This document shows positions 1 through 64,000 of a DNA stretch of 64,000 nucleotides, piece by piece (positions within the stretch are counted from its first letter, which is position 1; each line of letters opens with the position of its first letter). The notes below the pieces were generated by a model. The model searched no databases. It saw nothing but the letters and a program-made list of their open reading frames with translations, and was not told the DNA's origin. Source of the DNA: Nonomuraea cypriaca (GTDB taxonomy: Bacteria > Actinomycetota > Actinomycetes > Streptosporangiales > Streptosporangiaceae); assembly GCF_015645445.1 (NCBI RefSeq), contig NZ_JADOGI010000013.1:1-64000 (forward strand). Reading direction: 5' to 3'. Both the position numbers and the translations under genes were made by a program.

Positions 1-75
1 GGCGGGTGGGGTGGCGGTCAGGGTCGCTAGGAGTAGCGTGGCCAGTGGTACGGCCAATGCCTTCCAGGGCTGCAT
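1..75 (-). CDS. Exported protein, 5' end only
   Basis: The first 25 codons of a leftward gene cut by the window edge. The peptide starts MQPWKALAVPLATLLLATLT and then runs into ATPPA, which has the short charged start and long hydrophobic core of a secretion signal. A GGAG ribosome site lies about five bases before the ATG. Nothing of the mature protein is visible, so its function cannot be named. It is divergent from the BMP-type lipoprotein gene. Confidence 0.6.
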   Translation of the reverse strand, partial: MQPWKALAVPLATLLLATLTATPPA

Positions 76-362
76 GCGGGCTCCGATACGAGAGTTGCAC
101 CAATGGTCGGAATCTCTGCCAAGATCGAGCTCTCGGCAAGAGGTGATGGCGCCCCAAAGTTGGGCAAAACTTTCCACGTACGAGACGAGACCCTGAAGCG
201 AAGCTCAGGTCACAGACGCGACTTGTGTCGATAACGGAGCGGTTGCGACCCTGTGCGCCAGTTTGGTTGGCCCTGGTCAAGCAACTATCTTCCGTGCAGG
301 TGCCGTACGTTTCTTCGCGCCTGCGATGAAGTTCGACGGCGGGGAAATGGAAGGGAGTCGCC

Positions 363-1427
363 TTGCTCGGCAAGCGATTCAGCAGGATGGCGGTCGGCTC
401 GATGGCCGGCGTCATGCTCATGGCAGTAGCCGCCTGCGGCGGCAGCGGTGGGGGCACCACGGCCAGCGAGGCGCCGACCGGCGGCGCGAGCAGCGCGGCG
501 CAGGGCGCACTCAAGGTCGGGCTCGCGTTCGACATCGGCGGACGCGGCGACAAGTCGTTCAACGACGCCGCCTACGCGGGGCTCGAGAAGGCCAAGACGG
601 ACCTCGGCGCCGACATCAAGGAGCTCAGCCCGGCAGCCGACGGCTCCAACCGCGGCGAGCTGCTGCGCCAACTCGCCGACGCCGGCTACAACCCCATCAT
701 CGGGGTGGGCTTCCTCTACGGCGAGGACATCAAGAAGGTCGCCACCGAATACCCCGAGATCGAGTTCGCCATCGTCGACTCGGCCTCCAACGCGCCCAAC
801 GTCACCGGGCTGCTGTTCGCCGAGGAGCAGGGGTCCTACCTCGCCGGCGTCGCCGCCGCCACCAAGGCCGAGTCCGACCACCTGGGCTTCGTCGGCGGCG
901 TCGAGAGCGAGCTGATCAAGAAGTTCGAGGCCGGTTACGTCGCGGGCGTCAAGTCGGTGAAGCCGGACGCCACGGTCGACGTCACGTACCTGAGCCCCGA
1001 CGGCGAGTCCAGCGGCTTCCGCTCGCCCGACAAGGGCAAGCTGGCCGCCGAGAAGATGTACCAGGACGGCGCCGAGATCGTCTACCACGCCTCAGGCGAC
1101 TCCGGCCTCGGCGTGTTCCAGGCGGCGGCCGCGGCCGGGAAACTGGCCATCGGCGTCGACTCCGACCAGTATGAGACCGTCAAGGACGCCGCGCTGCAGC
1201 CGGTCATCATGACGTCCATGCTCAAGCGCGTCGACGTCGGCGTGTTCGAGTACGTCAAGAGCATCCAGGGTGGTGCCAAGGGTGGCACCAACGTCGTCTA
1301 CGACCTCAAGGTCGACGGCGTGGGGCTGTCCACCACCGGTGGTGGGATCGATGATCTCAAGGAGAAGCTCGACGCGGTCAAGAAGGACATCATCGACGGC
1401 AAAATCACGGTTCCAGCCAAGCCGTAA
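363..1427 (+). CDS. BMP-family nucleoside-binding lipoprotein
   Basis: Predicted substrate-binding lipoprotein of a nucleoside ABC importer (BmpA/Med/PnrA family), 354 aa. A basic start (residues 3-8) and hydrophobic core end in the lipobox AVAAC, with Cys25 the likely lipidation site. The mature part has the family's pattern (KVGLAFDIGGRGDKSFND near residue 50, then repeated glycine-rich segments). The start is a TTG preceded by GGGAG; an ATG eight codons later would lose the charged n-region. It leads an operon of one double ATPase, two permeases and two pyrimidine nucleoside salvage enzymes, which supports nucleoside as ligand. Family call is firm; the exact nucleoside is inferred. Confidence 0.93.
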   Translation: MLGKRFSRMAVGSMAGVMLMAVAACGGSGGGTTASEAPTGGASSAAQGALKVGLAFDIGGRGDKSFNDAAYAGLEKAKTDLGADIKELSPAADGSNRGELLRQLADAGYNPIIGVGFLYGEDIKKVATEYPEIEFAIVDSASNAPNVTGLLFAEEQGSYLAGVAAATKAESDHLGFVGGVESELIKKFEAGYVAGVKSVKPDATVDVTYLSPDGESSGFRSPDKGKLAAEKMYQDGAEIVYHASGDSGLGVFQAAAAAGKLAIGVDSDQYETVKDAALQPVIMTSMLKRVDVGVFEYVKSIQGGAKGGTNVVYDLKVDGVGLSTTGGGIDDLKEKLDAVKKDIIDGKITVPAKP

Positions 1428-1450
1428 CCTGGGTAAGAACATCCGCTGAG

Positions 1451-1476
1451 GGCCCGGAGTCCGACAACTTCGGGCC
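1451..1476 (+). promoter_or_regulatory. Intercistronic stem-loop after the binding-protein gene
   Basis: GGCCCGGAG and CTTCGGGCC form a nine-pair stem (one G-U pair) with an eight-base loop in the 131-base gap between the binding-protein and ATPase genes. No T-tract follows. Such hairpins often stabilise or partly end the message so that the binding protein is made in excess over the membrane parts; that role is inferred. Confidence 0.45.
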
Positions 1477-1558
1477 TTCGGTCTATTTCGCCGGGCTCTG
1501 GGAGAGGCAGATGAGCTCGGAGCGAAACCGACGCACGAGGAACGGTGAGTGACCCCCG

Positions 1559-3166
1559 ATGAGCTCGGACACCCTCGCCACGGCGAAACCCGCCGTTGAG
1601 CTGGAGGGCATCACCAAGCGCTTTCCAGGCGTCGTCGCGAACCACGACATCAGGATCACCGTCCAACCCGGCACGGTGCACGCCATAGTCGGGGAGAACG
1701 GCGCGGGCAAATCCACCCTGATGAAGATCCTCTACGGCATGCAGAAGCCGGACGAGGGCACGATCAGGATCAACGGCAGTGAGGTCGGCTTCCGCACGCC
1801 GAGCGACGCCATCGACGCCGGCATCGGCATGGTCCACCAGCACTTCATGCTGGCCGACAACTTCACCGTGCTGGAGAACATCGTCCTCGGCGCGGAGCCG
1901 AGGAAGCACGGCGCGCTCGACACGGCGGGGGCCCGCGCCCGAATCACGGAGCTGGCCACCACCCACGGGCTGCGCGTCGATCCCGACAGGCTCGTGGAGG
2001 ACCTCGGCGTCGGCGACCGTCAGCGGGTGGAGATCCTCAAGGTCCTGTATCGCGGGGCGCGCATCCTCATCCTTGACGAGCCGACCGCGGTGCTCGTACC
2101 GCAGGAGGTCGAGGAGCTCTTCGACAACCTGCGCGAGCTCAAGGCCGAGGGCCTCACGGTCATCTTCATCTCGCACAAGCTGGACGAGGTGCTCAGCATC
2201 GCCGACGCGATCACCGTGATCCGGCGCGGCACCACGGTCGCCAGCGTCGACCCTCGCGAGGTCACCGCGCGGCAGCTCGCCGAGCTCATGGTCGGCAGCG
2301 AGCTGCCCAAGCCCGAGACCCGCGAGTCCACGGTGACCGACACCGTGACGCTCAAGGTGTCCGGGCTGACCATGGAGGCGAGCGGCTACCGTCCGGTGCC
2401 CAAGGGCACCTCCGTCGGGCTCTACGTCGACCGGCTGCGCGCCGAGGGCGAGCGGCTGCTGCTGGAGGACGTGTCGTTCGAGATCCGCGCGGGCGAGATC
2501 CTCGGCATCGCGGGGGTCGAGGGCAACGGCCAGACCGAGCTGATCGAGGCGATCATGGGCATGCGCCCCGCCCACGGCGAGATCTCGCTGCGCGGCGAGG
2601 ACATCAGCCCCTGGTCCACGCTGCGGCGCCGCGAGGCCGGCATGGGCTACATCCCGGAGGACCGGCACCGCCAGGGCCTGCTGCTGGAGGGCTCGCTCTG
2701 GGAGAACCGCGTGCTCGGTCACCAGACCAGACCGCCGGTCCGCCGGGGCATCTGGGTCGACAGACGGGCCGCCAAGGCCGACACCGAACGCATCGTCAAG
2801 GCGTACGACGTCCGCACACCGAGCGTCGACACCCTGGCCCTGGCCCTGTCAGGTGGCAACCAGCAGAAACTGATCGTGGGCCGCGAGATGAGCGGCGAGC
2901 CCAGGTTCCTCATCGCCGCGCACCCCACCCGCGGCGTGGACGTGGGCGCGCAGGCGGCCATCTGGGACCACCTGCGCGCCGCCAGGGCCGCCGGGCTGGC
3001 CGTGCTGCTGGTCTCCGCCGACCTGGACGAGCTGATCGGGTTGTCCGACACGTTGCGGGTGATCCTGCGCGGGCGGCTCGTGGCCGAGCTCGACCCTTCC
3101 GACATCACGCCCGAGCGGTTGGGCGGCTACATGACCGGTGCCATCACCGGCACTGAGGAGACGTGA
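1559..3166 (+). CDS. Nucleoside ABC importer, double ATPase subunit
   Basis: Tandem ABC ATPase of 535 aa that drives the BMP-type nucleoside importer. The first domain has Walker A GENGAGKST (about residues 45-53), the Q-loop HQHFML and Walker B LILDEPTA, with a degenerate signature LGVGDRQ. The second has a degenerate P-loop GVEGNGQTE, a good signature LSGGNQQ and Walker B LIAAHPTRGVD in place of the usual DEP. This asymmetric layout is normal for the ribose/nucleoside class. The ribosome site before the ATG is weak. The stop overlaps the next start (TGATG). Confidence 0.93.
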   Translation: MSSDTLATAKPAVELEGITKRFPGVVANHDIRITVQPGTVHAIVGENGAGKSTLMKILYGMQKPDEGTIRINGSEVGFRTPSDAIDAGIGMVHQHFMLADNFTVLENIVLGAEPRKHGALDTAGARARITELATTHGLRVDPDRLVEDLGVGDRQRVEILKVLYRGARILILDEPTAVLVPQEVEELFDNLRELKAEGLTVIFISHKLDEVLSIADAITVIRRGTTVASVDPREVTARQLAELMVGSELPKPETRESTVTDTVTLKVSGLTMEASGYRPVPKGTSVGLYVDRLRAEGERLLLEDVSFEIRAGEILGIAGVEGNGQTELIEAIMGMRPAHGEISLRGEDISPWSTLRRREAGMGYIPEDRHRQGLLLEGSLWENRVLGHQTRPPVRRGIWVDRRAAKADTERIVKAYDVRTPSVDTLALALSGGNQQKLIVGREMSGEPRFLIAAHPTRGVDVGAQAAIWDHLRAARAAGLAVLLVSADLDELIGLSDTLRVILRGRLVAELDPSDITPERLGGYMTGAITGTEET

Positions 3167-4299
3167 TGCCCGCAGGGCTCTATCGGGCGCTGCTGACGGT
3201 CGCAGGCGCGCTGGCCGCCATCATCCTGGCGGTCGTGATCTCCAGCGTGGCGATCATCACGGCGGGGGCCAGCCCGCAGGCCGCGTTCGCCGCCTTCTTC
3301 GACTTCGGCGCCAACGAGCGGGCCGTGGTCACCGGCGTCGCCACCATGATCAACCGTTCTGTGCCGCTGTTCATCGCCGGCCTGGCGGTGGCGGTCGGCT
3401 TCCGGATGAACCTCTTCAACATCGGCGTGGAGGGCCAGTACCGCATCGCGGCCATCTGCGCGGCCTTCGTCGGCTCGCAGTTCACCGCGCCCGCGCCGAT
3501 CCAGATCCTGGTCATCATCGTGGTGGCGATGGCCGTGGGCGGCCTCTACGCGCTGATCCCCGCGCTGATGAAGGTCGGCAGGGGGGTGAACGAGGTCATC
3601 TCCACGATCATGCTCAACTATATCGCCATCAATCTGGCGGCCTACCTCGTACGCGGGCCCTTCGCAGGCGAGCGGGCAGAAGGGCAGCTCACCACCAGCA
3701 CGCCGCCGCTGCCGGAGTCGGGCTGGTTCCCCAACCTCAACGTCCTGTTCGAGATGTTCGGGTTGCCCGCGCCGCGCGGCGGCGGGCTGTGGGGTTTCCT
3801 GAGCGTGGCGATCGTGCTGGGCGTGGCGGTCTGGGTGATCCTGGAGCGCACCCGGTTCGGGTTCAACGTCAGGGCCAGCGGGCTCAACCCCTCGGCCGCC
3901 CTGGCCTCGGGAGTCGGTCCGAAGAGGATGGTCATCTCGGCGATGGTGATGTCCGGCGCCATCGCCGGCCTCATCGGGATCCCCGAGATCCTCGGTGACC
4001 GGCACAGCTTCGGCTCCAACTTCACACCGGGACTGGGCTTCCTCGGCATCGCGGTGGCCCTGCTGGGCAGGAACAAACCCCTCGGGATCGCGATCGCCGC
4101 GCTGCTGTTCGGCTTCCTCGAACGCGCGCAGGGGCCGTTGCAGTTCGCCAACGTGCCCCCGTCGGTCATCATGATCATGCAGGGTGCGATCGTCATCCTC
4201 GTGGTCATCGCCAACGAGATCACCAGCAGGCTCGCGCTACGCCGCGAGGAGCGGCGGGCCGCGCAGGAGCTCGGCAGGAACGTTGAGGTGGCAGCATGA
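3166..4299 (+). CDS. Nucleoside ABC importer permease 1
   Basis: Integral membrane permease of 377 aa, BMP-type nucleoside importer, YufP-like. Hydrophobic segments alternate with short loops; the NEVISTIMLNYIA segment in the middle is typical of this permease class and probably contacts the ATPase. The ATG used overlaps the ATPase stop by one base. A GTG three bases earlier is also possible. The next permease begins in an ATGA overlap, so the subunits are probably translated in step. Confidence 0.92.
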   Translation: MPAGLYRALLTVAGALAAIILAVVISSVAIITAGASPQAAFAAFFDFGANERAVVTGVATMINRSVPLFIAGLAVAVGFRMNLFNIGVEGQYRIAAICAAFVGSQFTAPAPIQILVIIVVAMAVGGLYALIPALMKVGRGVNEVISTIMLNYIAINLAAYLVRGPFAGERAEGQLTTSTPPLPESGWFPNLNVLFEMFGLPAPRGGGLWGFLSVAIVLGVAVWVILERTRFGFNVRASGLNPSAALASGVGPKRMVISAMVMSGAIAGLIGIPEILGDRHSFGSNFTPGLGFLGIAVALLGRNKPLGIAIAALLFGFLERAQGPLQFANVPPSVIMIMQGAIVILVVIANEITSRLALRREERRAAQELGRNVEVAA

Positions 4300-5591
4300 C
4301 CGTCGTCCCCACCACCCGGGTGCGCAAATACCACCTGACGCTCATCGCGGTCGCGCTCCTGATCGTGCTCATGTCGCTGGTACGCATCGTGTCCGGGCAG
4401 AACGACATCACCTCCTCCGGCACGTTCGCCGCCGCGCTGCTGCTGTCGGTGCCCATCGGCCTGGCCGGGCTCGGCGGCCTGTGGGCCGAGCGCGCGGGCG
4501 TGGTGAACATCGGCCTCGAAGGCATGATGGTCATGGGCACCTGGTTCGCCGGCTGGGCCGGATACCAGTGGGGTCCCGTGGCCGCGTTGCTCGCCGGTCT
4601 GGTCGGCGGGGCGCTCGGCGGCCTCATCCACGCCATCGCCACCGTGTCGTTCGGCGTCGACCACATCATCAGCGGTGTGGCCATCAACCTGCTCGGCCCC
4701 GGCGTCACGCGCTTCCTGTCGGAGGTGCTGTTCAAGGAGGGCAGCGCGGCGAACCAGGCGGGCGCCGGCATCACCACCTCGCCGCCGCTGTCGTCGGAGG
4801 CCCCCGAGATCAGCCTGCCGCTGCTCTCGTCCGGGCCCGACTGGCTGGGCAGCCTGGAACAGACCCACTGGTTCCTGCTCTCCGACCTGGCGGGCATCCT
4901 GCGCGGGCTCACGCACGACGTGAACATCCTGGTCGTCCTCGCCGTGCTGATGCTCCCGCTGACGTTCTTCGTGCTCTGGCGCACGGCCTTCGGCCTGCGG
5001 CTGCGCTCCGCGGGCGAGAACCCGTGGGCGGCCGAGTCGCTGGGCGTGAACGTCTACCTGATCAAGTACGTCGCCGTCGTCATCTCCGGCGCGTTCGCCG
5101 GCCTTGGCGGCGTGTTCCTGGTCTTCGTCTCCACGAAGTACGTCGAGGGTCAGACGGCGGGTCGTGGCTTCATCGGCCTGGCAGCCATGATCTTCGGAAA
5201 CTGGCGCCCCGGCGGTCTCGCGGCCGGCGCGTCGCTGTTCGGTTACGCCGACGGCCTGCAACTGCGCAGCTCGGGGGCGGTCACATCGTTCCTCCTGTTC
5301 GGCGCGGTGCTGTTGCTCTGCTATCTGGCGATCAGGATCCGCCGGATGCTGTCGTCCAGTCAGCCGGCCGAGATGGTGGTCAGGAGCACCAGGGATTACA
5401 CCCTGATGGCCGGCGCCACCGCGGGCATGGTCGTGCTGTTCTGGCTCTGGCTGACCGTCGAGCGGCTGCCGAACGAATTCGTCTTCATCACGCCACACGT
5501 GCTCACACTGCTCGTGCTCCTGGTGGCTTCGCAGCGGCTGCGGATGCCCAAGGCGGACGGCGTGAGCTATCGCCGGGGGGAAGAGCATTGA
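4296..5591 (+). CDS. Nucleoside ABC importer permease 2
   Basis: Second permease of the nucleoside importer, 431 aa, YufQ-like. It has many membrane helices and the sequence ERAGVVNIGLEGMMVMG near residue 70, a hallmark of this half of the heterodimer. Two extra hydrophobic segments follow the usual permease core at the C-terminus (after about residue 360), making it longer than many relatives. Its stop lies inside the first copy of the 15-base repeat at the start of the cytidine deaminase gene. Confidence 0.92.
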   Translation: MTVVPTTRVRKYHLTLIAVALLIVLMSLVRIVSGQNDITSSGTFAAALLLSVPIGLAGLGGLWAERAGVVNIGLEGMMVMGTWFAGWAGYQWGPVAALLAGLVGGALGGLIHAIATVSFGVDHIISGVAINLLGPGVTRFLSEVLFKEGSAANQAGAGITTSPPLSSEAPEISLPLLSSGPDWLGSLEQTHWFLLSDLAGILRGLTHDVNILVVLAVLMLPLTFFVLWRTAFGLRLRSAGENPWAAESLGVNVYLIKYVAVVISGAFAGLGGVFLVFVSTKYVEGQTAGRGFIGLAAMIFGNWRPGGLAAGASLFGYADGLQLRSSGAVTSFLLFGAVLLLCYLAIRIRRMLSSSQPAEMVVRSTRDYTLMAGATAGMVVLFWLWLTVERLPNEFVFITPHVLTLLVLLVASQRLRMPKADGVSYRRGEEH

Positions 5592-5655
5592 GTGACAGAG
5601 CATTGAGTGACAGAGCGTTGAGTGACAGAGCGTTGAGTGAGAGAGCATTGAGTAT
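5585..5655 (+). repeat. 15-base tandem repeat at the permease/cdd junction
   Basis: Close to five copies of a 15-base unit of the form AGAGCATTGAGTGAC run from the permease stop into the cytidine deaminase gene (A/G change at GCA/GCG; GAC becomes GAG in the fourth unit). Each copy contains TTGA, that is a TTG start overlapping a TGA in the upstream frame. In the deaminase frame the unit encodes RALSD, in phase. Replication slippage is the likely origin. Confidence 0.85.
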
Positions 5656-6043
5656 TGACTGGGACCAGTTGCGGGCCGCAGCGGCGGACGCCATGCGGTA
5701 CGCGTACGCGCCGTATTCCAAGTTTCCCGTGGGGGCGGCGGCGCTCGTCGACGACGGCCGGGTGGTCACCGGCTGCAACGTCGAGAACGCCTCCTACGGC
5801 CTCGGCCTGTGCGCCGAGTGCGGGCTGGTGTCGGCGCTGCAGGTGTCGGGCGGCGGCCGGCTGGTGGCCTTCACCTGCGTGGACGGCCACGGCGAGCTGC
5901 TGATGCCGTGCGGGCGCTGCCGCCAGCTCCTGTACGAGTTCGGCGGCGACGACCTGCTGGTCGAGACCGTTGACGGGCCGAAGCCGATGGCCGAGATCCT
6001 GCCGCACGCGTTCGGTCCCGGCGACATCAGCAGGAGCACGTGA
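5588..6043 (+). CDS. cdd: Cytidine deaminase with repeated N-terminal tail
   Basis: Zinc enzyme that deaminates cytidine and deoxycytidine to uridine forms, 151 aa from the first possible TTG. Family motifs are clear: NVENASYG, CAEC with the catalytic Glu and first zinc Cys, and PCGRC with the other two. The conserved domain starts at IDWDQLRAAA; before it lies a tail of RALSD repeats. No ATG exists; TTG codons occur at 5588, 5603, 5618, 5633 and 5648. The first overlaps the permease stop and has GGGGGAAGAG before it, so it is chosen here. The last would give a normal-length enzyme of 131 aa. Confidence 0.9.
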   Translation: MSDRALSDRALSDRALSERALSIDWDQLRAAAADAMRYAYAPYSKFPVGAAALVDDGRVVTGCNVENASYGLGLCAECGLVSALQVSGGGRLVAFTCVDGHGELLMPCGRCRQLLYEFGGDDLLVETVDGPKPMAEILPHAFGPGDISRST

Positions 6044-7323
6044 TGGACGCCATCGAGGTCATCCGCGCCAAGCGCGACGGCAGGGAGCTGACCCCGGCGC
6101 AGATCGACTGGGTGATCGACGCGTACACGCGGGGCGAGGTGGCCGACGAGCAGATGTCCGCGCTGGCCATGGCCATCCTGCTCAACGGCATGGATCGGCG
6201 CGAGATCGCCGCCTGGACCCAGGCCATGATCCGCTCCGGCGAACGCATGGACTGGTCGATGCTGGACCGGCCGACGGCCGACAAGCACTCGACGGGCGGC
6301 GTCGGCGACAAGATCACTCTGCCGCTGGCTCCGCTGGTCGCGGCCTGTGGGGCGTACGTGCCGCAGTTGTCGGGCCGCGGCCTCGGGCACACCGGCGGCA
6401 CCCTCGACAAGCTGGAGTCCATCCCCGGCTGGCGGGCGTCGTTGTCCAACGACGAGATGCTGCACGTCCTGCGCTCGGCGGGCGCGGTCGTCTGCGCCGC
6501 CGGGTCCGGGCTCGCGCCCGCCGACAAGAAGCTGTACGCCCTGCGCGACGTCACCGGCACCGTCGAGTCGATCCCGCTGATCGCGTCGTCGATCATGTCG
6601 AAGAAGATCGCCGAGGGCACCGGGTCCCTCGTACTCGACGTGAAGGTGGGCTCGGGGGCGTTCATGAAGACGCCCGAGACGGCTCGGGAGCTGGCCGAGA
6701 CCATGGTGGCGCTCGGGACGGACGCCGGGGTGCGCACGGTGGCGCTGCTGACGGCGATGGACCGGCCGCTTGGGCGGGCCGTGGGCAACGCGCTGGAGGT
6801 CGAGGAGGCCGTCGAGGTGCTCGCCGGTGGCGGGCCCGCCGACGTGGTGGAGCTCACCGTACGGCTGGCGGAGGAGATGCTGGCGGCCGCCGGGATCTCC
6901 GCCGCCAAGGAGCCGGCCAAGGCGCTGCGGGACGGGTCCGCCATGGACGCGTGGCGGCGTATGATCACCGCGCAGGGCGGGGACCCCGACGCCCTGCTGC
7001 CCCGGGCGGCCGAGACCATGACCGTCGAGGCGCCGTCGGCCGGGGTGCTGGCCAGGCTGGACGCGTACGCGGTGGGGCTGGCCGCCTGGCGGCTCGGCGC
7101 CGGTCGGGCGCGCAAGGAGGACCCCGTGTCGTTCGGGGCCGGTGTCACGCTGCACGCCAAGCCCGGTGATCTGGTACGTGCGGGGCAGCCGCTGCTGACT
7201 CTGCACGCGGACGAGACATCGCGATTCGAGCGCGCGCTGGAGGCGCTGGAGGGCGGCTACGCGGTCGGCCCGGCCACCGAGGACGGGTTGCCGCTGATCA
7301 TGGACCGCATCACCGCGCCGTAA
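6043..7323 (+). CDS. deoA: Thymidine phosphorylase
   Basis: Pyrimidine nucleoside phosphorylase, 426 aa: splits thymidine or deoxyuridine with phosphate to base and deoxyribose 1-phosphate. The phosphate-binding signature KHSTGGVGDK lies near residue 84, followed by SGRGLGHTGGTLDKLESIPG. The alpha-helical N-terminal part and the C-terminal alpha/beta part are both complete. The ATG overlaps the cdd stop by one base. As last gene of the importer operon it completes a route from imported pyrimidine nucleoside to free base and sugar phosphate. Confidence 0.96.
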   Translation: MDAIEVIRAKRDGRELTPAQIDWVIDAYTRGEVADEQMSALAMAILLNGMDRREIAAWTQAMIRSGERMDWSMLDRPTADKHSTGGVGDKITLPLAPLVAACGAYVPQLSGRGLGHTGGTLDKLESIPGWRASLSNDEMLHVLRSAGAVVCAAGSGLAPADKKLYALRDVTGTVESIPLIASSIMSKKIAEGTGSLVLDVKVGSGAFMKTPETARELAETMVALGTDAGVRTVALLTAMDRPLGRAVGNALEVEEAVEVLAGGGPADVVELTVRLAEEMLAAAGISAAKEPAKALRDGSAMDAWRRMITAQGGDPDALLPRAAETMTVEAPSAGVLARLDAYAVGLAAWRLGAGRARKEDPVSFGAGVTLHAKPGDLVRAGQPLLTLHADETSRFERALEALEGGYAVGPATEDGLPLIMDRITAP

Positions 7324-7380
7324 CCCGCGCGCCGACGTACCCCGACGCTTCGCGGGCTCAGGGGCGATGGCGGGTGTCGG

Positions 7381-7767
7381 CTAGGTGGCGAGGGCTGGGG
7401 CGTCGGCGAAGACGTCCGCCAGGACGGCGCGCTGGGTCGGGAGCGCCTCGGCGTGCCGTGCCCGGCCGTCGTCGGTGATCTCGACGAACACCCCGCGCCG
7501 GTCGGAAGCGCAGACGCAGCGCGCGACGAGCTCGGCCTTCTCCAGGCGGGCCACCACGCGCGACAGGGCGCTCTGGCTCAGATGGACCTCGTCGCAGAGC
7601 TCCTGGATCCGCAGCTGCCTGTCGTGATGGACGATCCTGTCCAGCACCTCGAACTCGCTCGGTCCCAGCCCGTGCCGATCGCCGAGTTCGCGCTCCAGCG
7701 CGCACATGGCCTTGGCGTGTTTGGCCAGGACGTAATGCCAGGTGTCGATCACGAACTGCTCGTCCAT
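7381..7767 (-). CDS. MarR-family transcription regulator
   Basis: Winged-helix regulator of 128 aa. The DNA-binding part (about residues 35-100) has LRIQELCDEVHLSQSALSRVVARLE followed by a wing with DRRGVFVEITDDG, both typical of MarR. It is divergent from an MFS efflux gene and separated by under 90 bases that contain inverted repeats, the usual arrangement of a MarR repressor with its target pump. The inducer is unknown. Confidence 0.92.
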   Translation of the reverse strand: MDEQFVIDTWHYVLAKHAKAMCALERELGDRHGLGPSEFEVLDRIVHHDRQLRIQELCDEVHLSQSALSRVVARLEKAELVARCVCASDRRGVFVEITDDGRARHAEALPTQRAVLADVFADAPALAT

Positions 7768-7806
7768 GTCGCGGAGGTTACCATCCCGCTAAATCTCATG
7801 CAACAG

Positions 7807-7846
7807 CATTAAGTGCACTTGCATTAAATGCGGGGGCATGTATTGT
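7807..7846 (+). promoter_or_regulatory. MarR/MFS divergent promoter and operator
   Basis: The perfect palindrome AAGTGCACTT (7811-7820) is flanked by two GCATTAA copies (7807-7813 and 7821-7827), and GCATTAAATGC (7821-7831) is nearly palindromic. TTGCAT (7819-7824) and TATTGT (7841-7846) are 16 bases apart and could be the -35 and -10 of the MFS gene. A start site seven bases on would make the MFS message essentially leaderless at ATG 7855. All assignments are by eye. Confidence 0.5.
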
Positions 7847-7854
7847 TCTGGCTC

Positions 7855-9258
7855 ATGTCCTCTTCTTCATCCCGTTGGGGCGCGCTCGCCGTGCTCTGCG
7901 CAGTGATATTCCTTGACGCGTTGGATGTCTCGATGGTCGGCGTCGCCCTGCCGGCCATCCAGCACGACCTTGGTTTGAGCACGTCTTCCTTGCAGTGGGT
8001 GGTCAGCGGCTACGTGCTGGGCTACGGCGGTCTTCTGTTGCTCGGGGGCAGGACCGCCGATCTGCTCGGGCGGCGCAGGGTGTTCCTGGTCGCGCTGGGT
8101 GTGTTCGCCGTGGCGTCGTTGCTCGGTGGCGTCGTGGACGACGGCGGGCTGCTGATCGCCGCCCGGTTCGTGAAGGGCGTGGCCGCCGCGTTCACCGCAC
8201 CGGCGGCGTTGTCGATCATCACGACCACGTTTCCCGAAGGGCCGGAGCGCAACAAGGCGCTGAGCGTCTTCACCGCCTCCGGCGCCAGCGGTTACTCGCT
8301 CGGACTGGTGCTGTCCGGCCTGCTGACCGAGATCGGCTGGCGGTGGACGTTGCTCATGCCGGTGCCCGTCGCGGTCATCGCGCTGGTCGCCGCGCTCGGG
8401 GTGCTGCCGCGCGGCCGGGAGGAGCGCGCCGAGGGCGGTCATGACCTGGTGGGCGCGGTGCTGATCAGCGCCTCGATGCTGCTGCTGGTCTTCACCGTCG
8501 TGCAGGCGCCGGAGGCAGGCTGGGTCTCGGTGCGGACGATCGGCTCGCTGGCGGCCGTCGCGGCGATGCTCGCGTTGTTCGTCTTCGTCGAGTCGCGGCT
8601 GAGGCACCCGCTGGTACGCCTCGGCATCCTGCGCTCCGGCCACATCGTGCGGGCCAACCTGGGGCTGGTGATCCTCATGGGCTCGTACGTGGCGTTCCAG
8701 TTCGTGGCCATGCAGTACTTCCAGAACCTCCTGGGCTGGTCGGCCCTGGCCACGGCCATGGCGTTCCTGCCCGCCGGCGTGCTCGTCGCGGTCACCTCGA
8801 CCAAGATGGGCGACTTCGCGGACAGGTTCGGCACCGGCAAGCTGATCGTCATCGGCGCGGCGGCCCTGGCCGGCGGGTACGCCGTCTTCCTCGGCATCGA
8901 CCGCACGCCGAGCCTGGGCGTGATGGTGATCCCCGGCATGATCCTGCTGGGCATCGCGTTCGCGCTGTCGTTCCCCGCGCTGAACATCCAGGCCACCAAC
9001 GGCGTGCACGACGACGAGCAGGGCCTGGCCTCCGGGCTGCTCAACACCTCCGGCCAGGTGGGCGGCGCGATCGTGCTGGCCGTGGTCACCGCCGTGCTCA
9101 CCTCGGGCGGCGGCGAGACGCTCTCGATCGGCTCGCTGCGCGCGGCGATCGTGGTGTCGCTGGTGCTGGCGCTGGTCGGGCTGGCGATCTCGGCGACCGG
9201 GCTGCGCGCCCGCAAGGCCGTTCCCGCCGAAGATGTACAGGTCTACGAGACCGTCTGA
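7855..9258 (+). CDS. MFS drug exporter, DHA2 type
   Basis: Major facilitator of 467 aa, likely a proton-driven multidrug exporter of the EmrB/QacA (14-helix) class. It shows LDALDVSMVGVALPAIQ in the first helix and GGRTADLLGRRRVF in the first cytoplasmic loop, both class signatures. The start chosen is ATG 7855, directly before the first helix; an in-frame ATG at 7828 lies inside the operator-like repeats. Its regulator is probably the divergent MarR protein. Confidence 0.92.
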   Translation: MSSSSSRWGALAVLCAVIFLDALDVSMVGVALPAIQHDLGLSTSSLQWVVSGYVLGYGGLLLLGGRTADLLGRRRVFLVALGVFAVASLLGGVVDDGGLLIAARFVKGVAAAFTAPAALSIITTTFPEGPERNKALSVFTASGASGYSLGLVLSGLLTEIGWRWTLLMPVPVAVIALVAALGVLPRGREERAEGGHDLVGAVLISASMLLLVFTVVQAPEAGWVSVRTIGSLAAVAAMLALFVFVESRLRHPLVRLGILRSGHIVRANLGLVILMGSYVAFQFVAMQYFQNLLGWSALATAMAFLPAGVLVAVTSTKMGDFADRFGTGKLIVIGAAALAGGYAVFLGIDRTPSLGVMVIPGMILLGIAFALSFPALNIQATNGVHDDEQGLASGLLNTSGQVGGAIVLAVVTAVLTSGGGETLSIGSLRAAIVVSLVLALVGLAISATGLRARKAVPAEDVQVYETV

Positions 9259-9263
9259 CCGAG

Positions 9264-9285
9264 GAGGGCCCCGCTCGGGGCCCTC
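9264..9285 (+). terminator. Terminator-like hairpin after the MFS gene
   Basis: GAGGGCCCCG, a two-base loop and CGGGGCCCTC make a perfect ten-pair stem six bases after the MFS stop. The following bases are pyrimidine-rich (TTCTCCTC) but not a T-run, a common form in GC-rich actinomycetes. Confidence 0.75.
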
Positions 9286-9364
9286 TTCTCCTCAGGGCTC
9301 CAGGTTGCATGCCGATCCGTTGCGACGCCGCTTCGCAGGCCCGTGGGCTGGGCATCTACCGGGC

Positions 9365-9961
9365 ATGCGCCCATCATCCGCGCCCAGCGGCTGGTCCTCG
9401 TCCGGGTCCGTACGGCGGCACGTCCAGGTGGTCGCCCTGGCCGGCTGTCTCGCCGTGCTCGGCGCCTGTGGTCAGGGCACGCAGAGCGCTCTGCCGGGGA
9501 CGCCGTCCGCGAGCTCGGCCACGCATGATAAGGACACCCCGACGAGCACCGCCGAGGTGGACGTGCCGCGTGAGGGTGTCGAGCCCGCACTCGTGACGGG
9601 CGTCCGGTACGCCGCCCACGACACCTACGATCGCCTGGTCGTCGACCTCGAGGGCGGCATCCCCGGATACAACGTCAAATGGGTGGACCAGTTCGTGGAG
9701 GACGGTTCTGGTAAGCCGATGGACGTCCACGCAGGTGCGTACCTTCTGCTCACGCTCTTCCCGGCCAACGCCCACGACGAGGAGGGCGAGCCCACCTGGG
9801 GTGACGGTCTCATCTACCAGGCGGACCTGGGCAACCTCACCAGCGTCGTCAGGACGGGCGACTTCGAGGGCCGCGTCGGCATCGGCCTGGCACTGGCCAA
9901 GAAGGCGCCGTTCCAGGTCAAGGAGCTGGACAACAGGCTCATACTAGACGTGGCCCACTAA
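9365..9961 (+). CDS. AMIN-like domain lipoprotein
   Basis: Exported lipoprotein of 198 aa. A basic stretch VRRH is followed by a hydrophobic core and the lipobox LGAC, then a Ser/Thr-rich linker. The domain after about residue 75 begins VTGVRYAAHDTYDRLVVDL, matching the AMIN-like fold found in actinobacterial lipoproteins, thought to bind cell-wall glycan. ATG 9365 is the best start, though its ribosome site is poor. It is alone between a terminator hairpin and a repeat region. Confidence 0.8.
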   Translation: MRPSSAPSGWSSSGSVRRHVQVVALAGCLAVLGACGQGTQSALPGTPSASSATHDKDTPTSTAEVDVPREGVEPALVTGVRYAAHDTYDRLVVDLEGGIPGYNVKWVDQFVEDGSGKPMDVHAGAYLLLTLFPANAHDEEGEPTWGDGLIYQADLGNLTSVVRTGDFEGRVGIGLALAKKAPFQVKELDNRLILDVAH

Positions 9962-9978
9962 CCTGCGGGCACACCCAT

Positions 9979-10123
9979 CCTGCGGGGGCACCCATCCTGC
10001 GGGGGCACCCCGCATACCCCGAAACAGCGGAAGTTTTTTCTTTGGAAGACCTGCGGGGGCACCCATCCTGCGGGGGCACCCCGCATACCCCGAAACAGCG
10101 GAAGAATTTTTTGTCTTGGAAGA
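9979..10123 (+). repeat. Two tandem 71-74 base repeats with hairpins and T-runs
   Basis: Copies at 9979-10049 and 10050-10123 differ mainly in the T-rich part (T6 versus AAT6G). Each holds two shorter repeats of the form TCCTGCGGGGGCACCC, a hairpin TGCGGGG-GCA-CCCCGCA and then a T-run. A third partial unit starts at 10124. The hairpin plus T-run suggests a duplicated terminator for the lipoprotein gene. The two copies are adjacent with no spacers, so this is not a CRISPR array. Confidence 0.8.
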
Positions 10124-10165
10124 CCTGCGGGGAACCGCAGGTCTGGTAGCCACTAGCGTGGCTAC
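10122..10165 (+). promoter_or_regulatory. Two adjacent hairpins before the cupin gene
   Basis: GACCTGCGG-GGAA-CCGCAGGTC (10122-10143) and GTAGCCAC-TAGC-GTGGCTAC (10146-10165) are perfect stems of nine and eight pairs, each with a four-base loop, ending one or two bases before the likely cupin start. They could be a terminator, an attenuator or an operator; the sequence alone does not decide. Confidence 0.5.
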
Positions 10166-10166
10166 C

Positions 10167-10517
10167 GTGGTGAGAAAAATTGAGGGTCCGGCCCGAATTC
10201 CTGTGCCCGGTGGCAAGGTCATTGATGAGCACGTCGGTCGGGTCAGCAGTGGTGACGAGGAGATCTCCATCGCTCGCATGGTGGCGCCGCCGGGGTGGGA
10301 GGAGCCGGCTCAGACGCCGTCGTTCGCGGAGTACACCGTGGTCCTGCGTGGCACGCTGATGGTGGAGCACGCGGAGGGCACGACCGAGGTCGCGGCGGGG
10401 CAGTCGGTGGTGACGTCACCGGGGGAGAAGGTCCGCTACAGCGTGGGCCCCGAGGGGGCGGATTACGTCGCCGTATGCCTTCCCGCCTTCTCCCCGGATG
10501 CCGCGGGCCGCGACTGA
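10167..10517 (+). CDS. Small cupin-domain protein
   Basis: Single-domain cupin of about 116 aa. The barrel motifs are recognisable (EYTVVLRGTLMVEHAEGTTEV, then AAGQSVVTSPGEKVRYSVG), but the metal-binding histidines of the first motif are not well kept, so enzyme activity is uncertain. The start is unclear: GTG at 10158, 10167 and 10170 and TTG at 10116 are all in frame and none has a good ribosome site. The conserved part starts at VRKIEGPARIP, so GTG 10167 is used. Confidence 0.78.
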   Translation: MVRKIEGPARIPVPGGKVIDEHVGRVSSGDEEISIARMVAPPGWEEPAQTPSFAEYTVVLRGTLMVEHAEGTTEVAAGQSVVTSPGEKVRYSVGPEGADYVAVCLPAFSPDAAGRD

Positions 10518-10577
10518 GCCGGACGGATTCGGCCGCGCCGTATCCGGGGCGTGACGTGCTGCTCATATCATGGCGAG

Positions 10578-11651
10578 ATGAGCCCCACGCTTGACGACAT
10601 CCGGCGGGCTCCCAAGGTGTTGCTGCACGATCACCTCGACGGCGGTCTCCGCGCCGAGACGATCGTCGAGCTGGCACGGGAGACCGGTTACGGTCGGCTG
10701 CCCACCAAGGACGCCGGCAACCTGCGCCAGTGGTTCGAGGAGGCGTCGGATTCCGGATCGCTCGAGCGCTATCTGGAGACGTTCGAGCACACGGTCGGGG
10801 TGATGCAGACGCGCGAGTCGCTCGTCCGCGTGGCCGCCGAGTGCGCCCAGGACCTGGCCGCTGACGGCGTGGTCTACGCGGAGGTGCGGTTCGCGCCCGA
10901 GCAGCACACCACCACGGGGCTGAGCCTGGACGAGGTGGTCACGGCGGTGCTCGACGGGTTCAGGCAGGGCTCGGAGGGGCGCGGCATCAGGGTCGGCACG
11001 CTGCTGACGGCCATGCGGCACCAGGCGCGGTCCATGGAGATCGCCGAGCTTGCGGTGCGCTACCGGGACGTCGGCGTGGTGGGGTTCGACATCGCGGGGG
11101 CCGAGGCGGGCTACCCGCCCACGCGCCACCTCGACGCGTTCGAATACCTGCAGCGGGAAAACGCCCACTTCACCATCCACGCGGGCGAGGCGTTCGGGTT
11201 GCCGTCGATCTGGCAGGCGATCCAGTGGTGCGGCGCCGACCGGCTGGGCCACGGGGTGCGCATCATCGACGACATCTCGGTGGCCGGCGACGGGTCGGCC
11301 AAGCTGGGCCGGCTGGCCGCGTACGTTCGGGACAAGCGGATCCCGCTGGAGATGTGCCCCACCTCCAACCTGCAGACCGGGGCCGCGGCGTCCATCGCCG
11401 AGCACCCGATCGGGCTGCTGCGGCGGCTGCACTTCAGGGTCACGGTCAACACCGACAACCGGCTGATGAGCGCGACCAACGTGTCGCTGGAGTTCGCCAA
11501 GCTGGTCGAGGCGTTCGGCTACGACTGGGACGACCTGCAGTGGTTCGCGGTCAACGCGATGAAGTCGGCGTTCATCCCCTTCGACGAGCGGCTGGCGCTG
11601 ATCAACGGTGTGATCAAGCCAGGGTTCGCGCAACTCAAGTGGCGACAGTGA
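10578..11651 (+). CDS. add: Adenosine deaminase
   Basis: Zinc-dependent adenosine/deoxyadenosine deaminase of 357 aa, purine salvage. Metal-site motifs: HDHLDG near the start, FTIHAGEA with the third histidine near residue 196, and VNTDN in place of the usual NTDDP. VEMCPTSN-type context appears as [16 protein letters not shown] 10578 is preceded by the weak site GGCGAG. The stop overlaps the next gene's GTG. Together with purine nucleoside phosphorylase at 26 kb it covers adenosine to hypoxanthine. Confidence 0.94.
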
Positions 11652-12259
11652 AGCAGACCTACCGCTCCAAGACCGCGTTCGTCCTCGCGTGGGTGTGGCT
11701 GGTGTTCGTCGCCTTCAACGTGTGGGACCTGATCGTCCACTTCAACGGCAAGCCGTCGGTGGTGGCGCTGGCTGTGCTCGGGGCGCTGACCGCGATCGTC
11801 TACGCCGTCGCGCTCCGGCCGGCGACGGTGTTCACCGAGGAGGGGCTGCTCGGGCGCAATCCGTTCCGCACGACGTTCCTGCCATGGGCCGCGGTCGACG
11901 ACGTCACGGTCTCCCACTCCATCAACGTCCGCTACGGCGAGGAGCAGGTGCTGCGGCTCTGGACGCCGATGAGCAGCGCGCGCGAGCGGGCCAAGGCGCA
12001 GCGGCGGGCCATGCCCAAGCGGCAGCGGGGGCGGTTCGCGACCGAGCCCACGCTGAGCAAGGGTGAGCAGGCGGCGGCGGAGGCGTTCGCCGGCAAGACG
12101 CACGCCGACTGGGTGGGCGACCAGATCCGCGAGCGCGCCGAGTCCGCCCGGCGCCGCGACGAGGCGGCGGCGCCGGCCCGGGTGACCTGGTCCTACGACT
12201 CCATCGCGGTGCTGGTGGCGGCGGTCGTGCTGGTGGTCGCCTCGATCGTCGTTCCCTAG
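11648..12259 (+). CDS. PH-domain membrane protein
   Basis: Membrane protein of 203 aa. Two hydrophobic helices at about residues 10-60 are followed by a bacterial PH-like segment ([27 protein letters not shown]), a basic stretch rich in Arg and Lys, and a C-terminal hydrophobic helix. Its GTG overlaps the add stop (GTGA), so it is probably co-translated with add, though no shared role is evident. Function unknown. Confidence 0.75.
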
Positions 12260-12333
12260 CCGGCTCGTTGACAGCGTGGCCGGGCATGGTATGGCCTTGA
12301 TGTCTGTGGCTGCGGACTTCGGGAGTGGGCCTG

Positions 12334-15300
12334 GTGGACGACGTGTGGCGGGTCGGCGAAGTCGTCCTGGGTCTGTACGAGGTCCGGGACGTGGTCCGCA
12401 GCGGTGGGATGGGGCTGGTGCACCGGGTGCTGCACCGTGGGTGGAACGTGGAGTTGGCCGTCAAGACGCCCCGGCCCGAGTTGGTGGCCACGGGCGAAGG
12501 GGTGCGCGACTTCGAGGCCGAGGCGGCTACCTGGGTGGGCCTGGGTGAGCACCCGCACACGGTGAACTGTGTGTACGTACGCAGGCTGGACGGCGTGCCC
12601 AGGGTGTTCGCGGAGTGGCTGGACGGGGGGAGCCTGGCCGAGGCCGTACGCGATGGTCACCTCTACGCCGGCGGGCCCCGCGAGGCGCTGCGCCGCATCC
12701 TCGACATCGCCGTCCAGACCGCGTGGGGCCTGCGGCACGCGCACCGGCACGGCATCGTCCACCAGGACGTCAAGCCCGCCAACGTGCTGCTGGCAGGCGA
12801 CGGTACGGCCAAGATCACCGATTTTGGTCTGGCCAGGGCACGCGCGGCGGCGGGAGAGGGCACCGTCGTCCCCCAAGGGGCGAGCGTGCTGGCCGGGTAC
12901 GGCGGGATGACCCCCGCCTACTGTTCTCCTGAGCAGGCGGAGGCCGCGGCGTGGAGCGAGGACTCCGGCCGGCCGAGGGCGGACCTCACTCGGGCGACCG
13001 ACACGTGGTCCTGGGCGTTGACCGTGCTGGAGATGTTCGCCGGGCATCCGCCGTGCCGGTACGGGCAGACCGCGGCCGAGGTGTTCGCCGCCTTCGTCTC
13101 GGCGGGGCCGTCGGCCGAGGGGCGGGACGCGTCCGTTCCGGTCATGCCTGACGGCCTGGTGTCGCTGATGCGGCGCTGTTTCACGTGGGACCAGGCGGAG
13201 CGGCCGAAGGACATGGGCGCGCTGGCCGCCGAGCTGACCGAGATCTACGCCGAGGTCATCGGGCAGCCGTACCCGCGGCAGCGGCCCAGGACGGCGGTGC
13301 GGCTCGCGGACGAACTGTCCAATCAGGCCCTGTCCCTGCTGGACTTGGGGCGGACCGGTGAGGCCGAGTCGCTGTGGAGGCGGGCGGCCGAGATCGATCC
13401 GCACAACCCGCACGTGACGTACAACCGTGGCCTGCACCTGTGGCGTGCCGGGGTGTCGACCGACGCTCAGGTGATCAATGATCTGGAGGGGGTCCGCACG
13501 ACTCATCCCGGGGACTGGATGGGCGATTACCTGCTGGGACTCGTGCACCTGGAGCGCGGTGACACGGAGTCCGCGCGTAACCTGTTGCGGGCCGCCCTTC
13601 GCCTCGCGCCAGGTAGCCCTGAGATCGTCACCGCGCTGGACCTGGCCGAGAGCACCCCCCAAGCCGGCCCACCTGGCGTGCTCACCGGTCACACCGACTG
13701 GGTGACGTGGGTCGCCATCAGCGCAGACGGCCAGACCGGTGTCTCCGCCGGCCGGGATGGCACGATCCGGGTGTGGGACCTCGTCGGCCACCACTGCCTT
13801 CGCGTCATGACGGTGACGGACGACAAGTACGGTGTCAACGGATTGGTGATCGACGCCAAGGCCGGCCAGGCGATCATTGTCGAAATCCGCGGCCCCGCGC
13901 GGATCTGGGACCTGCGCACCGGCCGGCTGGTCCGCACCCTTGTGGATCAGGTCGAGGACATCCCGGATCTCCGTGCCCACCCTGTCTCGATGACCGCGGA
14001 CGGCCGCCGAGCAGTGATCAGCGTGTCGAGCGAATGGAGCAACGGAACCGTCCGCGTCTGGGACACCTCCACCGGACGCTGCGTGGAAACGGTGACGACC
14101 GGCCCAGGCGGCGAACGTCTGGCCAACTTGTCGGCGGTCAGCGGGGACGGCCGGGTGGCGGTGTCGGTCAACCCTCCGAACGGTGGCGCGCACGTGTGGG
14201 ACACGCGTACCGGCAAGGTGTTGCGAACCTTCGAAGGAGGCTACTTCAAGGCGAAGATCAGCGCCGACGGCCGGACGGTCGTGGCCCAGGAAGAGCTCGG
14301 TCACAAAGCACGCGTGCAGGTGTGGGACCTGCCGGACGGCAGGGAACGGTGCGCTGTCACCCGGCCCGGTGGTGCGGGTTACCAGTTCGCGGTGAACGCC
14401 GACGGGAGCCGCGCGGTCTGCGTCGCCTCGGAATCCCTCGAGTTGTGGGATCTGACCACAGGGCGATGTCTGCGGACCTGGCAGCAGCGCTGCAAGGACG
14501 TCGCCGTGAGCGCCGATGGCCGCTTCGCACTCACCGGCGACGGTGCCGCGAAGGTCACGCTCATCGAGCTTCCTTCACCGGGCCCGGCCGCCCCGTGGAG
14601 CTATCCGCTCTCACGCGCCGCCACCGACCGGCTCCGGGAGGGCGAGGTGGTGAGCCGTGCCCTCGACCGTACGGGGAAGCTGATGGCCGAAGGCCGGTTC
14701 GCCACCGCGGCCGAGGAGATACGGCGGGCACGGACCGTCCCCGGTTACCGTCGGCATCGCGTCCTGCTCGACCGTTGGCAGGACGTCGCATCGGCTGGAC
14801 GGCGTACCACACTGTCCGACGTGTGGCTCCGCGACATCCCACCCATCCTGGGTGCCTCCGCCATGGATTACCACGCTCTGCCCCGCACATTGAGCAGCGA
14901 CGGCTTGCGGGCGCTGACCACCGACACGGACGGAACCATCCACGTGTGGGACCTGGGCAGTGGCCGGCGACACCGCACCTGGCAGGGACATACCGGACGC
15001 ATCCCGGTCTGTGCTCTGAGCGCGGATGACCGGATCATGGTGTCCGCGGGCGAGGACGCCACCGTGCGGGTCTGGGAGATGGAGTCGGGGCGTTGCCGCC
15101 ACGTGCTGCGGGGCCACACCGGCGCGGTGAACGAGGTGGTACTGAGCGCCGACGGCCACCTGGCGTTCTCCACCGGAGAGGACGCGACCATCCGCGTCTG
15201 GGACGTGGAGACCGGCGAGTGCCTGCGGGAGCTCAAGGGCCACACAGGCCCCGTCCATCTGCTGCGGACCAGCGCCGACGGACGGTATGCCGTCTCCCAC

Positions 15301-15870
15301 GGGAAGGACGGGGCCCCGCGAATCTGGGACGTCCCGGCCGGGCGTTGCCTGCGTGTGCTGCCGGAACACCACCGCGGAGGATGGAACGGCGCCCTGGACC
15401 TGAGCAGCGCCGGCAACGTGCTGCTGTCGGGCCATGAGGACGGGACCGTGCACGTCTGGGATGTGGATACCGGGCGCTGCCGCCAAACGATGCCGGGCCA
15501 TGAGCATTTCGTCATGAAGGTCGCCGGCTCCGCTGACGGCAGGACCGGCATCTCGGTGGGCATCGGCTTGACACGGATCTGGGATCTGGGCACCGGCCGA
15601 CCGGTCGGCGGCGAAGCGGGCCTGTTCACCGGGGCCGTCGTCGTCAGCTCTGACGGGCGCTTCGCGGTCAACGGCGGTTTCGACAACCTGGTACGGATCT
15701 GGGACCTCGGCACCGGCGCCTGCCTACGCACGTTAGAGGGCCATTCCGGCAGCATCGACGACGTCGCGATCAGCGGCAACGGCCGCATCGTCACGTCGCT
15801 CGACAACCATGGCGTCACCCACGTCTGGGAACTGGATTGGGAGTACGACTTCCCCCGGAGCGCGCCGTGA
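12334..15870 (+). CDS. Ser/Thr kinase with TPR and WD40 repeats
   Basis: Large cytoplasmic protein of 1178 aa with no membrane helix. Residues about 10-300 are a Hanks-type kinase: glycine loop SGGMGLVH, Lys in AVKTP, catalytic loop HQDVKPAN, DFG in ITDFGLA and SPE. The catalytic loop reads HQD rather than HRD, so this is a non-RD kinase. A TPR-like helical part (about 320-430) leads to a C-terminal array of WD40 blades (GHT..., IRVWD) from about 450 to the end, broken by a helical stretch near 780. GTG 12334 has GGGAG at proper distance; GTG 12325 is too close to it. One TTA codon lies at 15733. The stop overlaps the next gene. Confidence 0.9.
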   Translation: MDDVWRVGEVVLGLYEVRDVVRSGGMGLVHRVLHRGWNVELAVKTPRPELVATGEGVRDFEAEAATWVGLGEHPHTVNCVYVRRLDGVPRVFAEWLDGGSLAEAVRDGHLYAGGPREALRRILDIAVQTAWGLRHAHRHGIVHQDVKPANVLLAGDGTAKITDFGLARARAAAGEGTVVPQGASVLAGYGGMTPAYCSPEQAEAAAWSEDSGRPRADLTRATDTWSWALTVLEMFAGHPPCRYGQTAAEVFAAFVSAGPSAEGRDASVPVMPDGLVSLMRRCFTWDQAERPKDMGALAAELTEIYAEVIGQPYPRQRPRTAVRLADELSNQALSLLDLGRTGEAESLWRRAAEIDPHNPHVTYNRGLHLWRAGVSTDAQVINDLEGVRTTHPGDWMGDYLLGLVHLERGDTESARNLLRAALRLAPGSPEIVTALDLAESTPQAGPPGVLTGHTDWVTWVAISADGQTGVSAGRDGTIRVWDLVGHHCLRVMTVTDDKYGVNGLVIDAKAGQAIIVEIRGPARIWDLRTGRLVRTLVDQVEDIPDLRAHPVSMTADGRRAVISVSSEWSNGTVRVWDTSTGRCVETVTTGPGGERLANLSAVSGDGRVAVSVNPPNGGAHVWDTRTGKVLRTFEGGYFKAKISADGRTVVAQEELGHKARVQVWDLPDGRERCAVTRPGGAGYQFAVNADGSRAVCVASESLELWDLTTGRCLRTWQQRCKDVAVSADGRFALTGDGAAKVTLIELPSPGPAAPWSYPLSRAATDRLREGEVVSRALDRTGKLMAEGRFATAAEEIRRARTVPGYRRHRVLLDRWQDVASAGRRTTLSDVWLRDIPPILGASAMDYHALPRTLSSDGLRALTTDTDGTIHVWDLGSGRRHRTWQGHTGRIPVCALSADDRIMVSAGEDATVRVWEMESGRCRHVLRGHTGAVNEVVLSADGHLAFSTGEDATIRVWDVETGECLRELKGHTGPVHLLRTSADGRYAVSHGKDGAPRIWDVPAGRCLRVLPEHHRGGWNGALDLSSAGNVLLSGHEDGTVHVWDVDTGRCRQTMPGHEHFVMKVAGSADGRTGISVGIGLTRIWDLGTGRPVGGEAGLFTGAVVVSSDGRFAVNGGFDNLVRIWDLGTGACLRTLEGHSGSIDDVAISGNGRIVTSLDNHGVTHVWELDWEYDFPRSAP

Positions 15871-16955
15871 GCGAAACCGCGAGAGCCGCCGTCACGCTGT
15901 CGGTGCTGACGGGCCCGTCAAAAGGAGCCGAGTTCTCCTTCGAGGAGCGTACGACCTGTGTGGCCGGCCGCGCTTCCGACTGTTCGCCGAGGCTTCCAGA
16001 AGACGACAGGCAGGTGTCGCGGCACCACTGCCGCCTCCTGCAGGAACAATCCGCAGGACCTCGTCCAGGGGCTGATGTCCCGCGCGGGCGAAGACGAGGC
16101 TCTGGCGGACCTGCGCCGCTACGAGGTCGTCGGCGAGCTCGGCCGGGGCGGGCAGGGTGTGGTCCACCTCGCCCGGTGCCGGGACACGGGAGAGATGGTG
16201 GCCTTGAAGGTGCTGCTGGCCCAGGTCGCGGTCGAACCCCACGCCAGGACGGCCTTCCTGCGCGAAATAGCTGCCAACCGCGTCCTGCGACATCCCAACA
16301 TCGTGAGGTTCCATGACGGCGGTTCCTACGGCGCCAGCTTCTACCTGGTCTGTGAGTTCTGCGCGGGCGGCAGCCTCCAGCAGCTGCTCGACGCACGCGG
16401 CGGCACGCTGCCGCCGGACGAGGCCGTCTCCATCGCCCTTCAGATGCTCGACGGCCTGCACTACGCCCACACCGCCGAACTCCCTCAGGACGGCCCGCGA
16501 GGACTGGTGCACCGGGACATCAAACCCACCAACGTGCTGCTCACCGGCGCCGGAGGACCCCACACTGCCAAGATCAGCGACTTCGGCCTGGCCAAGGCCT
16601 TCGACCAGGCCGGACTGTCCGGCCTCACCCACACCGGGACCGCGGCGGGCACAGTCGCCTACATGTCGCGCACCCAGCTCGTCGACTACAAGTACGCCAA
16701 GCCGGAGGTCGACGTCTGGGCCACCGCGGCCACGCTGTACCGCATGCTGACCGGCACCACGCCACGCGATTTCCCGCCGAACACCGATCCCGTCGTGGCC
16801 GTGCTCCAGCAAGCGGCCGTCCCATCCGGCGACGCGACCCGTCGATCCCCCGTCGCCTCGCCGACGTCATCGACGAAGCGCTGATCGACCATCCCCGCAT
16901 CACCGTCACCTCCGCGGCCGACTTCCGTCGAGCCCTCCAGAAGGCCGTCTCATGA
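15867..16955 (+). pseudogene. FHA-domain Ser/Thr kinase, broken gene
   Basis: Relative of actinobacterial FHA-kinase fusions, disrupted twice. The first frame, from GTG 15867, encodes the first half of an FHA domain up to GRASDC and SRHHCRLL. The rest of the FHA domain is missing and the kinase continues in another frame from about 16040. The kinase part is intact through HRDIKPTN, DFG and KYAKPEVDVWA. Near 16823 the frame breaks again, consistent with one lost C in a C-run; resuming frame gives RLADVIDEALIDHP to a stop at 16955. ATG 16075, behind AGGGG, could still start a kinase without FHA, which would run to 16884. It follows the kinase-WD40 gene in a GTGA overlap. Confidence 0.82.
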
Positions 16956-16966
16956 AGTGACGGCGG

Positions 16967-16997
16967 TTGACCCTGACACCGTGTGAGGCCTTAGACC
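16967..16997 (+). promoter_or_regulatory. MerR-type promoter and operator
   Basis: TTGACC (16967-16972) and TAGACC (16992-16997) are separated by 19 bases, the long spacer typical of MerR-controlled promoters. Inside the spacer CCTGACAC-C-GTGTGAGG is a dyad with one mismatch per half. It lies just upstream of the merR-family gene, so self-regulation is likely. Confidence 0.72.
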
Positions 16998-17007
16998 GGG
17001 AGGCGAC

Positions 17008-17826
17008 ATGTTCAGCATCGGAGATTTCGCCAGGCTGGGGCTCGTGTCCGTGCGCATGCTGCGCCACTACGACGCCATCGGCCTGCTACGCCCCGCGCAC
17101 GTGGATCCGGTCACCGGCTACCGGTCCTACCAGGCCGCGCAGTTGTCCAGGCTCAACCGCATCGTCGCGATCAAGGACCTCGGCTTCACACTGGAGCAGG
17201 TCCGGGCGATCCTCGACGAGAAGGTCGGCGCCGAGGAGCTGCACGGCATGGTACGCCTGCGCCGCGCGCAACTGGAGGCCCAGATCAGCGCGGACCTGGC
17301 CAGGCTGCGGGGCGTCGAGGCGCGACTCCGTACGATCGAGAGGGAGGGGCACATGGACACGGCCGAGGTCGTACTCAAGCCGGTGGACCAGGTCCGGGTC
17401 GCGGAGCTCAGCGCCCGCGCGGCCGGCTACGAGCCGGAGCACATCAGCCCGGTCATCCAGCCGCTGTTCCAGGAGCTCTGCCGGCGGGTGGACGCGGCCT
17501 CGGTGCAGGTCACGGGCCCCGGGGTCGCCTACTACCGGCTGGAGGACGACGGCTCCGTGATGGTGCACGCCTGCCTGCCGGCCGCGGTGGCATACGGCGA
17601 CCACGACTTCGACGTGGTGGACCTGCCCGCCGTCGAGACGGCGGCCACGATCATCCACCACGGGTCGATGGAGAAGGTGGGGCAGACGTTCCAGGCGCTG
17701 GCCCACTGGATCGAGGCGAACGGCTACCGCTCGCTCGACCTGGCCAGGGAGATTTCCCTGCACTGCCCGGACAATCCGGACGAATGGGTGACCGAGCTCC
17801 AGATCGAGGTGACGCCGCTCTCATGA
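17008..17826 (+). CDS. MerR regulator with GyrI-like sensor domain
   Basis: Transcription activator of 272 aa. The N-terminal MerR helix-turn-helix (FSIGDFARLGLVSVRMLRHYD, RPAHVDPVTGYRSY) spans residues 1-70, a coiled dimer helix follows, and residues about 120-272 form a GyrI-like (BmrR effector-type) ligand-binding domain. ATG is preceded by GGGAGG. It overlaps the sigma-factor gene (ATGA). The same operon ends with a second, free-standing GyrI-like protein, so all three genes may answer one small-molecule signal. Confidence 0.92.
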   Translation: MFSIGDFARLGLVSVRMLRHYDAIGLLRPAHVDPVTGYRSYQAAQLSRLNRIVAIKDLGFTLEQVRAILDEKVGAEELHGMVRLRRAQLEAQISADLARLRGVEARLRTIEREGHMDTAEVVLKPVDQVRVAELSARAAGYEPEHISPVIQPLFQELCRRVDAASVQVTGPGVAYYRLEDDGSVMVHACLPAAVAYGDHDFDVVDLPAVETAATIIHHGSMEKVGQTFQALAHWIEANGYRSLDLAREISLHCPDNPDEWVTELQIEVTPLS

Positions 17827-18731
17827 TGGACCTGGAACGGCACCGGGTGGAGCTGACCGGCTACTGCTACCGCATGCTCGGCTCCGGATTCGAGGCGGAG
17901 GACGCGGTGCAGGAGACGTTCGTGCGGGCGTGGCGTACCTTCGACACCGGGCGCGGCCCGCTGCGCCCGTGGCTGTTCCACCTGGCCACGAACATCTGCC
18001 TGGACATGCTCAGAGGCCCGCAGCGCCGCGCCCGCGCCATGGACCTCACCTCTCCCGCGACCCCCGGCGCCGAGCTGGGCCCGCCGCTCCCGCCGGACAG
18101 ATGGATCCATCCCATCCCCGACGACCGTGCCCTCGACCCGGCGGACCAGGCCGTGGCGAAGGAAACGATCCGCCTCGCCTTCGTGACCGCCCTGCAGAAC
18201 CTCCCGCCCCGGCAACGGGCCGTACTCATCCTGCGCGACGTGCTGAAGTGGACCGCCGCGGAGACCGCCGCCCTCCTGTCCACCACCGTGACGTCGGTCA
18301 ACAGCACCCTGCAACGCGCCCGGGCCAGGCTCCCCGCCCCGGTCCCGCCGGCCGCGGAGGTGGACGAGAGCCTGCTGGCCCGCTACGTGTCGGCATTCGA
18401 ACGCTACGACGTCGAGACGCTCGTGGCGCTGCTGCACGAGGACGCGACGATGTCGATGCCGCCGTTCACGTGGTGGCTGCGTGGGCGCGCGAGCATCCGC
18501 GCGGTCCTGCTCGCCGCGGACTCGCCCTGCGCCGGCGCCCGCCTCGTGCCCGTGCGGGCCAACGGCTCCCCGGCCTTCGCCCAGTACGCCGACGGCAAGC
18601 CCTTCGCCCTGGATGTCCTGGACATCGCCGATGGCCTCATCAAGGACACCACGACCTTCCTGGACCCGGGTCTCTTCCCGCTTTTCGGCCTGCCGATGAG
18701 TTTGCCGCCCGCATTCCGTACTGAAGGTTGA
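17823..18731 (+). CDS. ECF sigma factor, SigG type, with SnoaL-like tail
   Basis: Extracytoplasmic-function sigma factor of 302 aa, similar in layout to mycobacterial SigG. Region 2 (about residues 5-75) has YRMLGSGFEAEDAVQETFVRAW; region 4 (about 120-175) has LPPRQRAVLILRDVLKWTAAE. The remaining 120 residues form a SnoaL-like domain that in this class can replace a separate anti-sigma factor. The operon has no recognisable anti-sigma gene. Its start overlaps the MerR stop. Confidence 0.9.
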   Translation: MMDLERHRVELTGYCYRMLGSGFEAEDAVQETFVRAWRTFDTGRGPLRPWLFHLATNICLDMLRGPQRRARAMDLTSPATPGAELGPPLPPDRWIHPIPDDRALDPADQAVAKETIRLAFVTALQNLPPRQRAVLILRDVLKWTAAETAALLSTTVTSVNSTLQRARARLPAPVPPAAEVDESLLARYVSAFERYDVETLVALLHEDATMSMPPFTWWLRGRASIRAVLLAADSPCAGARLVPVRANGSPAFAQYADGKPFALDVLDIADGLIKDTTTFLDPGLFPLFGLPMSLPPAFRTEG

Positions 18732-18756
18732 AGTCCGTGTTGAAGGAGAACATCAC

Positions 18757-19242
18757 ATGCCAGAGATCATCGAGTTGCCCGAGCGTCCGTACGCCGGGGT
18801 GCGCGCGACCATCACCATGACCACCTTCGGCGTGGTCGCCGACCGCATCGGCGAGCTGTTCGGCTGGCTCGCCGAACGCGGCGCGACCCCCGCCGGCGCC
18901 CCGTTCCTGAGGTACGACGCCATCAACATGCCGGAAGACCGGCTGGTGGTGGAGGCAGGAGTGCCGGTCACCGCGCCGGTGGAGGGCGAGGGCGACATCT
19001 TCGCCGGCACCCTGCCCGCCGGCCGCTACGCCACCGTCTCCCACCACGGCCACCCCGACCAGCTCTTCGGCGTCATCGACGGGCTGGTGAAGTGGGGCGC
19101 GGAACAGGGCCTGACCTGGGACATGACGGAGAAGGACGGGACCGAGCACTGGGGCTGCCGCCTGGAGCTCTACAACACCGACCCGTCCATCGAGCCCGAC
19201 CCCGCCAACTGGGACACGGATCTGCAGTTCCGCCTCGCGTAG
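18757..19242 (+). CDS. Free-standing GyrI-like ligand-binding protein
   Basis: Cytoplasmic protein of 161 aa with the GyrI/BmrR effector-domain pattern (starting IIELPERPYAGVRATITMT; later FAGTLPAGRYATVSHHGHPDQL), without a DNA-binding part. AAGGAG precedes the ATG by eight bases. Relatives bind or hydrolyse small hydrophobic compounds. Position after a GyrI-containing MerR regulator and an ECF sigma factor suggests a sensor, sponge or detoxifying enzyme for the same ligand; this is inference. Confidence 0.85.
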   Translation: MPEIIELPERPYAGVRATITMTTFGVVADRIGELFGWLAERGATPAGAPFLRYDAINMPEDRLVVEAGVPVTAPVEGEGDIFAGTLPAGRYATVSHHGHPDQLFGVIDGLVKWGAEQGLTWDMTEKDGTEHWGCRLELYNTDPSIEPDPANWDTDLQFRLA

Positions 19243-19269
19243 AACCCCTCGGCGGCGGCTTTCCCGAAG

Positions 19270-19315
19270 CAACCACGTTTGGTTGTCCCAAATCTGGTAC
19301 AACCAAACGTGGTTG
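19270..19315 (+). repeat. 17-base perfect inverted repeat
   Basis: CAACCACGTTTGGTTGT (19270-19286) and its exact reverse complement (19299-19315) enclose a 12-base loop. Each arm is itself a small dyad (CAACCA...TGGTTG), so the site has four alternating copies. The likeness continues outward (GAAG / CTTC with a one-base offset). The right arm lies in the coding frame of the ATPase relic that follows, which suggests an inverted duplication made when that gene was cut. Confidence 0.85.
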
Positions 19316-19533
19316 TCTTCGCGGAGGTGCCGCTGTCCACCCGTCCTTCGAGGGAACGCCGCTACCACGTGGCGGACACGCACCTGCGGTTCTGGCTGTC
19401 CTTCGTCGAGCCTGGTATGCCGGAGATCGATCGCGGGCGCGGCGATCTCGTGCTGCGGCGCATAGAGCGGTCATGGACGGCTCTGGCCTCTGCGGGCACG
19501 GCGGTCCAGCCGTGCCTCAGGCCTCGCCGATGA
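19303..19533 (+). pseudogene. Fragment of an AAA ATPase, DUF234 part
   Basis: About 75 codons resembling the C-terminal DUF234 region of archaeal-type AAA ATPases: PLSTRPS, then RYHVADTHLRFWLSFVEPG, then EIDRGRGDLVLRRIE and SW. The ATPase domain is absent and the usual downstream part ends early, so this is a relic. It starts within an inverted repeat and ends against a leftward hydrolase region. The match is from memory of the family pattern. Confidence 0.6.
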
Positions 19534-19597
19534 GGTCGCGCTCGTCGCGCAACAGCGGGCCGTCGGGCGCCGGCACGTGGACGTTGTCGTCATGCAT
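19517..19597 (-). CDS. Possible 26-aa ORF after the hydrolase
   Basis: ATG 19597 overlaps the end of the hydrolase gene and leads to 26 codons (MHDDNVHVPAPDG..., ending LIGEA). It may be a translated small ORF or a truncated remnant at the junction with the AAA ATPase relic, which it overlaps on the other strand. No family is recognised. Confidence 0.25.
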   Translation of the reverse strand: MHDDNVHVPAPDGPLLRDERDLIGEA

Positions 19598-20441
19598 GAG
19601 CGGTCTCCAGGAAGCCCATGATCTCTCGGGTGCAGGCGGGGAGCAGGTGCCCGGCGTCGGGCAGGAGGCGTACGTCGGCGTGCGGGACGTGTCGTTCGAG
19701 GCGGTGGCACGTGTCCCGGGAGTCGAGCAGGGCGTCGCGACCTCCGACGATCGCCAGGACCGGTATGGCCAGCCCGCGCAACGCCTCGTCACCGAAGACC
19801 GGCATTGTGCCGCGGCGCGGCCGGAAGCTCTTGTTGATCAGCAACGCGAACGCGCCGAGGTCACCGCCGACGTCATCCGCGGCGGGGCCCAGGATGCGGC
19901 GCATGGCGCGGCGGCGGCCCCGGTCGCCCAGCGCCATCAGCGGCAGCGCGCCCAGCAGCGGCAGCCACCGCTGACGGCCGATGCCGCTGGGGCAGAGCAG
20001 CGCGAGCCGTTCGGCCCGCCGGGTCCTCCGGGTGGCGTAGTCGACCGCCAGCCACCCGCCCAGCGAAACGCCCACCATCGCGGCCCGCTGCACGCCCAGC
20101 CCGTCCAGCACGTCGTCGAGCCATCCGGCGTACGCGTCCGAGCCGAGCGACGGCCGCGACGGCGCGCTCAGCCCCGGCTCGCCGATCACGTCGACCGCGT
20201 ACACCCGGAACCGGCGCGCCCAAGCGGCGACGTCACCCATCCACATGGCGCTGTTGGCCCCCGACCCGTGCAGGAGCACCACCGCCGGCGCGCCTTGCGG
20301 CCCAGACACCAGCACGAACGTCTCGCCCTGCCCGGTGGGCACGCGCACGTGCTCGCTCGGCACCGGCCACCGGCCGAGCAACTCCCGGTAGCGGTGCTCG
20401 ACTGCCCGCGCTCCCTCCGGCGAGGAGTAGATGCCGCTCAC
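19590..20441 (-). CDS. Alpha/beta hydrolase
   Basis: Hydrolase of 283 aa with the full catalytic set: oxyanion segment LLHGSGANSAMW, nucleophile in VGVSLGGW (Ser near residue 130), acid in GGRDAL and histidine in DAGHLLP near the end. No signal peptide is seen, so it is probably cytoplasmic. The GTG start overlaps the stop of a short upstream ORF and has GCAGG seven bases before it. Substrate unknown. Confidence 0.88.
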   Translation of the reverse strand: MSGIYSSPEGARAVEHRYRELLGRWPVPSEHVRVPTGQGETFVLVSGPQGAPAVVLLHGSGANSAMWMGDVAAWARRFRVYAVDVIGEPGLSAPSRPSLGSDAYAGWLDDVLDGLGVQRAAMVGVSLGGWLAVDYATRRTRRAERLALLCPSGIGRQRWLPLLGALPLMALGDRGRRRAMRRILGPAADDVGGDLGAFALLINKSFRPRRGTMPVFGDEALRGLAIPVLAIVGGRDALLDSRDTCHRLERHVPHADVRLLPDAGHLLPACTREIMGFLETAHA

Positions 20442-20506
20442 TGCCGCACCTGCGAGTCGATGATGCGCAGCCGCCTGGCCGCCTGCTCCATGGTGTATTG
20501 CTCCAT
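20438..20506 (-). CDS. 22-aa ORF coupled to the hydrolase
   Basis: A short ORF starting MEQYTMEQAARR and ending DSQVRQ. It has a good ribosome site (AGGGAG, four bases before ATG), better than the hydrolase's own, and its stop overlaps the hydrolase GTG. It could be a leader that couples translation or the leftover start of a lost regulator gene. Confidence 0.4.
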   Translation of the reverse strand: MEQYTMEQAARRLRIIDSQVRQ

Positions 20507-20509
20507 AAC

Positions 20510-20549
20510 GCTCCCTATAGTAGGGAATATTAGGGAGCGATAGGGAGCC
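20510..20549 (-). promoter_or_regulatory. Operator-like repeats before the hydrolase
   Basis: GCTCCCTA (20510-20517) and TAGGGAGC (20531-20538) are an eight-base inverted repeat. A nested pair TCCCTA-TAG-TAGGGA sits inside, and another TAGGGAGC follows at 20541-20548. The spacing fits a TetR- or PadR-type operator overlapping the promoter. No such regulator gene is next to it. Confidence 0.5.
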
Positions 20550-20657
20550 TGGTGAGAGCTCCCACCGGCACAGGGCCGATGGTGAGGCGCGGTCGTCCCT
20601 CCAGCACCTCCCCCACCCGCTCCACCTGCTCGTCAAGCTCGCGCAGCAGGGCGGGGG

Positions 20658-20858
20658 TCACGACCTGAGCGAGCTCATCGTCCACCGGTCCAAGCTGCCG
20701 GGTGCGGACAACTCCACGCCGCTATACGCCGTCTCCCGCAGCGCCACGATCTTTCCCCCTGCCTCCGGAGCCTCGTGTGTAATGCGGTAGCCCGTCTGTA
20801 CGGCAAGGGCGCGCACTATTTCGAGACCGCGCCCGTTCAGGGAGTCGGCGGACGGCAT
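20658..20858 (-). pseudogene. Fragment of a GHKL ATPase, anti-sigma type
   Basis: A 66-codon reading frame with NGRGLEIVRALA, then GGKIVAL, which resembles the last ATP-binding box of RsbW/SpoIIE-associated GHKL domains. The first two thirds of such a domain are absent and no good upstream continuation exists in this frame. Probably a truncated remnant; expression from its ATG cannot be excluded. Confidence 0.4.
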
Positions 20859-20885
20859 GCCGCGCTGCTGGTGGCTCGCGGGCCC

Positions 20886-21482
20886 TCAAGCGCCGTACGG
20901 CCGTACGGCCTTGGCTTTCCGTAGTGCCCAGGCCCACCAGGCGAGCTGGTCGAGCAGGGTCTTCGCGGCGGTCGCGCAGCCGGCCTGGTCGTCGGGCCCG
21001 TTCCAGGCGTTGTGGAAGCTCACGGTGTCCCGGATGGTGACCGCGTGCAGTTCGGCGAAGACCAGCCGGAGCTGCTCGACCGCGCGCAGGCCGCCGGAGA
21101 TGCCTCCGTAGGAGACGAACCCGACCGGCTTGGCCTGCCACTCCTTCCTGTGCAGGTCGATGGCGTTCTTCAACACGGCGGGGAAGCTGTGGTTGTACTC
21201 AGGGGTGATCACGACGAAGGCGTCGGCCACGGCCAGGCGCGGGGTGAGCTCGGCCAGGGCGCGGTCACCCTCGGCGGCCGGTGGGCCGCTGGGGTCCGGC
21301 ATCGCCAGCGGGAGCGAGATCTCGGCGAGACACACGACATCAAGCGTCATATCGGTACGCTCACCCGCCTGGCCCGCGAACCAGCTCGCCACGCTTGAGC
21401 CGAAGCCGACCTTCCGTACGCTGCCGACGATCACAGCCAGCCGCAGCTGTTCATGGGTTTCGGCAGGGCTGTTTTCACGCAT
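20886..21482 (-). CDS. NADPH-dependent FMN reductase
   Basis: Flavodoxin-fold reductase of 198 aa. The FMN phosphate loop GSVRKVGFGSSVASWF is near residue 20 and the flavin-binding signature ITPEYNHSFPAVLKNAID near residue 95. AGGAG lies ten bases before ATG 21482. A SoxR-like box upstream suggests induction by redox-cycling compounds; FMN reductases are known SoxR targets in Streptomyces. Confidence 0.92.
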   Translation of the reverse strand: MRENSPAETHEQLRLAVIVGSVRKVGFGSSVASWFAGQAGERTDMTLDVVCLAEISLPLAMPDPSGPPAAEGDRALAELTPRLAVADAFVVITPEYNHSFPAVLKNAIDLHRKEWQAKPVGFVSYGGISGGLRAVEQLRLVFAELHAVTIRDTVSFHNAWNGPDDQAGCATAAKTLLDQLAWWAWALRKAKAVRPYGA

Positions 21483-21530
21483 GGCGAGGCGCTCCTGTTC
21501 ACTGGGGTGCCGACGTCCGCACCCGTATGT

Positions 21531-21568
21531 GAACACTCTCGAACCTCAACATCTGTTGAGGTCAAGCC
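21531..21568 (-). promoter_or_regulatory. SoxR-like box and promoter for the FMN reductase
   Basis: ACCTCAACATCTGTTGAGGT (21543-21562) is a perfect dyad of nine-base halves. Read on the lower strand it sits between TTGACC and GAGAGT with a 19-base spacer, the MerR/SoxR promoter layout. It lies 60-80 bases before the FMN reductase start. A related site occurs at 59364-59394. No soxR gene is in the window. Confidence 0.65.
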
Positions 21569-21586
21569 AGGAGACTCCTCAAACTG

Positions 21587-22642
21587 TCAAGGGCCCAGCG
21601 GAGCGCAGTCGAGGATGACGTGTCCGAGCGGGGTGCTGTGAACGTCGGCGACGGCGAGCCCGGCCTTGGCGGCGAGGGCGACGTAGTCCTCGGTGGTGCG
21701 CTCGCGGCCGCCGCTGAGCACGAGCATGCGCAGGTTCATCTCGGCGAACATGGCCGGGTCGTCACCGGAAGTGCCGTGTGACTCGATCAGGACGACCCGT
21801 CCGTGCTGCCCGGCCGCGTCGGCGCACCGGCGCAGGATCCGCACGGCGTCGTCGTCGCCCCAGTCGTGCGCCACACGCCTGAGCACGTACGCGTCGCCCC
21901 CGGCGGGCAGCGGATCGAAGAAACTCTGGCCGGCGAACTCGCACCGCGCGTCCAACCCGCGCTCGACCAGGTACTGCCGGCCTCGGTCCACTGTGTCCGG
22001 CAGGTCCACGAGCGTGGCCCGGATGTCCGGGTGGGTGCGCAGCACTTCGGCGAGCAGGGCGCCGGTGCCACCGCCGACGTCGACCACATGCCGCACACCG
22101 GACCAGTCGTACCCCTCGGCCGCATCGGTGACGTAGTCCGCTCCGCCGGCCATCATCGCGTCGAACGACACGCTCATCTCCGGAGTCGCGGCGAGATGGT
22201 GCCAGAACGAGGCGCCGAAGACCGTCTCCCACGCGGGTTGCCCGGTGCGGACCGTGTGCAGCAACCCGACGAATGCCAGGTCCATCTGCCCGCCGAAGCC
22301 ACCCAGGTCGAGCTGTGCCCGCATCCCGGAAGGATGGCCGGACGCCAGCAGCGCGGCGGGCCCGTTGACCGCGAACCTGCCCGGCTCCGGTTCGGTGAAG
22401 ACACCCCGGCAGACCAGGTGGCGCAGCAGCCGGCCCAGCGCGTCCGCGTTGGTGCCGGACCGGCGTGCCAACTCCTCGACGGGCACCGCATCGCCGGCCA
22501 TCAGGTCGGTCAGCCCCAGCGAGGCCGCGACCCGCACCGCCATCGGTGTGATCAGATCGGTCACGGGTGCCAGCACTTCCCATGCCGCTTCCCACTGCGA
22601 TTGCCGACCTTGCTCGTCGTGATCGTCTTTGATGCTCGTCAT
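21587..22642 (-). CDS. SAM-dependent O-methyltransferase
   Basis: Methyltransferase of 351 aa, plant/fungal O-methyltransferase 2 class. A helical dimerisation region (about residues 15-100) is followed by the SAM-binding motif VVDVGGGTGALLAEVL, then LVDLP and an R-V-A-H-D-W segment holding the likely catalytic histidine. AGGAGG lies seven bases before ATG 22642. Members act on phenolic and polyketide substrates; no biosynthetic cluster adjoins it, so the substrate is open. Confidence 0.9.
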   Translation of the reverse strand: MTSIKDDHDEQGRQSQWEAAWEVLAPVTDLITPMAVRVAASLGLTDLMAGDAVPVEELARRSGTNADALGRLLRHLVCRGVFTEPEPGRFAVNGPAALLASGHPSGMRAQLDLGGFGGQMDLAFVGLLHTVRTGQPAWETVFGASFWHHLAATPEMSVSFDAMMAGGADYVTDAAEGYDWSGVRHVVDVGGGTGALLAEVLRTHPDIRATLVDLPDTVDRGRQYLVERGLDARCEFAGQSFFDPLPAGGDAYVLRRVAHDWGDDDAVRILRRCADAAGQHGRVVLIESHGTSGDDPAMFAEMNLRMLVLSGGRERTTEDYVALAAKAGLAVADVHSTPLGHVILDCAPLGP

Positions 22643-22730
22643 GGCCACGACCTCCTGCCTTCGCGGAATCAAGGCTTGCTTGCCCGGAAGCTACCAGGCG
22701 TCCGACGGCTCGGTCTTGGACGAATCGGAA

Positions 22731-22802
22731 CGAAGCGGCCCCTGGCGATGGCCGTACTTGGGGGCCAGGAGTGCATCGAAAGCCTCGGCGGCAGGCAGGT
22801 CG
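22731..22802. repeat. Interspersed repeat, copy A
   Basis: About 72 bases that align by eye (about three quarters identical, one gap) with 24089-24160. The best part reads GGCCGT.CTTGGGG.CCAGGAGTGC in both. This copy lies in the gap upstream of the methyltransferase. Its lower strand could encode a short unframed peptide without a start codon, so it is treated as non-coding. Confidence 0.5.
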
Positions 22803-22911
22803 AGCGCCTTCCCGACGTCGTGCGGCGCCTCGCGTAAAGCGCGGTGAAGGGAGCACGCAAGGAGACGGGGGTCTCATGGGTGCGGGACGGAGAACACCCG
22901 GTCCCGCGTGG

Positions 22912-22945
22912 CCGCAGGCTCCCGTCGAGGGGCGGGAGCCTGCGG
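22912..22945. terminator. Hairpin, possible two-way terminator
   Basis: CCGCAGGCTCCCG and CGGGAGCCTGCGG form a perfect 13-pair stem with an eight-base loop. It stands just past the 3' end of the leftward secreted crystallin-like gene. No T-run is present. A weaker inverted repeat (GCGGGAC...GTCCCGC) lies just before it, at 22882-22907. Confidence 0.6.
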
Positions 22946-23035
22946 TCGTGTCGATCGCCCGGTGGGCGTCGCCACCCGAACGTCACCCGGGCCAAGCCGT
23001 CACCCGGATATGGGCCTCACCAGGCGGAGCGGAGG

Positions 23036-23584
23036 TCACATCCGCCAGAGCGCGATGGACTCGACGTTGTTGTCGAAGCCCGCAGGCATGACCGGCACGG
23101 AGATGGTGGCCGCGCCGGGGTTGCGGAAACCATGCCCGTGGTCCCCGTAGTTGGGCAGGTTGTGCAGGTTGACCGCATTGCATCCGTGCCGGGTTATGAA
23201 TGAAGAGGTGCGGTTGACCCAGCTCCCGAGATGCGAGATCCGATATCCGGCGTAGTCACAACCGTCGCCGCCGCCGACGTTGCCCTCACCGCGAATGATG
23301 GTGGCGACTCCGCCGAAATGGGGAAGGTCGAAGAGCTGGATGATCGGTGTGGACGCTGCAGAGATTGCTTCGAGTTCCGCAGGATCGCTTGAGCATCGCT
23401 GCGACTTCACCTTGCCGGCTTTGTCGATCACGATGACGCAGTTCTGCGGTGCGCTCTTCTGCTGATAGGTCTGCGCCTGTGCTGACGGGGCCGCCAGCAT
23501 GCCGGCGGCGGCAACGGTCGCCAGCATCGCGGCGGCCTTCGCGGTATAGCGAGCTTTCAATGTTTCCCCACTTCTGGTTTCCAA
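23036..23584 (-). CDS. Secreted beta/gamma-crystallin-like protein
   Basis: Exported protein of 182 aa with a signal peptide (basic start, hydrophobic core, SAQAQ cleavage area). The mature part has two crystallin-like Greek-key segments, LFDLPHFGG... and VNLHNLPNYGDHG..., ending NNVESIALWRM. This pattern occurs in peptidase inhibitors of family I36 and in calcium-binding crystallins; either role is possible. TTG 23584 has AGGAG at seven bases; a second TTG at 23560 has GGGGA and also keeps the signal peptide. Confidence 0.78.
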   Translation of the reverse strand: METRSGETLKARYTAKAAAMLATVAAAGMLAAPSAQAQTYQQKSAPQNCVIVIDKAGKVKSQRCSSDPAELEAISAASTPIIQLFDLPHFGGVATIIRGEGNVGGGDGCDYAGYRISHLGSWVNRTSSFITRHGCNAVNLHNLPNYGDHGHGFRNPGAATISVPVMPAGFDNNVESIALWRM

Positions 23585-24132
23585 ATTTAATCTCCTGGTG
23601 AATGAGACAGTGGATGGCGTTTATGGACGGTGTCCGCTGCGGGCCGCCACACGGCCCGAGCCGCCATGACGCACGGAGTACCATACCGTCCCCAGCTCAC
23701 CGATGCCATGACAAATGGAAATTCGAAAGAGTCAAGCGGGTCGCTGGGGCGGCCGTGTGCCGGGACGTCGACCTGATAGTTCGCAGTTTCTCGAAGTGTG
23801 AGTTCCTTTGACGAGTGTGCAGCTATCCTGCGCCGGCGCGCCGCCCGGTGGAGTGGAAAGTGGGATGGATCTCGCTGGCGACGGCTGTAGATGTGCCAAT
23901 AAACGCAGCCGATGGCAGTGAGAATGCTCGGGAAGTCGAGAAACGTAGGGCGCCCGGAATGGCGAATTCGACATCTGACCGAGCTGGAGATTTGGGGGCA
24001 GGGTCGAGTTGCGTCGATCGTGAGGACCAGTTGGGGATGCCGGAAGTGTGGTGGGGACGACCCACAGCGCTGTCTGAGCTTTCGTGCGCGAAGCGCCTCT
24101 CGCGAGGGCCGTGCTTGGGGCCCAGGAGTGCG
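23585..24132. other. Gap without a convincing gene
   Basis: 548 bases between two leftward genes. Its AT content is higher than that of its surroundings near 23690-24000. Several open frames exist but none has sensible composition or a ribosome site. It probably holds the promoter of the secreted crystallin-like gene (near 23585-23680) and contains most of repeat copy B at its right end. Confidence 0.5.
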
Positions 24133-24160
24133 TCAGAGGCCGAGGTGGGTGGTCAGGTCG
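24089..24160. repeat. Interspersed repeat, copy B
   Basis: Partner of the repeat at 22731-22802, same orientation. This copy spans the stop codon and last nine codons of the phosphohexomutase gene, so part of the likeness could come from shared coding origin. The conserved core is GGCCGT.CTTGGGG.CCAGGAGTGC. Confidence 0.45.
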
Positions 24161-25881
24161 GCCTTCAGGGCTTCGAGGTCCGCCGTGGCATGTGTACGGG
24201 CGTGCGCCACCTCGTCGGCCACCGGTACGACGACCTCCAGGTAGCACTTCAGCTTGGGCTCCGTGCCCGATGGGCGTACGACCACGCGGGCGTCGCCGGA
24301 CAGGCGGTAGCGCAGGCCGTCCGTCGGCGGGAGGCCCCCGTCGCCCTTCGCCAGGTCGTCCGCCCGGACCACCTGCCGTCCTCCGAGCGTCGCGGGAGGG
24401 GCGGCGCGCAGCCGGGACATGGTGGAGGTGATCAGGGACAGGTCGGCCACCCGGAAGGAGAGCTGGGAGGTGGCGTGCAGGCCGTAGCGCCTTGCCTGGT
24501 CGTCCAGCAGGTCCAGCAGGGCGCGGCCGGAGCGTTTGGCCGTGGCCGCGATGGCGGCGATCGTCAGGGCCGCGCCGATCCCGTCCTTGTCGCGGACCGG
24601 GAGGCCGGCGTCCGAGCCGACGCTGTAGCCGATCGCCTCCTCGTAGCCGAACACCAGGCCGGGGCCCGCTTTGATGATCCACTTGAAGCCGGTCAGGGTC
24701 TCGCCATACCGTACGCCGTGTGCTTTGGCGATCTTGCCGAGCAGGGTCGAGGAGACGATGGTGGTGGCCACCATGCGGTCCCCGGTCGTGTGGGTGATCA
24801 CATGCTCGGCCAGCAGGCCCCCGAGTTCGTCCCCGGTGAGCATGCGGCAGGAGCCGTCCGGCAGGGGCACCCCCACCGCGCACCGGTCGGCGTCCGGGTC
24901 GTTGGCGAGGACCAGGTCGGCGTTCAGTTTGGCGGCCAGGGCGATGGCCAGGTCCATCGCGCCCGGTTCCTCCGGGTTGGGGAAGGACACCGTGGGGAAG
25001 TCGGGGTCGGGGTCGCGTTGCTCGGCGACGGCGACCGGCGGCTCGAAGCCGGCCGCCTGGAAGGCTCTGGTCAGTGTGTCCGCGCCCACCCCGTGCAGGG
25101 GTGTGTACGCGATCCGGAGGTCACGGGCCTCGCTCAGGGGAAGGGACGTCACGGCGCTGAGGTAGGCGTCAACGATCTCCTCGCCCAACACCACCGTGCC
25201 CGACGTGCCCGCTGAGGAGGCGTCGGTGGTGCCCGGCGCGCTCACTGAGGTGCCCGAGGTGCCGGAGGTGCCGGAGGGGCCGAAGGTGCCGGAGGGGCCG
25301 GAGGGGCCGGAGGGGCCGAGGGGGAGTTGGTCGACGGGGCCGACTGCGGCGATGGCGGTCGAGATCTCCGTGTCGATCGGGGGCACGATCTGGGAGCCGT
25401 CGCCCCAGTAGACCTTGTAGCCGTTGTCGCGCGGCGGGTTGTGGCTGGCGGTCACGGTCACGCCGGCGTCCGCGCCCAGGTGGCGTACGGCGAAGGCCAG
25501 GACCGGGGTGGGCAGGGGGCGCGGCAGGAGGGAGGCGCGCAGCCCGGCGCCGGTCAGGACGGCGGCCGTGTCACGGGCGAACACGTCGGACTTGTGGCGG
25601 GCGTCGTAGCCGATGACCACGTGCTTGCCAGGACCGAGCACGCGGGCCAGCCCGGCGGCGGCGCGCATGACGGTGACGCGGTTCATCCGGTTGGGGCCCG
25701 CGCCCAGCTCACCGCGCAGCCCGGCCGTGCCGAACTCCAGCCGGGCGCCGAACCGGTCGCGCAGCGCCGCGAGGTCCTCGCGTTCGAGCAGGGCGGACAG
25801 CTCGGCGCGGGTGCCGGGGTCGGGGTCCTGGGCCAGCCACCGCCGGGCCTCGTCCAAGAGAGCCGGGTCCGAGAGAGTCAC
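24133..25881 (-). CDS. Phosphoglucomutase/phosphomannomutase
   Basis: Alpha-D-phosphohexomutase of 582 aa; moves phosphate between C1 and C6 of a hexose or the C1 and C5 of pentose phosphates. The active serine loop TASHNPPRDNGYKVYW, metal loop DPDADRC and phosphate-binding RPSGTEPKLKCYLE are all present. Residues about 187-228 are an insertion of GPSG and SGTSGT repeats not expected in the family. GTG 25881 overlaps the stop of a chimeric mini-ORF. Next to purine nucleoside phosphorylase, action on ribose or deoxyribose 1-phosphate is plausible. Confidence 0.93.
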   Translation of the reverse strand: MTLSDPALLDEARRWLAQDPDPGTRAELSALLEREDLAALRDRFGARLEFGTAGLRGELGAGPNRMNRVTVMRAAAGLARVLGPGKHVVIGYDARHKSDVFARDTAAVLTGAGLRASLLPRPLPTPVLAFAVRHLGADAGVTVTASHNPPRDNGYKVYWGDGSQIVPPIDTEISTAIAAVGPVDQLPLGPSGPSGPSGTFGPSGTSGTSGTSVSAPGTTDASSAGTSGTVVLGEEIVDAYLSAVTSLPLSEARDLRIAYTPLHGVGADTLTRAFQAAGFEPPVAVAEQRDPDPDFPTVSFPNPEEPGAMDLAIALAAKLNADLVLANDPDADRCAVGVPLPDGSCRMLTGDELGGLLAEHVITHTTGDRMVATTIVSSTLLGKIAKAHGVRYGETLTGFKWIIKAGPGLVFGYEEAIGYSVGSDAGLPVRDKDGIGAALTIAAIAATAKRSGRALLDLLDDQARRYGLHATSQLSFRVADLSLITSTMSRLRAAPPATLGGRQVVRADDLAKGDGGLPPTDGLRYRLSGDARVVVRPSGTEPKLKCYLEVVVPVADEVAHARTHATADLEALKADLTTHLGL

Positions 25882-25973
25882 AGCCGCTCGACCGCCTTGT
25901 CCAAGAGGTTCAGAGCCGGGTCGGAGAGGTTCACAGCCGCTCGATCATCTTGTCCAGGGTCCGAGAGAGTCAC
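25878..25973 (-). repeat. Duplicated gene junction with 31-aa mini-ORF
   Basis: Three diverged copies of the phosphorylase-end/mutase-start boundary lie in a row (unit of roughly 46-50 bases: GTCGA-CGGCTGTGA-CTCTC-GACC). The segment between the true stop of the phosphorylase and the true start of the mutase is one open frame of 31 codons. It begins TLSDPG like the mutase and ends DKAVERL like the phosphorylase (KVVDRL). Both ends overlap neighbours as GTGA. Translation is possible through coupling; a function is unlikely. Confidence 0.8.
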
Positions 25974-26773
25974 AGCCGGTCGACCACCTTGGCGAGAAGT
26001 TCGCCCATGCGGGTGGCGGTGGCGCGGCCGACCTCCAGGACCTCCTCGTGGTTGAGCGGCTCACCGGACAGGCCCGCGCCCGGGTTGGTGACGAGGGAGA
26101 CGCCGAGCACGTCGAGGCCCGCCTCGCGGGCGGCGATCGCCTCCAGCACGGTGGACATGCCGATCATGTCGCCGCCGAGCGTGCGCAGCATCCGGATCTC
26201 GGCCGGCGTCTCGTACGTCGGCCCGCGGAAGGCCACGTAGACCCCCTCGGCCAGGGCCGGGTCGATCTCGCGTACCAGGTCGCGCAGGCGGCGTGAGTAG
26301 ACCTCGGTGAGGTCGATGAACGTGGTCCCGGTGATCGGGTTGGCGCCGGTCAGGTTGATGTGGTCGCTGATCAGGACCGGATCGCCGACGTTCTGCGTCT
26401 CGGGGCGCAGGCCGCCGGCCGCGTTGGTCAGCACGACCGTGCGGACCCCGGCCGCGGCCGCCGTGCGTACGCCGTGCACGACCGCGTCCACCCCGAGCCC
26501 TTCGTACAGATGCGTACGCCCGAGGAACACCACCGCGTGCCGCCCGCCCGGCGTGCGGACGACGCGGATCCTGCCGCCGTGCCCGGCCACGGCGGGGGCG
26601 CGGAAGCCGGGCAGGTCGGTGAACGGGATCTCGGTCACCGTCTCGCCGATCGCGTCGGCGGCGGGCACCCACCCCGACCCCATGACGAGCGCGACGTCGA
26701 AGGTGTCGAGACCGGCGGCGGTCTTGAGCGCCGCCGCCGCCTCGGAGGCCAGGGTGTAAGGGTCGTTGCTCAC
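25970..26773 (-). CDS. Purine nucleoside phosphorylase
   Basis: Type I trimeric purine nucleoside phosphorylase of 267 aa; splits inosine, guanosine and deoxy forms with phosphate. It shows VMGSGWVPAAD at the phosphate site, GRTHLYEG, LTNAAGGL, the base-site Glu in GPTYETPAEIRML and VTNPGAGLSGEPLNH. GTG 26773 follows the peptidase stop closely. With adenosine deaminase upstream in the window it forms a purine salvage route. Confidence 0.95.
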   Translation of the reverse strand: MSNDPYTLASEAAAALKTAAGLDTFDVALVMGSGWVPAADAIGETVTEIPFTDLPGFRAPAVAGHGGRIRVVRTPGGRHAVVFLGRTHLYEGLGVDAVVHGVRTAAAAGVRTVVLTNAAGGLRPETQNVGDPVLISDHINLTGANPITGTTFIDLTEVYSRRLRDLVREIDPALAEGVYVAFRGPTYETPAEIRMLRTLGGDMIGMSTVLEAIAAREAGLDVLGVSLVTNPGAGLSGEPLNHEEVLEVGRATATRMGELLAKVVDRL

Positions 26774-26776
26774 GAA

Positions 26777-28081
26777 TCAGTAGTTTAGGAGCAGCCTGTC
26801 CAGCACTCGTACGCCGAACTGCAGCGCCTCCACCGGCACCCGCTCGTCCACGCCGTGGAACATCGACGAGAAGTCCATGTCCGCGGGCAGTCGCAGCGGC
26901 ACGAACCCGAGCCCGCGCACCCCCAGGTCCGCGAAGAACGTCTTGTTGTCGGTGCCGCCCGACATGCAGTACGGGATCGCCCGCGCCGCCGGATCCTCGG
27001 CCTTGAGCGCCGCGATCATGGACTCGACCAGCGCCCCGTCGAACGTCGTCTCCAGCGCGATGTCGTGGTGCACGAACTCCCGCCGGACGCGCGGCCCCAT
27101 CAGCGAGTCGACGGTCTTGAAGAACTCCTCCTCGAACCCGGGCAGGAACCGCCCGTCGATCACCGCCGTGGCCTGGCCGGGGATCACGTTCGACTTGTAG
27201 CCGGCGTCGAGTTGGGTGGGGTTGGTGGTGTTGTGCAGCGTCGCGCCGACGAAGCGGATGAGCGGCCCGATCTTGTCGAGGACCGGCGCGGGGTCCGCCT
27301 CGTCGAACGGGATCCCGAAGGCGTCGGCGACCTCGGTGAGGAAGCGGCGTACCGTCGGCGTGTACGTCAGCGGCCAGTCGTACTCGCCGATCCTGGCCAC
27401 CGCCCTGGCGATCTCGGTGACGGCGTTGTCCGAGTTGAGCATCGAGCCGTGGCCCGCCGTGCCGTCGGCGATCAGCTTCATCCAGGACAGGCCCTTCTGG
27501 GCGGTCTCGATGAGGTAGAGCCGCAGCGACGGGTCCACCTCCAGCGAGTAACCGCCGACCTCGCTGATCGCCTCGGTGACGCCCTCGAACAGGCCGGGGT
27601 GGTGGGCGGTGAGGTATTTGGCGCCGTACACGCCGCCGGCCTCCTCGTCGGCCAGCCATGCGAACACGAGGTCGCGGCGCGGCCTGCGCCCCTCGCGCTT
27701 CATCTGGCGCAGCAGCGCCAGCATCATCGCGTCCATGTCCTTCATGTCCACCGCGCCGCGGCCCCAGATGTAGCCGTCGCGCACCTCGCCCGCGAACGGG
27801 TCCACCGACCAGTCGGCGGCGTTGGCCGGCACCACGTCCAGGTGCCCGTGGACGAGCAGCGCGGGCAGTGACGGGTCCGTGCCCTCGATCCTGGTGACCA
27901 CGTTGCCGCGGCCCGGCTCGCTCTCGACGTACTCGGCCTCGATCCCGACCTCGGCGAGCCGCGCCATGACGACCTCCGCCGCGGCCCGCTCGCCGGGGCC
28001 GCTGCCGTCCCCGTAGTTGCTGCTGTCGACGCGGATCAGTTCCACGCAGAGGTCGGCGACTTCCTTCTCGGCAGGTGTCAT
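26777..28081 (-). CDS. M20-family peptidase
   Basis: Zinc peptidase of 434 aa, M20/M25/M40 class (dipeptidase or aminoacylase type). Metal and catalytic motifs: VHGHLDVVPA, GAVDMKDMDA, DEEAGG and a late SGGTDNKTF. The dimerisation domain is present (about residues 190-320). Start: ATG 28081 with GGGAG seven bases before; it overlaps the Lrp gene stop (ATGA). Co-transcription with an Lrp-type regulator suggests peptide or amino-acid breakdown. Confidence 0.93.
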   Translation of the reverse strand: MTPAEKEVADLCVELIRVDSSNYGDGSGPGERAAAEVVMARLAEVGIEAEYVESEPGRGNVVTRIEGTDPSLPALLVHGHLDVVPANAADWSVDPFAGEVRDGYIWGRGAVDMKDMDAMMLALLRQMKREGRRPRRDLVFAWLADEEAGGVYGAKYLTAHHPGLFEGVTEAISEVGGYSLEVDPSLRLYLIETAQKGLSWMKLIADGTAGHGSMLNSDNAVTEIARAVARIGEYDWPLTYTPTVRRFLTEVADAFGIPFDEADPAPVLDKIGPLIRFVGATLHNTTNPTQLDAGYKSNVIPGQATAVIDGRFLPGFEEEFFKTVDSLMGPRVRREFVHHDIALETTFDGALVESMIAALKAEDPAARAIPYCMSGGTDNKTFFADLGVRGLGFVPLRLPADMDFSSMFHGVDERVPVEALQFGVRVLDRLLLNY

Positions 28082-29145
28082 GGCGTTTTCTCCCATTGGT
28101 GAGCCAGCGTGAGCAGTCCGGACTTGTGGAGGTGGCCGCGCTTGTAGGCGCGGGTGATGAGGGTGAGGTCGACGTCGGTGATCTCGTCGTGCCGGCCGGC
28201 GACGCCGGTGAGGAAACGGTAGAGGTCCGCCTCGTGGGCCGCCACGACCTGCACGATGAGGGAATGGTTGCCCGAGGTGGCGGCGCAGTAACGTACGTTC
28301 GGGTGGGCCGCCAGGCGCCGGCCCACCAGGTCAAGCCCGTCCGGGCGGACCTTCAGCCACAGCATGGCCTCCACCTCCAGGCCGAGCAGCGCGGGCTCCA
28401 CCTCGGCGCGCGGCAGCAGCAGCCGGCGCTCGATCAGCGAGGTCACCCGCCGGCGCGCGGTCGGCACGGAGAGGTCCAGCCGCTCGGCGACCGCGGTGAA
28501 GGCGATCCGGCCGTCTGCGGCGAGCAGTTCGGCGATCTCCTGCTCAAGAGGCGACAGCCCCTCCTCGTCGGGCAGACACTCAGGCGGCGGCGCGGGCCGC
28601 GACTCGGCCACCTCGGGCGGCGGCGCGGGCCCCTCGGCCACCTCCGGCAGGTGCTCGGGCGGCGGCGCGGGCCGCAGTTCGGCCACCTCTCCGTCACTGA
28701 GGAACGGCGCGTGCCACTCGGCCACGGTCGTGAACGTGTGGAGCACGACCTGGGTCTGCGTCTGCAACACGCCGTCTATCCCGCAGACCTGAGTGGACAG
28801 GATGTGGTGCAGCTCCTCGCGCGAGGGGGCGACCAGCTCGCAGCCCACGTCCGTGGCCCCGGTCAGCGCGTAGACCGAGCGCGTGTCGGGCCGCTCGGCC
28901 AGCGCCCGCGCCACCTCGCCCACCGCGCCAGGACGCACCTGGACGTGCAGGTGGACGGGACGTCCGTGCCCCGTGCGCAGGTCGTCGTAGATGGCCGTGA
29001 CCCGCACCACGCCGTCCGCGATCAGCCGTTGCAGGCGGCGGGCGACCGTGCGCTCGTGCTCGCCCACGGCCCGGCCGATCTCACCCCACGAGGCGCGCGG
29101 GCTGACTTGCAGCGCCGCGACGAGGCGCCGGTCGATACCATCCAC
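28078..29145 (-). CDS. Two-part Lrp/AsnC regulator
   Basis: Tandem Lrp/AsnC protein of 355 aa. Each half has a winged helix-turn-helix followed by a ligand-binding RAM domain: the first starts at IDRRLVAALQVSPRAS, the second at LSPLEQEIAELLAADGR (about residue 195). The halves are joined by a proline-rich linker made of three APPPE repeats. GTG 29145 directly precedes the first domain; the open frame extends 24 codons further but without a better start. It is divergent from an MHS transporter and overlaps the M20 peptidase gene; both are likely targets. Confidence 0.9.
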   Translation of the reverse strand: MDGIDRRLVAALQVSPRASWGEIGRAVGEHERTVARRLQRLIADGVVRVTAIYDDLRTGHGRPVHLHVQVRPGAVGEVARALAERPDTRSVYALTGATDVGCELVAPSREELHHILSTQVCGIDGVLQTQTQVVLHTFTTVAEWHAPFLSDGEVAELRPAPPPEHLPEVAEGPAPPPEVAESRPAPPPECLPDEEGLSPLEQEIAELLAADGRIAFTAVAERLDLSVPTARRRVTSLIERRLLLPRAEVEPALLGLEVEAMLWLKVRPDGLDLVGRRLAAHPNVRYCAATSGNHSLIVQVVAAHEADLYRFLTGVAGRHDEITDVDLTLITRAYKRGHLHKSGLLTLAHQWEKTP

Positions 29146-29255
29146 CTGCCACCATTTCTGTGTCGGGAATGTAAATATTTGCTGCCATATTTGACTGTTT
29201 TGGTCGTCTGAATGCACGATAAGCCATCACCGCTCATGTCAGCAAAGGAGCCCAC

Positions 29256-30560
29256 GTGGCGACTTCCCCCCTGGCGCAATCCCCACTCGGCATCCCCAAG
29301 AGCCGTGTTCGCCAGCTGATGGCGGCCAGCATCGGCAACGTCGTGGAATGGTACGACTGGTATGCGTACACGTTTCTGGCGACGTACTTCTCCGCGCAGA
29401 TCTTCCCGCCCAGTGCGGGCAACCCTCTGGTACCGCTGCTGAGCTCGTTCGGCGTCTTCGCGGTGGGCTTCTTCATGCGGCCGCTGGGCGGCCTGCTGGT
29501 CGGCGCGTTCGCCGACCGGTACGGCCGCAAGGCCGCGATGACGTTCACGATCGTGCTGATGGGATTCGGGTCCCTGCTCGTGGGCCTGACCCCCAGCTAC
29601 GCGGCCGTGGGCCTGCTTGCGCCGATCATCCTGACGCTGGCCAGGCTGATCCAGGGCCTGTCCGTGGGCGGCGAGTTCGCCGCCGCGACCACGTTCCTGG
29701 TGGAGTCGGCGCCGCCCGGCCGCCGCGGGCTGTTCTCGAGCTTCCAGTACGTCAGCACCACCATCGGCCAGCTCCTGGCCTCCGGACTGGCCGCGCTGCT
29801 CGCCACCACCCTGGTCAAGCCCGACATGGACGCCTACGGCTGGCGCATCCCGTTCATCGCGGGCGCCGTGCTCAGCCTCGTGGGCCTGTGGATCCGCAAG
29901 GGCGCCGACGAGACGTCGGCCGTGGCGGGGGAGATCCAGCAGGGACGGGCCGAGCGGCCCAAGATGTTCGAGTTCATGAAGCACCATCCGAGGTCGGCGC
30001 TGACGATCGTCGGCATCACGATCGCGGGCACCGTCGCGTACTACACGTGGACCAGCTTCCTGCCCACCTACGCGCAGATCACCGTGGACTTCGACCCGGC
30101 GCTGTCGCTCCAGGCGGGCACGGTCTCGCTGGTCTTCTTCATGATCCTGCAGCCGCTGCTCGGCATGCTGTCGGACCGGATCGGGCGGCGGCCCATGCTG
30201 ATCGCGTTCGGGCTCGGGTTCCTGATCCTGCCGGTGCCGCTGCTCGGGCTGCTGACCACGTCGTACTGGAGTCTGCTCACCGTGCAGATGGTCGGCATGG
30301 TGTTCCTCGGCTGCTTCACCTCCATCTCGGCCGCGGTGAACTCCGAGCTCTTCCCGACCAGGGTGCGGGCGGCCGGGGCCGGGTTCCCGTACTCGCTGAC
30401 CGTGGCGCTCTTCGGCGGCACCGCGCCGCTGATCGGCACCGCGCTACAGGAGGCCGGCAACCCCGAGCTCTTCCCGTGGTACATGTCGGCGCTCGCGCTC
30501 ATCTCCACGCTGGTCTACGTCTTCGTGTTGCGCGAGACCAAGGACCAGCCGCTGCGCTGA
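29256..30560 (+). CDS. MFS transporter, metabolite:proton symporter type
   Basis: Twelve-helix transporter of 434 aa of the MHS branch (KgtP/ProP/ShiA). N-terminal signature IGNVVEWYDWYAYTFLA, loop GAFADRYGRKAAM and RLIQGLSVGGEFAAATTFLVE are diagnostic. AAAGGAG lies six bases before the GTG. Likely imports an organic acid or amino-acid-like solute; divergence from an Lrp-family regulator favours an amino-acid-related one. Confidence 0.93.
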   Translation: MATSPLAQSPLGIPKSRVRQLMAASIGNVVEWYDWYAYTFLATYFSAQIFPPSAGNPLVPLLSSFGVFAVGFFMRPLGGLLVGAFADRYGRKAAMTFTIVLMGFGSLLVGLTPSYAAVGLLAPIILTLARLIQGLSVGGEFAAATTFLVESAPPGRRGLFSSFQYVSTTIGQLLASGLAALLATTLVKPDMDAYGWRIPFIAGAVLSLVGLWIRKGADETSAVAGEIQQGRAERPKMFEFMKHHPRSALTIVGITIAGTVAYYTWTSFLPTYAQITVDFDPALSLQAGTVSLVFFMILQPLLGMLSDRIGRRPMLIAFGLGFLILPVPLLGLLTTSYWSLLTVQMVGMVFLGCFTSISAAVNSELFPTRVRAAGAGFPYSLTVALFGGTAPLIGTALQEAGNPELFPWYMSALALISTLVYVFVLRETKDQPLR

Positions 30561-31046
30561 CTACCCCGTCGAGACGCAGGGGCGCTCCCGCAACTCCTTG
30601 ACGTAGTCGTCGGGGGCGCCCGCCCGCTCGGCCGCCTCGGCCAGGCTGCCCAGGTAGCGGGCCGACGGCAGGCCGCCCTCGTAGCCGTCGAGCACGTAGA
30701 ACCACGCCACGACCTCGCCCTCCAGGGTCTGCACCCGCAGCCGAACCTTGTGGTACGCCCCCCGCACCGCGCCCTCCCACTGGTCGAGCGAGGTCTCCTC
30801 CCAGTCGGGCACGTCGTAGAGCACGACGAACACGTGGTCGTCAGGCTCCTCCACGATGGTGGCGAGCGCGCCTTCCCAGGCCGGGTCGTGCCCGCCGAAG
30901 GTCAGCCGCCAGCCGGGCAGCCAGCCGACACCCCAGATCGGCGAGTGCGGGGCGCGCATGGCCATCTGCTCCGGATCCATGTTGGAGCCATAAGCGGCAT
31001 AGAGCCTGAGGTCATTCGGCTTCCCCGAATCCGAAAGCCACGCCAC
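30561..31046 (-). CDS. Gamma-glutamylcyclotransferase-like protein
   Basis: Protein of 161 aa with the cyclotransferase fold: YAAYGSNMDPEQM near residue 18 is the substrate loop, followed by the barrel and DGYEGGLPSARYLG. Relatives convert gamma-glutamyl amino acids to 5-oxoproline. GAGAGGGG lies six bases before the GTG. It abuts the convergent MHS transporter gene with no gap. Confidence 0.85.
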   Translation of the reverse strand: MAWLSDSGKPNDLRLYAAYGSNMDPEQMAMRAPHSPIWGVGWLPGWRLTFGGHDPAWEGALATIVEEPDDHVFVVLYDVPDWEETSLDQWEGAVRGAYHKVRLRVQTLEGEVVAWFYVLDGYEGGLPSARYLGSLAEAAERAGAPDDYVKELRERPCVSTG

Positions 31047-31193
31047 GATCCACCCCTCTCACCGGGTGCCGCTCGTCATCCAGCTACCCGCGCCATCCTG
31101 CCACGCTGGGCCGCCGGCTCGGTTCATCAGGTTCCGGGGAAACGACGTGTCCTTCTCACCTGCTGTTTTTGATCAAGCTGGTCATCGGGGCGG

Positions 31194-31224
31194 TTGCAGC
31201 TTCGCTCGGCTCGTGCGGGACAAT
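31194..31224 (+). promoter_or_regulatory. Possible promoter of the LpdA-type gene
   Basis: TTGCAG (31194-31199) and GACAAT (31219-31224) are 19 bases apart. A start about seven bases past GACAAT would fall at or next to GTG 31232, giving a leaderless message. Spacing is longer than ideal, so this is tentative. Confidence 0.35.
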
Positions 31225-32620
31225 GGGTTACGTGACGACGATCGTGATCATCGGTGGCGGACCCGGCGGCTACGAGGCGGCGCTGGTGGCCGCCCAGCTA
31301 GGCGCGCAGGTCACGATGGTCGAGCAGGACGGTCCCGGGGGCGCCTGTGTCCTCACCGACTGCGTGCCGTCCAAGACGCTGATCGCGACCTCGGTCCGCA
31401 AGCAGGCGCTGCTCGACGCGGCGTCGCTGGGCGTGTCGTTCTCCGGCGGGCCAGACGGTGACGCGGGTGTGGTCGGGGTCGATCTGCCGCTGGTCAACAA
31501 GCGGGTGAAGGAGCTGGCCCAGGCCCAGTCCGCGGACATCGCCACCCGGGTCGAGGCCGAGGGCGTCGAGATCATCAGGGCGCGCGGGCGGCTGGTGGAT
31601 CCGCAGGTGGTGCGGGCGGGCGACCGCACACTCAGGGCCGACGTCGTCATCGTGGCCACCGGCGCGACGCCGCGCGTGCTGCGCGGGGCCGAGCCCGACG
31701 GCGAGCGCATACTCAACTGGCGCCAGCTCTACGACCTGGACGAGCTGCCCGAGCACCTGATCGTCGTCGGTTCCGGCGTGACGGGCGCGGAGTTCGCCGG
31801 CGCCTACCGCTCGCTCGGGTCCGAGGTCACGCTGGTGTCCAGCCGCGACAGGATGATGCCCAACGAGGACGCCGACGGCGCCGAGGTGCTCGAAGAGGTC
31901 TACCGCCGCCGCGGGATGAACGTCATGGGCCGCTCGCGCGCCGCCTCCGTCAAGCGCACGCGGGACGGCGTGGTCGTGACCCTGGAGGACGGCCGCACGG
32001 CGGAGGGCTCGCACGCGCTGATGACGGTCGGCATGATGCCCAACACCACCGGCATCGGTCTGGAGGAGGCCGGGATCCAGCTCGACCAGGGGGGTTTCGT
32101 CAAGGTCGACAAGGTCTCCCGCACGTCCGCGCCCGGCGTCTACGCGGCCGGCGACTGCACGGGGGTGCTCATGCTGGCCTCGGTGGCGGCCATGCAGGGC
32201 CGCATCGCCGTCTGGCACGCGCTCGGGGAGGCCGTCCAGCCGCTCCGGCTGGCCACGGTGGCCTCCAACATCTTCACCGACCCGGAGATCGCCGCCGTGG
32301 GCGTCGCCCAGCGGGCCATCGAGGCGGGCGAGATCGAGGCCAACGTGGTCAAGCTGCCGCTGGCCACCAACGCGCGGGCCAAGATGCAGGGCTTCAACGA
32401 CGGTTTCGTCAAGTTGTTCTGCCGACCGCACACCGGGATCGTGCTGGGCGGCGTGGTGGTGGCGTCGCGCGCGTCCGAGCTGATCCTGGCGGTTTCTGTG
32501 GCCGTCCAGCAGCGGCTCACGGTCGACCAGCTCGCGCACACGTTCGCCGTCTACCCGTCGCTGTCCGGCTCCATCACGGAGGCCGCCCGCCGGCTCATGC
32601 AGCCCGGCGTGTCGATCTGA
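31223..32620 (+). CDS. NAD(P)H-quinone dehydrogenase, LpdA type
   Basis: FAD-dependent disulfide-reductase family protein of 465 aa, similar in overall pattern to mycobacterial LpdA (Rv3303c). FAD loop IIGGGPGGYEAA, redox-site region GGACVLTDCVPSK with both cysteines, NAD loop VVGSGVTGAEFAGAY, and FAD site YAAGDCTG. The C-terminal His-x4-Glu of lipoamide dehydrogenase is not kept (VYPSLSGSITEAAR), favouring quinone or another acceptor. ATG 31223 is used; GTG 31232 would fit a leaderless message. Confidence 0.88.
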   Translation: MGYVTTIVIIGGGPGGYEAALVAAQLGAQVTMVEQDGPGGACVLTDCVPSKTLIATSVRKQALLDAASLGVSFSGGPDGDAGVVGVDLPLVNKRVKELAQAQSADIATRVEAEGVEIIRARGRLVDPQVVRAGDRTLRADVVIVATGATPRVLRGAEPDGERILNWRQLYDLDELPEHLIVVGSGVTGAEFAGAYRSLGSEVTLVSSRDRMMPNEDADGAEVLEEVYRRRGMNVMGRSRAASVKRTRDGVVVTLEDGRTAEGSHALMTVGMMPNTTGIGLEEAGIQLDQGGFVKVDKVSRTSAPGVYAAGDCTGVLMLASVAAMQGRIAVWHALGEAVQPLRLATVASNIFTDPEIAAVGVAQRAIEAGEIEANVVKLPLATNARAKMQGFNDGFVKLFCRPHTGIVLGGVVVASRASELILAVSVAVQQRLTVDQLAHTFAVYPSLSGSITEAARRLMQPGVSI

Positions 32621-32634
32621 TCTTCTCCCTCTCG

Positions 32635-32665
32635 GGGCCCCCACACGGCGTGGCGGGCCCTTTTT
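32635..32665 (+). terminator. Rho-independent terminator
   Basis: GGGCCCCCAC pairs with GTGG-C-GGGCCC (one bulged base, five-base loop) and is followed directly by TTTTT. It ends the LpdA-type transcript and isolates it from the xyloside locus. Confidence 0.88.
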
Positions 32666-32690
32666 CGTGTCCGGGCGCGGGTGCGGGACG

Positions 32691-32735
32691 TTGACGTTTG
32701 TTGGTATGGACAGCAAACTAACTCACTGAGTTTGC
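32691..32735 (+). promoter_or_regulatory. Promoter and ROK-type operator of the xyloside operon
   Basis: GTTTGTTGGTATGGACAG, then CAAAC (32696-32718), resembles 49451-49473 upstream of the ROK gene (shared pattern GTT.GTTGGTAT.G with CAAAC after a short gap). Overlapping it, GCAAACT (32713-32719) and AGTTTGC (32729-32735) are a perfect inverted repeat. TTGACG (32691-32696) with CAAACT 17 bases on could be the promoter. Binding by the ROK protein is inferred. Confidence 0.55.
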
Positions 32736-32757
32736 GCAGCCGTCCGAAGGAGTGTCC

Positions 32758-35043
32758 ATGCCCTATCGCCCCCCGCTGGTCGCGCACGAGTACTTCGTCG
32801 CCGACCCGCCCGAGCTGCCGGTTCGCGCACGAGGTGAGGGTGGACCGTCGGCGCTGACCACGGCCGAGCTGGTCGCGGCGGACGGCGCAGAGGTGCTGCT
32901 CAAGGCGGTCACCACAGCCGAGGAGACGCTGGTCGTCCAGGTCGGCGTGGCGGGCGAGGGCGTCATCCGGGTACGGCTGTCTGAGGACGTGAACGCCAGG
33001 CCGCGCTCCGAGAGGGCCATCTCGCTGGTGACCCCCGGCACGTATCCGGGGGCGCGTGCCGGGATCGCGCCGGGGGAGCCGATCGTGATCGACGCCGGGT
33101 CGCTGAGGGCGGAGATCAGCCTGGCGCCCTGGCATCTGCGGTTCACCGACGCGTCCGGCGCCACGCTGGTCGAGCAGGATCGCGGGCACACCGACATCAG
33201 CGGCAGGCTGCGTACCCTGCCGTTCGGGCGGTCCGCGTCCGGGGGCGCCCCCGTCGCCTACCACGAGAGCTTCGCCGCCGCCCCCGACGAGGCGTTCGCC
33301 GGGTTCGGCGAGTCCTTCACCCGGCTGGACAAGCGCGGGCAGCGGCCGGTCATGTGGAACTTCGACGCCTTCGGCGCCGAGTCGCAGCGGGCGTACAAGA
33401 ACATCCCCCTGTACGTGTCCAGCAAGGGGTACGGCGTGCTTGTCGACAGCGGCGCGCCCACGGAGTTCGACGTGTGCCAGTCCACGCACAGCGTCGTGCA
33501 GATCCTGGTGCCCGACGACGTGATGGACTACTACGTGCTCGCCGGGCCGACGCCGTCCGAGGTGCTGGACCGTTACGACCTGCTGACCAGCCGGCCCGCG
33601 CTGCCGCCGAAGTGGGCGTTCGGGACCTGGATCTCCTCCGGGTTCTGCGTGGACAGCCAGGAACGGGTGCTGGCCAGGGCGCGGACGATCAGGGAACGCG
33701 GCATTCCGTGCGACGTGCTGCACCTGGACACGTACTGGCAGACCGACGGGCACTGGTCGGACCTGCGGTGGGACCCGGTGAACTTCCCCGACCCGGAAGG
33801 CATGCTGGCCGAGCTGGAGGGGATGGGGTTCAAGGTCTGTCTGTGGATGAATCCCTATATTTCCCACTTAAGCCCGACATTCGAGCAGGGCGCTAAAGCC
33901 GGATATTTCCTGAAAAACCAGGATGGGGAGGCGTACGTCGCCGACTGCTGGCACGGGTCGTTCCCCCGCTGCGGCATCGTCGACTTCACCAACCCGGCGG
34001 CGCTGGCCTGGTTCCAGGACCTGCTGCGCGGACTGCTGCGGCAGGGCGTCGCCGCCTTCAAGACCGACTTCGCCGAGGGCGTGCCGAGCGACGCGGTGGC
34101 GTTCAACGGCATGTCCGGCGCCGACCTGCACAACGTCTACACCCTGCTGTTCAACGACGCGGTCGCCGCCGTCACCCGCGAGGTCCACGGTCACGACCTG
34201 GTGTGGGCGCGGTCGTCGTACCTCGGGGGGCAGCGGCACAGCGCCCAGTGGAGCGGCGACACCTACACCAGCTACGCCGCCATGGGCAGCACGATCAGGG
34301 GCGGGCTCGCGCACGGCCTGTCCGGCGTGCCGTTCTGGAGCCATGACGCGGGCGGCTTCACCGGCCGGCCCTCCGACGACCTGTACGTGCGCTGGACCCA
34401 GTTCGGCGCGCTGTCTCCGCTGCTGCGCCTGCACGGCACGACCACCCGCGAGCCGTGGGAGTTCCCCGCCGTCGAGGAGCCGGCCGTCGAGGCGTTGAAG
34501 CTGCGTTACCGCCTGATGCCGTACATCTACTCGGCCGCCGTCGAGGCGGCGCGCACCGGCGCGCCGATGATGCGGGCGCTGTGCGTCGGCTACCCGGACG
34601 ACCCGGTGGCCTGGCAGGCCGACCTGCAGTATCTGCTCGGCCGCGACCTGCTCGTGGCCCCGATGACGGCCCCCGAGGGCGTCCGCCAGGTGTACCTGCC
34701 GCGCGGTGAGTGGGTCGACTACTGGACGGGCGAGGTGCTCACGGGCTCCCGCTACGTGCGGGTCGCCAAGCCGCTCGACCAGATCCCCCTCTTCGTCCGC
34801 CATGGCGCGCTCATCCCGGTCACCGAGCCCGGCGATACGGTCGACGTGCCGGCGGAGATCACCCTCGTCGCCTTCGGGGGCGGCGACGGCACGGCCGAAA
34901 TCCACGACGCGGACGGCGTGACGGTCGCCGTCGCCACCAGGGACGGCGACGTGCTGCGTGTCGCCGTCACCGGCCCGAAGCGCGTCACCGGGGTCGAGCT
35001 CGCCCCGGTGGCCGGCGCCCCCGCGCGGGCCGTCATCTCGTAA
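32758..35043 (+). CDS. GH31 alpha-xylosidase
   Basis: Glycoside hydrolase family 31, 761 aa, no signal peptide, so cytoplasmic. The YicI-like layout is complete: N-terminal beta domain, barrel with the nucleophile Asp437 in KTDFAEG and acid/base Asp501 in WSGDTYTS, and C-terminal beta domains. IPCDVLHLDTYWQ is typical of alpha-xylosidases. It would remove alpha-xylose from imported xyloglucan oligosaccharides. AAGGAG is five bases before ATG. A patch at 33845-33925 has low GC and holds a rare TTA codon (33868). Confidence 0.92.
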   Translation: MPYRPPLVAHEYFVADPPELPVRARGEGGPSALTTAELVAADGAEVLLKAVTTAEETLVVQVGVAGEGVIRVRLSEDVNARPRSERAISLVTPGTYPGARAGIAPGEPIVIDAGSLRAEISLAPWHLRFTDASGATLVEQDRGHTDISGRLRTLPFGRSASGGAPVAYHESFAAAPDEAFAGFGESFTRLDKRGQRPVMWNFDAFGAESQRAYKNIPLYVSSKGYGVLVDSGAPTEFDVCQSTHSVVQILVPDDVMDYYVLAGPTPSEVLDRYDLLTSRPALPPKWAFGTWISSGFCVDSQERVLARARTIRERGIPCDVLHLDTYWQTDGHWSDLRWDPVNFPDPEGMLAELEGMGFKVCLWMNPYISHLSPTFEQGAKAGYFLKNQDGEAYVADCWHGSFPRCGIVDFTNPAALAWFQDLLRGLLRQGVAAFKTDFAEGVPSDAVAFNGMSGADLHNVYTLLFNDAVAAVTREVHGHDLVWARSSYLGGQRHSAQWSGDTYTSYAAMGSTIRGGLAHGLSGVPFWSHDAGGFTGRPSDDLYVRWTQFGALSPLLRLHGTTTREPWEFPAVEEPAVEALKLRYRLMPYIYSAAVEAARTGAPMMRALCVGYPDDPVAWQADLQYLLGRDLLVAPMTAPEGVRQVYLPRGEWVDYWTGEVLTGSRYVRVAKPLDQIPLFVRHGALIPVTEPGDTVDVPAEITLVAFGGGDGTAEIHDADGVTVAVATRDGDVLRVAVTGPKRVTGVELAPVAGAPARAVIS

Positions 35044-35060
35044 CACTCCCTGGAGGGATC

Positions 35061-36359
35061 ATGGTGAAGTTGAGAGGCGCGGCGGTGCTGGCCGCCGTCG
35101 CGCTGGCCCTGTCGGCCTGCGGCTCCGGCGCGGACAGCCCCGCCGACAGCGGGCAGCCGCGCGTGCTGAAGCTGTGGCACTACGAAACGGCCGACAGCGC
35201 CATGGGCAAGGCGTGGGCCGAGGCGATCAAGAAGTTCGAGGCGTCGCACCCGAACGTGACCGTCGCGTTCGAGGAGAAGGGCTTCGAGCAGATCCAGAAG
35301 ACGGCGAGCATGGTGCTCAACTCCGACGAGGCGCCCGACCTCATGGAGTACAACAAGGGCAACGCCACCGCCGGGCTGCTGTCCAAGCAGGGTCTGCTCA
35401 CCGACCTGACGGAGGAGGCCACCCAGCGCGGCTGGGACAAGCTGCTGCCCGGCGGCCTGCAGACCACCGCCAAATATGACGACCGGGGCGTCATGGGCAC
35501 CGGCAACTGGTACGGCATCCCGAACTACGGCGAGTTCGTCATGGTCTATTACAACAAGGACCTGTTCGACAAGCATGGCGTCAAGGTGCCGACGACCTTC
35601 GAGGAGTTCACGGCCGGGCTGGACACGTTCGTCAAGGCCGGGGTGACGCCGATCGCGAACGCCGGCGCCGAATACCCGGCCCAGCAGATCTTCTACCAGC
35701 TCGCGCTGACCAAGGCGCAGAAGCCGTGGCTCGAGGCGTTCCAGTCCTACAAAGGCAAGGTGGACTTCCGCGGTCCCGAGTTCACCTACGGCGCCGACAC
35801 GTTCGCCGACTGGGTGAAGAAGGGCTACATCGCCAAGAACTCGGCCGGGCTCGGGGCTGAGGACATGGGCGTGGCGTTCATGAACGGCGACTTCCCCGTC
35901 ATGATCAGCGGGAGCTGGTGGTACGGCCGGATCGCCTCGACGGTCAAGGACTTCGAGTGGGGCCACTTCCTGTTCCCCGGTGCCACCATGTCGCCGGGTT
36001 CGAGCGGCAACGTCTGGGTCGTGCCGGAGAAGTCGGAGAACAAGGACCTGGCCTACGACTTCATCGACATCACTATGAGCAAGGACATCCAGAACCTGCT
36101 CGGCAACTCCGGCGGCGTCCCCGTGGCCGCCGACCCGGCCGCGATCACCGACGCGAAGAGCAAGGAGCTCATCGAGACGTTCAACAAGCTCACGACGTCG
36201 GACGGGCTGGCGTTCTACCCCGACTGGCCCGCGCCCGGCTACTACGACGTGCTGGTCGCCGGGGTCCAGAACCTCATCAACGGCAGCAAGACCTCCGCCG
36301 AGGTGCTGGACGAGATCGCGAGCCCGTACGAGGACAACCTTGCCGACATCGGTAACTAG
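35061..36359 (+). CDS. Sugar-binding lipoprotein, CUT1 ABC importer
   Basis: Extracellular binding protein of 432 aa, MalE-like family 1. Signal peptide ends in the lipobox LSAC (Cys near residue 20). The mature part opens with LKLWHYETADSAMGKAW and contains IPNYGEFVMVYYNKDLF, both standard. GGAGG is about four bases before the ATG. It follows the GH31 gene by 17 bases and precedes two matching permeases. No ATPase is in the operon; a shared MsiK-like ATPase elsewhere is likely. Confidence 0.92.
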   Translation: MVKLRGAAVLAAVALALSACGSGADSPADSGQPRVLKLWHYETADSAMGKAWAEAIKKFEASHPNVTVAFEEKGFEQIQKTASMVLNSDEAPDLMEYNKGNATAGLLSKQGLLTDLTEEATQRGWDKLLPGGLQTTAKYDDRGVMGTGNWYGIPNYGEFVMVYYNKDLFDKHGVKVPTTFEEFTAGLDTFVKAGVTPIANAGAEYPAQQIFYQLALTKAQKPWLEAFQSYKGKVDFRGPEFTYGADTFADWVKKGYIAKNSAGLGAEDMGVAFMNGDFPVMISGSWWYGRIASTVKDFEWGHFLFPGATMSPGSSGNVWVVPEKSENKDLAYDFIDITMSKDIQNLLGNSGGVPVAADPAAITDAKSKELIETFNKLTTSDGLAFYPDWPAPGYYDVLVAGVQNLINGSKTSAEVLDEIASPYEDNLADIGN

Positions 36360-36363
36360 CTCC

Positions 36364-37218
36364 ATGAGGAAGGGGTACTGGCTCTACCTGATCCCCAGCC
36401 TGCTGCTGTTCACCGGCGTCATCGTGGTGCCGTTCCTGATGAACGTGGGCGCCAGCTTCACCCGCTGGTCGGGGGTGGGCACGCCCAGGTGGATCGGGCT
36501 CGACAACTACGCGCGGCTGCTGGGGGACGAGCGGTTCTGGGAGTCGTTCCAGCACAACGTGGCCCTGATCGTGGCCATGGCGATCGTGCCGACCGCGATC
36601 GGCCTCGTGCTGGCCGCCGCGTTGTTCGACTACATCGGCAGGCGGTTCGGGCCGCGTACGGCGTCGGCGTTGCGGGCGATGTACTACCTGCCGCAGGTGC
36701 TGCCGGTGGCGGTGGCCGGCGTGGTGTGGGGCTGGCTGCTGCACCCGTCGTACGGCGCGATCAACCAGGCTCTCGGGCTGGAGCTCGACTGGCTGGGCGA
36801 TCCCGACCTGGCGCTGGCCACGGTCATGGCGGTCATGGTGTGGTTCCAGCTCGGCTACCCGGTGGTGATCTTCATGGCCGGGTTGCAGCGCGTGGACCCG
36901 GCCTACCACGAGGCGGCCGAGATCGACGGGGCCTCGTGGTGGCGCAGGTTCTGGCACATCACGATCCCGCAGATCCGCCCGGAGATCTTCGTGGTGCTGC
37001 TGACGTGCACGATCGCCGCGCTGAAGGTGTTCGGGCCGATCTTCGTGCTGACGCGCGGCGGGCCGGGGAACGCGACGATGGTGCCGTCGTACTTCTCGTA
37101 CCTGAACTTCTTCCAGAAGAGCAACGTCGGGTACGGCTCCGCGATCGCCACGGTCCTCGCGCTGATCATCATCGTGGTGACGTTCCTGTTCCTGCGGGTC
37201 CAGGAGCGTGCGGAATGA
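36364..37218 (+). CDS. Sugar ABC permease 1, CUT1
   Basis: Inner-membrane permease of 284 aa, MalF-like, six hydrophobic helices. The EAA loop that contacts the ATPase reads HEAAEIDGASWWRRFWHITIP. It starts five bases after the binding-protein stop and overlaps the second permease by ATGA, so all parts are made together. Confidence 0.92.
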   Translation: MRKGYWLYLIPSLLLFTGVIVVPFLMNVGASFTRWSGVGTPRWIGLDNYARLLGDERFWESFQHNVALIVAMAIVPTAIGLVLAAALFDYIGRRFGPRTASALRAMYYLPQVLPVAVAGVVWGWLLHPSYGAINQALGLELDWLGDPDLALATVMAVMVWFQLGYPVVIFMAGLQRVDPAYHEAAEIDGASWWRRFWHITIPQIRPEIFVVLLTCTIAALKVFGPIFVLTRGGPGNATMVPSYFSYLNFFQKSNVGYGSAIATVLALIIIVVTFLFLRVQERAE

Positions 37219-38036
37219 GGGGGCCTGGGCGGTGGGCGGTGCTGTTCGCGCTGGTCGTGCTGGCGGTCGTGATGGTGGTGCCGTTCGTGATCGTGGCGCT
37301 CAACGCGGTCAAGTCGCCCGCCGAGTACAGCACGCAGGGCCCGCTGAGCCTGCCCGACGGGCTCTACCTCCAGGGGATCGTCGACTTCTGGAACCGGGTC
37401 GCGTTCGGCACGAAGCTCTGGAACAGCTTCCTGATCAGCGCGTCCGTGGCGGTGCTCGCCGTCGTGCTGTCGGTGCTCAACGCGTACGCGCTGGGCATCG
37501 GCCGGGTGCGCGGCCGGTTGTCGATCCTGGTGTTGTTCCTGGTGGCCAACACGCTGCCGCAGGAGGCGCTGGCGTACCCGCTCTACTACCTGGCCAAGGC
37601 CGTCGGCCTGTACGACACGCAGCTCGCGGTGATCATCGTGATGACGGTGATCCAGGCGGCGTTCGGGACGTACCTGCTGAGCGCGGTCCTGGGCCAGTTC
37701 CCGAAGGAGATCCTGGAGGCGGCGGCGATCGACGGCGCGGGGCGGTGGCGGTCGCTGTGGCGCATCGTGGTGCCGATCAGCCGGCCCACACTGAACGTCC
37801 TGCTGATCTTCTTCTTCATCTGGACCTGGAACGAGTTCTTCCTGCCGCTGATCTTCCTGATCTCCAACGACACCCAGACGGTGCCCGTAGCGCTGGCCGT
37901 CCTGCAGGGCGAGAAGTACATGGACGCCACCATGTCCAGCGCCTCGGCCCTGCTCGGCATCGTGCCGGCGGTCGCCTTCTTCCTGATCTTCCAACGCACG
38001 CTGACCCGGGGTGTGACGGTCGGCGCCATCAAGTGA
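37215..38036 (+). CDS. Sugar ABC permease 2, CUT1
   Basis: Partner permease of 273 aa, MalG-like, with the EAA loop LEAAAIDGAGRWRSLWRIVVP and the usual C-terminal ending GVTVGAIK. ATG overlaps the first permease stop. The secreted GH3 gene follows after 12 bases, so hydrolase and importer share one transcript. Confidence 0.93.
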   Translation: MRGPGRWAVLFALVVLAVVMVVPFVIVALNAVKSPAEYSTQGPLSLPDGLYLQGIVDFWNRVAFGTKLWNSFLISASVAVLAVVLSVLNAYALGIGRVRGRLSILVLFLVANTLPQEALAYPLYYLAKAVGLYDTQLAVIIVMTVIQAAFGTYLLSAVLGQFPKEILEAAAIDGAGRWRSLWRIVVPISRPTLNVLLIFFFIWTWNEFFLPLIFLISNDTQTVPVALAVLQGEKYMDATMSSASALLGIVPAVAFFLIFQRTLTRGVTVGAIK

Positions 38037-38048
38037 TGGAGAACCTTC

Positions 38049-40931
38049 ATGCGATTAAGAGTTCCGTTGCCGGCCGTCTTCATGCTGGCGGGCTCGCTGC
38101 TCGCCGTGCCGTCCGCGCAGGCCGCGGACTTCCCGTTCCAGAATCCGCGGCTGCCGCTGGAACGGCGGGTGAGCGACCTGCTCGGCCGGCTCACGCTGCC
38201 GGAGAAGCTCGGCCTGCTGCACCAGTCGCAGCAGGCGATCCCGCGGCTCGGGATCGCGTACCACAAGAACGGCACCGAGGCGCTGCACGGCGTCGCCTGG
38301 TCCAACCACCGCGACGACGGCTGGGGCCAGAAGCTGGCCAGCGGCACGGTGTTCCCGCAGGCGGTCGGGCTGGCCAGCACCTGGGACCCGGCGCTGATCA
38401 AGAAGGTGGGCTCGGCCGTCGGTGACGAGACGCGCGGGTACAACGCCGTCGATCCGGTGCTGTGGGGGCTGCAGGTGTGGGCGCCCGTGGTGGACCTGTT
38501 GCGCGACCCGCGGGCGGGCCGCAACGAGGAGGGCTATGCGGAGGATCCGTACCTGACCGGGGCCGTCTCGACGGCGTACGGCAAGGGCCTGCAGGGCGAC
38601 GACCCCTTCTATCTGAAGACGGCGCCCGTGCTGAAGCACTATCTGGCCTACAACAACGAGGCCGACCGCAGTCTCACCTCCTCCAACCTGACGCCGCGTC
38701 TCAAGCACGAGTACTACGAGGCGCCCTTCAGGGCGGCGATCTCGGCCGGCGCCGCGACCGGGGTGATGGCGTCGTACAACCTGGTCAACGGGCGGCCCAA
38801 CCACGTCAACCCCGACCTGGACGCGGTGGTCAGGTCGTGGACGGACAGGACGCTCTACAACGTCAGCGACGCCTGGGGGCCGCACGCGCTCACCGACCTG
38901 GAGAAGTACTACGACACCAAGCCCGAGGCGTTCGCCGCCGTGCTGAAGAGCGGGCAGGACAGCTTCACGATCGACGACGGCCGGAGCGGGCCCCTGGCCG
39001 AGCAGCTCACGGCCGCGCTGGACCAGGGCCTCATCACCGTGGCCGACGTGAACCAGGCGGTGCGTAACGTCCTGTCCGTACGGACCCGGCTGGGGCACTT
39101 CGACCCCGACGGCGGGCCGTACCGGAAGATCACCGACGAGGTGATCAACAGTCCGGCGAACCAGGAGCTCAACCGTGAGACCGCGGGCAAGGCGGCGGTG
39201 CTGCTGCGCGACTCCGGGCTGCTGCCGCTGGCCGAGCCCAGGTCGGCGGCCGTGGTGGGACCGCTGGCCGGCAAGCTGTACCGCGACTGGTACTCCGGGG
39301 AGATGCCCTACCAGGTGACGCCGCTCGCCGGCGTCAAGGAACGCGTCGGCGACGTCACCACCGGCGAGGGCCTGGAGCGGATCGCGCTCAAGCACCTCGA
39401 CTCCGGCAAGTACGTCACCGCCACCGGCACGGGCCCCGACGACAACGCCGCGCTGATCGACACCGCCCCCACTGCCGCCTCCCAGTGGGACCTGACCGAC
39501 TGGACCGCCGGCGTGTCCACGCTGCGCAACGCGGGCAACGGCAAACTGCTCGGCGGCGACTGGCGCTCGCTCGACACCGACGACGACGAGCCGAACAACT
39601 GGTACGTCCAGCAGCAGTTCGCCCTGGAACGCCAGCCCGACGGCAGCTACCTGATCAGGTACGCCGGCTACGAGAACGTCGAGAGCTGGTACGCCCTCCC
39701 CGACCCGTACGTCAGCGTCTCCGCCGACGGAACGCTCGGCCTGGCGCCCAAGGCCGAGGCGGCCAGGTTCGGCAAGGAGGTCGTCTCGGACGGCGTCGCC
39801 GCGGCCGCCGCCCAGGCCGCCGAGGCCGAGGTCGCGATCGTGGTCGTGGGCAGCCACCCGTTCGTGGCCGGGCGCGAGTTCCACGACCGCGGCAACCTCC
39901 AGCTCGGTGACGGGCAACGGCGGCTGATCGAGGCCGTGCGCAAGGCCAACCCGAAGACCGTCGTCGTCCTGGAGACCAGTTACCCGGTCGTCGTGGACGC
40001 GCCGAACCTGCTGTGGACCACGCACGCGGGCTCCGAGACGGGTCACGCCGTCGCCGACGTGCTCTTCGGGGACGTCAACCCGGGCGGCCGGCTCACCCAG
40101 ACCTGGCCGGCCACGGACGACCTGCCGAGCATCCTGGACTACGACCTGACCAAGACCGGGATGACGTACCTGTACGGAAAGGACAAGCCGCTCTACCCGT
40201 TCGGGCACGGGCTGAGCTACACCACGTTCGGCTACCAGGGGCTCCGGGCGCGCGGCGACGAGGTGAGCGTGAAGGTCACCAACACCGGCAGGGTCAGGGG
40301 CGACGAGGTGGTCCAGCTCTACACCCACCAGCGCGACTCCCGTTTCGAGCAGCCGGTCAAGCGGTTGCGCGGGTTCGAGCGGGTCACGTTGGACCCGGGT
40401 GAGTCGCGTACCGTGGCATTTCCCTTGAAGCGGTCGGACCTGGCCGTCTGGGACCACACCAGGAACAGGTGGGTCGTGGAGGACGCCACCCACGACGTCC
40501 TCGTCGGCTCCTCGTCCGAGCGGATCCGCCAGCGGACCACCCTGCGCGTCCACGGCGAGACCATCCCCACACGGGACCTGACCAGGACCACGCGGGCGAT
40601 GGACTTCGACGACTATTCGGGCGTGGTGTTCGCGGACGAGACCAAGACCGGCGGCGACGTCGTCGAGGGCTCGGCGGGGGACTGGATCGCGTTCACCGGC
40701 GCCTCCTACGGCTCCCGCCTCACGGCCGGGGTGTCGTCGGTGAGCGGCGGCGCGATCGAGCTGCGCGCCGGCTCGCCGACCGGCCCGCTGCTCGGCACCG
40801 CGCGGGTGCCCGCCACCGGCGGGATCTACCAGTGGGGCACGACGAGCGCCACCGTCAAGGCCGGCAAGGGCAGCCTGTACGTCGTGTTCAAGGGCGACCT
40901 GCGGATCAGGGACTTCGCGCTGACTCAGTGA
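38049..40931 (+). CDS. Secreted GH3 beta-glycosidase with inserted domain and CBM6-like tail
   Basis: Family 3 glycoside hydrolase of 960 aa with a signal peptide (MRLRVPLPAVFMLAGSLLAV, cut near AQA). The barrel carries KHYLAYNNE and the nucleophile Asp274 in VSDAW. Within the second domain, about residues 440-570, sits a beta-trefoil or fascin-like insert (LKHLDSGKYVTATG...). A fibronectin-III-like domain follows, then a CBM6-like tail from about 840. Beta-xylosidase or beta-glucosidase are both possible; the locus suggests xyloglucan oligosaccharides. A rare TTA codon is the third codon. Confidence 0.92.
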   Translation: MRLRVPLPAVFMLAGSLLAVPSAQAADFPFQNPRLPLERRVSDLLGRLTLPEKLGLLHQSQQAIPRLGIAYHKNGTEALHGVAWSNHRDDGWGQKLASGTVFPQAVGLASTWDPALIKKVGSAVGDETRGYNAVDPVLWGLQVWAPVVDLLRDPRAGRNEEGYAEDPYLTGAVSTAYGKGLQGDDPFYLKTAPVLKHYLAYNNEADRSLTSSNLTPRLKHEYYEAPFRAAISAGAATGVMASYNLVNGRPNHVNPDLDAVVRSWTDRTLYNVSDAWGPHALTDLEKYYDTKPEAFAAVLKSGQDSFTIDDGRSGPLAEQLTAALDQGLITVADVNQAVRNVLSVRTRLGHFDPDGGPYRKITDEVINSPANQELNRETAGKAAVLLRDSGLLPLAEPRSAAVVGPLAGKLYRDWYSGEMPYQVTPLAGVKERVGDVTTGEGLERIALKHLDSGKYVTATGTGPDDNAALIDTAPTAASQWDLTDWTAGVSTLRNAGNGKLLGGDWRSLDTDDDEPNNWYVQQQFALERQPDGSYLIRYAGYENVESWYALPDPYVSVSADGTLGLAPKAEAARFGKEVVSDGVAAAAAQAAEAEVAIVVVGSHPFVAGREFHDRGNLQLGDGQRRLIEAVRKANPKTVVVLETSYPVVVDAPNLLWTTHAGSETGHAVADVLFGDVNPGGRLTQTWPATDDLPSILDYDLTKTGMTYLYGKDKPLYPFGHGLSYTTFGYQGLRARGDEVSVKVTNTGRVRGDEVVQLYTHQRDSRFEQPVKRLRGFERVTLDPGESRTVAFPLKRSDLAVWDHTRNRWVVEDATHDVLVGSSSERIRQRTTLRVHGETIPTRDLTRTTRAMDFDDYSGVVFADETKTGGDVVEGSAGDWIAFTGASYGSRLTAGVSSVSGGAIELRAGSPTGPLLGTARVPATGGIYQWGTTSATVKAGKGSLYVVFKGDLRIRDFALTQ

Positions 40932-40991
40932 TCTTGCCGTGATCGGTGTCCGGCAGACTCTGCGAACTGCTCGGACATCGAAGGGATCCCG

Positions 40992-41738
40992 ATGAAGCGG
41001 ATGATCGTCGCTGCGGCCATGGCCGTGCTCCTGGCCGCTGCCCCAGCCCAGGCCGCCGTGGCGGACCCGGTCAAGGCGTTGAAGGCCAAGCTGGGGACGG
41101 GCAAGGGGGTGACGTTCACCGACGTCACCTCCTTACTGGAGGACTCGAAGAAGACGACGTTCCTGCGGCGTAAGGGCAAGCTGCAGTTCGACAAGTCGGG
41201 CGTCGTCGCGTCCGACATCACCACCGACCACAAGAAGCACACCGGCGGCCTCTTCGACGACATGCGTCCCGTGAGCTCGGGGCGCTCGATCTGGGTCGGC
41301 GGGAAGGTCTACTCCACGGACCCGATGGTCGGCTCGGTGCCCAAGGGCAAGAAGTGGGGCAAGGACCTCATGCCCATGCCCGGCGGCTTCAGCGGCGTCT
41401 ACTCCCAGGTGGTGAATCCGGCCGAGCCGGCCACCCTCAAGGCCCTGCTCAAGGGCGAGCGGAACGGCCGCACGTACTCCGGGAAGATCTCCTACAGCGA
41501 CCTCGCGAAGGTGTCGCCGTGGTTCCGGGCCGCGATGCCGTTGAGCAGGGGCGACACGGCGGTCATCTCGTACAGGCTCACGCTCGACGCCCGCAACCTG
41601 CCCCAGAGGCTGGTCGCCGCCCATCTGGCGGCCATCCATGTCCTCGAGGGCGTCGACGCCGGCGACAGCCGGTTCAGCACGGAGACCCGCTACTCGGGCT
41701 GGGGCTCCCGGGTCCGCATCACCGCACCGCGCGGCTAG
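40992..41738 (+). CDS. Secreted protein of unknown function
   Basis: Exported protein of 248 aa with a clear signal peptide (KRMIVAAAMAVLLAAAPAQA). No lipobox. The mature part is mixed alpha/beta, with many Lys and Gly residues and no motif recognised; the fold may resemble LppX/LprG-like or outer-surface carrier proteins, but this is weak. GAAGGGAT precedes the ATG. One TTA codon lies at 41133. It stands 60 bases after the GH3 gene, perhaps on the same transcript. Confidence 0.72.
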   Translation: MKRMIVAAAMAVLLAAAPAQAAVADPVKALKAKLGTGKGVTFTDVTSLLEDSKKTTFLRRKGKLQFDKSGVVASDITTDHKKHTGGLFDDMRPVSSGRSIWVGGKVYSTDPMVGSVPKGKKWGKDLMPMPGGFSGVYSQVVNPAEPATLKALLKGERNGRTYSGKISYSDLAKVSPWFRAAMPLSRGDTAVISYRLTLDARNLPQRLVAAHLAAIHVLEGVDAGDSRFSTETRYSGWGSRVRITAPRG

Positions 41739-41755
41739 CCATCCGGTTGCGCCCA

Positions 41756-41799
41756 TTGGATAGTGGTGTTATCTATACGTAGATAGCGCCATTATCCAA
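41756..41799 (+). promoter_or_regulatory. 44-base near-perfect palindrome before the DoxX-like gene
   Basis: Two 20-base arms (17 of 20 matching) around TACG. Each arm is itself a GATA-N7-TATC dyad, so there are two overlapping operator-like sites. The right arm runs into the AAGGAGG ribosome site. The position suits repression of both transcription and translation start. The regulator is not in the immediate neighbourhood. Confidence 0.72.
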
Positions 41800-41809
41800 G
41801 GAGGGGCGT

Positions 41810-42277
41810 ATGACGCTCATCGTGTTGCTCGTCGCCACGCTGGTGTTCCGTTCGCTGGGCGCGCTCGGCGTGGGCCGGTTCGGCACGTGGCGGGTGAGCG
41901 CCGTCCATGGGCTGGCGGTCATGATGGTGATGACCGCCAGTGCCCACTTCGTGCCGGCCGGCGTGACCTTCATGCCCAACCGCGCCGACATGGCGGCCAT
42001 GGTGCCGCCGTTCGTGCCGTTCCCCGCGTTCATGGTCTACCTGTCTGGGGTGCTCGAGCTGGCCGGGGCCGTGGGCCTGGTGCTCCCGGCCACCAGGCGG
42101 GTCGCGGCGATCTGCCTGGCGCTGCTGTTCGTGGTGCTGCTGCCGGCGAACATCTACGCCGCGATGGAAGAGGTCGGGGAGTGGTCGCCCTTGTGGCAGC
42201 GGATCCCCGAGCAGGTCGTCTACATCGCGGTGGCGCTCATGGGCGCCGTCAGAAGGTCCTCGGAGCGCGTGAGTTAA
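41810..42277 (+). CDS. DoxX-like membrane protein
   Basis: Membrane protein of 155 aa with four hydrophobic helices, matching the DoxX family (VSAVHGLAVMMVMTASAHFV, LSGVLELAGAVGLVLP, LFVVLLPANIYAA). AAGGAGG precedes the ATG. DoxX proteins are linked to redox or quinone-related functions, with biochemistry unclear. A striking palindrome just upstream suggests a dedicated repressor. Confidence 0.85.
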   Translation: MTLIVLLVATLVFRSLGALGVGRFGTWRVSAVHGLAVMMVMTASAHFVPAGVTFMPNRADMAAMVPPFVPFPAFMVYLSGVLELAGAVGLVLPATRRVAAICLALLFVVLLPANIYAAMEEVGEWSPLWQRIPEQVVYIAVALMGAVRRSSERVS

Positions 42278-42448
42278 TTCGTTGTGCGTCCAAACTATTG
42301 ACCTCGGCCGCGCGCGTGTGTGAGCCTTCTTGATGAGCTCATGCGCGAAGGCGCGGTGACGGTCAGGGTCCTGCATTCTGCTCGTGCATAGCGGTCATCT
42401 GACGCCTTTGGCTCGCCTGCCGGCGTGCCTGGAAAGGAAGAGCCGCGC

Positions 42449-45106
42449 ATGCGAAGAAGATTGTTCGTCATGCTCGCGACCGTCGCCGTCCTGCTCGTGG
42501 CTGCGGTCGTGCGGATGTCGCCGGTCTCGGCCGTGGCCTCGGACCCGTACGCGTACAAGAACGTGCGGATCGACGGCGGCGGTTTCGTGCCCGGCATCAT
42601 CTTCAACCAGACGGAGCGGAACCTGATCTACGCCCGTACCGACATCGGCGGGGCGTACCGGTGGAGCCAGTCCACCAAGTCCTGGACCCCCTTGCTCGAC
42701 TGGGCCGGCTGGGACAAATGGGGCTACAACGGGGTGATCAGCCTCGCCACCGACCCGGTGGAGACCAACCGCGTGTACGCCGCCGCCGGCATGTACACCA
42801 ACGACTGGGACCCCAACAACGGCGCGATCCTGCGTTCGACCGACAAGGGCGACACCTGGCAGGTCGCGCCGCTGCCGTTCAAGCTGGGCGGCAACATGCC
42901 CGGCCGCGGCATGGGCGAGGCGCTGTCCGTCGACCCGAACAAGAACAACGTCCTCTACTTCGGCGCCCCCAACGGCAACGGCCTGTGGCGCAGCACCGAC
43001 TACGGCGCGACCTGGGCGAAGGTGACGAGCTTCCCCAATGTCGGCGACTACGCCCAGGACCCGAACGACTCCACCGGCTACCTCAGCCACGAGCCGGGCG
43101 TGATCTGGGTGACGTACGACCCGCGCTCGTCCGCCAAGGGCACCGCCACCAAGACCATCTACGTGGGCGTCGCCGACAAGGCGAACAGCGTCTACCGCAC
43201 CACGGACGCGGGCGCCACCTGGCAGCGCGTGGCCGGCCAGCCCACCGGCTACCTGCCGCACAAGGGCGTGCTCGACCCGGTCAACGGCTACCTGTACATC
43301 GCCACGAGCGACACCGGCGGGCCGTACGACGGTGGCAAGGGCGACGTGTGGCGCTACGCCACCGCGACCGGAGCCTGGACGCAGATCAGCCCCATCCCGT
43401 CCTCCAGCGCCGACGACTACTTCGGCTACAGCGGCCTGACCGTTGACCGGCAGCATCCGGGCACGCTCATGGTCGCCACCCAGATCTCCTGGTGGCCGGA
43501 CGTGATCTTCTTCAGGTCGACGGACTCCGGTGCCACCTGGACCCGCGTGTGGGACTTCGGCTCGTACCCGAACCGCACCTTCCGCTACAAGATGGACATC
43601 ACCGAGAACCCGTGGCTGACGTTCGGCGGCAATCCGCAACTCCCCGAGGTCACGCCGAAGCTCGGCTGGATGACCGAGTCGCTGGAGATCGACCCGTTCG
43701 ACTCCAACCGGATGATGTACGGCACCGGCGCCACGATCTACGGCACCGAGGACCTCACCAAGTGGGACTCGGGCACCCAGTTCACCATCAAGCCCATGGC
43801 CAAGGGCCTGGAGGAGACGGCCGTGCTCGACCTGATCAGCCCGCCGAGCGGCGCGCCCCTGGTCAGCGGCCTGGGTGACATCGGCGGGTTCCGGCACGCG
43901 AACCTGGACGCCGTACCGCCGATGATGTTCACGGCGCCGAACTTCACCTCCACCACCAGCCTCGACTACGCGGAGAAGTCCCCCTCGATCATGGTCAGGG
44001 CGGGCAACTTCACCGACGCCGACCGCCCGAACGACAGCCACGTCGCCTTCTCCACGGACGGCGGCGCGAACTGGTTCCAGGGCACGGAGCCGGGCGGCGT
44101 CAACGAGGGCGGCACGGTCGCGGCGGCGGCCGACGGCTCCCGCTTCGTGTGGGCGCCCAGGGGCGTGACCCCGGTCTACTCGGTCGGCTACGGCAACTCG
44201 TGGCAGCAGGCGTCCGGCCTGCCCACGGACGCGATCGTGGAGTCCGACCGGGTGAACGCGTCCAAGTTCTACGGCCTCAGCGGCGGCCGCCTGTACGTCA
44301 GCACCAACGGCGGCGCCACCTTCACCGCCACCGCGGCGACCGGCCTGCCCGCCGGCGGCAAGTTCAAGGCGGTGCCCGGCCGGGAGGGCGACCTGTGGCT
44401 GGCCGGCGAGGGCGGCCTGTGGCACTCCACCAACAGCGGCGCCTCGTTCACCAAGGTCTCCGGGATCACCGAGTCGGTGAACGTCGGCTTCGGCAAGGCG
44501 GCGCCCGGGGGGACGTACATGGCGATCTTCACCGTCGCCGCGATCGACGGCGTCACCGGCCTGTACCGCTCGGACGACGCCGGGACGACCTGGGTCCGCG
44601 TCAACGACGACAAGCACCAGTACGGCAACATGGGCGAGGCGCTCACCGGCGACCCGCGCGTGTACGGGCGCGTCTACCTGGGCACGAACGGCCGCGGCAT
44701 CATCTACGGCGACCGCACCGGCCCACCCGTCACGGTCACCCCCACCGTCACCCCGACGGTGACCCCCACGGTGACCCCCACCGTCACGCCGACGACGGGC
44801 ACCGGCTGCACGGCCACGTACAAGCCGGGCAGTCAGTGGCCGGGCGGCTTCGGGGCCGAGGTGGCGGTCCAGAACACCGGCGCCTCGCCGATCACCGGCT
44901 GGAAGGTCACCTGGACCTGGTCGGGCAACCAGCAGATCAGCCAGATCTGGAGCGGCACCCGGACCCAGACGGGCGCCGACGTGAGCGTCGTGAACGTGTC
45001 GTACAACGGCAACCTTGCCCCGAACGCGTCGACGTCGTTCGGCTTCAACGGCACCTACACCGGCACCCACACCCCACCCACCACCCTCACCTGCGCCGGC
45101 GAATAG
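42449..45106 (+). CDS. Secreted GH74 xyloglucanase with CBM2
   Basis: Family 74 endo-xyloglucanase of 885 aa. Signal peptide, then two seven-bladed propellers (about residues 35-770) with many STD.GATW-type repeats. Candidate catalytic acids are Asp65 in ARTDIGGAYRW and Asp435 in YGTED after YGTGATI. A threonine-proline linker of TVTP units leads to a C-terminal CBM2 cellulose-binding module starting CTATYKPGSQWPGGF with conserved Trp. Start: ATG 42449 behind GGAAAGGAAG. This is the enzyme that defines the polymer target as xyloglucan. Confidence 0.94.
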   Translation: MRRRLFVMLATVAVLLVAAVVRMSPVSAVASDPYAYKNVRIDGGGFVPGIIFNQTERNLIYARTDIGGAYRWSQSTKSWTPLLDWAGWDKWGYNGVISLATDPVETNRVYAAAGMYTNDWDPNNGAILRSTDKGDTWQVAPLPFKLGGNMPGRGMGEALSVDPNKNNVLYFGAPNGNGLWRSTDYGATWAKVTSFPNVGDYAQDPNDSTGYLSHEPGVIWVTYDPRSSAKGTATKTIYVGVADKANSVYRTTDAGATWQRVAGQPTGYLPHKGVLDPVNGYLYIATSDTGGPYDGGKGDVWRYATATGAWTQISPIPSSSADDYFGYSGLTVDRQHPGTLMVATQISWWPDVIFFRSTDSGATWTRVWDFGSYPNRTFRYKMDITENPWLTFGGNPQLPEVTPKLGWMTESLEIDPFDSNRMMYGTGATIYGTEDLTKWDSGTQFTIKPMAKGLEETAVLDLISPPSGAPLVSGLGDIGGFRHANLDAVPPMMFTAPNFTSTTSLDYAEKSPSIMVRAGNFTDADRPNDSHVAFSTDGGANWFQGTEPGGVNEGGTVAAAADGSRFVWAPRGVTPVYSVGYGNSWQQASGLPTDAIVESDRVNASKFYGLSGGRLYVSTNGGATFTATAATGLPAGGKFKAVPGREGDLWLAGEGGLWHSTNSGASFTKVSGITESVNVGFGKAAPGGTYMAIFTVAAIDGVTGLYRSDDAGTTWVRVNDDKHQYGNMGEALTGDPRVYGRVYLGTNGRGIIYGDRTGPPVTVTPTVTPTVTPTVTPTVTPTTGTGCTATYKPGSQWPGGFGAEVAVQNTGASPITGWKVTWTWSGNQQISQIWSGTRTQTGADVSVVNVSYNGNLAPNASTSFGFNGTYTGTHTPPTTLTCAGE

Positions 45107-45134
45107 CGCCCTGCGCATCGACCACACGCAGCAC

Positions 45135-45164
45135 GAGGGCCCCCCGCGATTGCGGGGGGCCCTC
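45135..45164. terminator. Hairpin terminator after the GH74 gene
   Basis: GAGGGCCCCCCGC and GCGGGGGGCCCTC form a perfect 13-pair stem with loop GATT, about 30 bases after the GH74 stop. It lacks a T-run. A convergent gene ends about 100 bases on, so it may act in both directions. Confidence 0.78.
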
Positions 45165-45268
45165 GCCCACGTCGCCGGCCGTCCACGGCTCATCATTGAT
45201 CCTCCCGCTTCTCCTCAGCACGGTATCCGGCGTGACGCGCCTGCGCCGGCCGAATCGATAGCGGCCTG

Positions 45269-45721
45269 TCAGGGGCGCAGCAGTTCGTACGCCGCGTACG
45301 CCGTGACCCCGTACGCCAGGTGGGGGAGGGCGTCGGAGAGCCAGGAGGAGGGCGGCCACTGGCGGGGGTCGGTCACACCCATGGCCATCAGCGGGCCGTT
45401 CGAGCCGGTCATGGCCAGGGCCGTGAGCGTGAGCACCCCGACCGGGCACGACGGGCGCCGCCCGGCCGTGAGCAGGCCGTAGCAGACGGCCGCGCCCGCG
45501 CCGGTCGCGTAGCCGAGGAGGGAGCCGAGGGCGTCCCTGCGGTTGGAGGCGTGCTCCTCCTCCCCGAGGTCGAGGTGGGCGCGGTCGGCCAGCTTGGACA
45601 CGGCCCGCTGGGGCGTGGTGCTGGCCCCGCGCGCCCGGATCACCATGTCGAGGTAAGTGGCGATATTGAGCGCACTGGTGCCGGCGGCGCCCGCGATCAG
45701 GCCGTTCACGAGTGTGTGCAT
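45269..45721 (-). CDS. Small membrane protein of unknown function
   Basis: Protein of 150 aa with an N-terminal hydrophobic helix (VNGLIAGAAGTSALNIATYLDM), a polar middle (about residues 30-65) and further hydrophobic helices after LGSLLGYATGAG. It resembles uncharacterised actinobacterial membrane proteins. It stands between the convergent GH74 gene and the leftward ABC operon. Confidence 0.7.
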   Translation of the reverse strand: MHTLVNGLIAGAAGTSALNIATYLDMVIRARGASTTPQRAVSKLADRAHLDLGEEEHASNRRDALGSLLGYATGAGAAVCYGLLTAGRRPSCPVGVLTLTALAMTGSNGPLMAMGVTDPRQWPPSSWLSDALPHLAYGVTAYAAYELLRP

Positions 45722-45754
45722 GTCACGGCGACTACCCCGGCGAGCCCCCGGCAG

Positions 45755-46678
45755 TCAGCCCTTGATGGCCCCCACGATGACGCCCTTGGTGAAGTGGCGC
45801 TGGACGAAGGGGTAGAAGAGGAGGGCGGGGATCACGGCGATCACCACGATGGCCATCTTGATCGCCAGGGTCGGCGGCGCGTCGCCGGTCACCCCCGCCG
45901 TTGCGGCGGGCAGGGGGTTGGAGTCGACGACGTACTGCCGCAGGATCAGCGCCAGCGGCCACCTGCGCGTGTCGTCCATGTAGAGCATGGCGTTGAACCA
46001 CGCGTTCCAGTAGCCGACCGCGTAGAACAGCGCGACGACCGCGGTGACGGCCTTCGACATGGGCAGGATGATGCGCCACAGGATCCGGAACTCCCCGGCC
46101 CCGTCGATGCGCGCGCTGTCCATGATCTCCCGTGGGATGTTCATGAAGAACGACCGCAGCACCACCACGTTGAACGCGGAGACGGCCGTCGGCAGGATCA
46201 GCGACCAGTAGCTGTCCTTCAACCCGAGCCCACTCACCATCAGGTAGACGGGGATGATGCCGGGGAAGAACACGAACATCAGCAGGACGCTGAACAGCAG
46301 CGGCCGGTGCAGGAACGATCCCGGCCGCGTCAGCGAGTACGCCCCCAGCACGCTCACCGTGACGCTGACCAGCGTCCCGGCCACGGTCACCCCGGTGCTC
46401 ACCAGCACCGCCCGGCTGACCACGGTGTCGGAGAAGATCTGCCGGTACGCCTCGAACGTGATCCCGTCGGGCACCAGCACCAGCCCGCCCACCCGGTTGA
46501 CGGTGGCCGCGGAGCTGAGGCTGGTCAGCACGATCGTGTAGAGCGGCCCCAGCACGATCAGCACGATCAGGGTGATCAGCGTGCCCTTGCCGAGCCGCCC
46601 GGCCGGCGACGGCCGCTCCTCCCACGGCGCGAGCCCGGCGGGCTTCCTGGGACGAAGCCTGGAGGTCAGGACGGTCAT
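45755..46678 (-). CDS. Carbohydrate ABC permease, LplC-like
   Basis: Permease of 307 aa, six helices, CUT1 class of the LplC/YtcP type. The ATPase-contact loop reads MDSARIDGAGEFRILWRIILP and the end is GVIVGAIKG. The long N-terminal basic tail is typical. The ATG overlaps the upstream permease stop (ATGA). Confidence 0.92.
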   Translation of the reverse strand: MTVLTSRLRPRKPAGLAPWEERPSPAGRLGKGTLITLIVLIVLGPLYTIVLTSLSSAATVNRVGGLVLVPDGITFEAYRQIFSDTVVSRAVLVSTGVTVAGTLVSVTVSVLGAYSLTRPGSFLHRPLLFSVLLMFVFFPGIIPVYLMVSGLGLKDSYWSLILPTAVSAFNVVVLRSFFMNIPREIMDSARIDGAGEFRILWRIILPMSKAVTAVVALFYAVGYWNAWFNAMLYMDDTRRWPLALILRQYVVDSNPLPAATAGVTGDAPPTLAIKMAIVVIAVIPALLFYPFVQRHFTKGVIVGAIKG

Positions 46679-47661
46679 GATTTCGAATACACCCCTCGCT
46701 CGCCGAGCGCGTGCGCGACCCGGTTGGCCGCCAGGATGAGCAGCAGCCCGACCAGGCCCTTGAACAGCCCGGCCGCCGCGCCGTACCCGAGGTCGCCGGT
46801 ACGCAGGCCGGACCAGTAGACGAACGTGTCGAACACCTCGGAAGCCTCGCTGCCGACGGCGCTGCGTTGCAGCATGAACTGTTCGAAGCCGACGTTCAGC
46901 GAGTCGCCGAGCCGCAGGATGAGCAGCAGGACGATCACCGGGCGCAGGCCGGGCAGCGTGATGTGCCACATGCGGCGCCATCGGCGGGCGCCGTCCACGG
47001 CCGCGGCCTCGTACAGGTTCGGGTCGATGGTGCTGAGGGCGGCCAGGAAGATGATCGCGCCCCAGCCGGCGTCCTTCCAGATCGTCTGGGAGGTGATGAG
47101 CAGGATGAACGTGTCGGAGTTCGTCATCCAGTCGAGGGCCTCGTACCCGCGCTCGCGCAGGAGCTGGGCCAGCAGTCCCGCGCCCCCGAACATCTGCTGG
47201 AAGATGGCCACGACCAGCACCCAGGAGAAGAAGAACGGCAGGTAGACGACACCCTGTACGAACGCCCGCAACTTGGCGGAGACGATGCTGTTCAGCAGCA
47301 GCGCCAGCATGATCGGCACGGGGAAGTAGAAGACGAGCTGGAAGGCGGTGATGGACAGGGTGTTCGCCATCGCCCGGAGGAACTGCTGGTCCTCGAAGAG
47401 CAGCGCGAAGTTGGTGAAGCCGATGATCGGGCTGCCCAGGATGCCGTCGACGTACGGGTCGTAGTCCTGGAAGGCGATGACGTTGCCGAGCGCCGGGACC
47501 CACCAGAATCCGGCGACCACCAGCAGCATCGGCAGGTTCATCACCAGCAGCGGCCAGTCCCTGCGCAGCTTGGCCCGCCAGGAGGGCCCGGCCGGGCCGG
47601 GGGCCGTTCCCGGCGGGGGCGTGCCGCGCCGGATCGGTCTCCTGGCCGTCACGAGACCCAT
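46675..47661 (-). CDS. Carbohydrate ABC permease, LplB-like
   Basis: Permease of 328 aa of the LplB type, with a long basic and proline-rich N-terminal tail before the first helix (about residue 38). The EAA loop reads YEAAAVDGARRWRRMWHITLP. It forms the heterodimer with the next gene. Its start lies about 30 bases after the binding-protein gene. Confidence 0.92.
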   Translation of the reverse strand: MGLVTARRPIRRGTPPPGTAPGPAGPSWRAKLRRDWPLLVMNLPMLLVVAGFWWVPALGNVIAFQDYDPYVDGILGSPIIGFTNFALLFEDQQFLRAMANTLSITAFQLVFYFPVPIMLALLLNSIVSAKLRAFVQGVVYLPFFFSWVLVVAIFQQMFGGAGLLAQLLRERGYEALDWMTNSDTFILLITSQTIWKDAGWGAIIFLAALSTIDPNLYEAAAVDGARRWRRMWHITLPGLRPVIVLLLILRLGDSLNVGFEQFMLQRSAVGSEASEVFDTFVYWSGLRTGDLGYGAAAGLFKGLVGLLLILAANRVAHALGERGVYSKS

Positions 47662-47691
47662 GAGAGGCTCCCCGGGGTCATGAAAAGCTCC

Positions 47692-49332
47692 TCACAGTCG
47701 GCCGTTCTCCCGCGCGACCTTCATGTAGAACTCCCGCGCCTCGTTCCCGCCCTGCTCCTGCCAGTCCTTGACGATGCTGGGCCACTCGGACACGGGACGC
47801 TTGCCGCGGAAGATCTCCTGCATCTTGTCCTCGGTGGGCGTGACCAGGCCCGCCATCTTGGCCGGCCGCTCCACCCGGATCCCCACGAACGGGTCGTTCT
47901 CCAGGAGCTTCGAGGCGGTGGTCGACCAGTCCCACAGGCCCTGGACGAGGCCCTCGTACTGGCTCATCGCGTTGGCGTTCGGGCGGCCGGCCAGGAACAG
48001 GTACGTCGGCGCGACCTCCTTGCGCCCCAGCGCGGTCTGCTTGACCTTGCCGTCCTCGACGTCGTAGTGCTCGCCCTCGACGCCGTTGTTGACCAGTTCG
48101 TACTCCTGCGTGCCGAACGGCGCCGAGCACCAGTTGGCCAGCGCCAGCAGTTCGCGGGTGCGGGCGTCGCCGAGTCCCTTCTTGATGAAGCAGAACATGC
48201 TGGCGGGGTCGTTGCGCCACATGATGGGCGTGCCGCCTGGCTTGGCCGGGTAGGGGGCGACGATTTGCTGATCGAAGTCGGGGTTGTCGGGCTGGAAGCG
48301 GCCCAGGTTCTCGTGCCAGGAGCCGAGTCCGTCCCGGTAGATGACCATCTGGCCGCTGCCGAAGATGCCCTTGTTGTCGGCGTCCTTGTTGGCCACGACG
48401 TCGGGGTGGATGTAGCCGGCGTCGAAGAGCTTGGTGAGGAACTCGATCGACGCGATCCACTCGGGGGTCTCGTACTTGTACTCGAGCGTGCCGTCGCTCT
48501 TCTTGCGCCACTCGCGCGGCGCGCCGAAGGCCCGCTGGAGCTCCTGGTCCATGCCGCCGCCGAACGCCCAGCGCTGCTTCTTCGCGTCGGTGATGGCCTT
48601 GCCGAGCGCGACCAGGTCCTCGGCGCTCTTGGGGTGCTCCAGGCCCAGCTCAGCGAGGATGTCCTGGCGGACGAACGTGGCGAACGGGAACGGGTCGTTC
48701 TGCCAGGGGATGCCGTGCAGGACGCCGCCGAAGACGCCGTACTGCCAGGCCGCGGTGTCGTAGTTGGCCAGCATCGGGAACTCCTTGGCCTTGTCCCCGG
48801 CCAGGTAGGGCGACAGGTCGGCGAAGAGCGTGTTGGCCGCCTGGGTGAAGCGGGCGAGCTTGATGAGCTCCCATTCGGGCACCTGGAGCATCTCGGGCAC
48901 GTCGCCGCTGGCCAGCAGGGTGCTCAGTTTCTGCCCGTACGTGTTGCCGTCAGAGATGTTGAACCGGACGGCGCCCCCGAGACGCTTGTTGACGGTGTCG
49001 TAGTAGGAGTTGTCGCCCAGGCCCGGTGGCACGGTGCCCCACAGCGGCGTCATCGCGGTCACCTCCTTGCCGCTGGTCAGCGGCTTGGTGGTGATGGCCT
49101 GCACCATCGTGGCCGGACGCGTGAGGAAGCCGGGCTGGACGAACTCGCTGCCGGGCAGGTCCGGGCTGAGCCCGGGGATCTCGAACGGGACCCGCGTCGG
49201 CACCAGGCTCTTCAGCTTGTCGGCAGCCACGGCGGTGCCCTTGGACACGGTCCTCTTCTCAGCGCAGCCCGCTACCAGAACGCTCGCACCGACGAGGCCG
49301 AGGAACCCGCGGCGAGTCGTGTTGATCGGCAT
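47692..49332 (-). CDS. Tat-exported solute-binding lipoprotein, LplA-like
   Basis: Large binding protein of 546 aa, LplA/YtcQ type, for the second sugar importer. The signal has the twin-arginine motif RRGFLGL and the lipobox LVAGC (Cys23). The mature part has LPLA-type segments such as GDVPEMLQVPEW and GIPWQNDPFPF. This class commonly imports complex oligosaccharides. It heads the leftward operon, divergent from the ROK gene. No ATPase gene is present. Confidence 0.92.
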   Translation of the reverse strand: MPINTTRRGFLGLVGASVLVAGCAEKRTVSKGTAVAADKLKSLVPTRVPFEIPGLSPDLPGSEFVQPGFLTRPATMVQAITTKPLTSGKEVTAMTPLWGTVPPGLGDNSYYDTVNKRLGGAVRFNISDGNTYGQKLSTLLASGDVPEMLQVPEWELIKLARFTQAANTLFADLSPYLAGDKAKEFPMLANYDTAAWQYGVFGGVLHGIPWQNDPFPFATFVRQDILAELGLEHPKSAEDLVALGKAITDAKKQRWAFGGGMDQELQRAFGAPREWRKKSDGTLEYKYETPEWIASIEFLTKLFDAGYIHPDVVANKDADNKGIFGSGQMVIYRDGLGSWHENLGRFQPDNPDFDQQIVAPYPAKPGGTPIMWRNDPASMFCFIKKGLGDARTRELLALANWCSAPFGTQEYELVNNGVEGEHYDVEDGKVKQTALGRKEVAPTYLFLAGRPNANAMSQYEGLVQGLWDWSTTASKLLENDPFVGIRVERPAKMAGLVTPTEDKMQEIFRGKRPVSEWPSIVKDWQEQGGNEAREFYMKVARENGRL

Positions 49333-49354
49333 GGCTCGCTCCCTTCTCCGAGTA

Positions 49355-49439
49355 GGGGGCGAAGCCCCCGAGGTGTGGGTCTTGGTGTTGGGTGTTGGTT
49401 GTCTTTTCTGGGGGTGCTTGGGGGGCGAAGCCCCCCAAG
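49355..49439 (-). repeat. Two TTCG-capped hairpins in the leader
   Basis: On the lower strand GGGGGC-TTC-GCCCCC (49355-49369) and CTTGGGGGGC-TTC-GCCCCCCAAG (49417-49439) are perfect stems closed by a C-TTCG-G turn, one of the most stable RNA loops. Both lie in the probable leader of the LplA-like gene, the nearer one only about 25 bases before its ATG and just before the ribosome site. Confidence 0.7.
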
Positions 49440-49450
49440 GGGCCTTTATA

Positions 49451-49479
49451 GTTAGTTGGTATTGCGACCAAACAAATTA
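49451..49479. promoter_or_regulatory. ROK-type operator between the ABC operon and the ROK gene
   Basis: TTAGTTGGT-N6-ACCAAACAA (49452-49475) is an imperfect dyad, in an AT-rich island between the two divergent units. It shares the GTT.GTTGGTAT.G pattern and CAAAC with the site before the GH31 gene at 32696. A role as binding site for the adjacent ROK protein is inferred. Confidence 0.55.
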
Positions 49480-49668
49480 GTAGACTGTGACCGCAGCCAC
49501 AAGGGACCGGCATGGTCACAGGTTGGTGCCGATGCGAAATCCGCGATGCGGACTGCCGCTATGGCGCCGACCGGACAAGACGGCCCGGCGGCGGTCCGGC
49601 CGAGGTTGGTGAAGGGAGCCCGCGATGCGGCATGCTGGGATCATCTCTTGGCGGGAACGGGGCTGATA

Positions 49669-50880
49669 TTGATCACTTCTACGACCGGCCCGCAGCCGGC
49701 CGACTTCGCCGACGTCCGGGCCACGAACCTCGCGGTCGTGCTCCGGTTCGTCCGCGAGCACGCGCCCTGCTCGCGGGCCGGCATCGCCGCCTCCACGGGG
49801 CTCAACAAGGCGACGGTGTCGAGCCTGGTCGCGGACCTCATCGACCGGCGGCTGGTGCGTGAGACGGGGTTGACCGAGAACCGGGTGGGGAGGCCCGCCA
49901 CGATGCTGGTCCTGGACGGCTCACCGTACGCGGCGATCGGGGTCCAGATCGACGCGGACTCCGTGTCGGCCGTGGCCACCGACCTCGCGGGGGAGCGGCT
50001 GCTGACCTGGCGACGCGCGTTCTCCGGCGGCGACTCCGTCAACCAGGGCGTGGCCGGCATCGGCGCGATCGTCAGGCGCGTGGTCAACCGCATGGCCAAG
50101 GAGGAGCGCCAGGTCCTCGGCCTGGCCGTGGCCGTGCCAGGCCTGGTCGACGCGCAGGGCGCCGTACGCCACGCGCCCAGCCTCGGCTGGCACGACGCCG
50201 ACCTCGCCGGCGACCTGACCAAGGCGCTGCGCGACCCCGGCTTCCCCATCCAGGTCGACAACGACGCCAACCTCGCGGCCCTGGCCGAGCAGCGTTTCGG
50301 CGCCCACGCCGGCGCCGGCGACCTGATCTACCTCACCGGCGAGCCGGGCGTCGGCGCCGGGATCATCCTGGACGGGCGGCTGCGCCGCGGCGGCCTCGGC
50401 TACAGCGGCGAGATCGGCCACGTGCAGCTCGACCCCGTGGGCCCCGCGTGCCACTGCGGCCGGCGCGGCTGCCTGGAGGCCATGGCCGGCATCGGCGCCG
50501 TGCTGGGCAGGACCCCCGAGCCCGCCGAGGTCCAGCTCGAGATCGAGGAGACCGTACGCCTCGCGCGGGCCGGCGACGCCCGCACCCTGGCCAGGTTCGA
50601 GTCGGCCGGCCGCAACCTGGGCAGGGGCGTGGCCATCCTCGCCAACCTGCTCAACCCCGAGGTGGTGATCCTCGGCGACCACTACGTCCCGCTCGCGCCC
50701 TGGCTGCTCCCCGCGGTCCGCGACGAGCTGGACGAGCGCGTCATCGCCGCCGGAGCGGGCGGATGCCAGGTCGTGGCCTCGACGCTGGGCCACGACGCGG
50801 CCGCGCTCGGAGGCGCCGCGAGGGTGCTCGACTCCGTCGACTCGGGAAGATTGCCGGGAGGATTGTCGCGAATCCCTTGA
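49669..50880 (+). CDS. ROK-family transcription repressor
   Basis: XylR/NagC-type regulator of about 403 aa. Residues about 12-70 are a winged helix-turn-helix (CSRAGIAASTGLNKATVSSLVADLI), followed by a ROK sugar-kinase-like domain with VDNDANLAALAE and the zinc motif CHCGRRGCLEAMAG. It is divergent from the LplA-like importer operon. The start is uncertain: TTG 49669 with GGGG upstream is preferred; TTG 49648 is also in frame. Confidence 0.9.
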   Translation: MITSTTGPQPADFADVRATNLAVVLRFVREHAPCSRAGIAASTGLNKATVSSLVADLIDRRLVRETGLTENRVGRPATMLVLDGSPYAAIGVQIDADSVSAVATDLAGERLLTWRRAFSGGDSVNQGVAGIGAIVRRVVNRMAKEERQVLGLAVAVPGLVDAQGAVRHAPSLGWHDADLAGDLTKALRDPGFPIQVDNDANLAALAEQRFGAHAGAGDLIYLTGEPGVGAGIILDGRLRRGGLGYSGEIGHVQLDPVGPACHCGRRGCLEAMAGIGAVLGRTPEPAEVQLEIEETVRLARAGDARTLARFESAGRNLGRGVAILANLLNPEVVILGDHYVPLAPWLLPAVRDELDERVIAAGAGGCQVVASTLGHDAAALGGAARVLDSVDSGRLPGGLSRIP

Positions 50881-50950
50881 CCTTGGTCACGAGGAAGTGC
50901 ACCCTTCAGTCAACCCACCGAAATGTCCGCGTAACTTCCCCAGGCCGGTC

Positions 50951-50966
50951 GTCGAAGCGCTTCGAC
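50951..50966 (+). promoter_or_regulatory. LacI-type operator before the cytoplasmic GH3
   Basis: GTCGAAGCGCTTCGAC is a perfect 16-base palindrome with the central CG typical of LacI-family operators. It lies 19 bases before the start of the GH3 gene whose partner downstream is a LacI-family gene. No other exact copy was noticed in the window. Confidence 0.78.
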
Positions 50967-50984
50967 ACTCTCAGAGGGATGATG

Positions 50985-53747
50985 ATGCACGAATCCTTCC
51001 GCGACCCAGCGGTCCCGCTTCCCGACCGGATCGACGACCTGATGAGCAGGCTCACACTCGACGAGAAGATCGGCCTGCTGCACCAGTACCAGGCGCCGGT
51101 CGAGCGGCTGGGCCTCGGCGCGTTCCGCACCGGCACCGAGGCCCTGCACGGCCTGGCCTGGCTCGGCCCGGCCACCGTGTTCCCGCAGGCCGTCGGGCTG
51201 GCCTCGACGTGGGACCCGGAGCTGGTGCGCAGGGTGGGCGAGGCCACCAGCGACGAGGTGCTCGCCTTCCACCACAAGGACCCGGCGGGCGCGGGTCTCA
51301 ACGTGTGGGCGCCCGTGGTCAACCCACTGCGCGACCCCCGGTGGGGGCGGAACGAGGAGGGCTACTCGGAGGACCCGTGGCTCACCGGCCTCATGGCCAC
51401 GGCCTACGCCCACGGGCTTCGTGGGAGCGCTCCCGGCGTTCTCAAGACGGCTCCGACGCTCAAGCACTTCCTCGCCTACAACAACGAGACCGACCGCTGC
51501 ACGACCTCCAGCGGGCTGCCGCCGAGGGTGCTGTGGGAGTACGAGCTGCCCGCCTTCAGACCGGCCGTCGAGCAGGGCGCGGCGGTGGCCGTGATGCCGT
51601 CGTACAACCTGGTCAACGGGCGGCCCGCGCACCTCAGCCCGCTGATCGGGCAGGTCTTGCGCGCCTGGGCGCCCGACCTCCTCGTCGTCAGCGACGCGTA
51701 CGCGCCGGCCAACCTGACCGCGTTGCAGGGCTACCACGAGACGCTGCCCGAGGCGTACGCGCACGCGGTCAAGGCCGGGCTGGACAGCTTCACCCAGGAC
51801 GACGACCGCTCTGAGGCCACCCTCGGCCACCTGCGCACGGCGCTCACCCAGGGCCTGCTGGCCGAGTCCGACGTCGACACGGCCGTGCGGCACGCGTTGT
51901 CGCTCAGGTTCAGGCTGGGCGAGTTCGACCCGGCGACGCCGTACGACGACATCACCGACGGCGTGGTCAACTGCCCCGAGCACCAGGCGCTGGCCAGGGA
52001 GGCGGCGCGGCGCTCGTTCGTGCTGCTGAGGAACGACGGGCTGCTGCCGCTCGACGAGAGCGTCACCAGGGTCGCGGTGATCGGGCAACTCGGCGACGCG
52101 CTGATGGAGGACTGGTACAGCGGCACCTTGCCCTACGCCGTCACCGCCCGCGCCGGGCTGGCCGAGCGTTGCGAGACGATCTTCTGTGAGGCCGTGGACC
52201 GAGTGACGCTGACCTCCGAGGCCGGTCCCGTGGCGGCCGACCCGGCGGGCGGGCCGCTGCGCGTGGGGGCGTCCGAGGCGGGCGCGTTCGACCTGTTCGA
52301 CTGGGGCGGCGGTGCCTATGCGCTGCGGGCGGTGGTGACCGGGCGGTTCGTGTCCGCGGACGACCTGACGCTGGTGAACGACCAGCCGGGGCCGAACGGG
52401 TGGGAGGTGCGGCAGACGTTCCGGATGGAGGAGCGTCCGCGCGGCACGCTTGCCCTGCGGCACATCTCCACCGGCCGCTACGTCGGCGCGGGCGAGGACG
52501 GCGTGCTGCGCCTGGTGGACGACGCCGACCAGGCCGTGTGGCTGGCCATGGACGTGGTCAGGAGCGGCACCGAGCAGGCCGCCAGGGCAGCCGCGGGCGC
52601 CGACGTGGCGGTCGTGGTGGCCGGCGACCATCCCCTCGTGAACGGCCGGGAGACCGAGGACCGCATGACGCTGGCCCTCGCCGCCGCCCAGGACGCCGTG
52701 GTGGGGGCGGTGCGCGCGGCGAACCCGCGTACCGTCCTGGTGCTCACCAGCGGCTACCCGCTCACCTGGACCGACGACGACCTGCCCGCCGTGGTGTGGT
52801 CCGCGCACGGCGGCCAGGAGTACGGCCACGCCCTGGCCGAGATCCTCTTCGGCGACGCCGACCCCGAGGGCCGCCTCACCCAGACGTGGTACCGCTCCGA
52901 GCAGGAGCTGCCCGACCTGCTCGACTACGACATCATCGCCTCCGACGCCACCTACCTGTACTTCCGCGGCCTCCCGCTGCACCCCTTCGGCCACGGCCTC
53001 AGCTACACCACGTTCGAGTACGCCGACCTGCGCGTACGCCTGGCCGACGGCGTGCTGCACGCCGAGGTAACGGTCACGAACACGGGATCGCGGGACGGCG
53101 TCGAAGTCGTCCAGTTCTACACCCACCAGCAGCGCTCCCGCGTCAAGCAGCCGCTACGCCGCCTGCGCGGCTTCGAGAAGGTACGCCTCGCGCCCGGCGA
53201 GAGCCGTACGGTCACGCTGACGCTGCCCGTCTCCGAGCTGGCGTTCTGGGACGTGACGAGGAGCAGGTTCGTCGTGGAGAGCGCGCCGCATCAGCTCATG
53301 GCCGGCCGCAGCGCCACCGACCTGCGCCTGCGCGCCCGCTTCGACGTCGAGGGCGAGACCATCCCGCCCCGCTCCGGCCTGCTGCGCGGCGCCGAGCACG
53401 ACGAGTACGACGCGATCACGTTCGTGGACGAGACCAAGGTGGACGGCGACGCCGTCCGGTCCTGCGCGGAGGGCGCCTGGATCCTGTTCAGGCAGGTGGA
53501 CCTGACCGGCAGCATGACCTGCGTGGCCACGGCGGGCAGCGCGGAGGGCGGCATGATCACCGTCCGCCTCGGCGACCCGCTCTACGGCCAGGTCATCGGC
53601 GCCTTCCCGGTGCCCAGGACCGAGCGCTACGCCTACCACACCGGCACGGCCTCGCTCGCGGCCGTGGACGGCGTACATGATCTCTACGTGGTGTTCGAGA
53701 ACGACGGTGTGACGCTGGCCGCGCTCGACTTCGGAGCCGGCGCTTGA
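50985..53747 (+). CDS. Cytoplasmic GH3 beta-glycosidase with CBM6-like tail
   Basis: Family 3 hydrolase of 920 aa, without a signal peptide. It parallels the secreted GH3 over its whole length: KHFLAYNNE, nucleophile Asp237 in VSDAY, a beta-trefoil or fascin-like insert (about residues 395-520), a fibronectin-III-like domain and a CBM6-like tail. Of three consecutive ATG codons the third (50985) is best placed behind GAGGG. It likely cleaves imported oligosaccharides. The stop overlaps the LacI start (TTGA). Confidence 0.9.
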   Translation: MHESFRDPAVPLPDRIDDLMSRLTLDEKIGLLHQYQAPVERLGLGAFRTGTEALHGLAWLGPATVFPQAVGLASTWDPELVRRVGEATSDEVLAFHHKDPAGAGLNVWAPVVNPLRDPRWGRNEEGYSEDPWLTGLMATAYAHGLRGSAPGVLKTAPTLKHFLAYNNETDRCTTSSGLPPRVLWEYELPAFRPAVEQGAAVAVMPSYNLVNGRPAHLSPLIGQVLRAWAPDLLVVSDAYAPANLTALQGYHETLPEAYAHAVKAGLDSFTQDDDRSEATLGHLRTALTQGLLAESDVDTAVRHALSLRFRLGEFDPATPYDDITDGVVNCPEHQALAREAARRSFVLLRNDGLLPLDESVTRVAVIGQLGDALMEDWYSGTLPYAVTARAGLAERCETIFCEAVDRVTLTSEAGPVAADPAGGPLRVGASEAGAFDLFDWGGGAYALRAVVTGRFVSADDLTLVNDQPGPNGWEVRQTFRMEERPRGTLALRHISTGRYVGAGEDGVLRLVDDADQAVWLAMDVVRSGTEQAARAAAGADVAVVVAGDHPLVNGRETEDRMTLALAAAQDAVVGAVRAANPRTVLVLTSGYPLTWTDDDLPAVVWSAHGGQEYGHALAEILFGDADPEGRLTQTWYRSEQELPDLLDYDIIASDATYLYFRGLPLHPFGHGLSYTTFEYADLRVRLADGVLHAEVTVTNTGSRDGVEVVQFYTHQQRSRVKQPLRRLRGFEKVRLAPGESRTVTLTLPVSELAFWDVTRSRFVVESAPHQLMAGRSATDLRLRARFDVEGETIPPRSGLLRGAEHDEYDAITFVDETKVDGDAVRSCAEGAWILFRQVDLTGSMTCVATAGSAEGGMITVRLGDPLYGQVIGAFPVPRTERYAYHTGTASLAAVDGVHDLYVVFENDGVTLAALDFGAGA

Positions 53748-54748
53748 GCGGGCGCACGGTCACGATCTCCGACGTCGCCAGGCACGCGGGCGTGGCCGTC
53801 AGCACGGTCTCGTACGTGCTCAGCGGCAAGCGGACGATCTCGGCCGAGACCAGGCGGCGGGTGCTCGACAGCGTCAGCGCGCTCGGCTACCACCCCAACG
53901 CCGGCGCCCGCGCCCTGGCCAGCAAGCGCTCCAACGTGATCGCGCTGGTGCTGCCGCTGCGCGCGGGCATGCACGTGCCCGTCCTGATGCGCTTCGCCAG
54001 CGCGGTCGTCACCGCCGCCCGCCGCTTCGACCACGACGTGCTGCTGCTGACCGCCGACGAGGGCACCGCGGGCATCCGGCGGGTGGCCGCGAGCGCCCTG
54101 GTGGACGCGCTGGTCCTCATGGACGTCGAACTGGACGACCGCCGCGTGCCGCTGCTGCGCGAGCTGGCCGAGCCCAGCGTCCTCATCGGCTTCCCCGCCG
54201 AGCCCGCCGGGCTGACCTGCGTGGACCTCGACTTCGCGGCCGCCGGCGCGCGCTGCGTCGAGCACCTGGCCGAGCGCGGTCACGAGGAGATCGCGCTGCT
54301 CGGGGCCCCGTCCGTGGTGTACGAGCGCGGGACCGGATTCGCCCGGCGCACCCGGGAGGGGTTCGTCGCGGCGGTGGACGCGCACGGGCTGGGGGGCGTG
54401 GCGCTGCCCTGCGAGGAGACGTTCGACGAGGTGTACGAGACCGTACGCGACCTGCTCCTCGACCGCCCCTCCCTGTCCGGCCTGGTCGTGCACAACGAGG
54501 CGGCGGTCGGCCACGTGCTGGCGGCACTGCGCCAGCTGGGCCGCCGGGTGCCGCGCGACGTGGCCGTGATCGCGATCTGCCCCGACGACGTGGCCGAGCG
54601 CGCAGGTCCGCCGCTCACCTCGGTGCTGATCCCGGCGGAGGAGGTGGGCAGGGAGGCCGTGCGGCTGGTCATGGACAAGCTGGAGGGCCGTACGGTGCCG
54701 GACTCCACCCTCCTCACCCCGCTCCTCGCCGTCCGCTCCAGCACCTGA
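53744..54748 (+). CDS. LacI-family transcription repressor
   Basis: Repressor of 334 aa. The helix-turn-helix VTISDVARHAGVAVSTVSYVLSG and hinge ALGYHPNAGARALASKRS are standard, followed by a periplasmic-binding-like sugar domain. The TTG start overlaps the GH3 stop and has GGAG eight bases before. The palindrome before the GH3 gene is its probable operator, making a self-controlled two-gene operon. Confidence 0.93.
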   Translation: MSGRTVTISDVARHAGVAVSTVSYVLSGKRTISAETRRRVLDSVSALGYHPNAGARALASKRSNVIALVLPLRAGMHVPVLMRFASAVVTAARRFDHDVLLLTADEGTAGIRRVAASALVDALVLMDVELDDRRVPLLRELAEPSVLIGFPAEPAGLTCVDLDFAAAGARCVEHLAERGHEEIALLGAPSVVYERGTGFARRTREGFVAAVDAHGLGGVALPCEETFDEVYETVRDLLLDRPSLSGLVVHNEAAVGHVLAALRQLGRRVPRDVAVIAICPDDVAERAGPPLTSVLIPAEEVGREAVRLVMDKLEGRTVPDSTLLTPLLAVRSST

Positions 54749-54882
54749 CCCGGAAACACCCAAGTTTGCGGAAGGTAATCATTCGAGAACTCAGGGTGCG
54801 CTAATTCTGTCGGTTATTTAGCCGTATGTGGTTCAGTGTCCTTTTCCTCGGGCAGGCAGCCGAAGGCGAAGGAGGGAACTGT

Positions 54883-55287
54883 ATGAGTGTGCAACCGGCG
54901 GCTACCAGTCAGGTGGCCGGGCGTCCGTCACCGACAGGCTTGGCCGACGTCATCGACACGATCCTCGACAAGGGTCTCGTGATCGATGCCTATGTCAGGG
55001 TCTCGCTCGTCGGCATCGAGATTCTGACGATCGACGCCCGCGTCGTCGTGGCCAGTGTGGACACCTACCTGCGTTTCGCCGAGGCCGCCAACCGGCTGGA
55101 CATGTCCGAGACCGGTGAGCAGGGCCTGCCCGAAGTCCTGGAGCAGACGAAGGGCACTCCGAGCGTGGACAAGACGAAGAAGGTGGTCCAGGGAGTGCTG
55201 GAGGCGGCCGACGAGAAGCTCACCGATCTCGCCGACCAGGCCGCGGAGACGCGCCAGAAGGCACCCAGGAAGCAGAGGGAAGAGTAA
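54883..55287 (+). CDS. gvpA: Gas vesicle structural protein GvpA
   Basis: Main shell protein, 134 aa. The conserved core [43 protein letters not shown]-like segment spans residues about 20-65. After it comes a long charged tail ending in PRKQREE, longer than the 70-aa cyanobacterial form but usual in actinomycetes. AAGGAGG precedes ATG 54883. First gene of the cluster, separated from the LacI gene by an AT-rich 134-base gap that must hold the promoter. Confidence 0.93.
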
Positions 55288-55292
55288 GCGAG

Positions 55293-56105
55293 ATGGGACG
55301 ATCCACCAAGGTTTCCAGTGCCTCCGTGCCCAAGCAGGCGACCCGCCGCGGCCAGAACCTGGCCTCGTACGTCTACGGCGTCGTGCCCGCCGATCTCAAG
55401 GCGGCCCCGGAGGATCGCGGGCTCGGTGATCCGGCCGGCGAGGTTCAGCTCGTACGCCATGGCGAGATCGCCGCCCTCATCAGCGACGTCGACGTCGACC
55501 AGCCCCTGGGGCAGCCCGGCGACTACCTGGCGCACGAACGGCTGCTCGACGCGACCGCCGCCCAGGCGCCCGTGCTCCCGTTCCGCTTCGGAGCGGTGAT
55601 GTCCGATCCGGACGCGATCGTGGAGGAGCTGCTCAAGCCGTACCACGACGAGTTCCGCGCGGCGCTGGACGAGCTGAAGGGACAGGCCGAGTACATCCTC
55701 AGGGGCCGTTACGTCGAGCAGGCCGTGATCGCGGAGGTGCTCGGGGAGAACCGGGAGGTCGCGCGCCTGCGTGAGGCCATCCGCAACCGGCCGGAGGACG
55801 CCACCAGGAACGAGCGGATCAGGATCGGCGAGATCATCGCCGCCTCGATCGAGGTCAAGCGCGACGCCGACACGAACCTGGTGCTCGACCTGTTGTCCGG
55901 GCACTTCACCTCGGCGGTCATCCGCGAGCCGACGCACGAGCGGGACGCCGTCCACGTGGCGCTGCTCGCCAGGACCGGCGAGCAGCAGGAGCTGGAGCGG
56001 GTGGCGAACGAGCTCGCCGAGCGCTGGACGGGGCGGGTGGATCTCCGCCTGTTCGGGCCGCTCGCGCCGTACGACTTCGTCACCGCGCAGACGGGAGGGG
56101 CGTGA
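55293..56105 (+). CDS. gvpF: Gas vesicle protein GvpF
   Basis: GvpF/GvpL-family protein of 270 aa, a minor assembly factor thought to bind GvpA or the growing shell. The family start SYVYGVVPADL, the middle APVLPFRFGAVMSDPDAIVEELL and the end LRLFGPLAPYDFVT are clear. It begins five bases after gvpA and overlaps gvpG (GTGA). Confidence 0.93.
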   Translation: MGRSTKVSSASVPKQATRRGQNLASYVYGVVPADLKAAPEDRGLGDPAGEVQLVRHGEIAALISDVDVDQPLGQPGDYLAHERLLDATAAQAPVLPFRFGAVMSDPDAIVEELLKPYHDEFRAALDELKGQAEYILRGRYVEQAVIAEVLGENREVARLREAIRNRPEDATRNERIRIGEIIAASIEVKRDADTNLVLDLLSGHFTSAVIREPTHERDAVHVALLARTGEQQELERVANELAERWTGRVDLRLFGPLAPYDFVTAQTGGA

Positions 56106-56341
56106 CGGTGGGCCCGCTGGGACTGATCCTCGGCCTGCCGCTCGCGCCGGTGCGCGGGCTGGTCTGGCTCGCCGAACGCATCCAGGAGCAGGCCGAGCTC
56201 GAGCTGCACGACCCGACCTCGATCCGGCACCAGCTGGAGGAGATCGAGGCGGCCAGGCGGGCCGGGGAGATCACCGAGGAGGAGGAGAGCCGGGCGGTGG
56301 CGCGGGTGCTCCAGGGGATGACCACGACGGGACGGAGGTGA
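56102..56341 (+). CDS. gvpG: Gas vesicle protein GvpG
   Basis: Small assembly protein of 79 aa with the GvpG pattern: hydrophobic N-terminal part LGLILGLPLAPVRGLVWLAERI, then an acidic helical part with IRHQLEEIEAARRAGEITEEEE. GTG overlaps the gvpF stop. Confidence 0.92.
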   Translation: MTVGPLGLILGLPLAPVRGLVWLAERIQEQAELELHDPTSIRHQLEEIEAARRAGEITEEEESRAVARVLQGMTTTGRR

Positions 56342-56345
56342 CCCG

Positions 56346-56747
56346 ATGGCCGCCAGACGTCCCGCCGCCGAGCGGCGCGGCCCTGAACCCGTCGAGCGGC
56401 GCGGCCGGGAGTCCGTCGAGCGGAGCCGCCCCGAGCCCGTCGAGCGGAGCGGCCCTGAGCCGGTCGAGCGGCGGGCTCGCGAGCTGAGCGCCGCGACGGC
56501 CGGAGAGGCCGGGCTGCGGCACATCGCCGACCTGACCGCCAGGGACATCGAAGGCGTCACAGCGGTCCAGCCCACCGAGGAGGGCTGGGTGGTCGGGGTG
56601 GAGGCCGTCGAGGACCGCCGCATCCCATCATCAGGCGATCTTCTCGCACTGTACGAGGTCGAGCTGGATACGGAGGGCAGCTTGCTGTCATATCGGAGAA
56701 TCAGGCGATACCGACGGGCCAACGCCGACCAGGGAGAGGCGTACTGA
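56346..56747 (+). CDS. gvpO: Gas vesicle protein GvpO with repeated N-terminus
   Basis: GvpO-family protein of 133 aa. The conserved part starts near residue 58 (LRHIADLTARDIEGVTAVQPTEEGWVVGVE) and ends YRRIRRYRRANAD. The first 50 residues are charged repeats of the form RGPEPVERR or RSRPEPVER, absent from the family core. Tandem DNA repeats at 56370-56480 encode them. It overlaps gvpJ (TGATG). Confidence 0.9.
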   Translation: MAARRPAAERRGPEPVERRGRESVERSRPEPVERSGPEPVERRARELSAATAGEAGLRHIADLTARDIEGVTAVQPTEEGWVVGVEAVEDRRIPSSGDLLALYEVELDTEGSLLSYRRIRRYRRANADQGEAY

Positions 56748-57079
56748 TGGACAGGACGTCCTCGCCCATCGTTCGCCAGGCCTACGGTGCGGGCCCGATG
56801 GGTCGCGAGCCGGCCAACCTCGGCGACATCCTGGAGCGCGTACTCGATCGCGGCGTGGTGATCGCCGGCGACATCCGGGTGAACCTGCTGGACATCGAGC
56901 TGCTCACGATCAAGCTGCGCCTCCTGATCGCCTCCGTGGACACCGCCAGGGAACTGGGCATCGACTGGTGGGAGCACGACCCGTGGCTCAGCGGCAGGGA
57001 CCGCGAGCTGGTCGACGAGAACCGCAGACTGCGCCGCCGCCTCGCCGCGGTCGAAGGGAGGAGGGAGCCGCATGAGTGA
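56747..57079 (+). CDS. gvpJ: Gas vesicle protein GvpJ
   Basis: GvpA-related minor shell protein of 110 aa: LGDILERVLDRGVVIAGDIRVNLLDIELLTIKLRLLIASVD-like core at about residues 25-65, then DWWEHDPWLSG and a charged helix. The place between gvpO and gvpL and the tail fit GvpJ, probably a cap or nucleation component. Confidence 0.88.
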   Translation: MDRTSSPIVRQAYGAGPMGREPANLGDILERVLDRGVVIAGDIRVNLLDIELLTIKLRLLIASVDTARELGIDWWEHDPWLSGRDRELVDENRRLRRRLAAVEGRREPHE

Positions 57080-58025
57080 CTACGGCACGTACGTCTACGC
57101 GGTCGCCAGGGACCACGTCCCCGGGTGCCCGGCCGGCGTGGCGGAGACGGACGTACGCACGATCAGCCGGGCCGGCCTCGTCGCGTACGTGAGCAGCGTG
57201 CCACTGACGGAGTTCGGCGCGGTGCCGCTGCGCCGCTCGCTGGAGGACCTTGACTGGCTGGCGGGGACGGCCCGCGCGCACCACCGCGTCGTGGAGGCCG
57301 TGGCGGCGGCGACCCCGACGGCCCCGGTCCGGCTCGTCACGGTCTACGACGGCGACGACCAGGTGCGCGCCCTGCTGGACCGGCGCAACGACGACTTCCT
57401 CGCGGTGCTCTCCCACGTCACGGGGCGCAAGGAATGGGGCGTCAAGGCATACGCGGACCCGGCCGCGGCCCCACTCCCACTGAACGGCGACGGCCCCACC
57501 ACCGACCGCCGCGCCGGCCCCGCCACGACTCTTGCCCCCGGCCCCGCCCGCGCCGGGCGGACCGACCTTGGCGGTGAGCGCGCCGGGCGGCCGGATGGCG
57601 GTGGTGAGCTCGTCGGGCGGACCGACCGCAGTGGAGACCGCGCCGGGCGGGCCGACCGCGGTGGCGGTGGTGAGCTTGTAGGAGGGCCGGAGCGTGGTGG
57701 GGGCATGCCGGGGACGGCGTACCTCAAGCGCCGGCAGGCGAGTCTGCGGGGCAGGGAGCAGGCGCGGCGGCTGGCCGTCACGCGGGCCGAGGAGATCCAC
57801 GCCGCGCTGTCCTCCCTCGCCGCCGCCAGCCGCCGCCACCGCGCCCAGGACCCGCAGTTGTCCGGCCGCGACGACTGGATGCTGCTGAACGGCGCCTACC
57901 TCGTGGACGAGGGCAGGGACGAGGAGTTCGCCGCGATGGCGAGCACCCTCGGCGGGGACGGCGTCGACCTGCGGCTCACCGGTCCCTGGGCGCCGTACTC
58001 GTTCACGATCCTGGAGACGTCTTGA
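57072..58025 (+). CDS. gvpL: Gas vesicle protein GvpL with low-complexity insert
   Basis: GvpF/L-family protein of 317 aa. The start YGTYVYAVARDHVPG, the middle DQVRALLDRRNDDFLAVLSHVTGRKEWGVKAYAD and the end LTGPWAPYSFTIL are conserved. Residues about 137-212 are an insert of Gly/Arg/Asp-rich repeats (GERAGR, GELVGR, DRAGRADRGG) at a variable loop. The start overlaps the gvpJ end by eight bases. Confidence 0.9.
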   Translation: MSDYGTYVYAVARDHVPGCPAGVAETDVRTISRAGLVAYVSSVPLTEFGAVPLRRSLEDLDWLAGTARAHHRVVEAVAAATPTAPVRLVTVYDGDDQVRALLDRRNDDFLAVLSHVTGRKEWGVKAYADPAAAPLPLNGDGPTTDRRAGPATTLAPGPARAGRTDLGGERAGRPDGGGELVGRTDRSGDRAGRADRGGGGELVGGPERGGGMPGTAYLKRRQASLRGREQARRLAVTRAEEIHAALSSLAAASRRHRAQDPQLSGRDDWMLLNGAYLVDEGRDEEFAAMASTLGGDGVDLRLTGPWAPYSFTILETS

Positions 58026-58291
58026 GACGGGACGTGGTGGCCCAGGAACGGTTGCCAGCCGAACGCGTAGCTCTCGTCGACCTGCTGGACCGGCTGCTGA
58101 CAGGCGGCGTCGTCCTGACCGGCGACCTCGTCCTGTCGATCGCGGACGTGGACCTCGTACGCATCTCGCTGCGCGCCCTCATCGCGTCGGTGGACGAACT
58201 CTCGGCGGACGGGCTGTCACTGGACGGACTTTCGCTGGACGGGCTGTCGGCGGACGGGCTCTCGCTGGACGGGCTGGAGGGCACCACGTGA
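58022..58291 (+). CDS. gvpS: Gas vesicle protein GvpS, GvpA-related
   Basis: GvpA-family protein of 89 aa: VALVDLLDRLLTGGVVLTGDLVLSIADVDLVRISLRALIASVD-like core, then a tail of DGLSL / DGLSA units from a 15-base tandem repeat (58198-58279). The TTG start overlaps the gvpL stop. Order between gvpL and gvpK matches streptomycete gvpS. Confidence 0.85.
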   Translation: MRRDVVAQERLPAERVALVDLLDRLLTGGVVLTGDLVLSIADVDLVRISLRALIASVDELSADGLSLDGLSLDGLSADGLSLDGLEGTT

Positions 58292-58779
58292 CCCCGAACC
58301 CACTCGACCCCTTGAACCCGCAAGACCAGCCAGATCCGCTGACCCCGCCTGGACGGCCCGATCCGCTGGACTCCCCGGACCCACGGGAGCGGCCGGATCC
58401 TTTGGGCCCGCCGGACCCACGGGAACGGCCGGATCCTTTGGGCCGGCCGGACCCAGGGGAGCAGCCGGATCCGCTGGGTCCGCCTGGACGGGCGGAGTCG
58501 CCGCGATGGCGGATCGCGGCCGACGCGGAGACCGTCGAGCGCGACCTGACCCGCCTCGTGCTGACCCTGGTCGAGCTCCTCCGCCAGCTCGTCGAGCGCC
58601 AGTCCGTACGCCGCATGGACCAGGGCGATCTGTCCGACGAGCAGATCGAGACGCTCGGCGTGACCCTGATGCGGCTGGAGGAGGCGATGGACGACCTGTG
58701 CGACCGCTTCGGCCTGACCCCCGCCGACCTCAACCTCGACCTGGGCCCGCTCGGAACGCTCCTCCCCACCGACCGGTAG
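58288..58779 (+). CDS. gvpK: Gas vesicle protein GvpK with proline-rich N-terminus
   Basis: GvpK-family protein of 163 aa. The conserved helical domain starts at about residue 70 (RWRIAADAETVERDLTRLVLTLVELLRQLVE) and ends LNLDLGPLGTLLP. The first 68 residues are proline-rich, with three 12-residue units like DPRERPDPLGPP encoded by 36-base tandem repeats. GTG overlaps the gvpS stop. Last gene of the cluster. Confidence 0.92.
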   Translation: MTPNPLDPLNPQDQPDPLTPPGRPDPLDSPDPRERPDPLGPPDPRERPDPLGRPDPGEQPDPLGPPGRAESPRWRIAADAETVERDLTRLVLTLVELLRQLVERQSVRRMDQGDLSDEQIETLGVTLMRLEEAMDDLCDRFGLTPADLNLDLGPLGTLLPTDR

Positions 58780-58784
58780 CCGGG

Positions 58785-59357
58785 TCAGCGCCGGTAGCCG
58801 GTGACGCCCACGGGCACGCTCGCGTCCACGGCCCGGATGACCGGTTCTGCCGCTTCCGGTCCCGGCCCGCCGTACAGCTCGATCAGCTGCAGCCCGCCGG
58901 CCATCTTCCCGGCCACCTCGGCTGCGGCACCCTCGTCCGGCACGCCGACGAACGTGGTCCGCCCGCCGCCCGCCTTCGTGCGCACCACCCGATCCCTGCC
59001 GGGATCGGCCCCTTCATGCACGATGACGAACGCCTCCGACAGCGCCTCCCCGGCCTCGAACCTCGCCTTGTACGACGCCACGCCGCTCAGCGACTCGAAC
59101 CCGTAGTAGATCGCCCCGATCCGCACGTCGTCACCGGCGGCCCGGCCGGCCTCCGCATGCCACACCGCGCCGAACCCGCCGCACAGCTCCACGAGATTTA
59201 CGCCCTCGGCGCTCAGTCGTGTGACGAGATCGATCATCTGCCCGGGCTCGTTCACGGCCCGCACCCGCGTCCGCCCGCCGCCGTTCTCGATCACCATGAC
59301 GTCGGTCCAGGGGTCCGCTCCGGACTCCTCGTAAATGATCACCTTGTCTTCGCTCAT
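58785..59357 (-). CDS. Duplicated DUF6506-like protein
   Basis: Protein of 190 aa made of two similar halves. Each has GGGRT, then about 15 residues, then LVELCGGFG (first, near residue 60) or LIELYGGPG (second, near residue 165). The second half starts at AFVIVHEGADPGRDRVV. The single-domain form is known as DUF6506, of unknown function. A MerR/SoxR-type promoter lies directly upstream and would give a leaderless message. It converges on gvpK with only five bases between. Confidence 0.75.
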   Translation of the reverse strand: MSEDKVIIYEESGADPWTDVMVIENGGGRTRVRAVNEPGQMIDLVTRLSAEGVNLVELCGGFGAVWHAEAGRAAGDDVRIGAIYYGFESLSGVASYKARFEAGEALSEAFVIVHEGADPGRDRVVRTKAGGGRTTFVGVPDEGAAAEVAGKMAGGLQLIELYGGPGPEAAEPVIRAVDASVPVGVTGYRR

Positions 59358-59363
59358 GGCACC

Positions 59364-59394
59364 AGCCTGCTACCTCAACTAAAGTCGAGGTCAA
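59364..59394 (-). promoter_or_regulatory. SoxR/MerR-type promoter of the DUF6506-like gene
   Basis: On the lower strand TTGACC and CAGGCT are 19 bases apart, around the dyad ACCTCAACTAAAGTCGAGGT (one mismatch; plus-strand 59372-59391). The predicted start of transcription falls at the ATG at 59357. The dyad resembles the one before the FMN reductase (21543-21562). Confidence 0.65.
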
Positions 59395-59396
59395 CC

Positions 59397-59687
59397 CGGC
59401 CGGCCGTGGTCGCCTGGGCGGACGGCGGCGGCACGACCGCCGCGCGACGACCCGTACTCGGCCGGGAGCGGGTGGTGCGTTACCTGCGCGGCCTGAGCAC
59501 CCGGGCGGAGACGGCCTGGATGACCGTCGAGTTCGCGGAGATCAACGGCGCGCCCGCCGCGGTCGTCCACGACGGCGGGACGCTGTGGGCCGTCGTGGTC
59601 GTCGAGATCCACGACGACCGCGTCACCGCGTTCCACATCGTCGTGAACCCGGCCAAGCTCGCGTTCGCCACCGCGCAGCTCATGTGA
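59397..59687 (+). pseudogene. C-terminal fragment of an ECF41 sigma factor
   Basis: About 95 codons that match the SnoaL-like tail of ECF41/SigJ sigma factors: VVAWADGGG...ARRPVLGRERVVRYLRGL, NGAPAAVV and FHIVVNPAKLA. Sigma regions 2 and 4 are missing; upstream sequence belongs to another gene and promoter. In many actinomycetes ECF41 genes sit beside an oxidoreductase like the next gene, so this appears to be the remains of that pair. Translation from GTG 59406 is conceivable. Confidence 0.7.
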
Positions 59688-59762
59688 TCACTGTCACAGG
59701 CCCGGCCTGTCACGGATCGCCGGGGTCGCCGGTTCAAGTGGGGACTTCGACGAGGAGGAACC

Positions 59763-60884
59763 ATGACGAACCACATCGTGGTGCTGGGCGCCGGATACGC
59801 GGGACTGGGCGCGGCCAAGCGCGCCGCCCGGCGGCTGCGCCGCACCGACGCCCGGGTGACGCTGGTCAACGCGTCCGACCGGTTCGTGGAGCGGGTACGC
59901 CTCCACCAGCTCGCCGCCGGGCAGCGGCTGCCCCGCCTACCGCTCGCGGGCCTGCTCGACGGCACCGGGGTGGAGCTGGTGCTCGCCCGGGTGATCGGCC
60001 TGGATCCCCGGGCGCGGACGGTACGCCTGGACGCGCCGCCGTACACCCTCTCCTATGACGCGCTGGTCTACGCCCTGGGCAGCGCCGCGGAGCTGGACGC
60101 GGTGCCGGGGGTGCGCGAGCACGCGTACACGGTGGCGACCGCGGACGAGGCCGCCCGGCTGCGGTCGCGCCTGGCGGAGACCGGCTCGGTCGACGTCGTC
60201 GGGGGAGGGCTGACCGGGATCGAGGCCGCGACCGAGTTCGCCGCCGCCCGTCCGAGCCTGCGGGTGCGGCTGGTGTCGTCCGGGCTGATCGGCGCGGGGC
60301 TGTCCGTACGAGCCCGCCGCCACCTCCACCGCGCCTTCGCCCGCATGGGGATCGCGGTACGCGAGCACGCGCCGGTCGCCAAGACCGGCCCCGACGGCCT
60401 GCTACTGGAGAACGGCGAGGACCTGCGTACCGAGACCGTGGTGTGGGCCGCCGGATTCCGCGTCCCCGGCCTGGCCGCCACGGCCGGCCTGGCCACCGAC
60501 GAGCACGGCCGCATGATCGTTGACGGCGCGCTGCGGTCGGTGTCGCATCCGGAGGTGTTCGGCATCGGCGACGCGGCCACGGCGGACCGGTCTGGCCGGC
60601 CGACCCGCATGGCCTGTCAGACCGGGCTGCCCATGGGCCTGTACGCCGGCGAGGCCGTGGCCGACCTGCTCACCGGGCGGGAGCCGCGCCCGGCCAGGTT
60701 CCGTTACGTGTGGCAGAACATCAGCCTGGGCCGCCACGACGGCGTCACCCAGTTCACCCGGCCCGACGACACCCCGACCGACGCCGTGCTCACCGGCCGC
60801 GCCTCCGCCGCCTTCAAGGAGGCCATCACTCGGGGCACCGTCTGGGTCATGCGCCACCCGGGTCCTTGGTCATCTCGACCGTGA
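59763..60884 (+). CDS. FAD-dependent NAD(P)H oxidoreductase
   Basis: Type II NADH dehydrogenase-like protein of 373 aa. FAD loop VVLGAGYAGLGAAKRA at the start, second nucleotide loop VVGGGLTGIEAATE (near residue 145), and FGIGDAA near residue 265. GAGGA precedes the ATG. The end is slightly short and overlaps the convergent GNAT gene by 38 bases. Such genes are common partners of ECF41 sigma factors. Confidence 0.88.
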   Translation: MTNHIVVLGAGYAGLGAAKRAARRLRRTDARVTLVNASDRFVERVRLHQLAAGQRLPRLPLAGLLDGTGVELVLARVIGLDPRARTVRLDAPPYTLSYDALVYALGSAAELDAVPGVREHAYTVATADEAARLRSRLAETGSVDVVGGGLTGIEAATEFAAARPSLRVRLVSSGLIGAGLSVRARRHLHRAFARMGIAVREHAPVAKTGPDGLLLENGEDLRTETVVWAAGFRVPGLAATAGLATDEHGRMIVDGALRSVSHPEVFGIGDAATADRSGRPTRMACQTGLPMGLYAGEAVADLLTGREPRPARFRYVWQNISLGRHDGVTQFTRPDDTPTDAVLTGRASAAFKEAITRGTVWVMRHPGPWSSRP

Positions 60885-61404
60885 TGGCCCAGCGCTCGTG
60901 GTCCCGCCAGGCGCCGTTGATGAACTGGAAATTGGGTGAGCAGCCCTCGCGCTGGAAGCCGACGCGCTTGATGAGGTTGATCGAGGGGATGTTCGCGGGC
61001 TGGATGTTGGCTTCGAGGCGATGCAGCTCCAGGTGGTCGAAGGCGTACCGGACGAGCAGCCGCAGCCCCTCGGTCATGTAGCCACGGCCGATCGTGGACG
61101 CGTACGCGGAGTAGCCGACGGTCCCCGCCTGATGGGTGCCACGGACGATGTTGTTGACGTTGGCCCGCCCGACGATCGCCCCGGTGTCGCGCCGGCAGAA
61201 CACGAACCCCTCATGCGCCGGCTCGTCGAACCGCGCGACGTACGCCTCGAAGTCTTCGGTGGTGGTGACGGGCCGTCCGGGCATCCACCGGCCGAGCAAC
61301 TCCGCGCTCTCCGCGTTCAACGCCAGGAACTCCGCGCAGTCCCGTTGCAAAAGCCACCGCAGCCCCACCCGAGGCCCTTGAGCAAGGTACGTCACGTCAT
61401 ACAT
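60847..61404 (-). CDS. GNAT N-acetyltransferase, RimJ type
   Basis: Acetyltransferase of 185 aa. The acetyl-CoA site reads YSAYASTIGRGYMTEGLRLLVRYAF (about residues 97-121), then LHRLEANIQPANIPSINLIKRVGFQREG, a hallmark of RimJ/RimL enzymes acting on protein N-termini or small amines. Its end overlaps the convergent oxidoreductase gene. Confidence 0.9.
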   Translation of the reverse strand: MYDVTYLAQGPRVGLRWLLQRDCAEFLALNAESAELLGRWMPGRPVTTTEDFEAYVARFDEPAHEGFVFCRRDTGAIVGRANVNNIVRGTHQAGTVGYSAYASTIGRGYMTEGLRLLVRYAFDHLELHRLEANIQPANIPSINLIKRVGFQREGCSPNFQFINGAWRDHERWAITVEMTKDPGGA

Positions 61405-61553
61405 CCGGCGATCTTACGCGCGGTCCACGACGGACCATCGGCGCTTCTATGGGCGGATCACGTCGGTCATTCGGCGGAGTGCCACGCCAGGCCGTCCCAC
61501 TCCACCGAAACGCTCATCCGCCAACCCTACGTGCGCACTACAGGCGGCGGGCG

Positions 61554-62195
61554 TCACGCGTCTGGGATGAGCCTGGCGCGAATGGCCATCACCTCGTCGA
61601 CGAATGTGGCCGCGTCGGCGGTTTCGTACACGCGGAACCGCAGGAACCACTCGGTGCGGAACTTGATCTCCACCCCGCTGAAGGGACTGGTCGCCGTGAA
61701 CGAGTACCCGCCGACCGTGGTGAGCGACTCGACGTCGCGCAAGTCGAACGTCATCACGCGGAACCCTCTCCCACGCGCGACCCGCCAGCCTTCGATGTCG
61801 GCGGACGTGCAGATGAAAAAGAGCCTTTCGTGCACTATGTCGGGAAATTTCTCCAAATTGGACTCGTCTAGGGACACCTCCTGCCGCCCCCGAAGCTCCC
61901 CTAGCCCGAAATCCCGATCCCCAGGGCCTACCTCCATGAGCGTCGCCTCGATACCTCGCGTGGACCCGCGCTGCTTCCAGGCCAGTCGCGTGATCCGGCG
62001 CTTCGCCCGCTTCTCGAGCCTGCGCGAGATAGGGGAGAACCTGGTGAACAGCAGGGCGAACTTCGCCATCTCAAAGATGAAGAAGGGCGCGAGAACGATC
62101 AGCACGACCATGAAAGCCGATAACCACGTGAGCGTGCCGAACAGGTAGACGAGAAGAATCCCCGTGAGAACCACAAAAAATATCGCCCACGCCAT
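61554..62195 (-). CDS. Membrane-anchored protein of unknown function
   Basis: Protein of 213 aa. Two hydrophobic helices at residues 1-50 are followed by a basic stretch (RRLEKRAKRRITRLAWKQR) and a soluble part of about 130 residues with beta-rich character (FRVMTFDLRDVESLTTVGGYSF). GGAAGGG lies six bases before the ATG. No family recognised. The soluble part presumably faces the cytoplasm. Confidence 0.75.
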   Translation of the reverse strand: MAWAIFFVVLTGILLVYLFGTLTWLSAFMVVLIVLAPFFIFEMAKFALLFTRFSPISRRLEKRAKRRITRLAWKQRGSTRGIEATLMEVGPGDRDFGLGELRGRQEVSLDESNLEKFPDIVHERLFFICTSADIEGWRVARGRGFRVMTFDLRDVESLTTVGGYSFTATSPFSGVEIKFRTEWFLRFRVYETADAATFVDEVMAIRARLIPDA

Positions 62196-62502
62196 CGCAA
62201 ACCCTTCCGCAACCTACTGCGACACGCCGGTAACGATAGGTGAGACGTAAGGGCTCCGACAAGCAATGAGTTGGAGCCCTCATTCGAGGTGACAGCGGCC
62301 TCCAGCACGGTGACCTGGAAGATCCTTCCGCGCCCCGTCCGTCGCGGCGCACTCAAACCTCCGCTGTGGGCACGTTCGCCCACACAACGGTCCACCCCGA
62401 CGCTCCCGGACGTACGCCGACTGATGTCTGCTGGACCAGCTACTCCCCGCCGTCACAGTCGACGTCGACGGGTACTCGCACCCGAGGAACGGTCACGGCT
62501 CC
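62196..62502. other. Gap without a convincing gene
   Basis: 307 bases between the leftward membrane protein and the DUF397-like relic. No ORF has good composition. It presumably contains the promoter for the leftward gene. Nothing else was recognised. Confidence 0.4.
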
Positions 62503-62589
62503 ATGAATTTCAACACCGCCAACTGGCATAAGAGCGTTCAGAGTGGCAACAACGGCGGCAACTGCGTCGAGGTCGCCGTCGTGCGTGGC
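62503..62589 (+). pseudogene. DUF397-like relic
   Basis: MNFNTANWHKSVQSGN, then NGGNCVEVAVVRG, is the opening of a DUF397 protein (usual pattern W.KS..S...GNCVEVA). The expected VAVRDSK...F continuation is absent and unrelated codons follow. DUF397 genes normally sit after an XRE-type regulator, which is missing here. The frame stays open into the next gene, so a fused 187-aa product is possible but unlikely. Confidence 0.55.
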
Positions 62590-62775
62590 CCCTCTCTGTC
62601 AGACTCTTGTGAGATATGGGATGAACGAGTCCTTTTGATGCGAAATAGGGCGAGACAGGACGATCAGGACAGTGACTGCCGCCGGGAAGCGACTACGTCC
62701 ACGAACTCGTCATGGCCCGCGTCGATACAGCCCTCAGGAACCTCGTCGACGTCTTCGAGGGGAGAACCGTTTGAC

Positions 62776-63066
62776 ATGACGAGGATCCCCGAATTCCATG
62801 GTCCACATTCCGGATCTCCGCAGCCCGGCTGTGTCGAGATCATCTGGTACGAACCAAGCCGCCGGGTGCGGCGGATCCGTGTGGTGGCGCACTCCTGCGA
62901 GTGCCGTCAGATCCTCTTCGAACTGTGCGCTGCCGGCGGTCAGGGGTTCGTGCGCCGGACGGATCGTGCCGGGCCCACCACGTACGAGTCCGCGTGGATG
63001 TTGACCGCAGCCGCGAGAAGTCTCTACGACCGCATCCTGCGGGGAAGGCTCGCTAGCTCGACGTGA
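62776..63066 (+). CDS. Small protein of unknown function
   Basis: Basic protein of 96 aa with an arginine-rich segment (WYEPSRRVRRIRVVAHSCECRQ), two close cysteines and a helical end (YESAWMLTAAARSLYDRIL). The composition looks like a real protein. ATG 62776 follows GGGGAG at about 12 bases; the frame also extends back to 62503. No family recognised. Confidence 0.5.
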   Translation: MTRIPEFHGPHSGSPQPGCVEIIWYEPSRRVRRIRVVAHSCECRQILFELCAAGGQGFVRRTDRAGPTTYESAWMLTAAARSLYDRILRGRLASST

Positions 63067-63485
63067 ACGGATGATGCATCCGCCACGCGATGGCGATCGC
63101 CAACTCAGCCGTTAGTGTCGTCTGGTCGCCTCGGTCAGCCGGTGAAGCTGTCGTACCACTGAGGAGTGGCGGCCTTTCGCGGATCGGGCATGGGGCCGGC
63201 GCCCGGACCGATGTCGGAACGATGGCCTCCACAAGAGGCGCTTCGCGCCCCCTCCGGGCCGCGTTCTGTGGGGCAAGCCCCCACACCCCCGGGTCGCGGG
63301 CCGAGTTCCGCCGGCTTACAGTCGATGAACACGTCCCACAGGGCGCCGGAGGCTGAGACGGGAAGCCCCGCAAGCATGAGACGGGCCACGAGGCGACGGG
63401 CTGTGCTTGATGGCAATTACGTTAAGTAGCGCAACGATTACCGTTCGCCGGACACGACACTTGCCCTCCATATAACGTCCGTGTT
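63067..63485. other. Gap with a hairpin, no clear gene
   Basis: 419 bases before the toxin gene. Open frames exist on both strands but look unlike real proteins. Near 63268-63286 the sequence TGTGGGGCAAGCCCCCACA folds into a hairpin. AGAGGCGCTTCGCGC (near 63234) also occurs, on the other strand, next to repeat copy B at about 24085. Confidence 0.45.
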
Positions 63486-63487
63486 AT
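63472..63487 (+). promoter_or_regulatory. Dyad over the toxin start codon
   Basis: ATAAC-GTCCGT-GTTAT spans the toxin ATG (63486). A TATAAC -10-like box overlaps its left half. Binding of the toxin-antitoxin complex here would block the promoter and start, the usual self-control of such pairs; inferred. Confidence 0.5.
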
Positions 63488-63830
63488 GAATTGGGGAGAG
63501 GTGGAGTTGGAGCCTGAGGTCAACGAGTGGTTCGATTCGCTCAGGCAGGACAACCAGGAGATCGCCGTCTTCTACGTCGACTTGCCGGCTGAGCGCGGAG
63601 TGCTTCTCGACGAGCCGTACACCAGGCAGTTACGCGGCAAGCTCAGGGAACTCCGATTCCATCTCTGCGGCGAAGCAGTGCGCATCACGTACTGGATCGC
63701 TTCGGGCAGACGCATCATCCTTCTCACGGTCTTTCGTAAGCAGCGAATGCGGGAGACAGCTGAGATCGAACGAGCTGTGCGGGCCATGCAGCGATGCATC
63801 GCTGACGGTCACACAGCGGATGAGGAATGA
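63486..63830 (+). CDS. HigB/RelE-like toxin
   Basis: Protein of 114 aa of the phage Gp49-like HigB branch of the RelE/ParE family: VNEWFDSLRQDN, LRGKLRELRFHLCGEAVRITYWIASGRRIILLTVFRKQ and a basic end. These proteins cut mRNA at the ribosome. A rare TTA codon lies at 63630. The antitoxin gene follows in an overlap. Confidence 0.88.
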   Translation: MNWGEVELEPEVNEWFDSLRQDNQEIAVFYVDLPAERGVLLDEPYTRQLRGKLRELRFHLCGEAVRITYWIASGRRIILLTVFRKQRMRETAEIERAVRAMQRCIADGHTADEE

Positions 63831-63835
63831 TCGAC

Positions 63836-64000
63836 ATGGGTGAGCGCAAAGCGTGGTCGGAGAAGCGCGCCGAGATCATGAGCCGCCCCGGTGCCGGAGC
63901 CGCCTACGAGGCTGCCCGCATTCGTTTCGAACTCGGTGAGGCCGTACGACTCCGCCGCGAGGAACTGGGTCTAACCCAGTCAGAGTTGGCGGAACGCGCA
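63836..64000 (+). CDS. HigA-like antitoxin, 5' part
   Basis: XRE-type DNA-binding antitoxin, cut by the window end after 55 codons. ERKAWSEKRAEIMSRPGAGAAYEAARIRFELGEAVRLRREELGLTQSELAERA-type pattern is standard for HigA; the helix-turn-helix begins at LRREELGLTQSELAERA. ATG 63836 is preferred because GAGGA lies nine bases before it; ATG 63827, overlapping the toxin stop, is in frame too. Confidence 0.85.
   Translation, partial: MGERKAWSEKRAEIMSRPGAGAAYEAARIRFELGEAVRLRREELGLTQSELAERA

Follow-up and report, generated by a model that had tools for sequence, protein, structure and literature searches.

Tandem copies of a stop-start junction between a purine nucleoside phosphorylase gene and a phosphohexomutase gene in Nonomuraea, and the chimeric 31-codon frame that they contain

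How can the boundary between two overlapping genes gain 92 nt and still lead from the first gene into the second? The locus that raises this question lies on the minus strand of the window, by which we mean the whole stretch of 64,000 nt of DNA analyzed here, from the soil actinomycete Nonomuraea cypriaca. It consists of a purine nucleoside phosphorylase (PNP) gene, a gene of the phosphohexomutase superfamily (mutase), and a small open reading frame (mini-ORF) that overlaps both of them by GTGA.

25970..26773, minus strand: PNP gene, an ORF matched above the cut-off by NCBIfam TIGR01698 and PRK08202 and carrying Pfam PNP_UDP_1
24133..25881, minus strand: mutase gene, an ORF carrying Pfam PGM_PMM domains I-IV
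25878..25973, minus strand: chimeric relay mini-ORF of 31 codons with a GTG start, MTLSDPGQDDRAAVNLSDPALNLLDKAVERL
25970..25973, minus strand: overlap 1, the GTGA in which the PNP stop and the mini-ORF start are combined
25931..25934, minus strand: middle GTGA, 39 nt downstream of overlap 1, read through in frame
25878..25881, minus strand: overlap 2, the GTGA in which the mini-ORF stop and the mutase start are combined

The PNP stop is the TGA at 25972-25970, and the mutase starts with the GTG at 25881; the mutase scored below the cut-off for all the NCBIfam models it matched. Within the mutase, a Gly-Pro-Ser-rich insertion is encoded by four copies of an 18-nt unit (25247-25318). A previous inspection limited to the letters of the DNA (the sequence-only reading) had given the mini-ORF the same coordinates, length, and GTGA ends that we found, and had described it as the extra unit, one that begins like the mutase and ends like PNP. 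The chimeric nature of the frame held: its codons 1-6 and 14-21 resemble the mutase start, and its final nine codons resemble the PNP tail (LLDKAVERL versus LLAKVVDRL). The number of units did not, since three junction copies lie in tandem and two units (39 + 53 nt) have therefore been added, and codons 7-13 turned out to be a copy of the PNP tail read out of frame. The middle GTGA is passed in frame, its GTG being codon 14. The copies, together with a smaller repeat nested among them, are as follows.

25951..25995, minus strand: junction copy J1, with the end of PNP and the first of the stop-start overlaps, 82% identical to J3
25912..25956, minus strand: junction copy J2, the middle one, whose GTG the mini-ORF reads in frame, 87% identical to J3
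25859..25903, minus strand: junction copy J3 (mini-ORF stop and mutase start), the reference copy
25898..25939, minus strand: nested tandem repeat of about 21 nt (25939-25919 and 25918-25898), 17 of 21 positions identical

Pairwise, J2 and J3 agreed at 39 of 45 positions, J1 and J3 at 37 of 45, and J1 and J2 at 33 of 45 (range, 73 to 87%), and successive GTG codons are 39 and 53 nt apart. The 221-nt region matched itself off the diagonal with a top score of 29, whereas none of 300 dinucleotide shuffles exceeded 14. The tandem copying of the PNP-mutase boundary proposed by the sequence-only reading was thus borne out, the three segments being homologous. Repeats of such strength are uncommon in the window but not unique, as 8 of its 580 tiles scored at least 29, the junction tile included. 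The 17 of 21 identities between the adjacent segments of the nested repeat compare with a best value of 15 in 500 shuffles, which suggests that the mutase start itself had been enlarged via a small duplication. The mutase half is identical in J1 and J3, and a variant of the PNP half is common to J2 and J3; from this we infer that a first duplication gave J1 and J3 and that a second copy, J2, was added afterwards and later decayed.

Since the net insertion of 92 nt equals 2 mod 3, a reading frame that starts at the first GTGA reaches its stop precisely at the third. When an NTGA junction is duplicated, lengths of 2 mod 3 produce a relay ORF, those of 0 mod 3 extend the downstream gene, and those of 1 mod 3 break the link; by this arithmetic, about one junction duplication in three yields a clean relay without selection. 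Among random DTGA pairs 60 to 240 nt apart, 208 of 2748 were relay-linked. The duplication also carried along a Shine-Dalgarno (SD)-like stretch that lies inside the PNP tail, and its three versions have fared differently.

25984..25990, minus strand: SD-like AAGGTGG within PNP codons, ten nt before the J1 GTG; the upstream stretch gives an anti-SD duplex of -8.7 kcal/mol
25945..25951, minus strand: decayed copy AAGATGA at J2; -3.8 kcal/mol, hardly different from the median of the background (-4.4 kcal/mol)
25892..25898, minus strand: SD-like copy AAGGCGG ahead of the mutase start; -8.8 kcal/mol

The background consisted of 398 sampled GTG sites, 11.6% of which reach -8 kcal/mol, and the pairing was computed with the 3' end of the 16S rRNA. 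Pairing at J1 and J3 falls short of the median for the single-overlap relatives, -11.5 kcal/mol (48 of 51; three fell below the identity cut). The SD-like element is retained at the two sites where a relay would start and has been lost at the middle site, which a relay does not need, although this is one case to which no statistic applies.

In E. coli and Haloferax, coupling is nearly abolished by about 20 nt between the genes, and in two E. coli pairs the final 15 nt of the preceding gene were enough for coupling (PMC10666635). An insertion of 92 nt would therefore be expected to uncouple the pair unless it were bridged. The bridge probably arose in a single Nonomuraea lineage, when the stop-start junction of a translationally coupled gene pair underwent ordinary tandem duplication on the spot, at least twice. 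The copied unit would carry an entire re-initiation site, that is, the SD-like stretch in the PNP tail codons plus the GTGA. After leaving PNP, a ribosome would start again on the mini-ORF, read its 31 codons, and then initiate anew on the mutase. The peptide would be a by-product, and what is retained would be the route from PNP to the mutase. The coupling would be built in because of the frame arithmetic and because the SD-like stretch of the PNP tail is copied as well. We infer that the mini-ORF is translated and that coupling operates from PNP through the mini-ORF to the mutase. A reading of the junction as an attenuator or hairpin was discarded, because its predicted RNA fold was not better than that of shuffled sequences (-65.6 versus a mean of -71.7 kcal/mol, with 187 of 200 shuffles at least as stable).

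The state from which the array grew is visible in the relatives. PNP was found in 334 of 341 genomes of the family (E <= 1e-50), and the junction was taken from all 54 genomes of the genus. PNP ends with TGA in all 54, and in 51 of them it shares one open NTGA overlap with the mutase (GTG in 43, ATG in 5, and TTG in 3), so that the alignment in relatives called for by the sequence-only reading gave a single-copy state. In these 51 genomes, between 5 and 73 codons (median, 10) stand ahead of a conserved Trp in the mutase. The 73 codons belong to one genome (G157) in which a long Gly-Gly-Ala-Ala repeat forms the mutase N terminus, 0 to 200 nt past the PNP stop. The exceptions to the single overlap are the window species and two others, G155 and G179, and the three-copy array was present in the window species only (1 of 54). 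Outside the genus, at 16 loci of the family, the PNP stop lay in GTGA in 3 and in CTGA in 2, the others ending in TAG or TAA. A tree of PNP plus mutase comprised 56 rows, three of them outsiders and 53 from the genus, G186 having been left out for its truncated locus. In it, the window species fell, at an uncertain internal position, into a 25-row clade with support of 99/97, and the other 24 rows have a single junction.

The same junction has been enlarged elsewhere in the genus. In G168 the PNP tail occurs three times, at spacings of 24 and 45 nt; both are 0 mod 3, and the mutase therefore just gains an N-terminal extension. G155 and G179 have an ORF of 49 and 45 codons, respectively, ahead of the mutase, with GTGA at both ends, and the upstream chain back to PNP runs through two CTGA steps; CTG is a rare start codon. 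The mini-ORFs of these two genomes differ by indels of -15, -1, +1, and +3 nt, a frame lost and then repaired, with the end frame kept and the peptide not. G168, G155, and G179 form, with G141, one four-species clade far from the window species in the tree, and the enlargement in the window species is clearly separate from theirs. If the four rows are given a common label, three changes are required on the tree, and these could be one gain and two losses. The event in G168 may be separate from that in G155 and G179, mainly in view of their differing structures.

Other junctions of the same genome were compared in a sample of 1.264 Mb out of 11.5 Mb (the window plus 60 stretches of 20 kb), with 1.2 Mb of another genome, G166, as the counterpart. 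Gene calls in these counts relied on GC content at third codon positions instead of on a gene finder. Shuffling was confined to relays whose self-match was at least 13, and junction comparisons with gaps below about 63 nt, in which the compared windows overlap and the hits mean nothing, were set aside. The own sample contained 2264 coding ends, 173 direct NTGA overlaps, and 47 relays, 9 of which had a repeat unmatched by any of 100 shuffles; for G166 the corresponding numbers were 2187, 175, 54, and 3. The repeat crossed the upstream stop in 5 of the 47 relays, compared with none of the 54 in G166 (P = 0.02). This contrast is fragile: P rose to 0.04 when the seed locus was removed, to 0.09 when L167, a G166 repeat whose start falls within the stop codon, was counted, and to 0.21 when only the two trusted own cases were kept. 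The five cases are the window locus, L181, L172, L189, and L191, and only the first two are trusted, since L172 has an alternative start and the downstream frame of L189 and L191 is doubtful. The alternative start of the gene next to L172 is at 2041 and is preceded by a purine-rich stretch. The L172 repeat itself (1899-2021, contig C1 of the window species' genome, G000) consists of 2.7 copies of a 45-nt unit; it contains many GTGA sites and covers the end of a long gene.

At L181 (5159-5310, contig C10 of the same genome), a 30-nt unit is present 4.8 times, and a 33-codon ORF lies between two TTGA overlaps, its start resembling the downstream gene and its end the upstream gene. The pair carries Pfam domains SBP_bac_11 and BPD_transp_1 and is modA-modB-like. 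This junction is a near twin of the window array, the same kind of structure. In relatives, the modA-modB junction could be located by motif in 8 of 29 loci (21 were not located); all 8 were single-copy, with the modB ATG shortly past the modA stop in 7 and overlapping it in 1. At an oppC-oppD-like pair (L214, 12550-12645, minus strand, contig C1), 14-nt units, several with GTGA, lie between the genes, and there is a two-step relay of 6 and 23 codons. The first and last junctions there are alike (0 of 200 shuffles), the strongest repeat does not cross the upstream stop, and the pattern is similar to that of the window junction. Its oppD-like gene had no match in the other 53 genomes of the genus at a strict E <= 1e-100.

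Tandem arrays with a period of at least 12 numbered 218 in the own sample (172.5 per Mb) and 192 in G166 (160 per Mb). They lay over a gene stop 35 times in the own sample versus 27.1 expected (SD, 4.4; 1.8 SD above) and 18 times in G166 versus 22.0 expected (SD, 4.4), so that no enrichment at gene stops was found in the 1.264 and 1.2 Mb covered. Since arrays cover gene stops at about chance frequency, the junction array can be viewed as an ordinary duplication.

Whether the mini-ORF is more than a passage for ribosomes has to be weighed against several other readings. The sequence-only reading had seen in it the birth of a new functional small gene. Its open frame, the SD-like site of -8.7 kcal/mol, and the ideal placement of start and stop would suit such a protein, and in neutral simulations of 15 substitutions with the overlaps free to change the relay was kept in only 28%. 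With the overlaps fixed, however, the mini-ORF stayed open in about 80% of such simulations, so that selection inferred from the open frame is unsupported. As the array is confined to a single genome of the genus, conservation of the peptide in relatives was not found, no NCBIfam model matched the mini-ORF, and the parallel mini-ORFs of G155 and G179 keep their end frame rather than their peptide; we therefore do not uphold this claim and consider a functional protein very unlikely. The mini-ORF may instead be idle, because J3 has its own SD-like element, from which (at -8.8 kcal/mol) the mutase could be started independently, with the upstream copies as inert debris; neutral retention of an open frame, being likely, would agree with this. 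On balance we find such an independent start rather doubtful, given that 51 of 54 genomes have retained the NTGA overlap despite the widely varying number of codons before the conserved Trp and that a chain of NTGA overlaps persists in G155 and G179, though with CTG starts needed at two steps. An assembly or sequencing artefact might be suspected in a draft genome of 587 contigs with 8.1% reported contamination. The copies have diverged instead of being identical, which makes duplication by the assembler unlikely, comparable arrays exist at other loci of the genome, and the junction is also enlarged in independently assembled genomes of other species; an artefact is thus extremely improbable.

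A mobile repeat inserted at the GTGA site, like the mycobacterial interspersed repetitive units (MIRUs), would produce much the same layout. Small ORFs of MIRUs overlap both neighbors at DTGA sites, and a MIRU sits at an ancestral stop-start (DTGA) junction. The mini-ORF described here is likewise spaced by -4 nt from its neighbors with GTGA at both ends, a putative sign of coupling, and it too lies at an ancestral NTGA junction, judging by the single open overlap prevalent in the genus. Several MIRU units of 77 and 53 bp lie between the mycobacterial genes senX3 and regX3, and the 39- and 53-nt units found here are near those sizes (PMC4213456). The geometry, too, is that described for MIRUs. 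Unlike MIRUs, which are an interspersed and apparently mobile family, the array has a unit assembled from the flanking PNP and mutase ends and occupies a single locus. A 171-base query gave one match at E <= 0.001, and the best match away from the locus in its own genome had an E value of 0.04 over 21 nt. A dispersed element was accordingly rejected, the unit being found nowhere else in the genome, and a MIRU-like insertion is highly improbable. The features of local tandem duplication are all present, namely, adjacent direct copies of flanking sequence at one locus. The most likely explanation is a neutral event of this kind in which a translational bridge was preserved by chance. The sequence-only reading had known of no description of such a route. 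The geometry is in fact already known from mycobacterial MIRUs, and what differs is the origin by local duplication; junction duplication as a source of coupled mini-ORFs was absent from the titles and abstracts of the papers among the matches listed.

Several other known systems share part of the picture. As in termination-reinitiation coupling at 4-nt overlaps, an NTGA is combined with an SD-like element in the upstream gene (PMC10666635 and PMC6728339); unlike in those pairs, the overlap is repeated in series with a mini-ORF between, and the coupling here is putative. Short upstream ORFs may have as their sole role the passing of ribosomes on to the next gene (PMC12548453), which the mini-ORF would resemble, except that it arose within an operon through junction copying. 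Intergenic small ORFs that adjoin or overlap annotated genes are known from Enterobacteriaceae, where about 13% of co-directed candidates stop, and about 13% start, no more than 10 nt from a neighbor (PMC11188072); these are discussed as emerging from intergenic DNA, unlike the present one, whose source is duplicated gene ends. Rhabdoviruses have gained new ORFs where a single junction was enlarged repeatedly within a lineage, in some cases with duplication (PMC4334499), but these are RNA viruses with separate transcription signals, and the duplications shown concern genes or parts of genes.

The locus provides an example in which one and the same duplication opens a gap between overlapping genes and can bridge it, and its frame rule is simple and testable across genomes. 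A plain local origin is also suggested for small ORFs located precisely between two coupled genes. On the function of the peptide the array says nothing yet; comparable junction events have occurred more than once. We put forward only as a tentative and rather speculative extension that coupled operons might repeatedly expand by tandem duplication of overlapping stop-start junctions, a process that would preserve itself, as two-thirds of unit lengths automatically keep the coupling (a relay at 2 mod 3, an extension at 0 mod 3), that high-GC actinomycetes might hold a standing stock of precoupled mini-cistrons, and that MIRU-type elements could stem from local duplications that later spread.

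Elsewhere in the window, a 15-nt unit, AGAGCATTGAGTGAC, is present 4.8 times across a gene stop (5582-5653, with a TTGA at 5589), and strong nested tandem repeats also occur at 9962-10132, 57549-57664, and 58187-58489.
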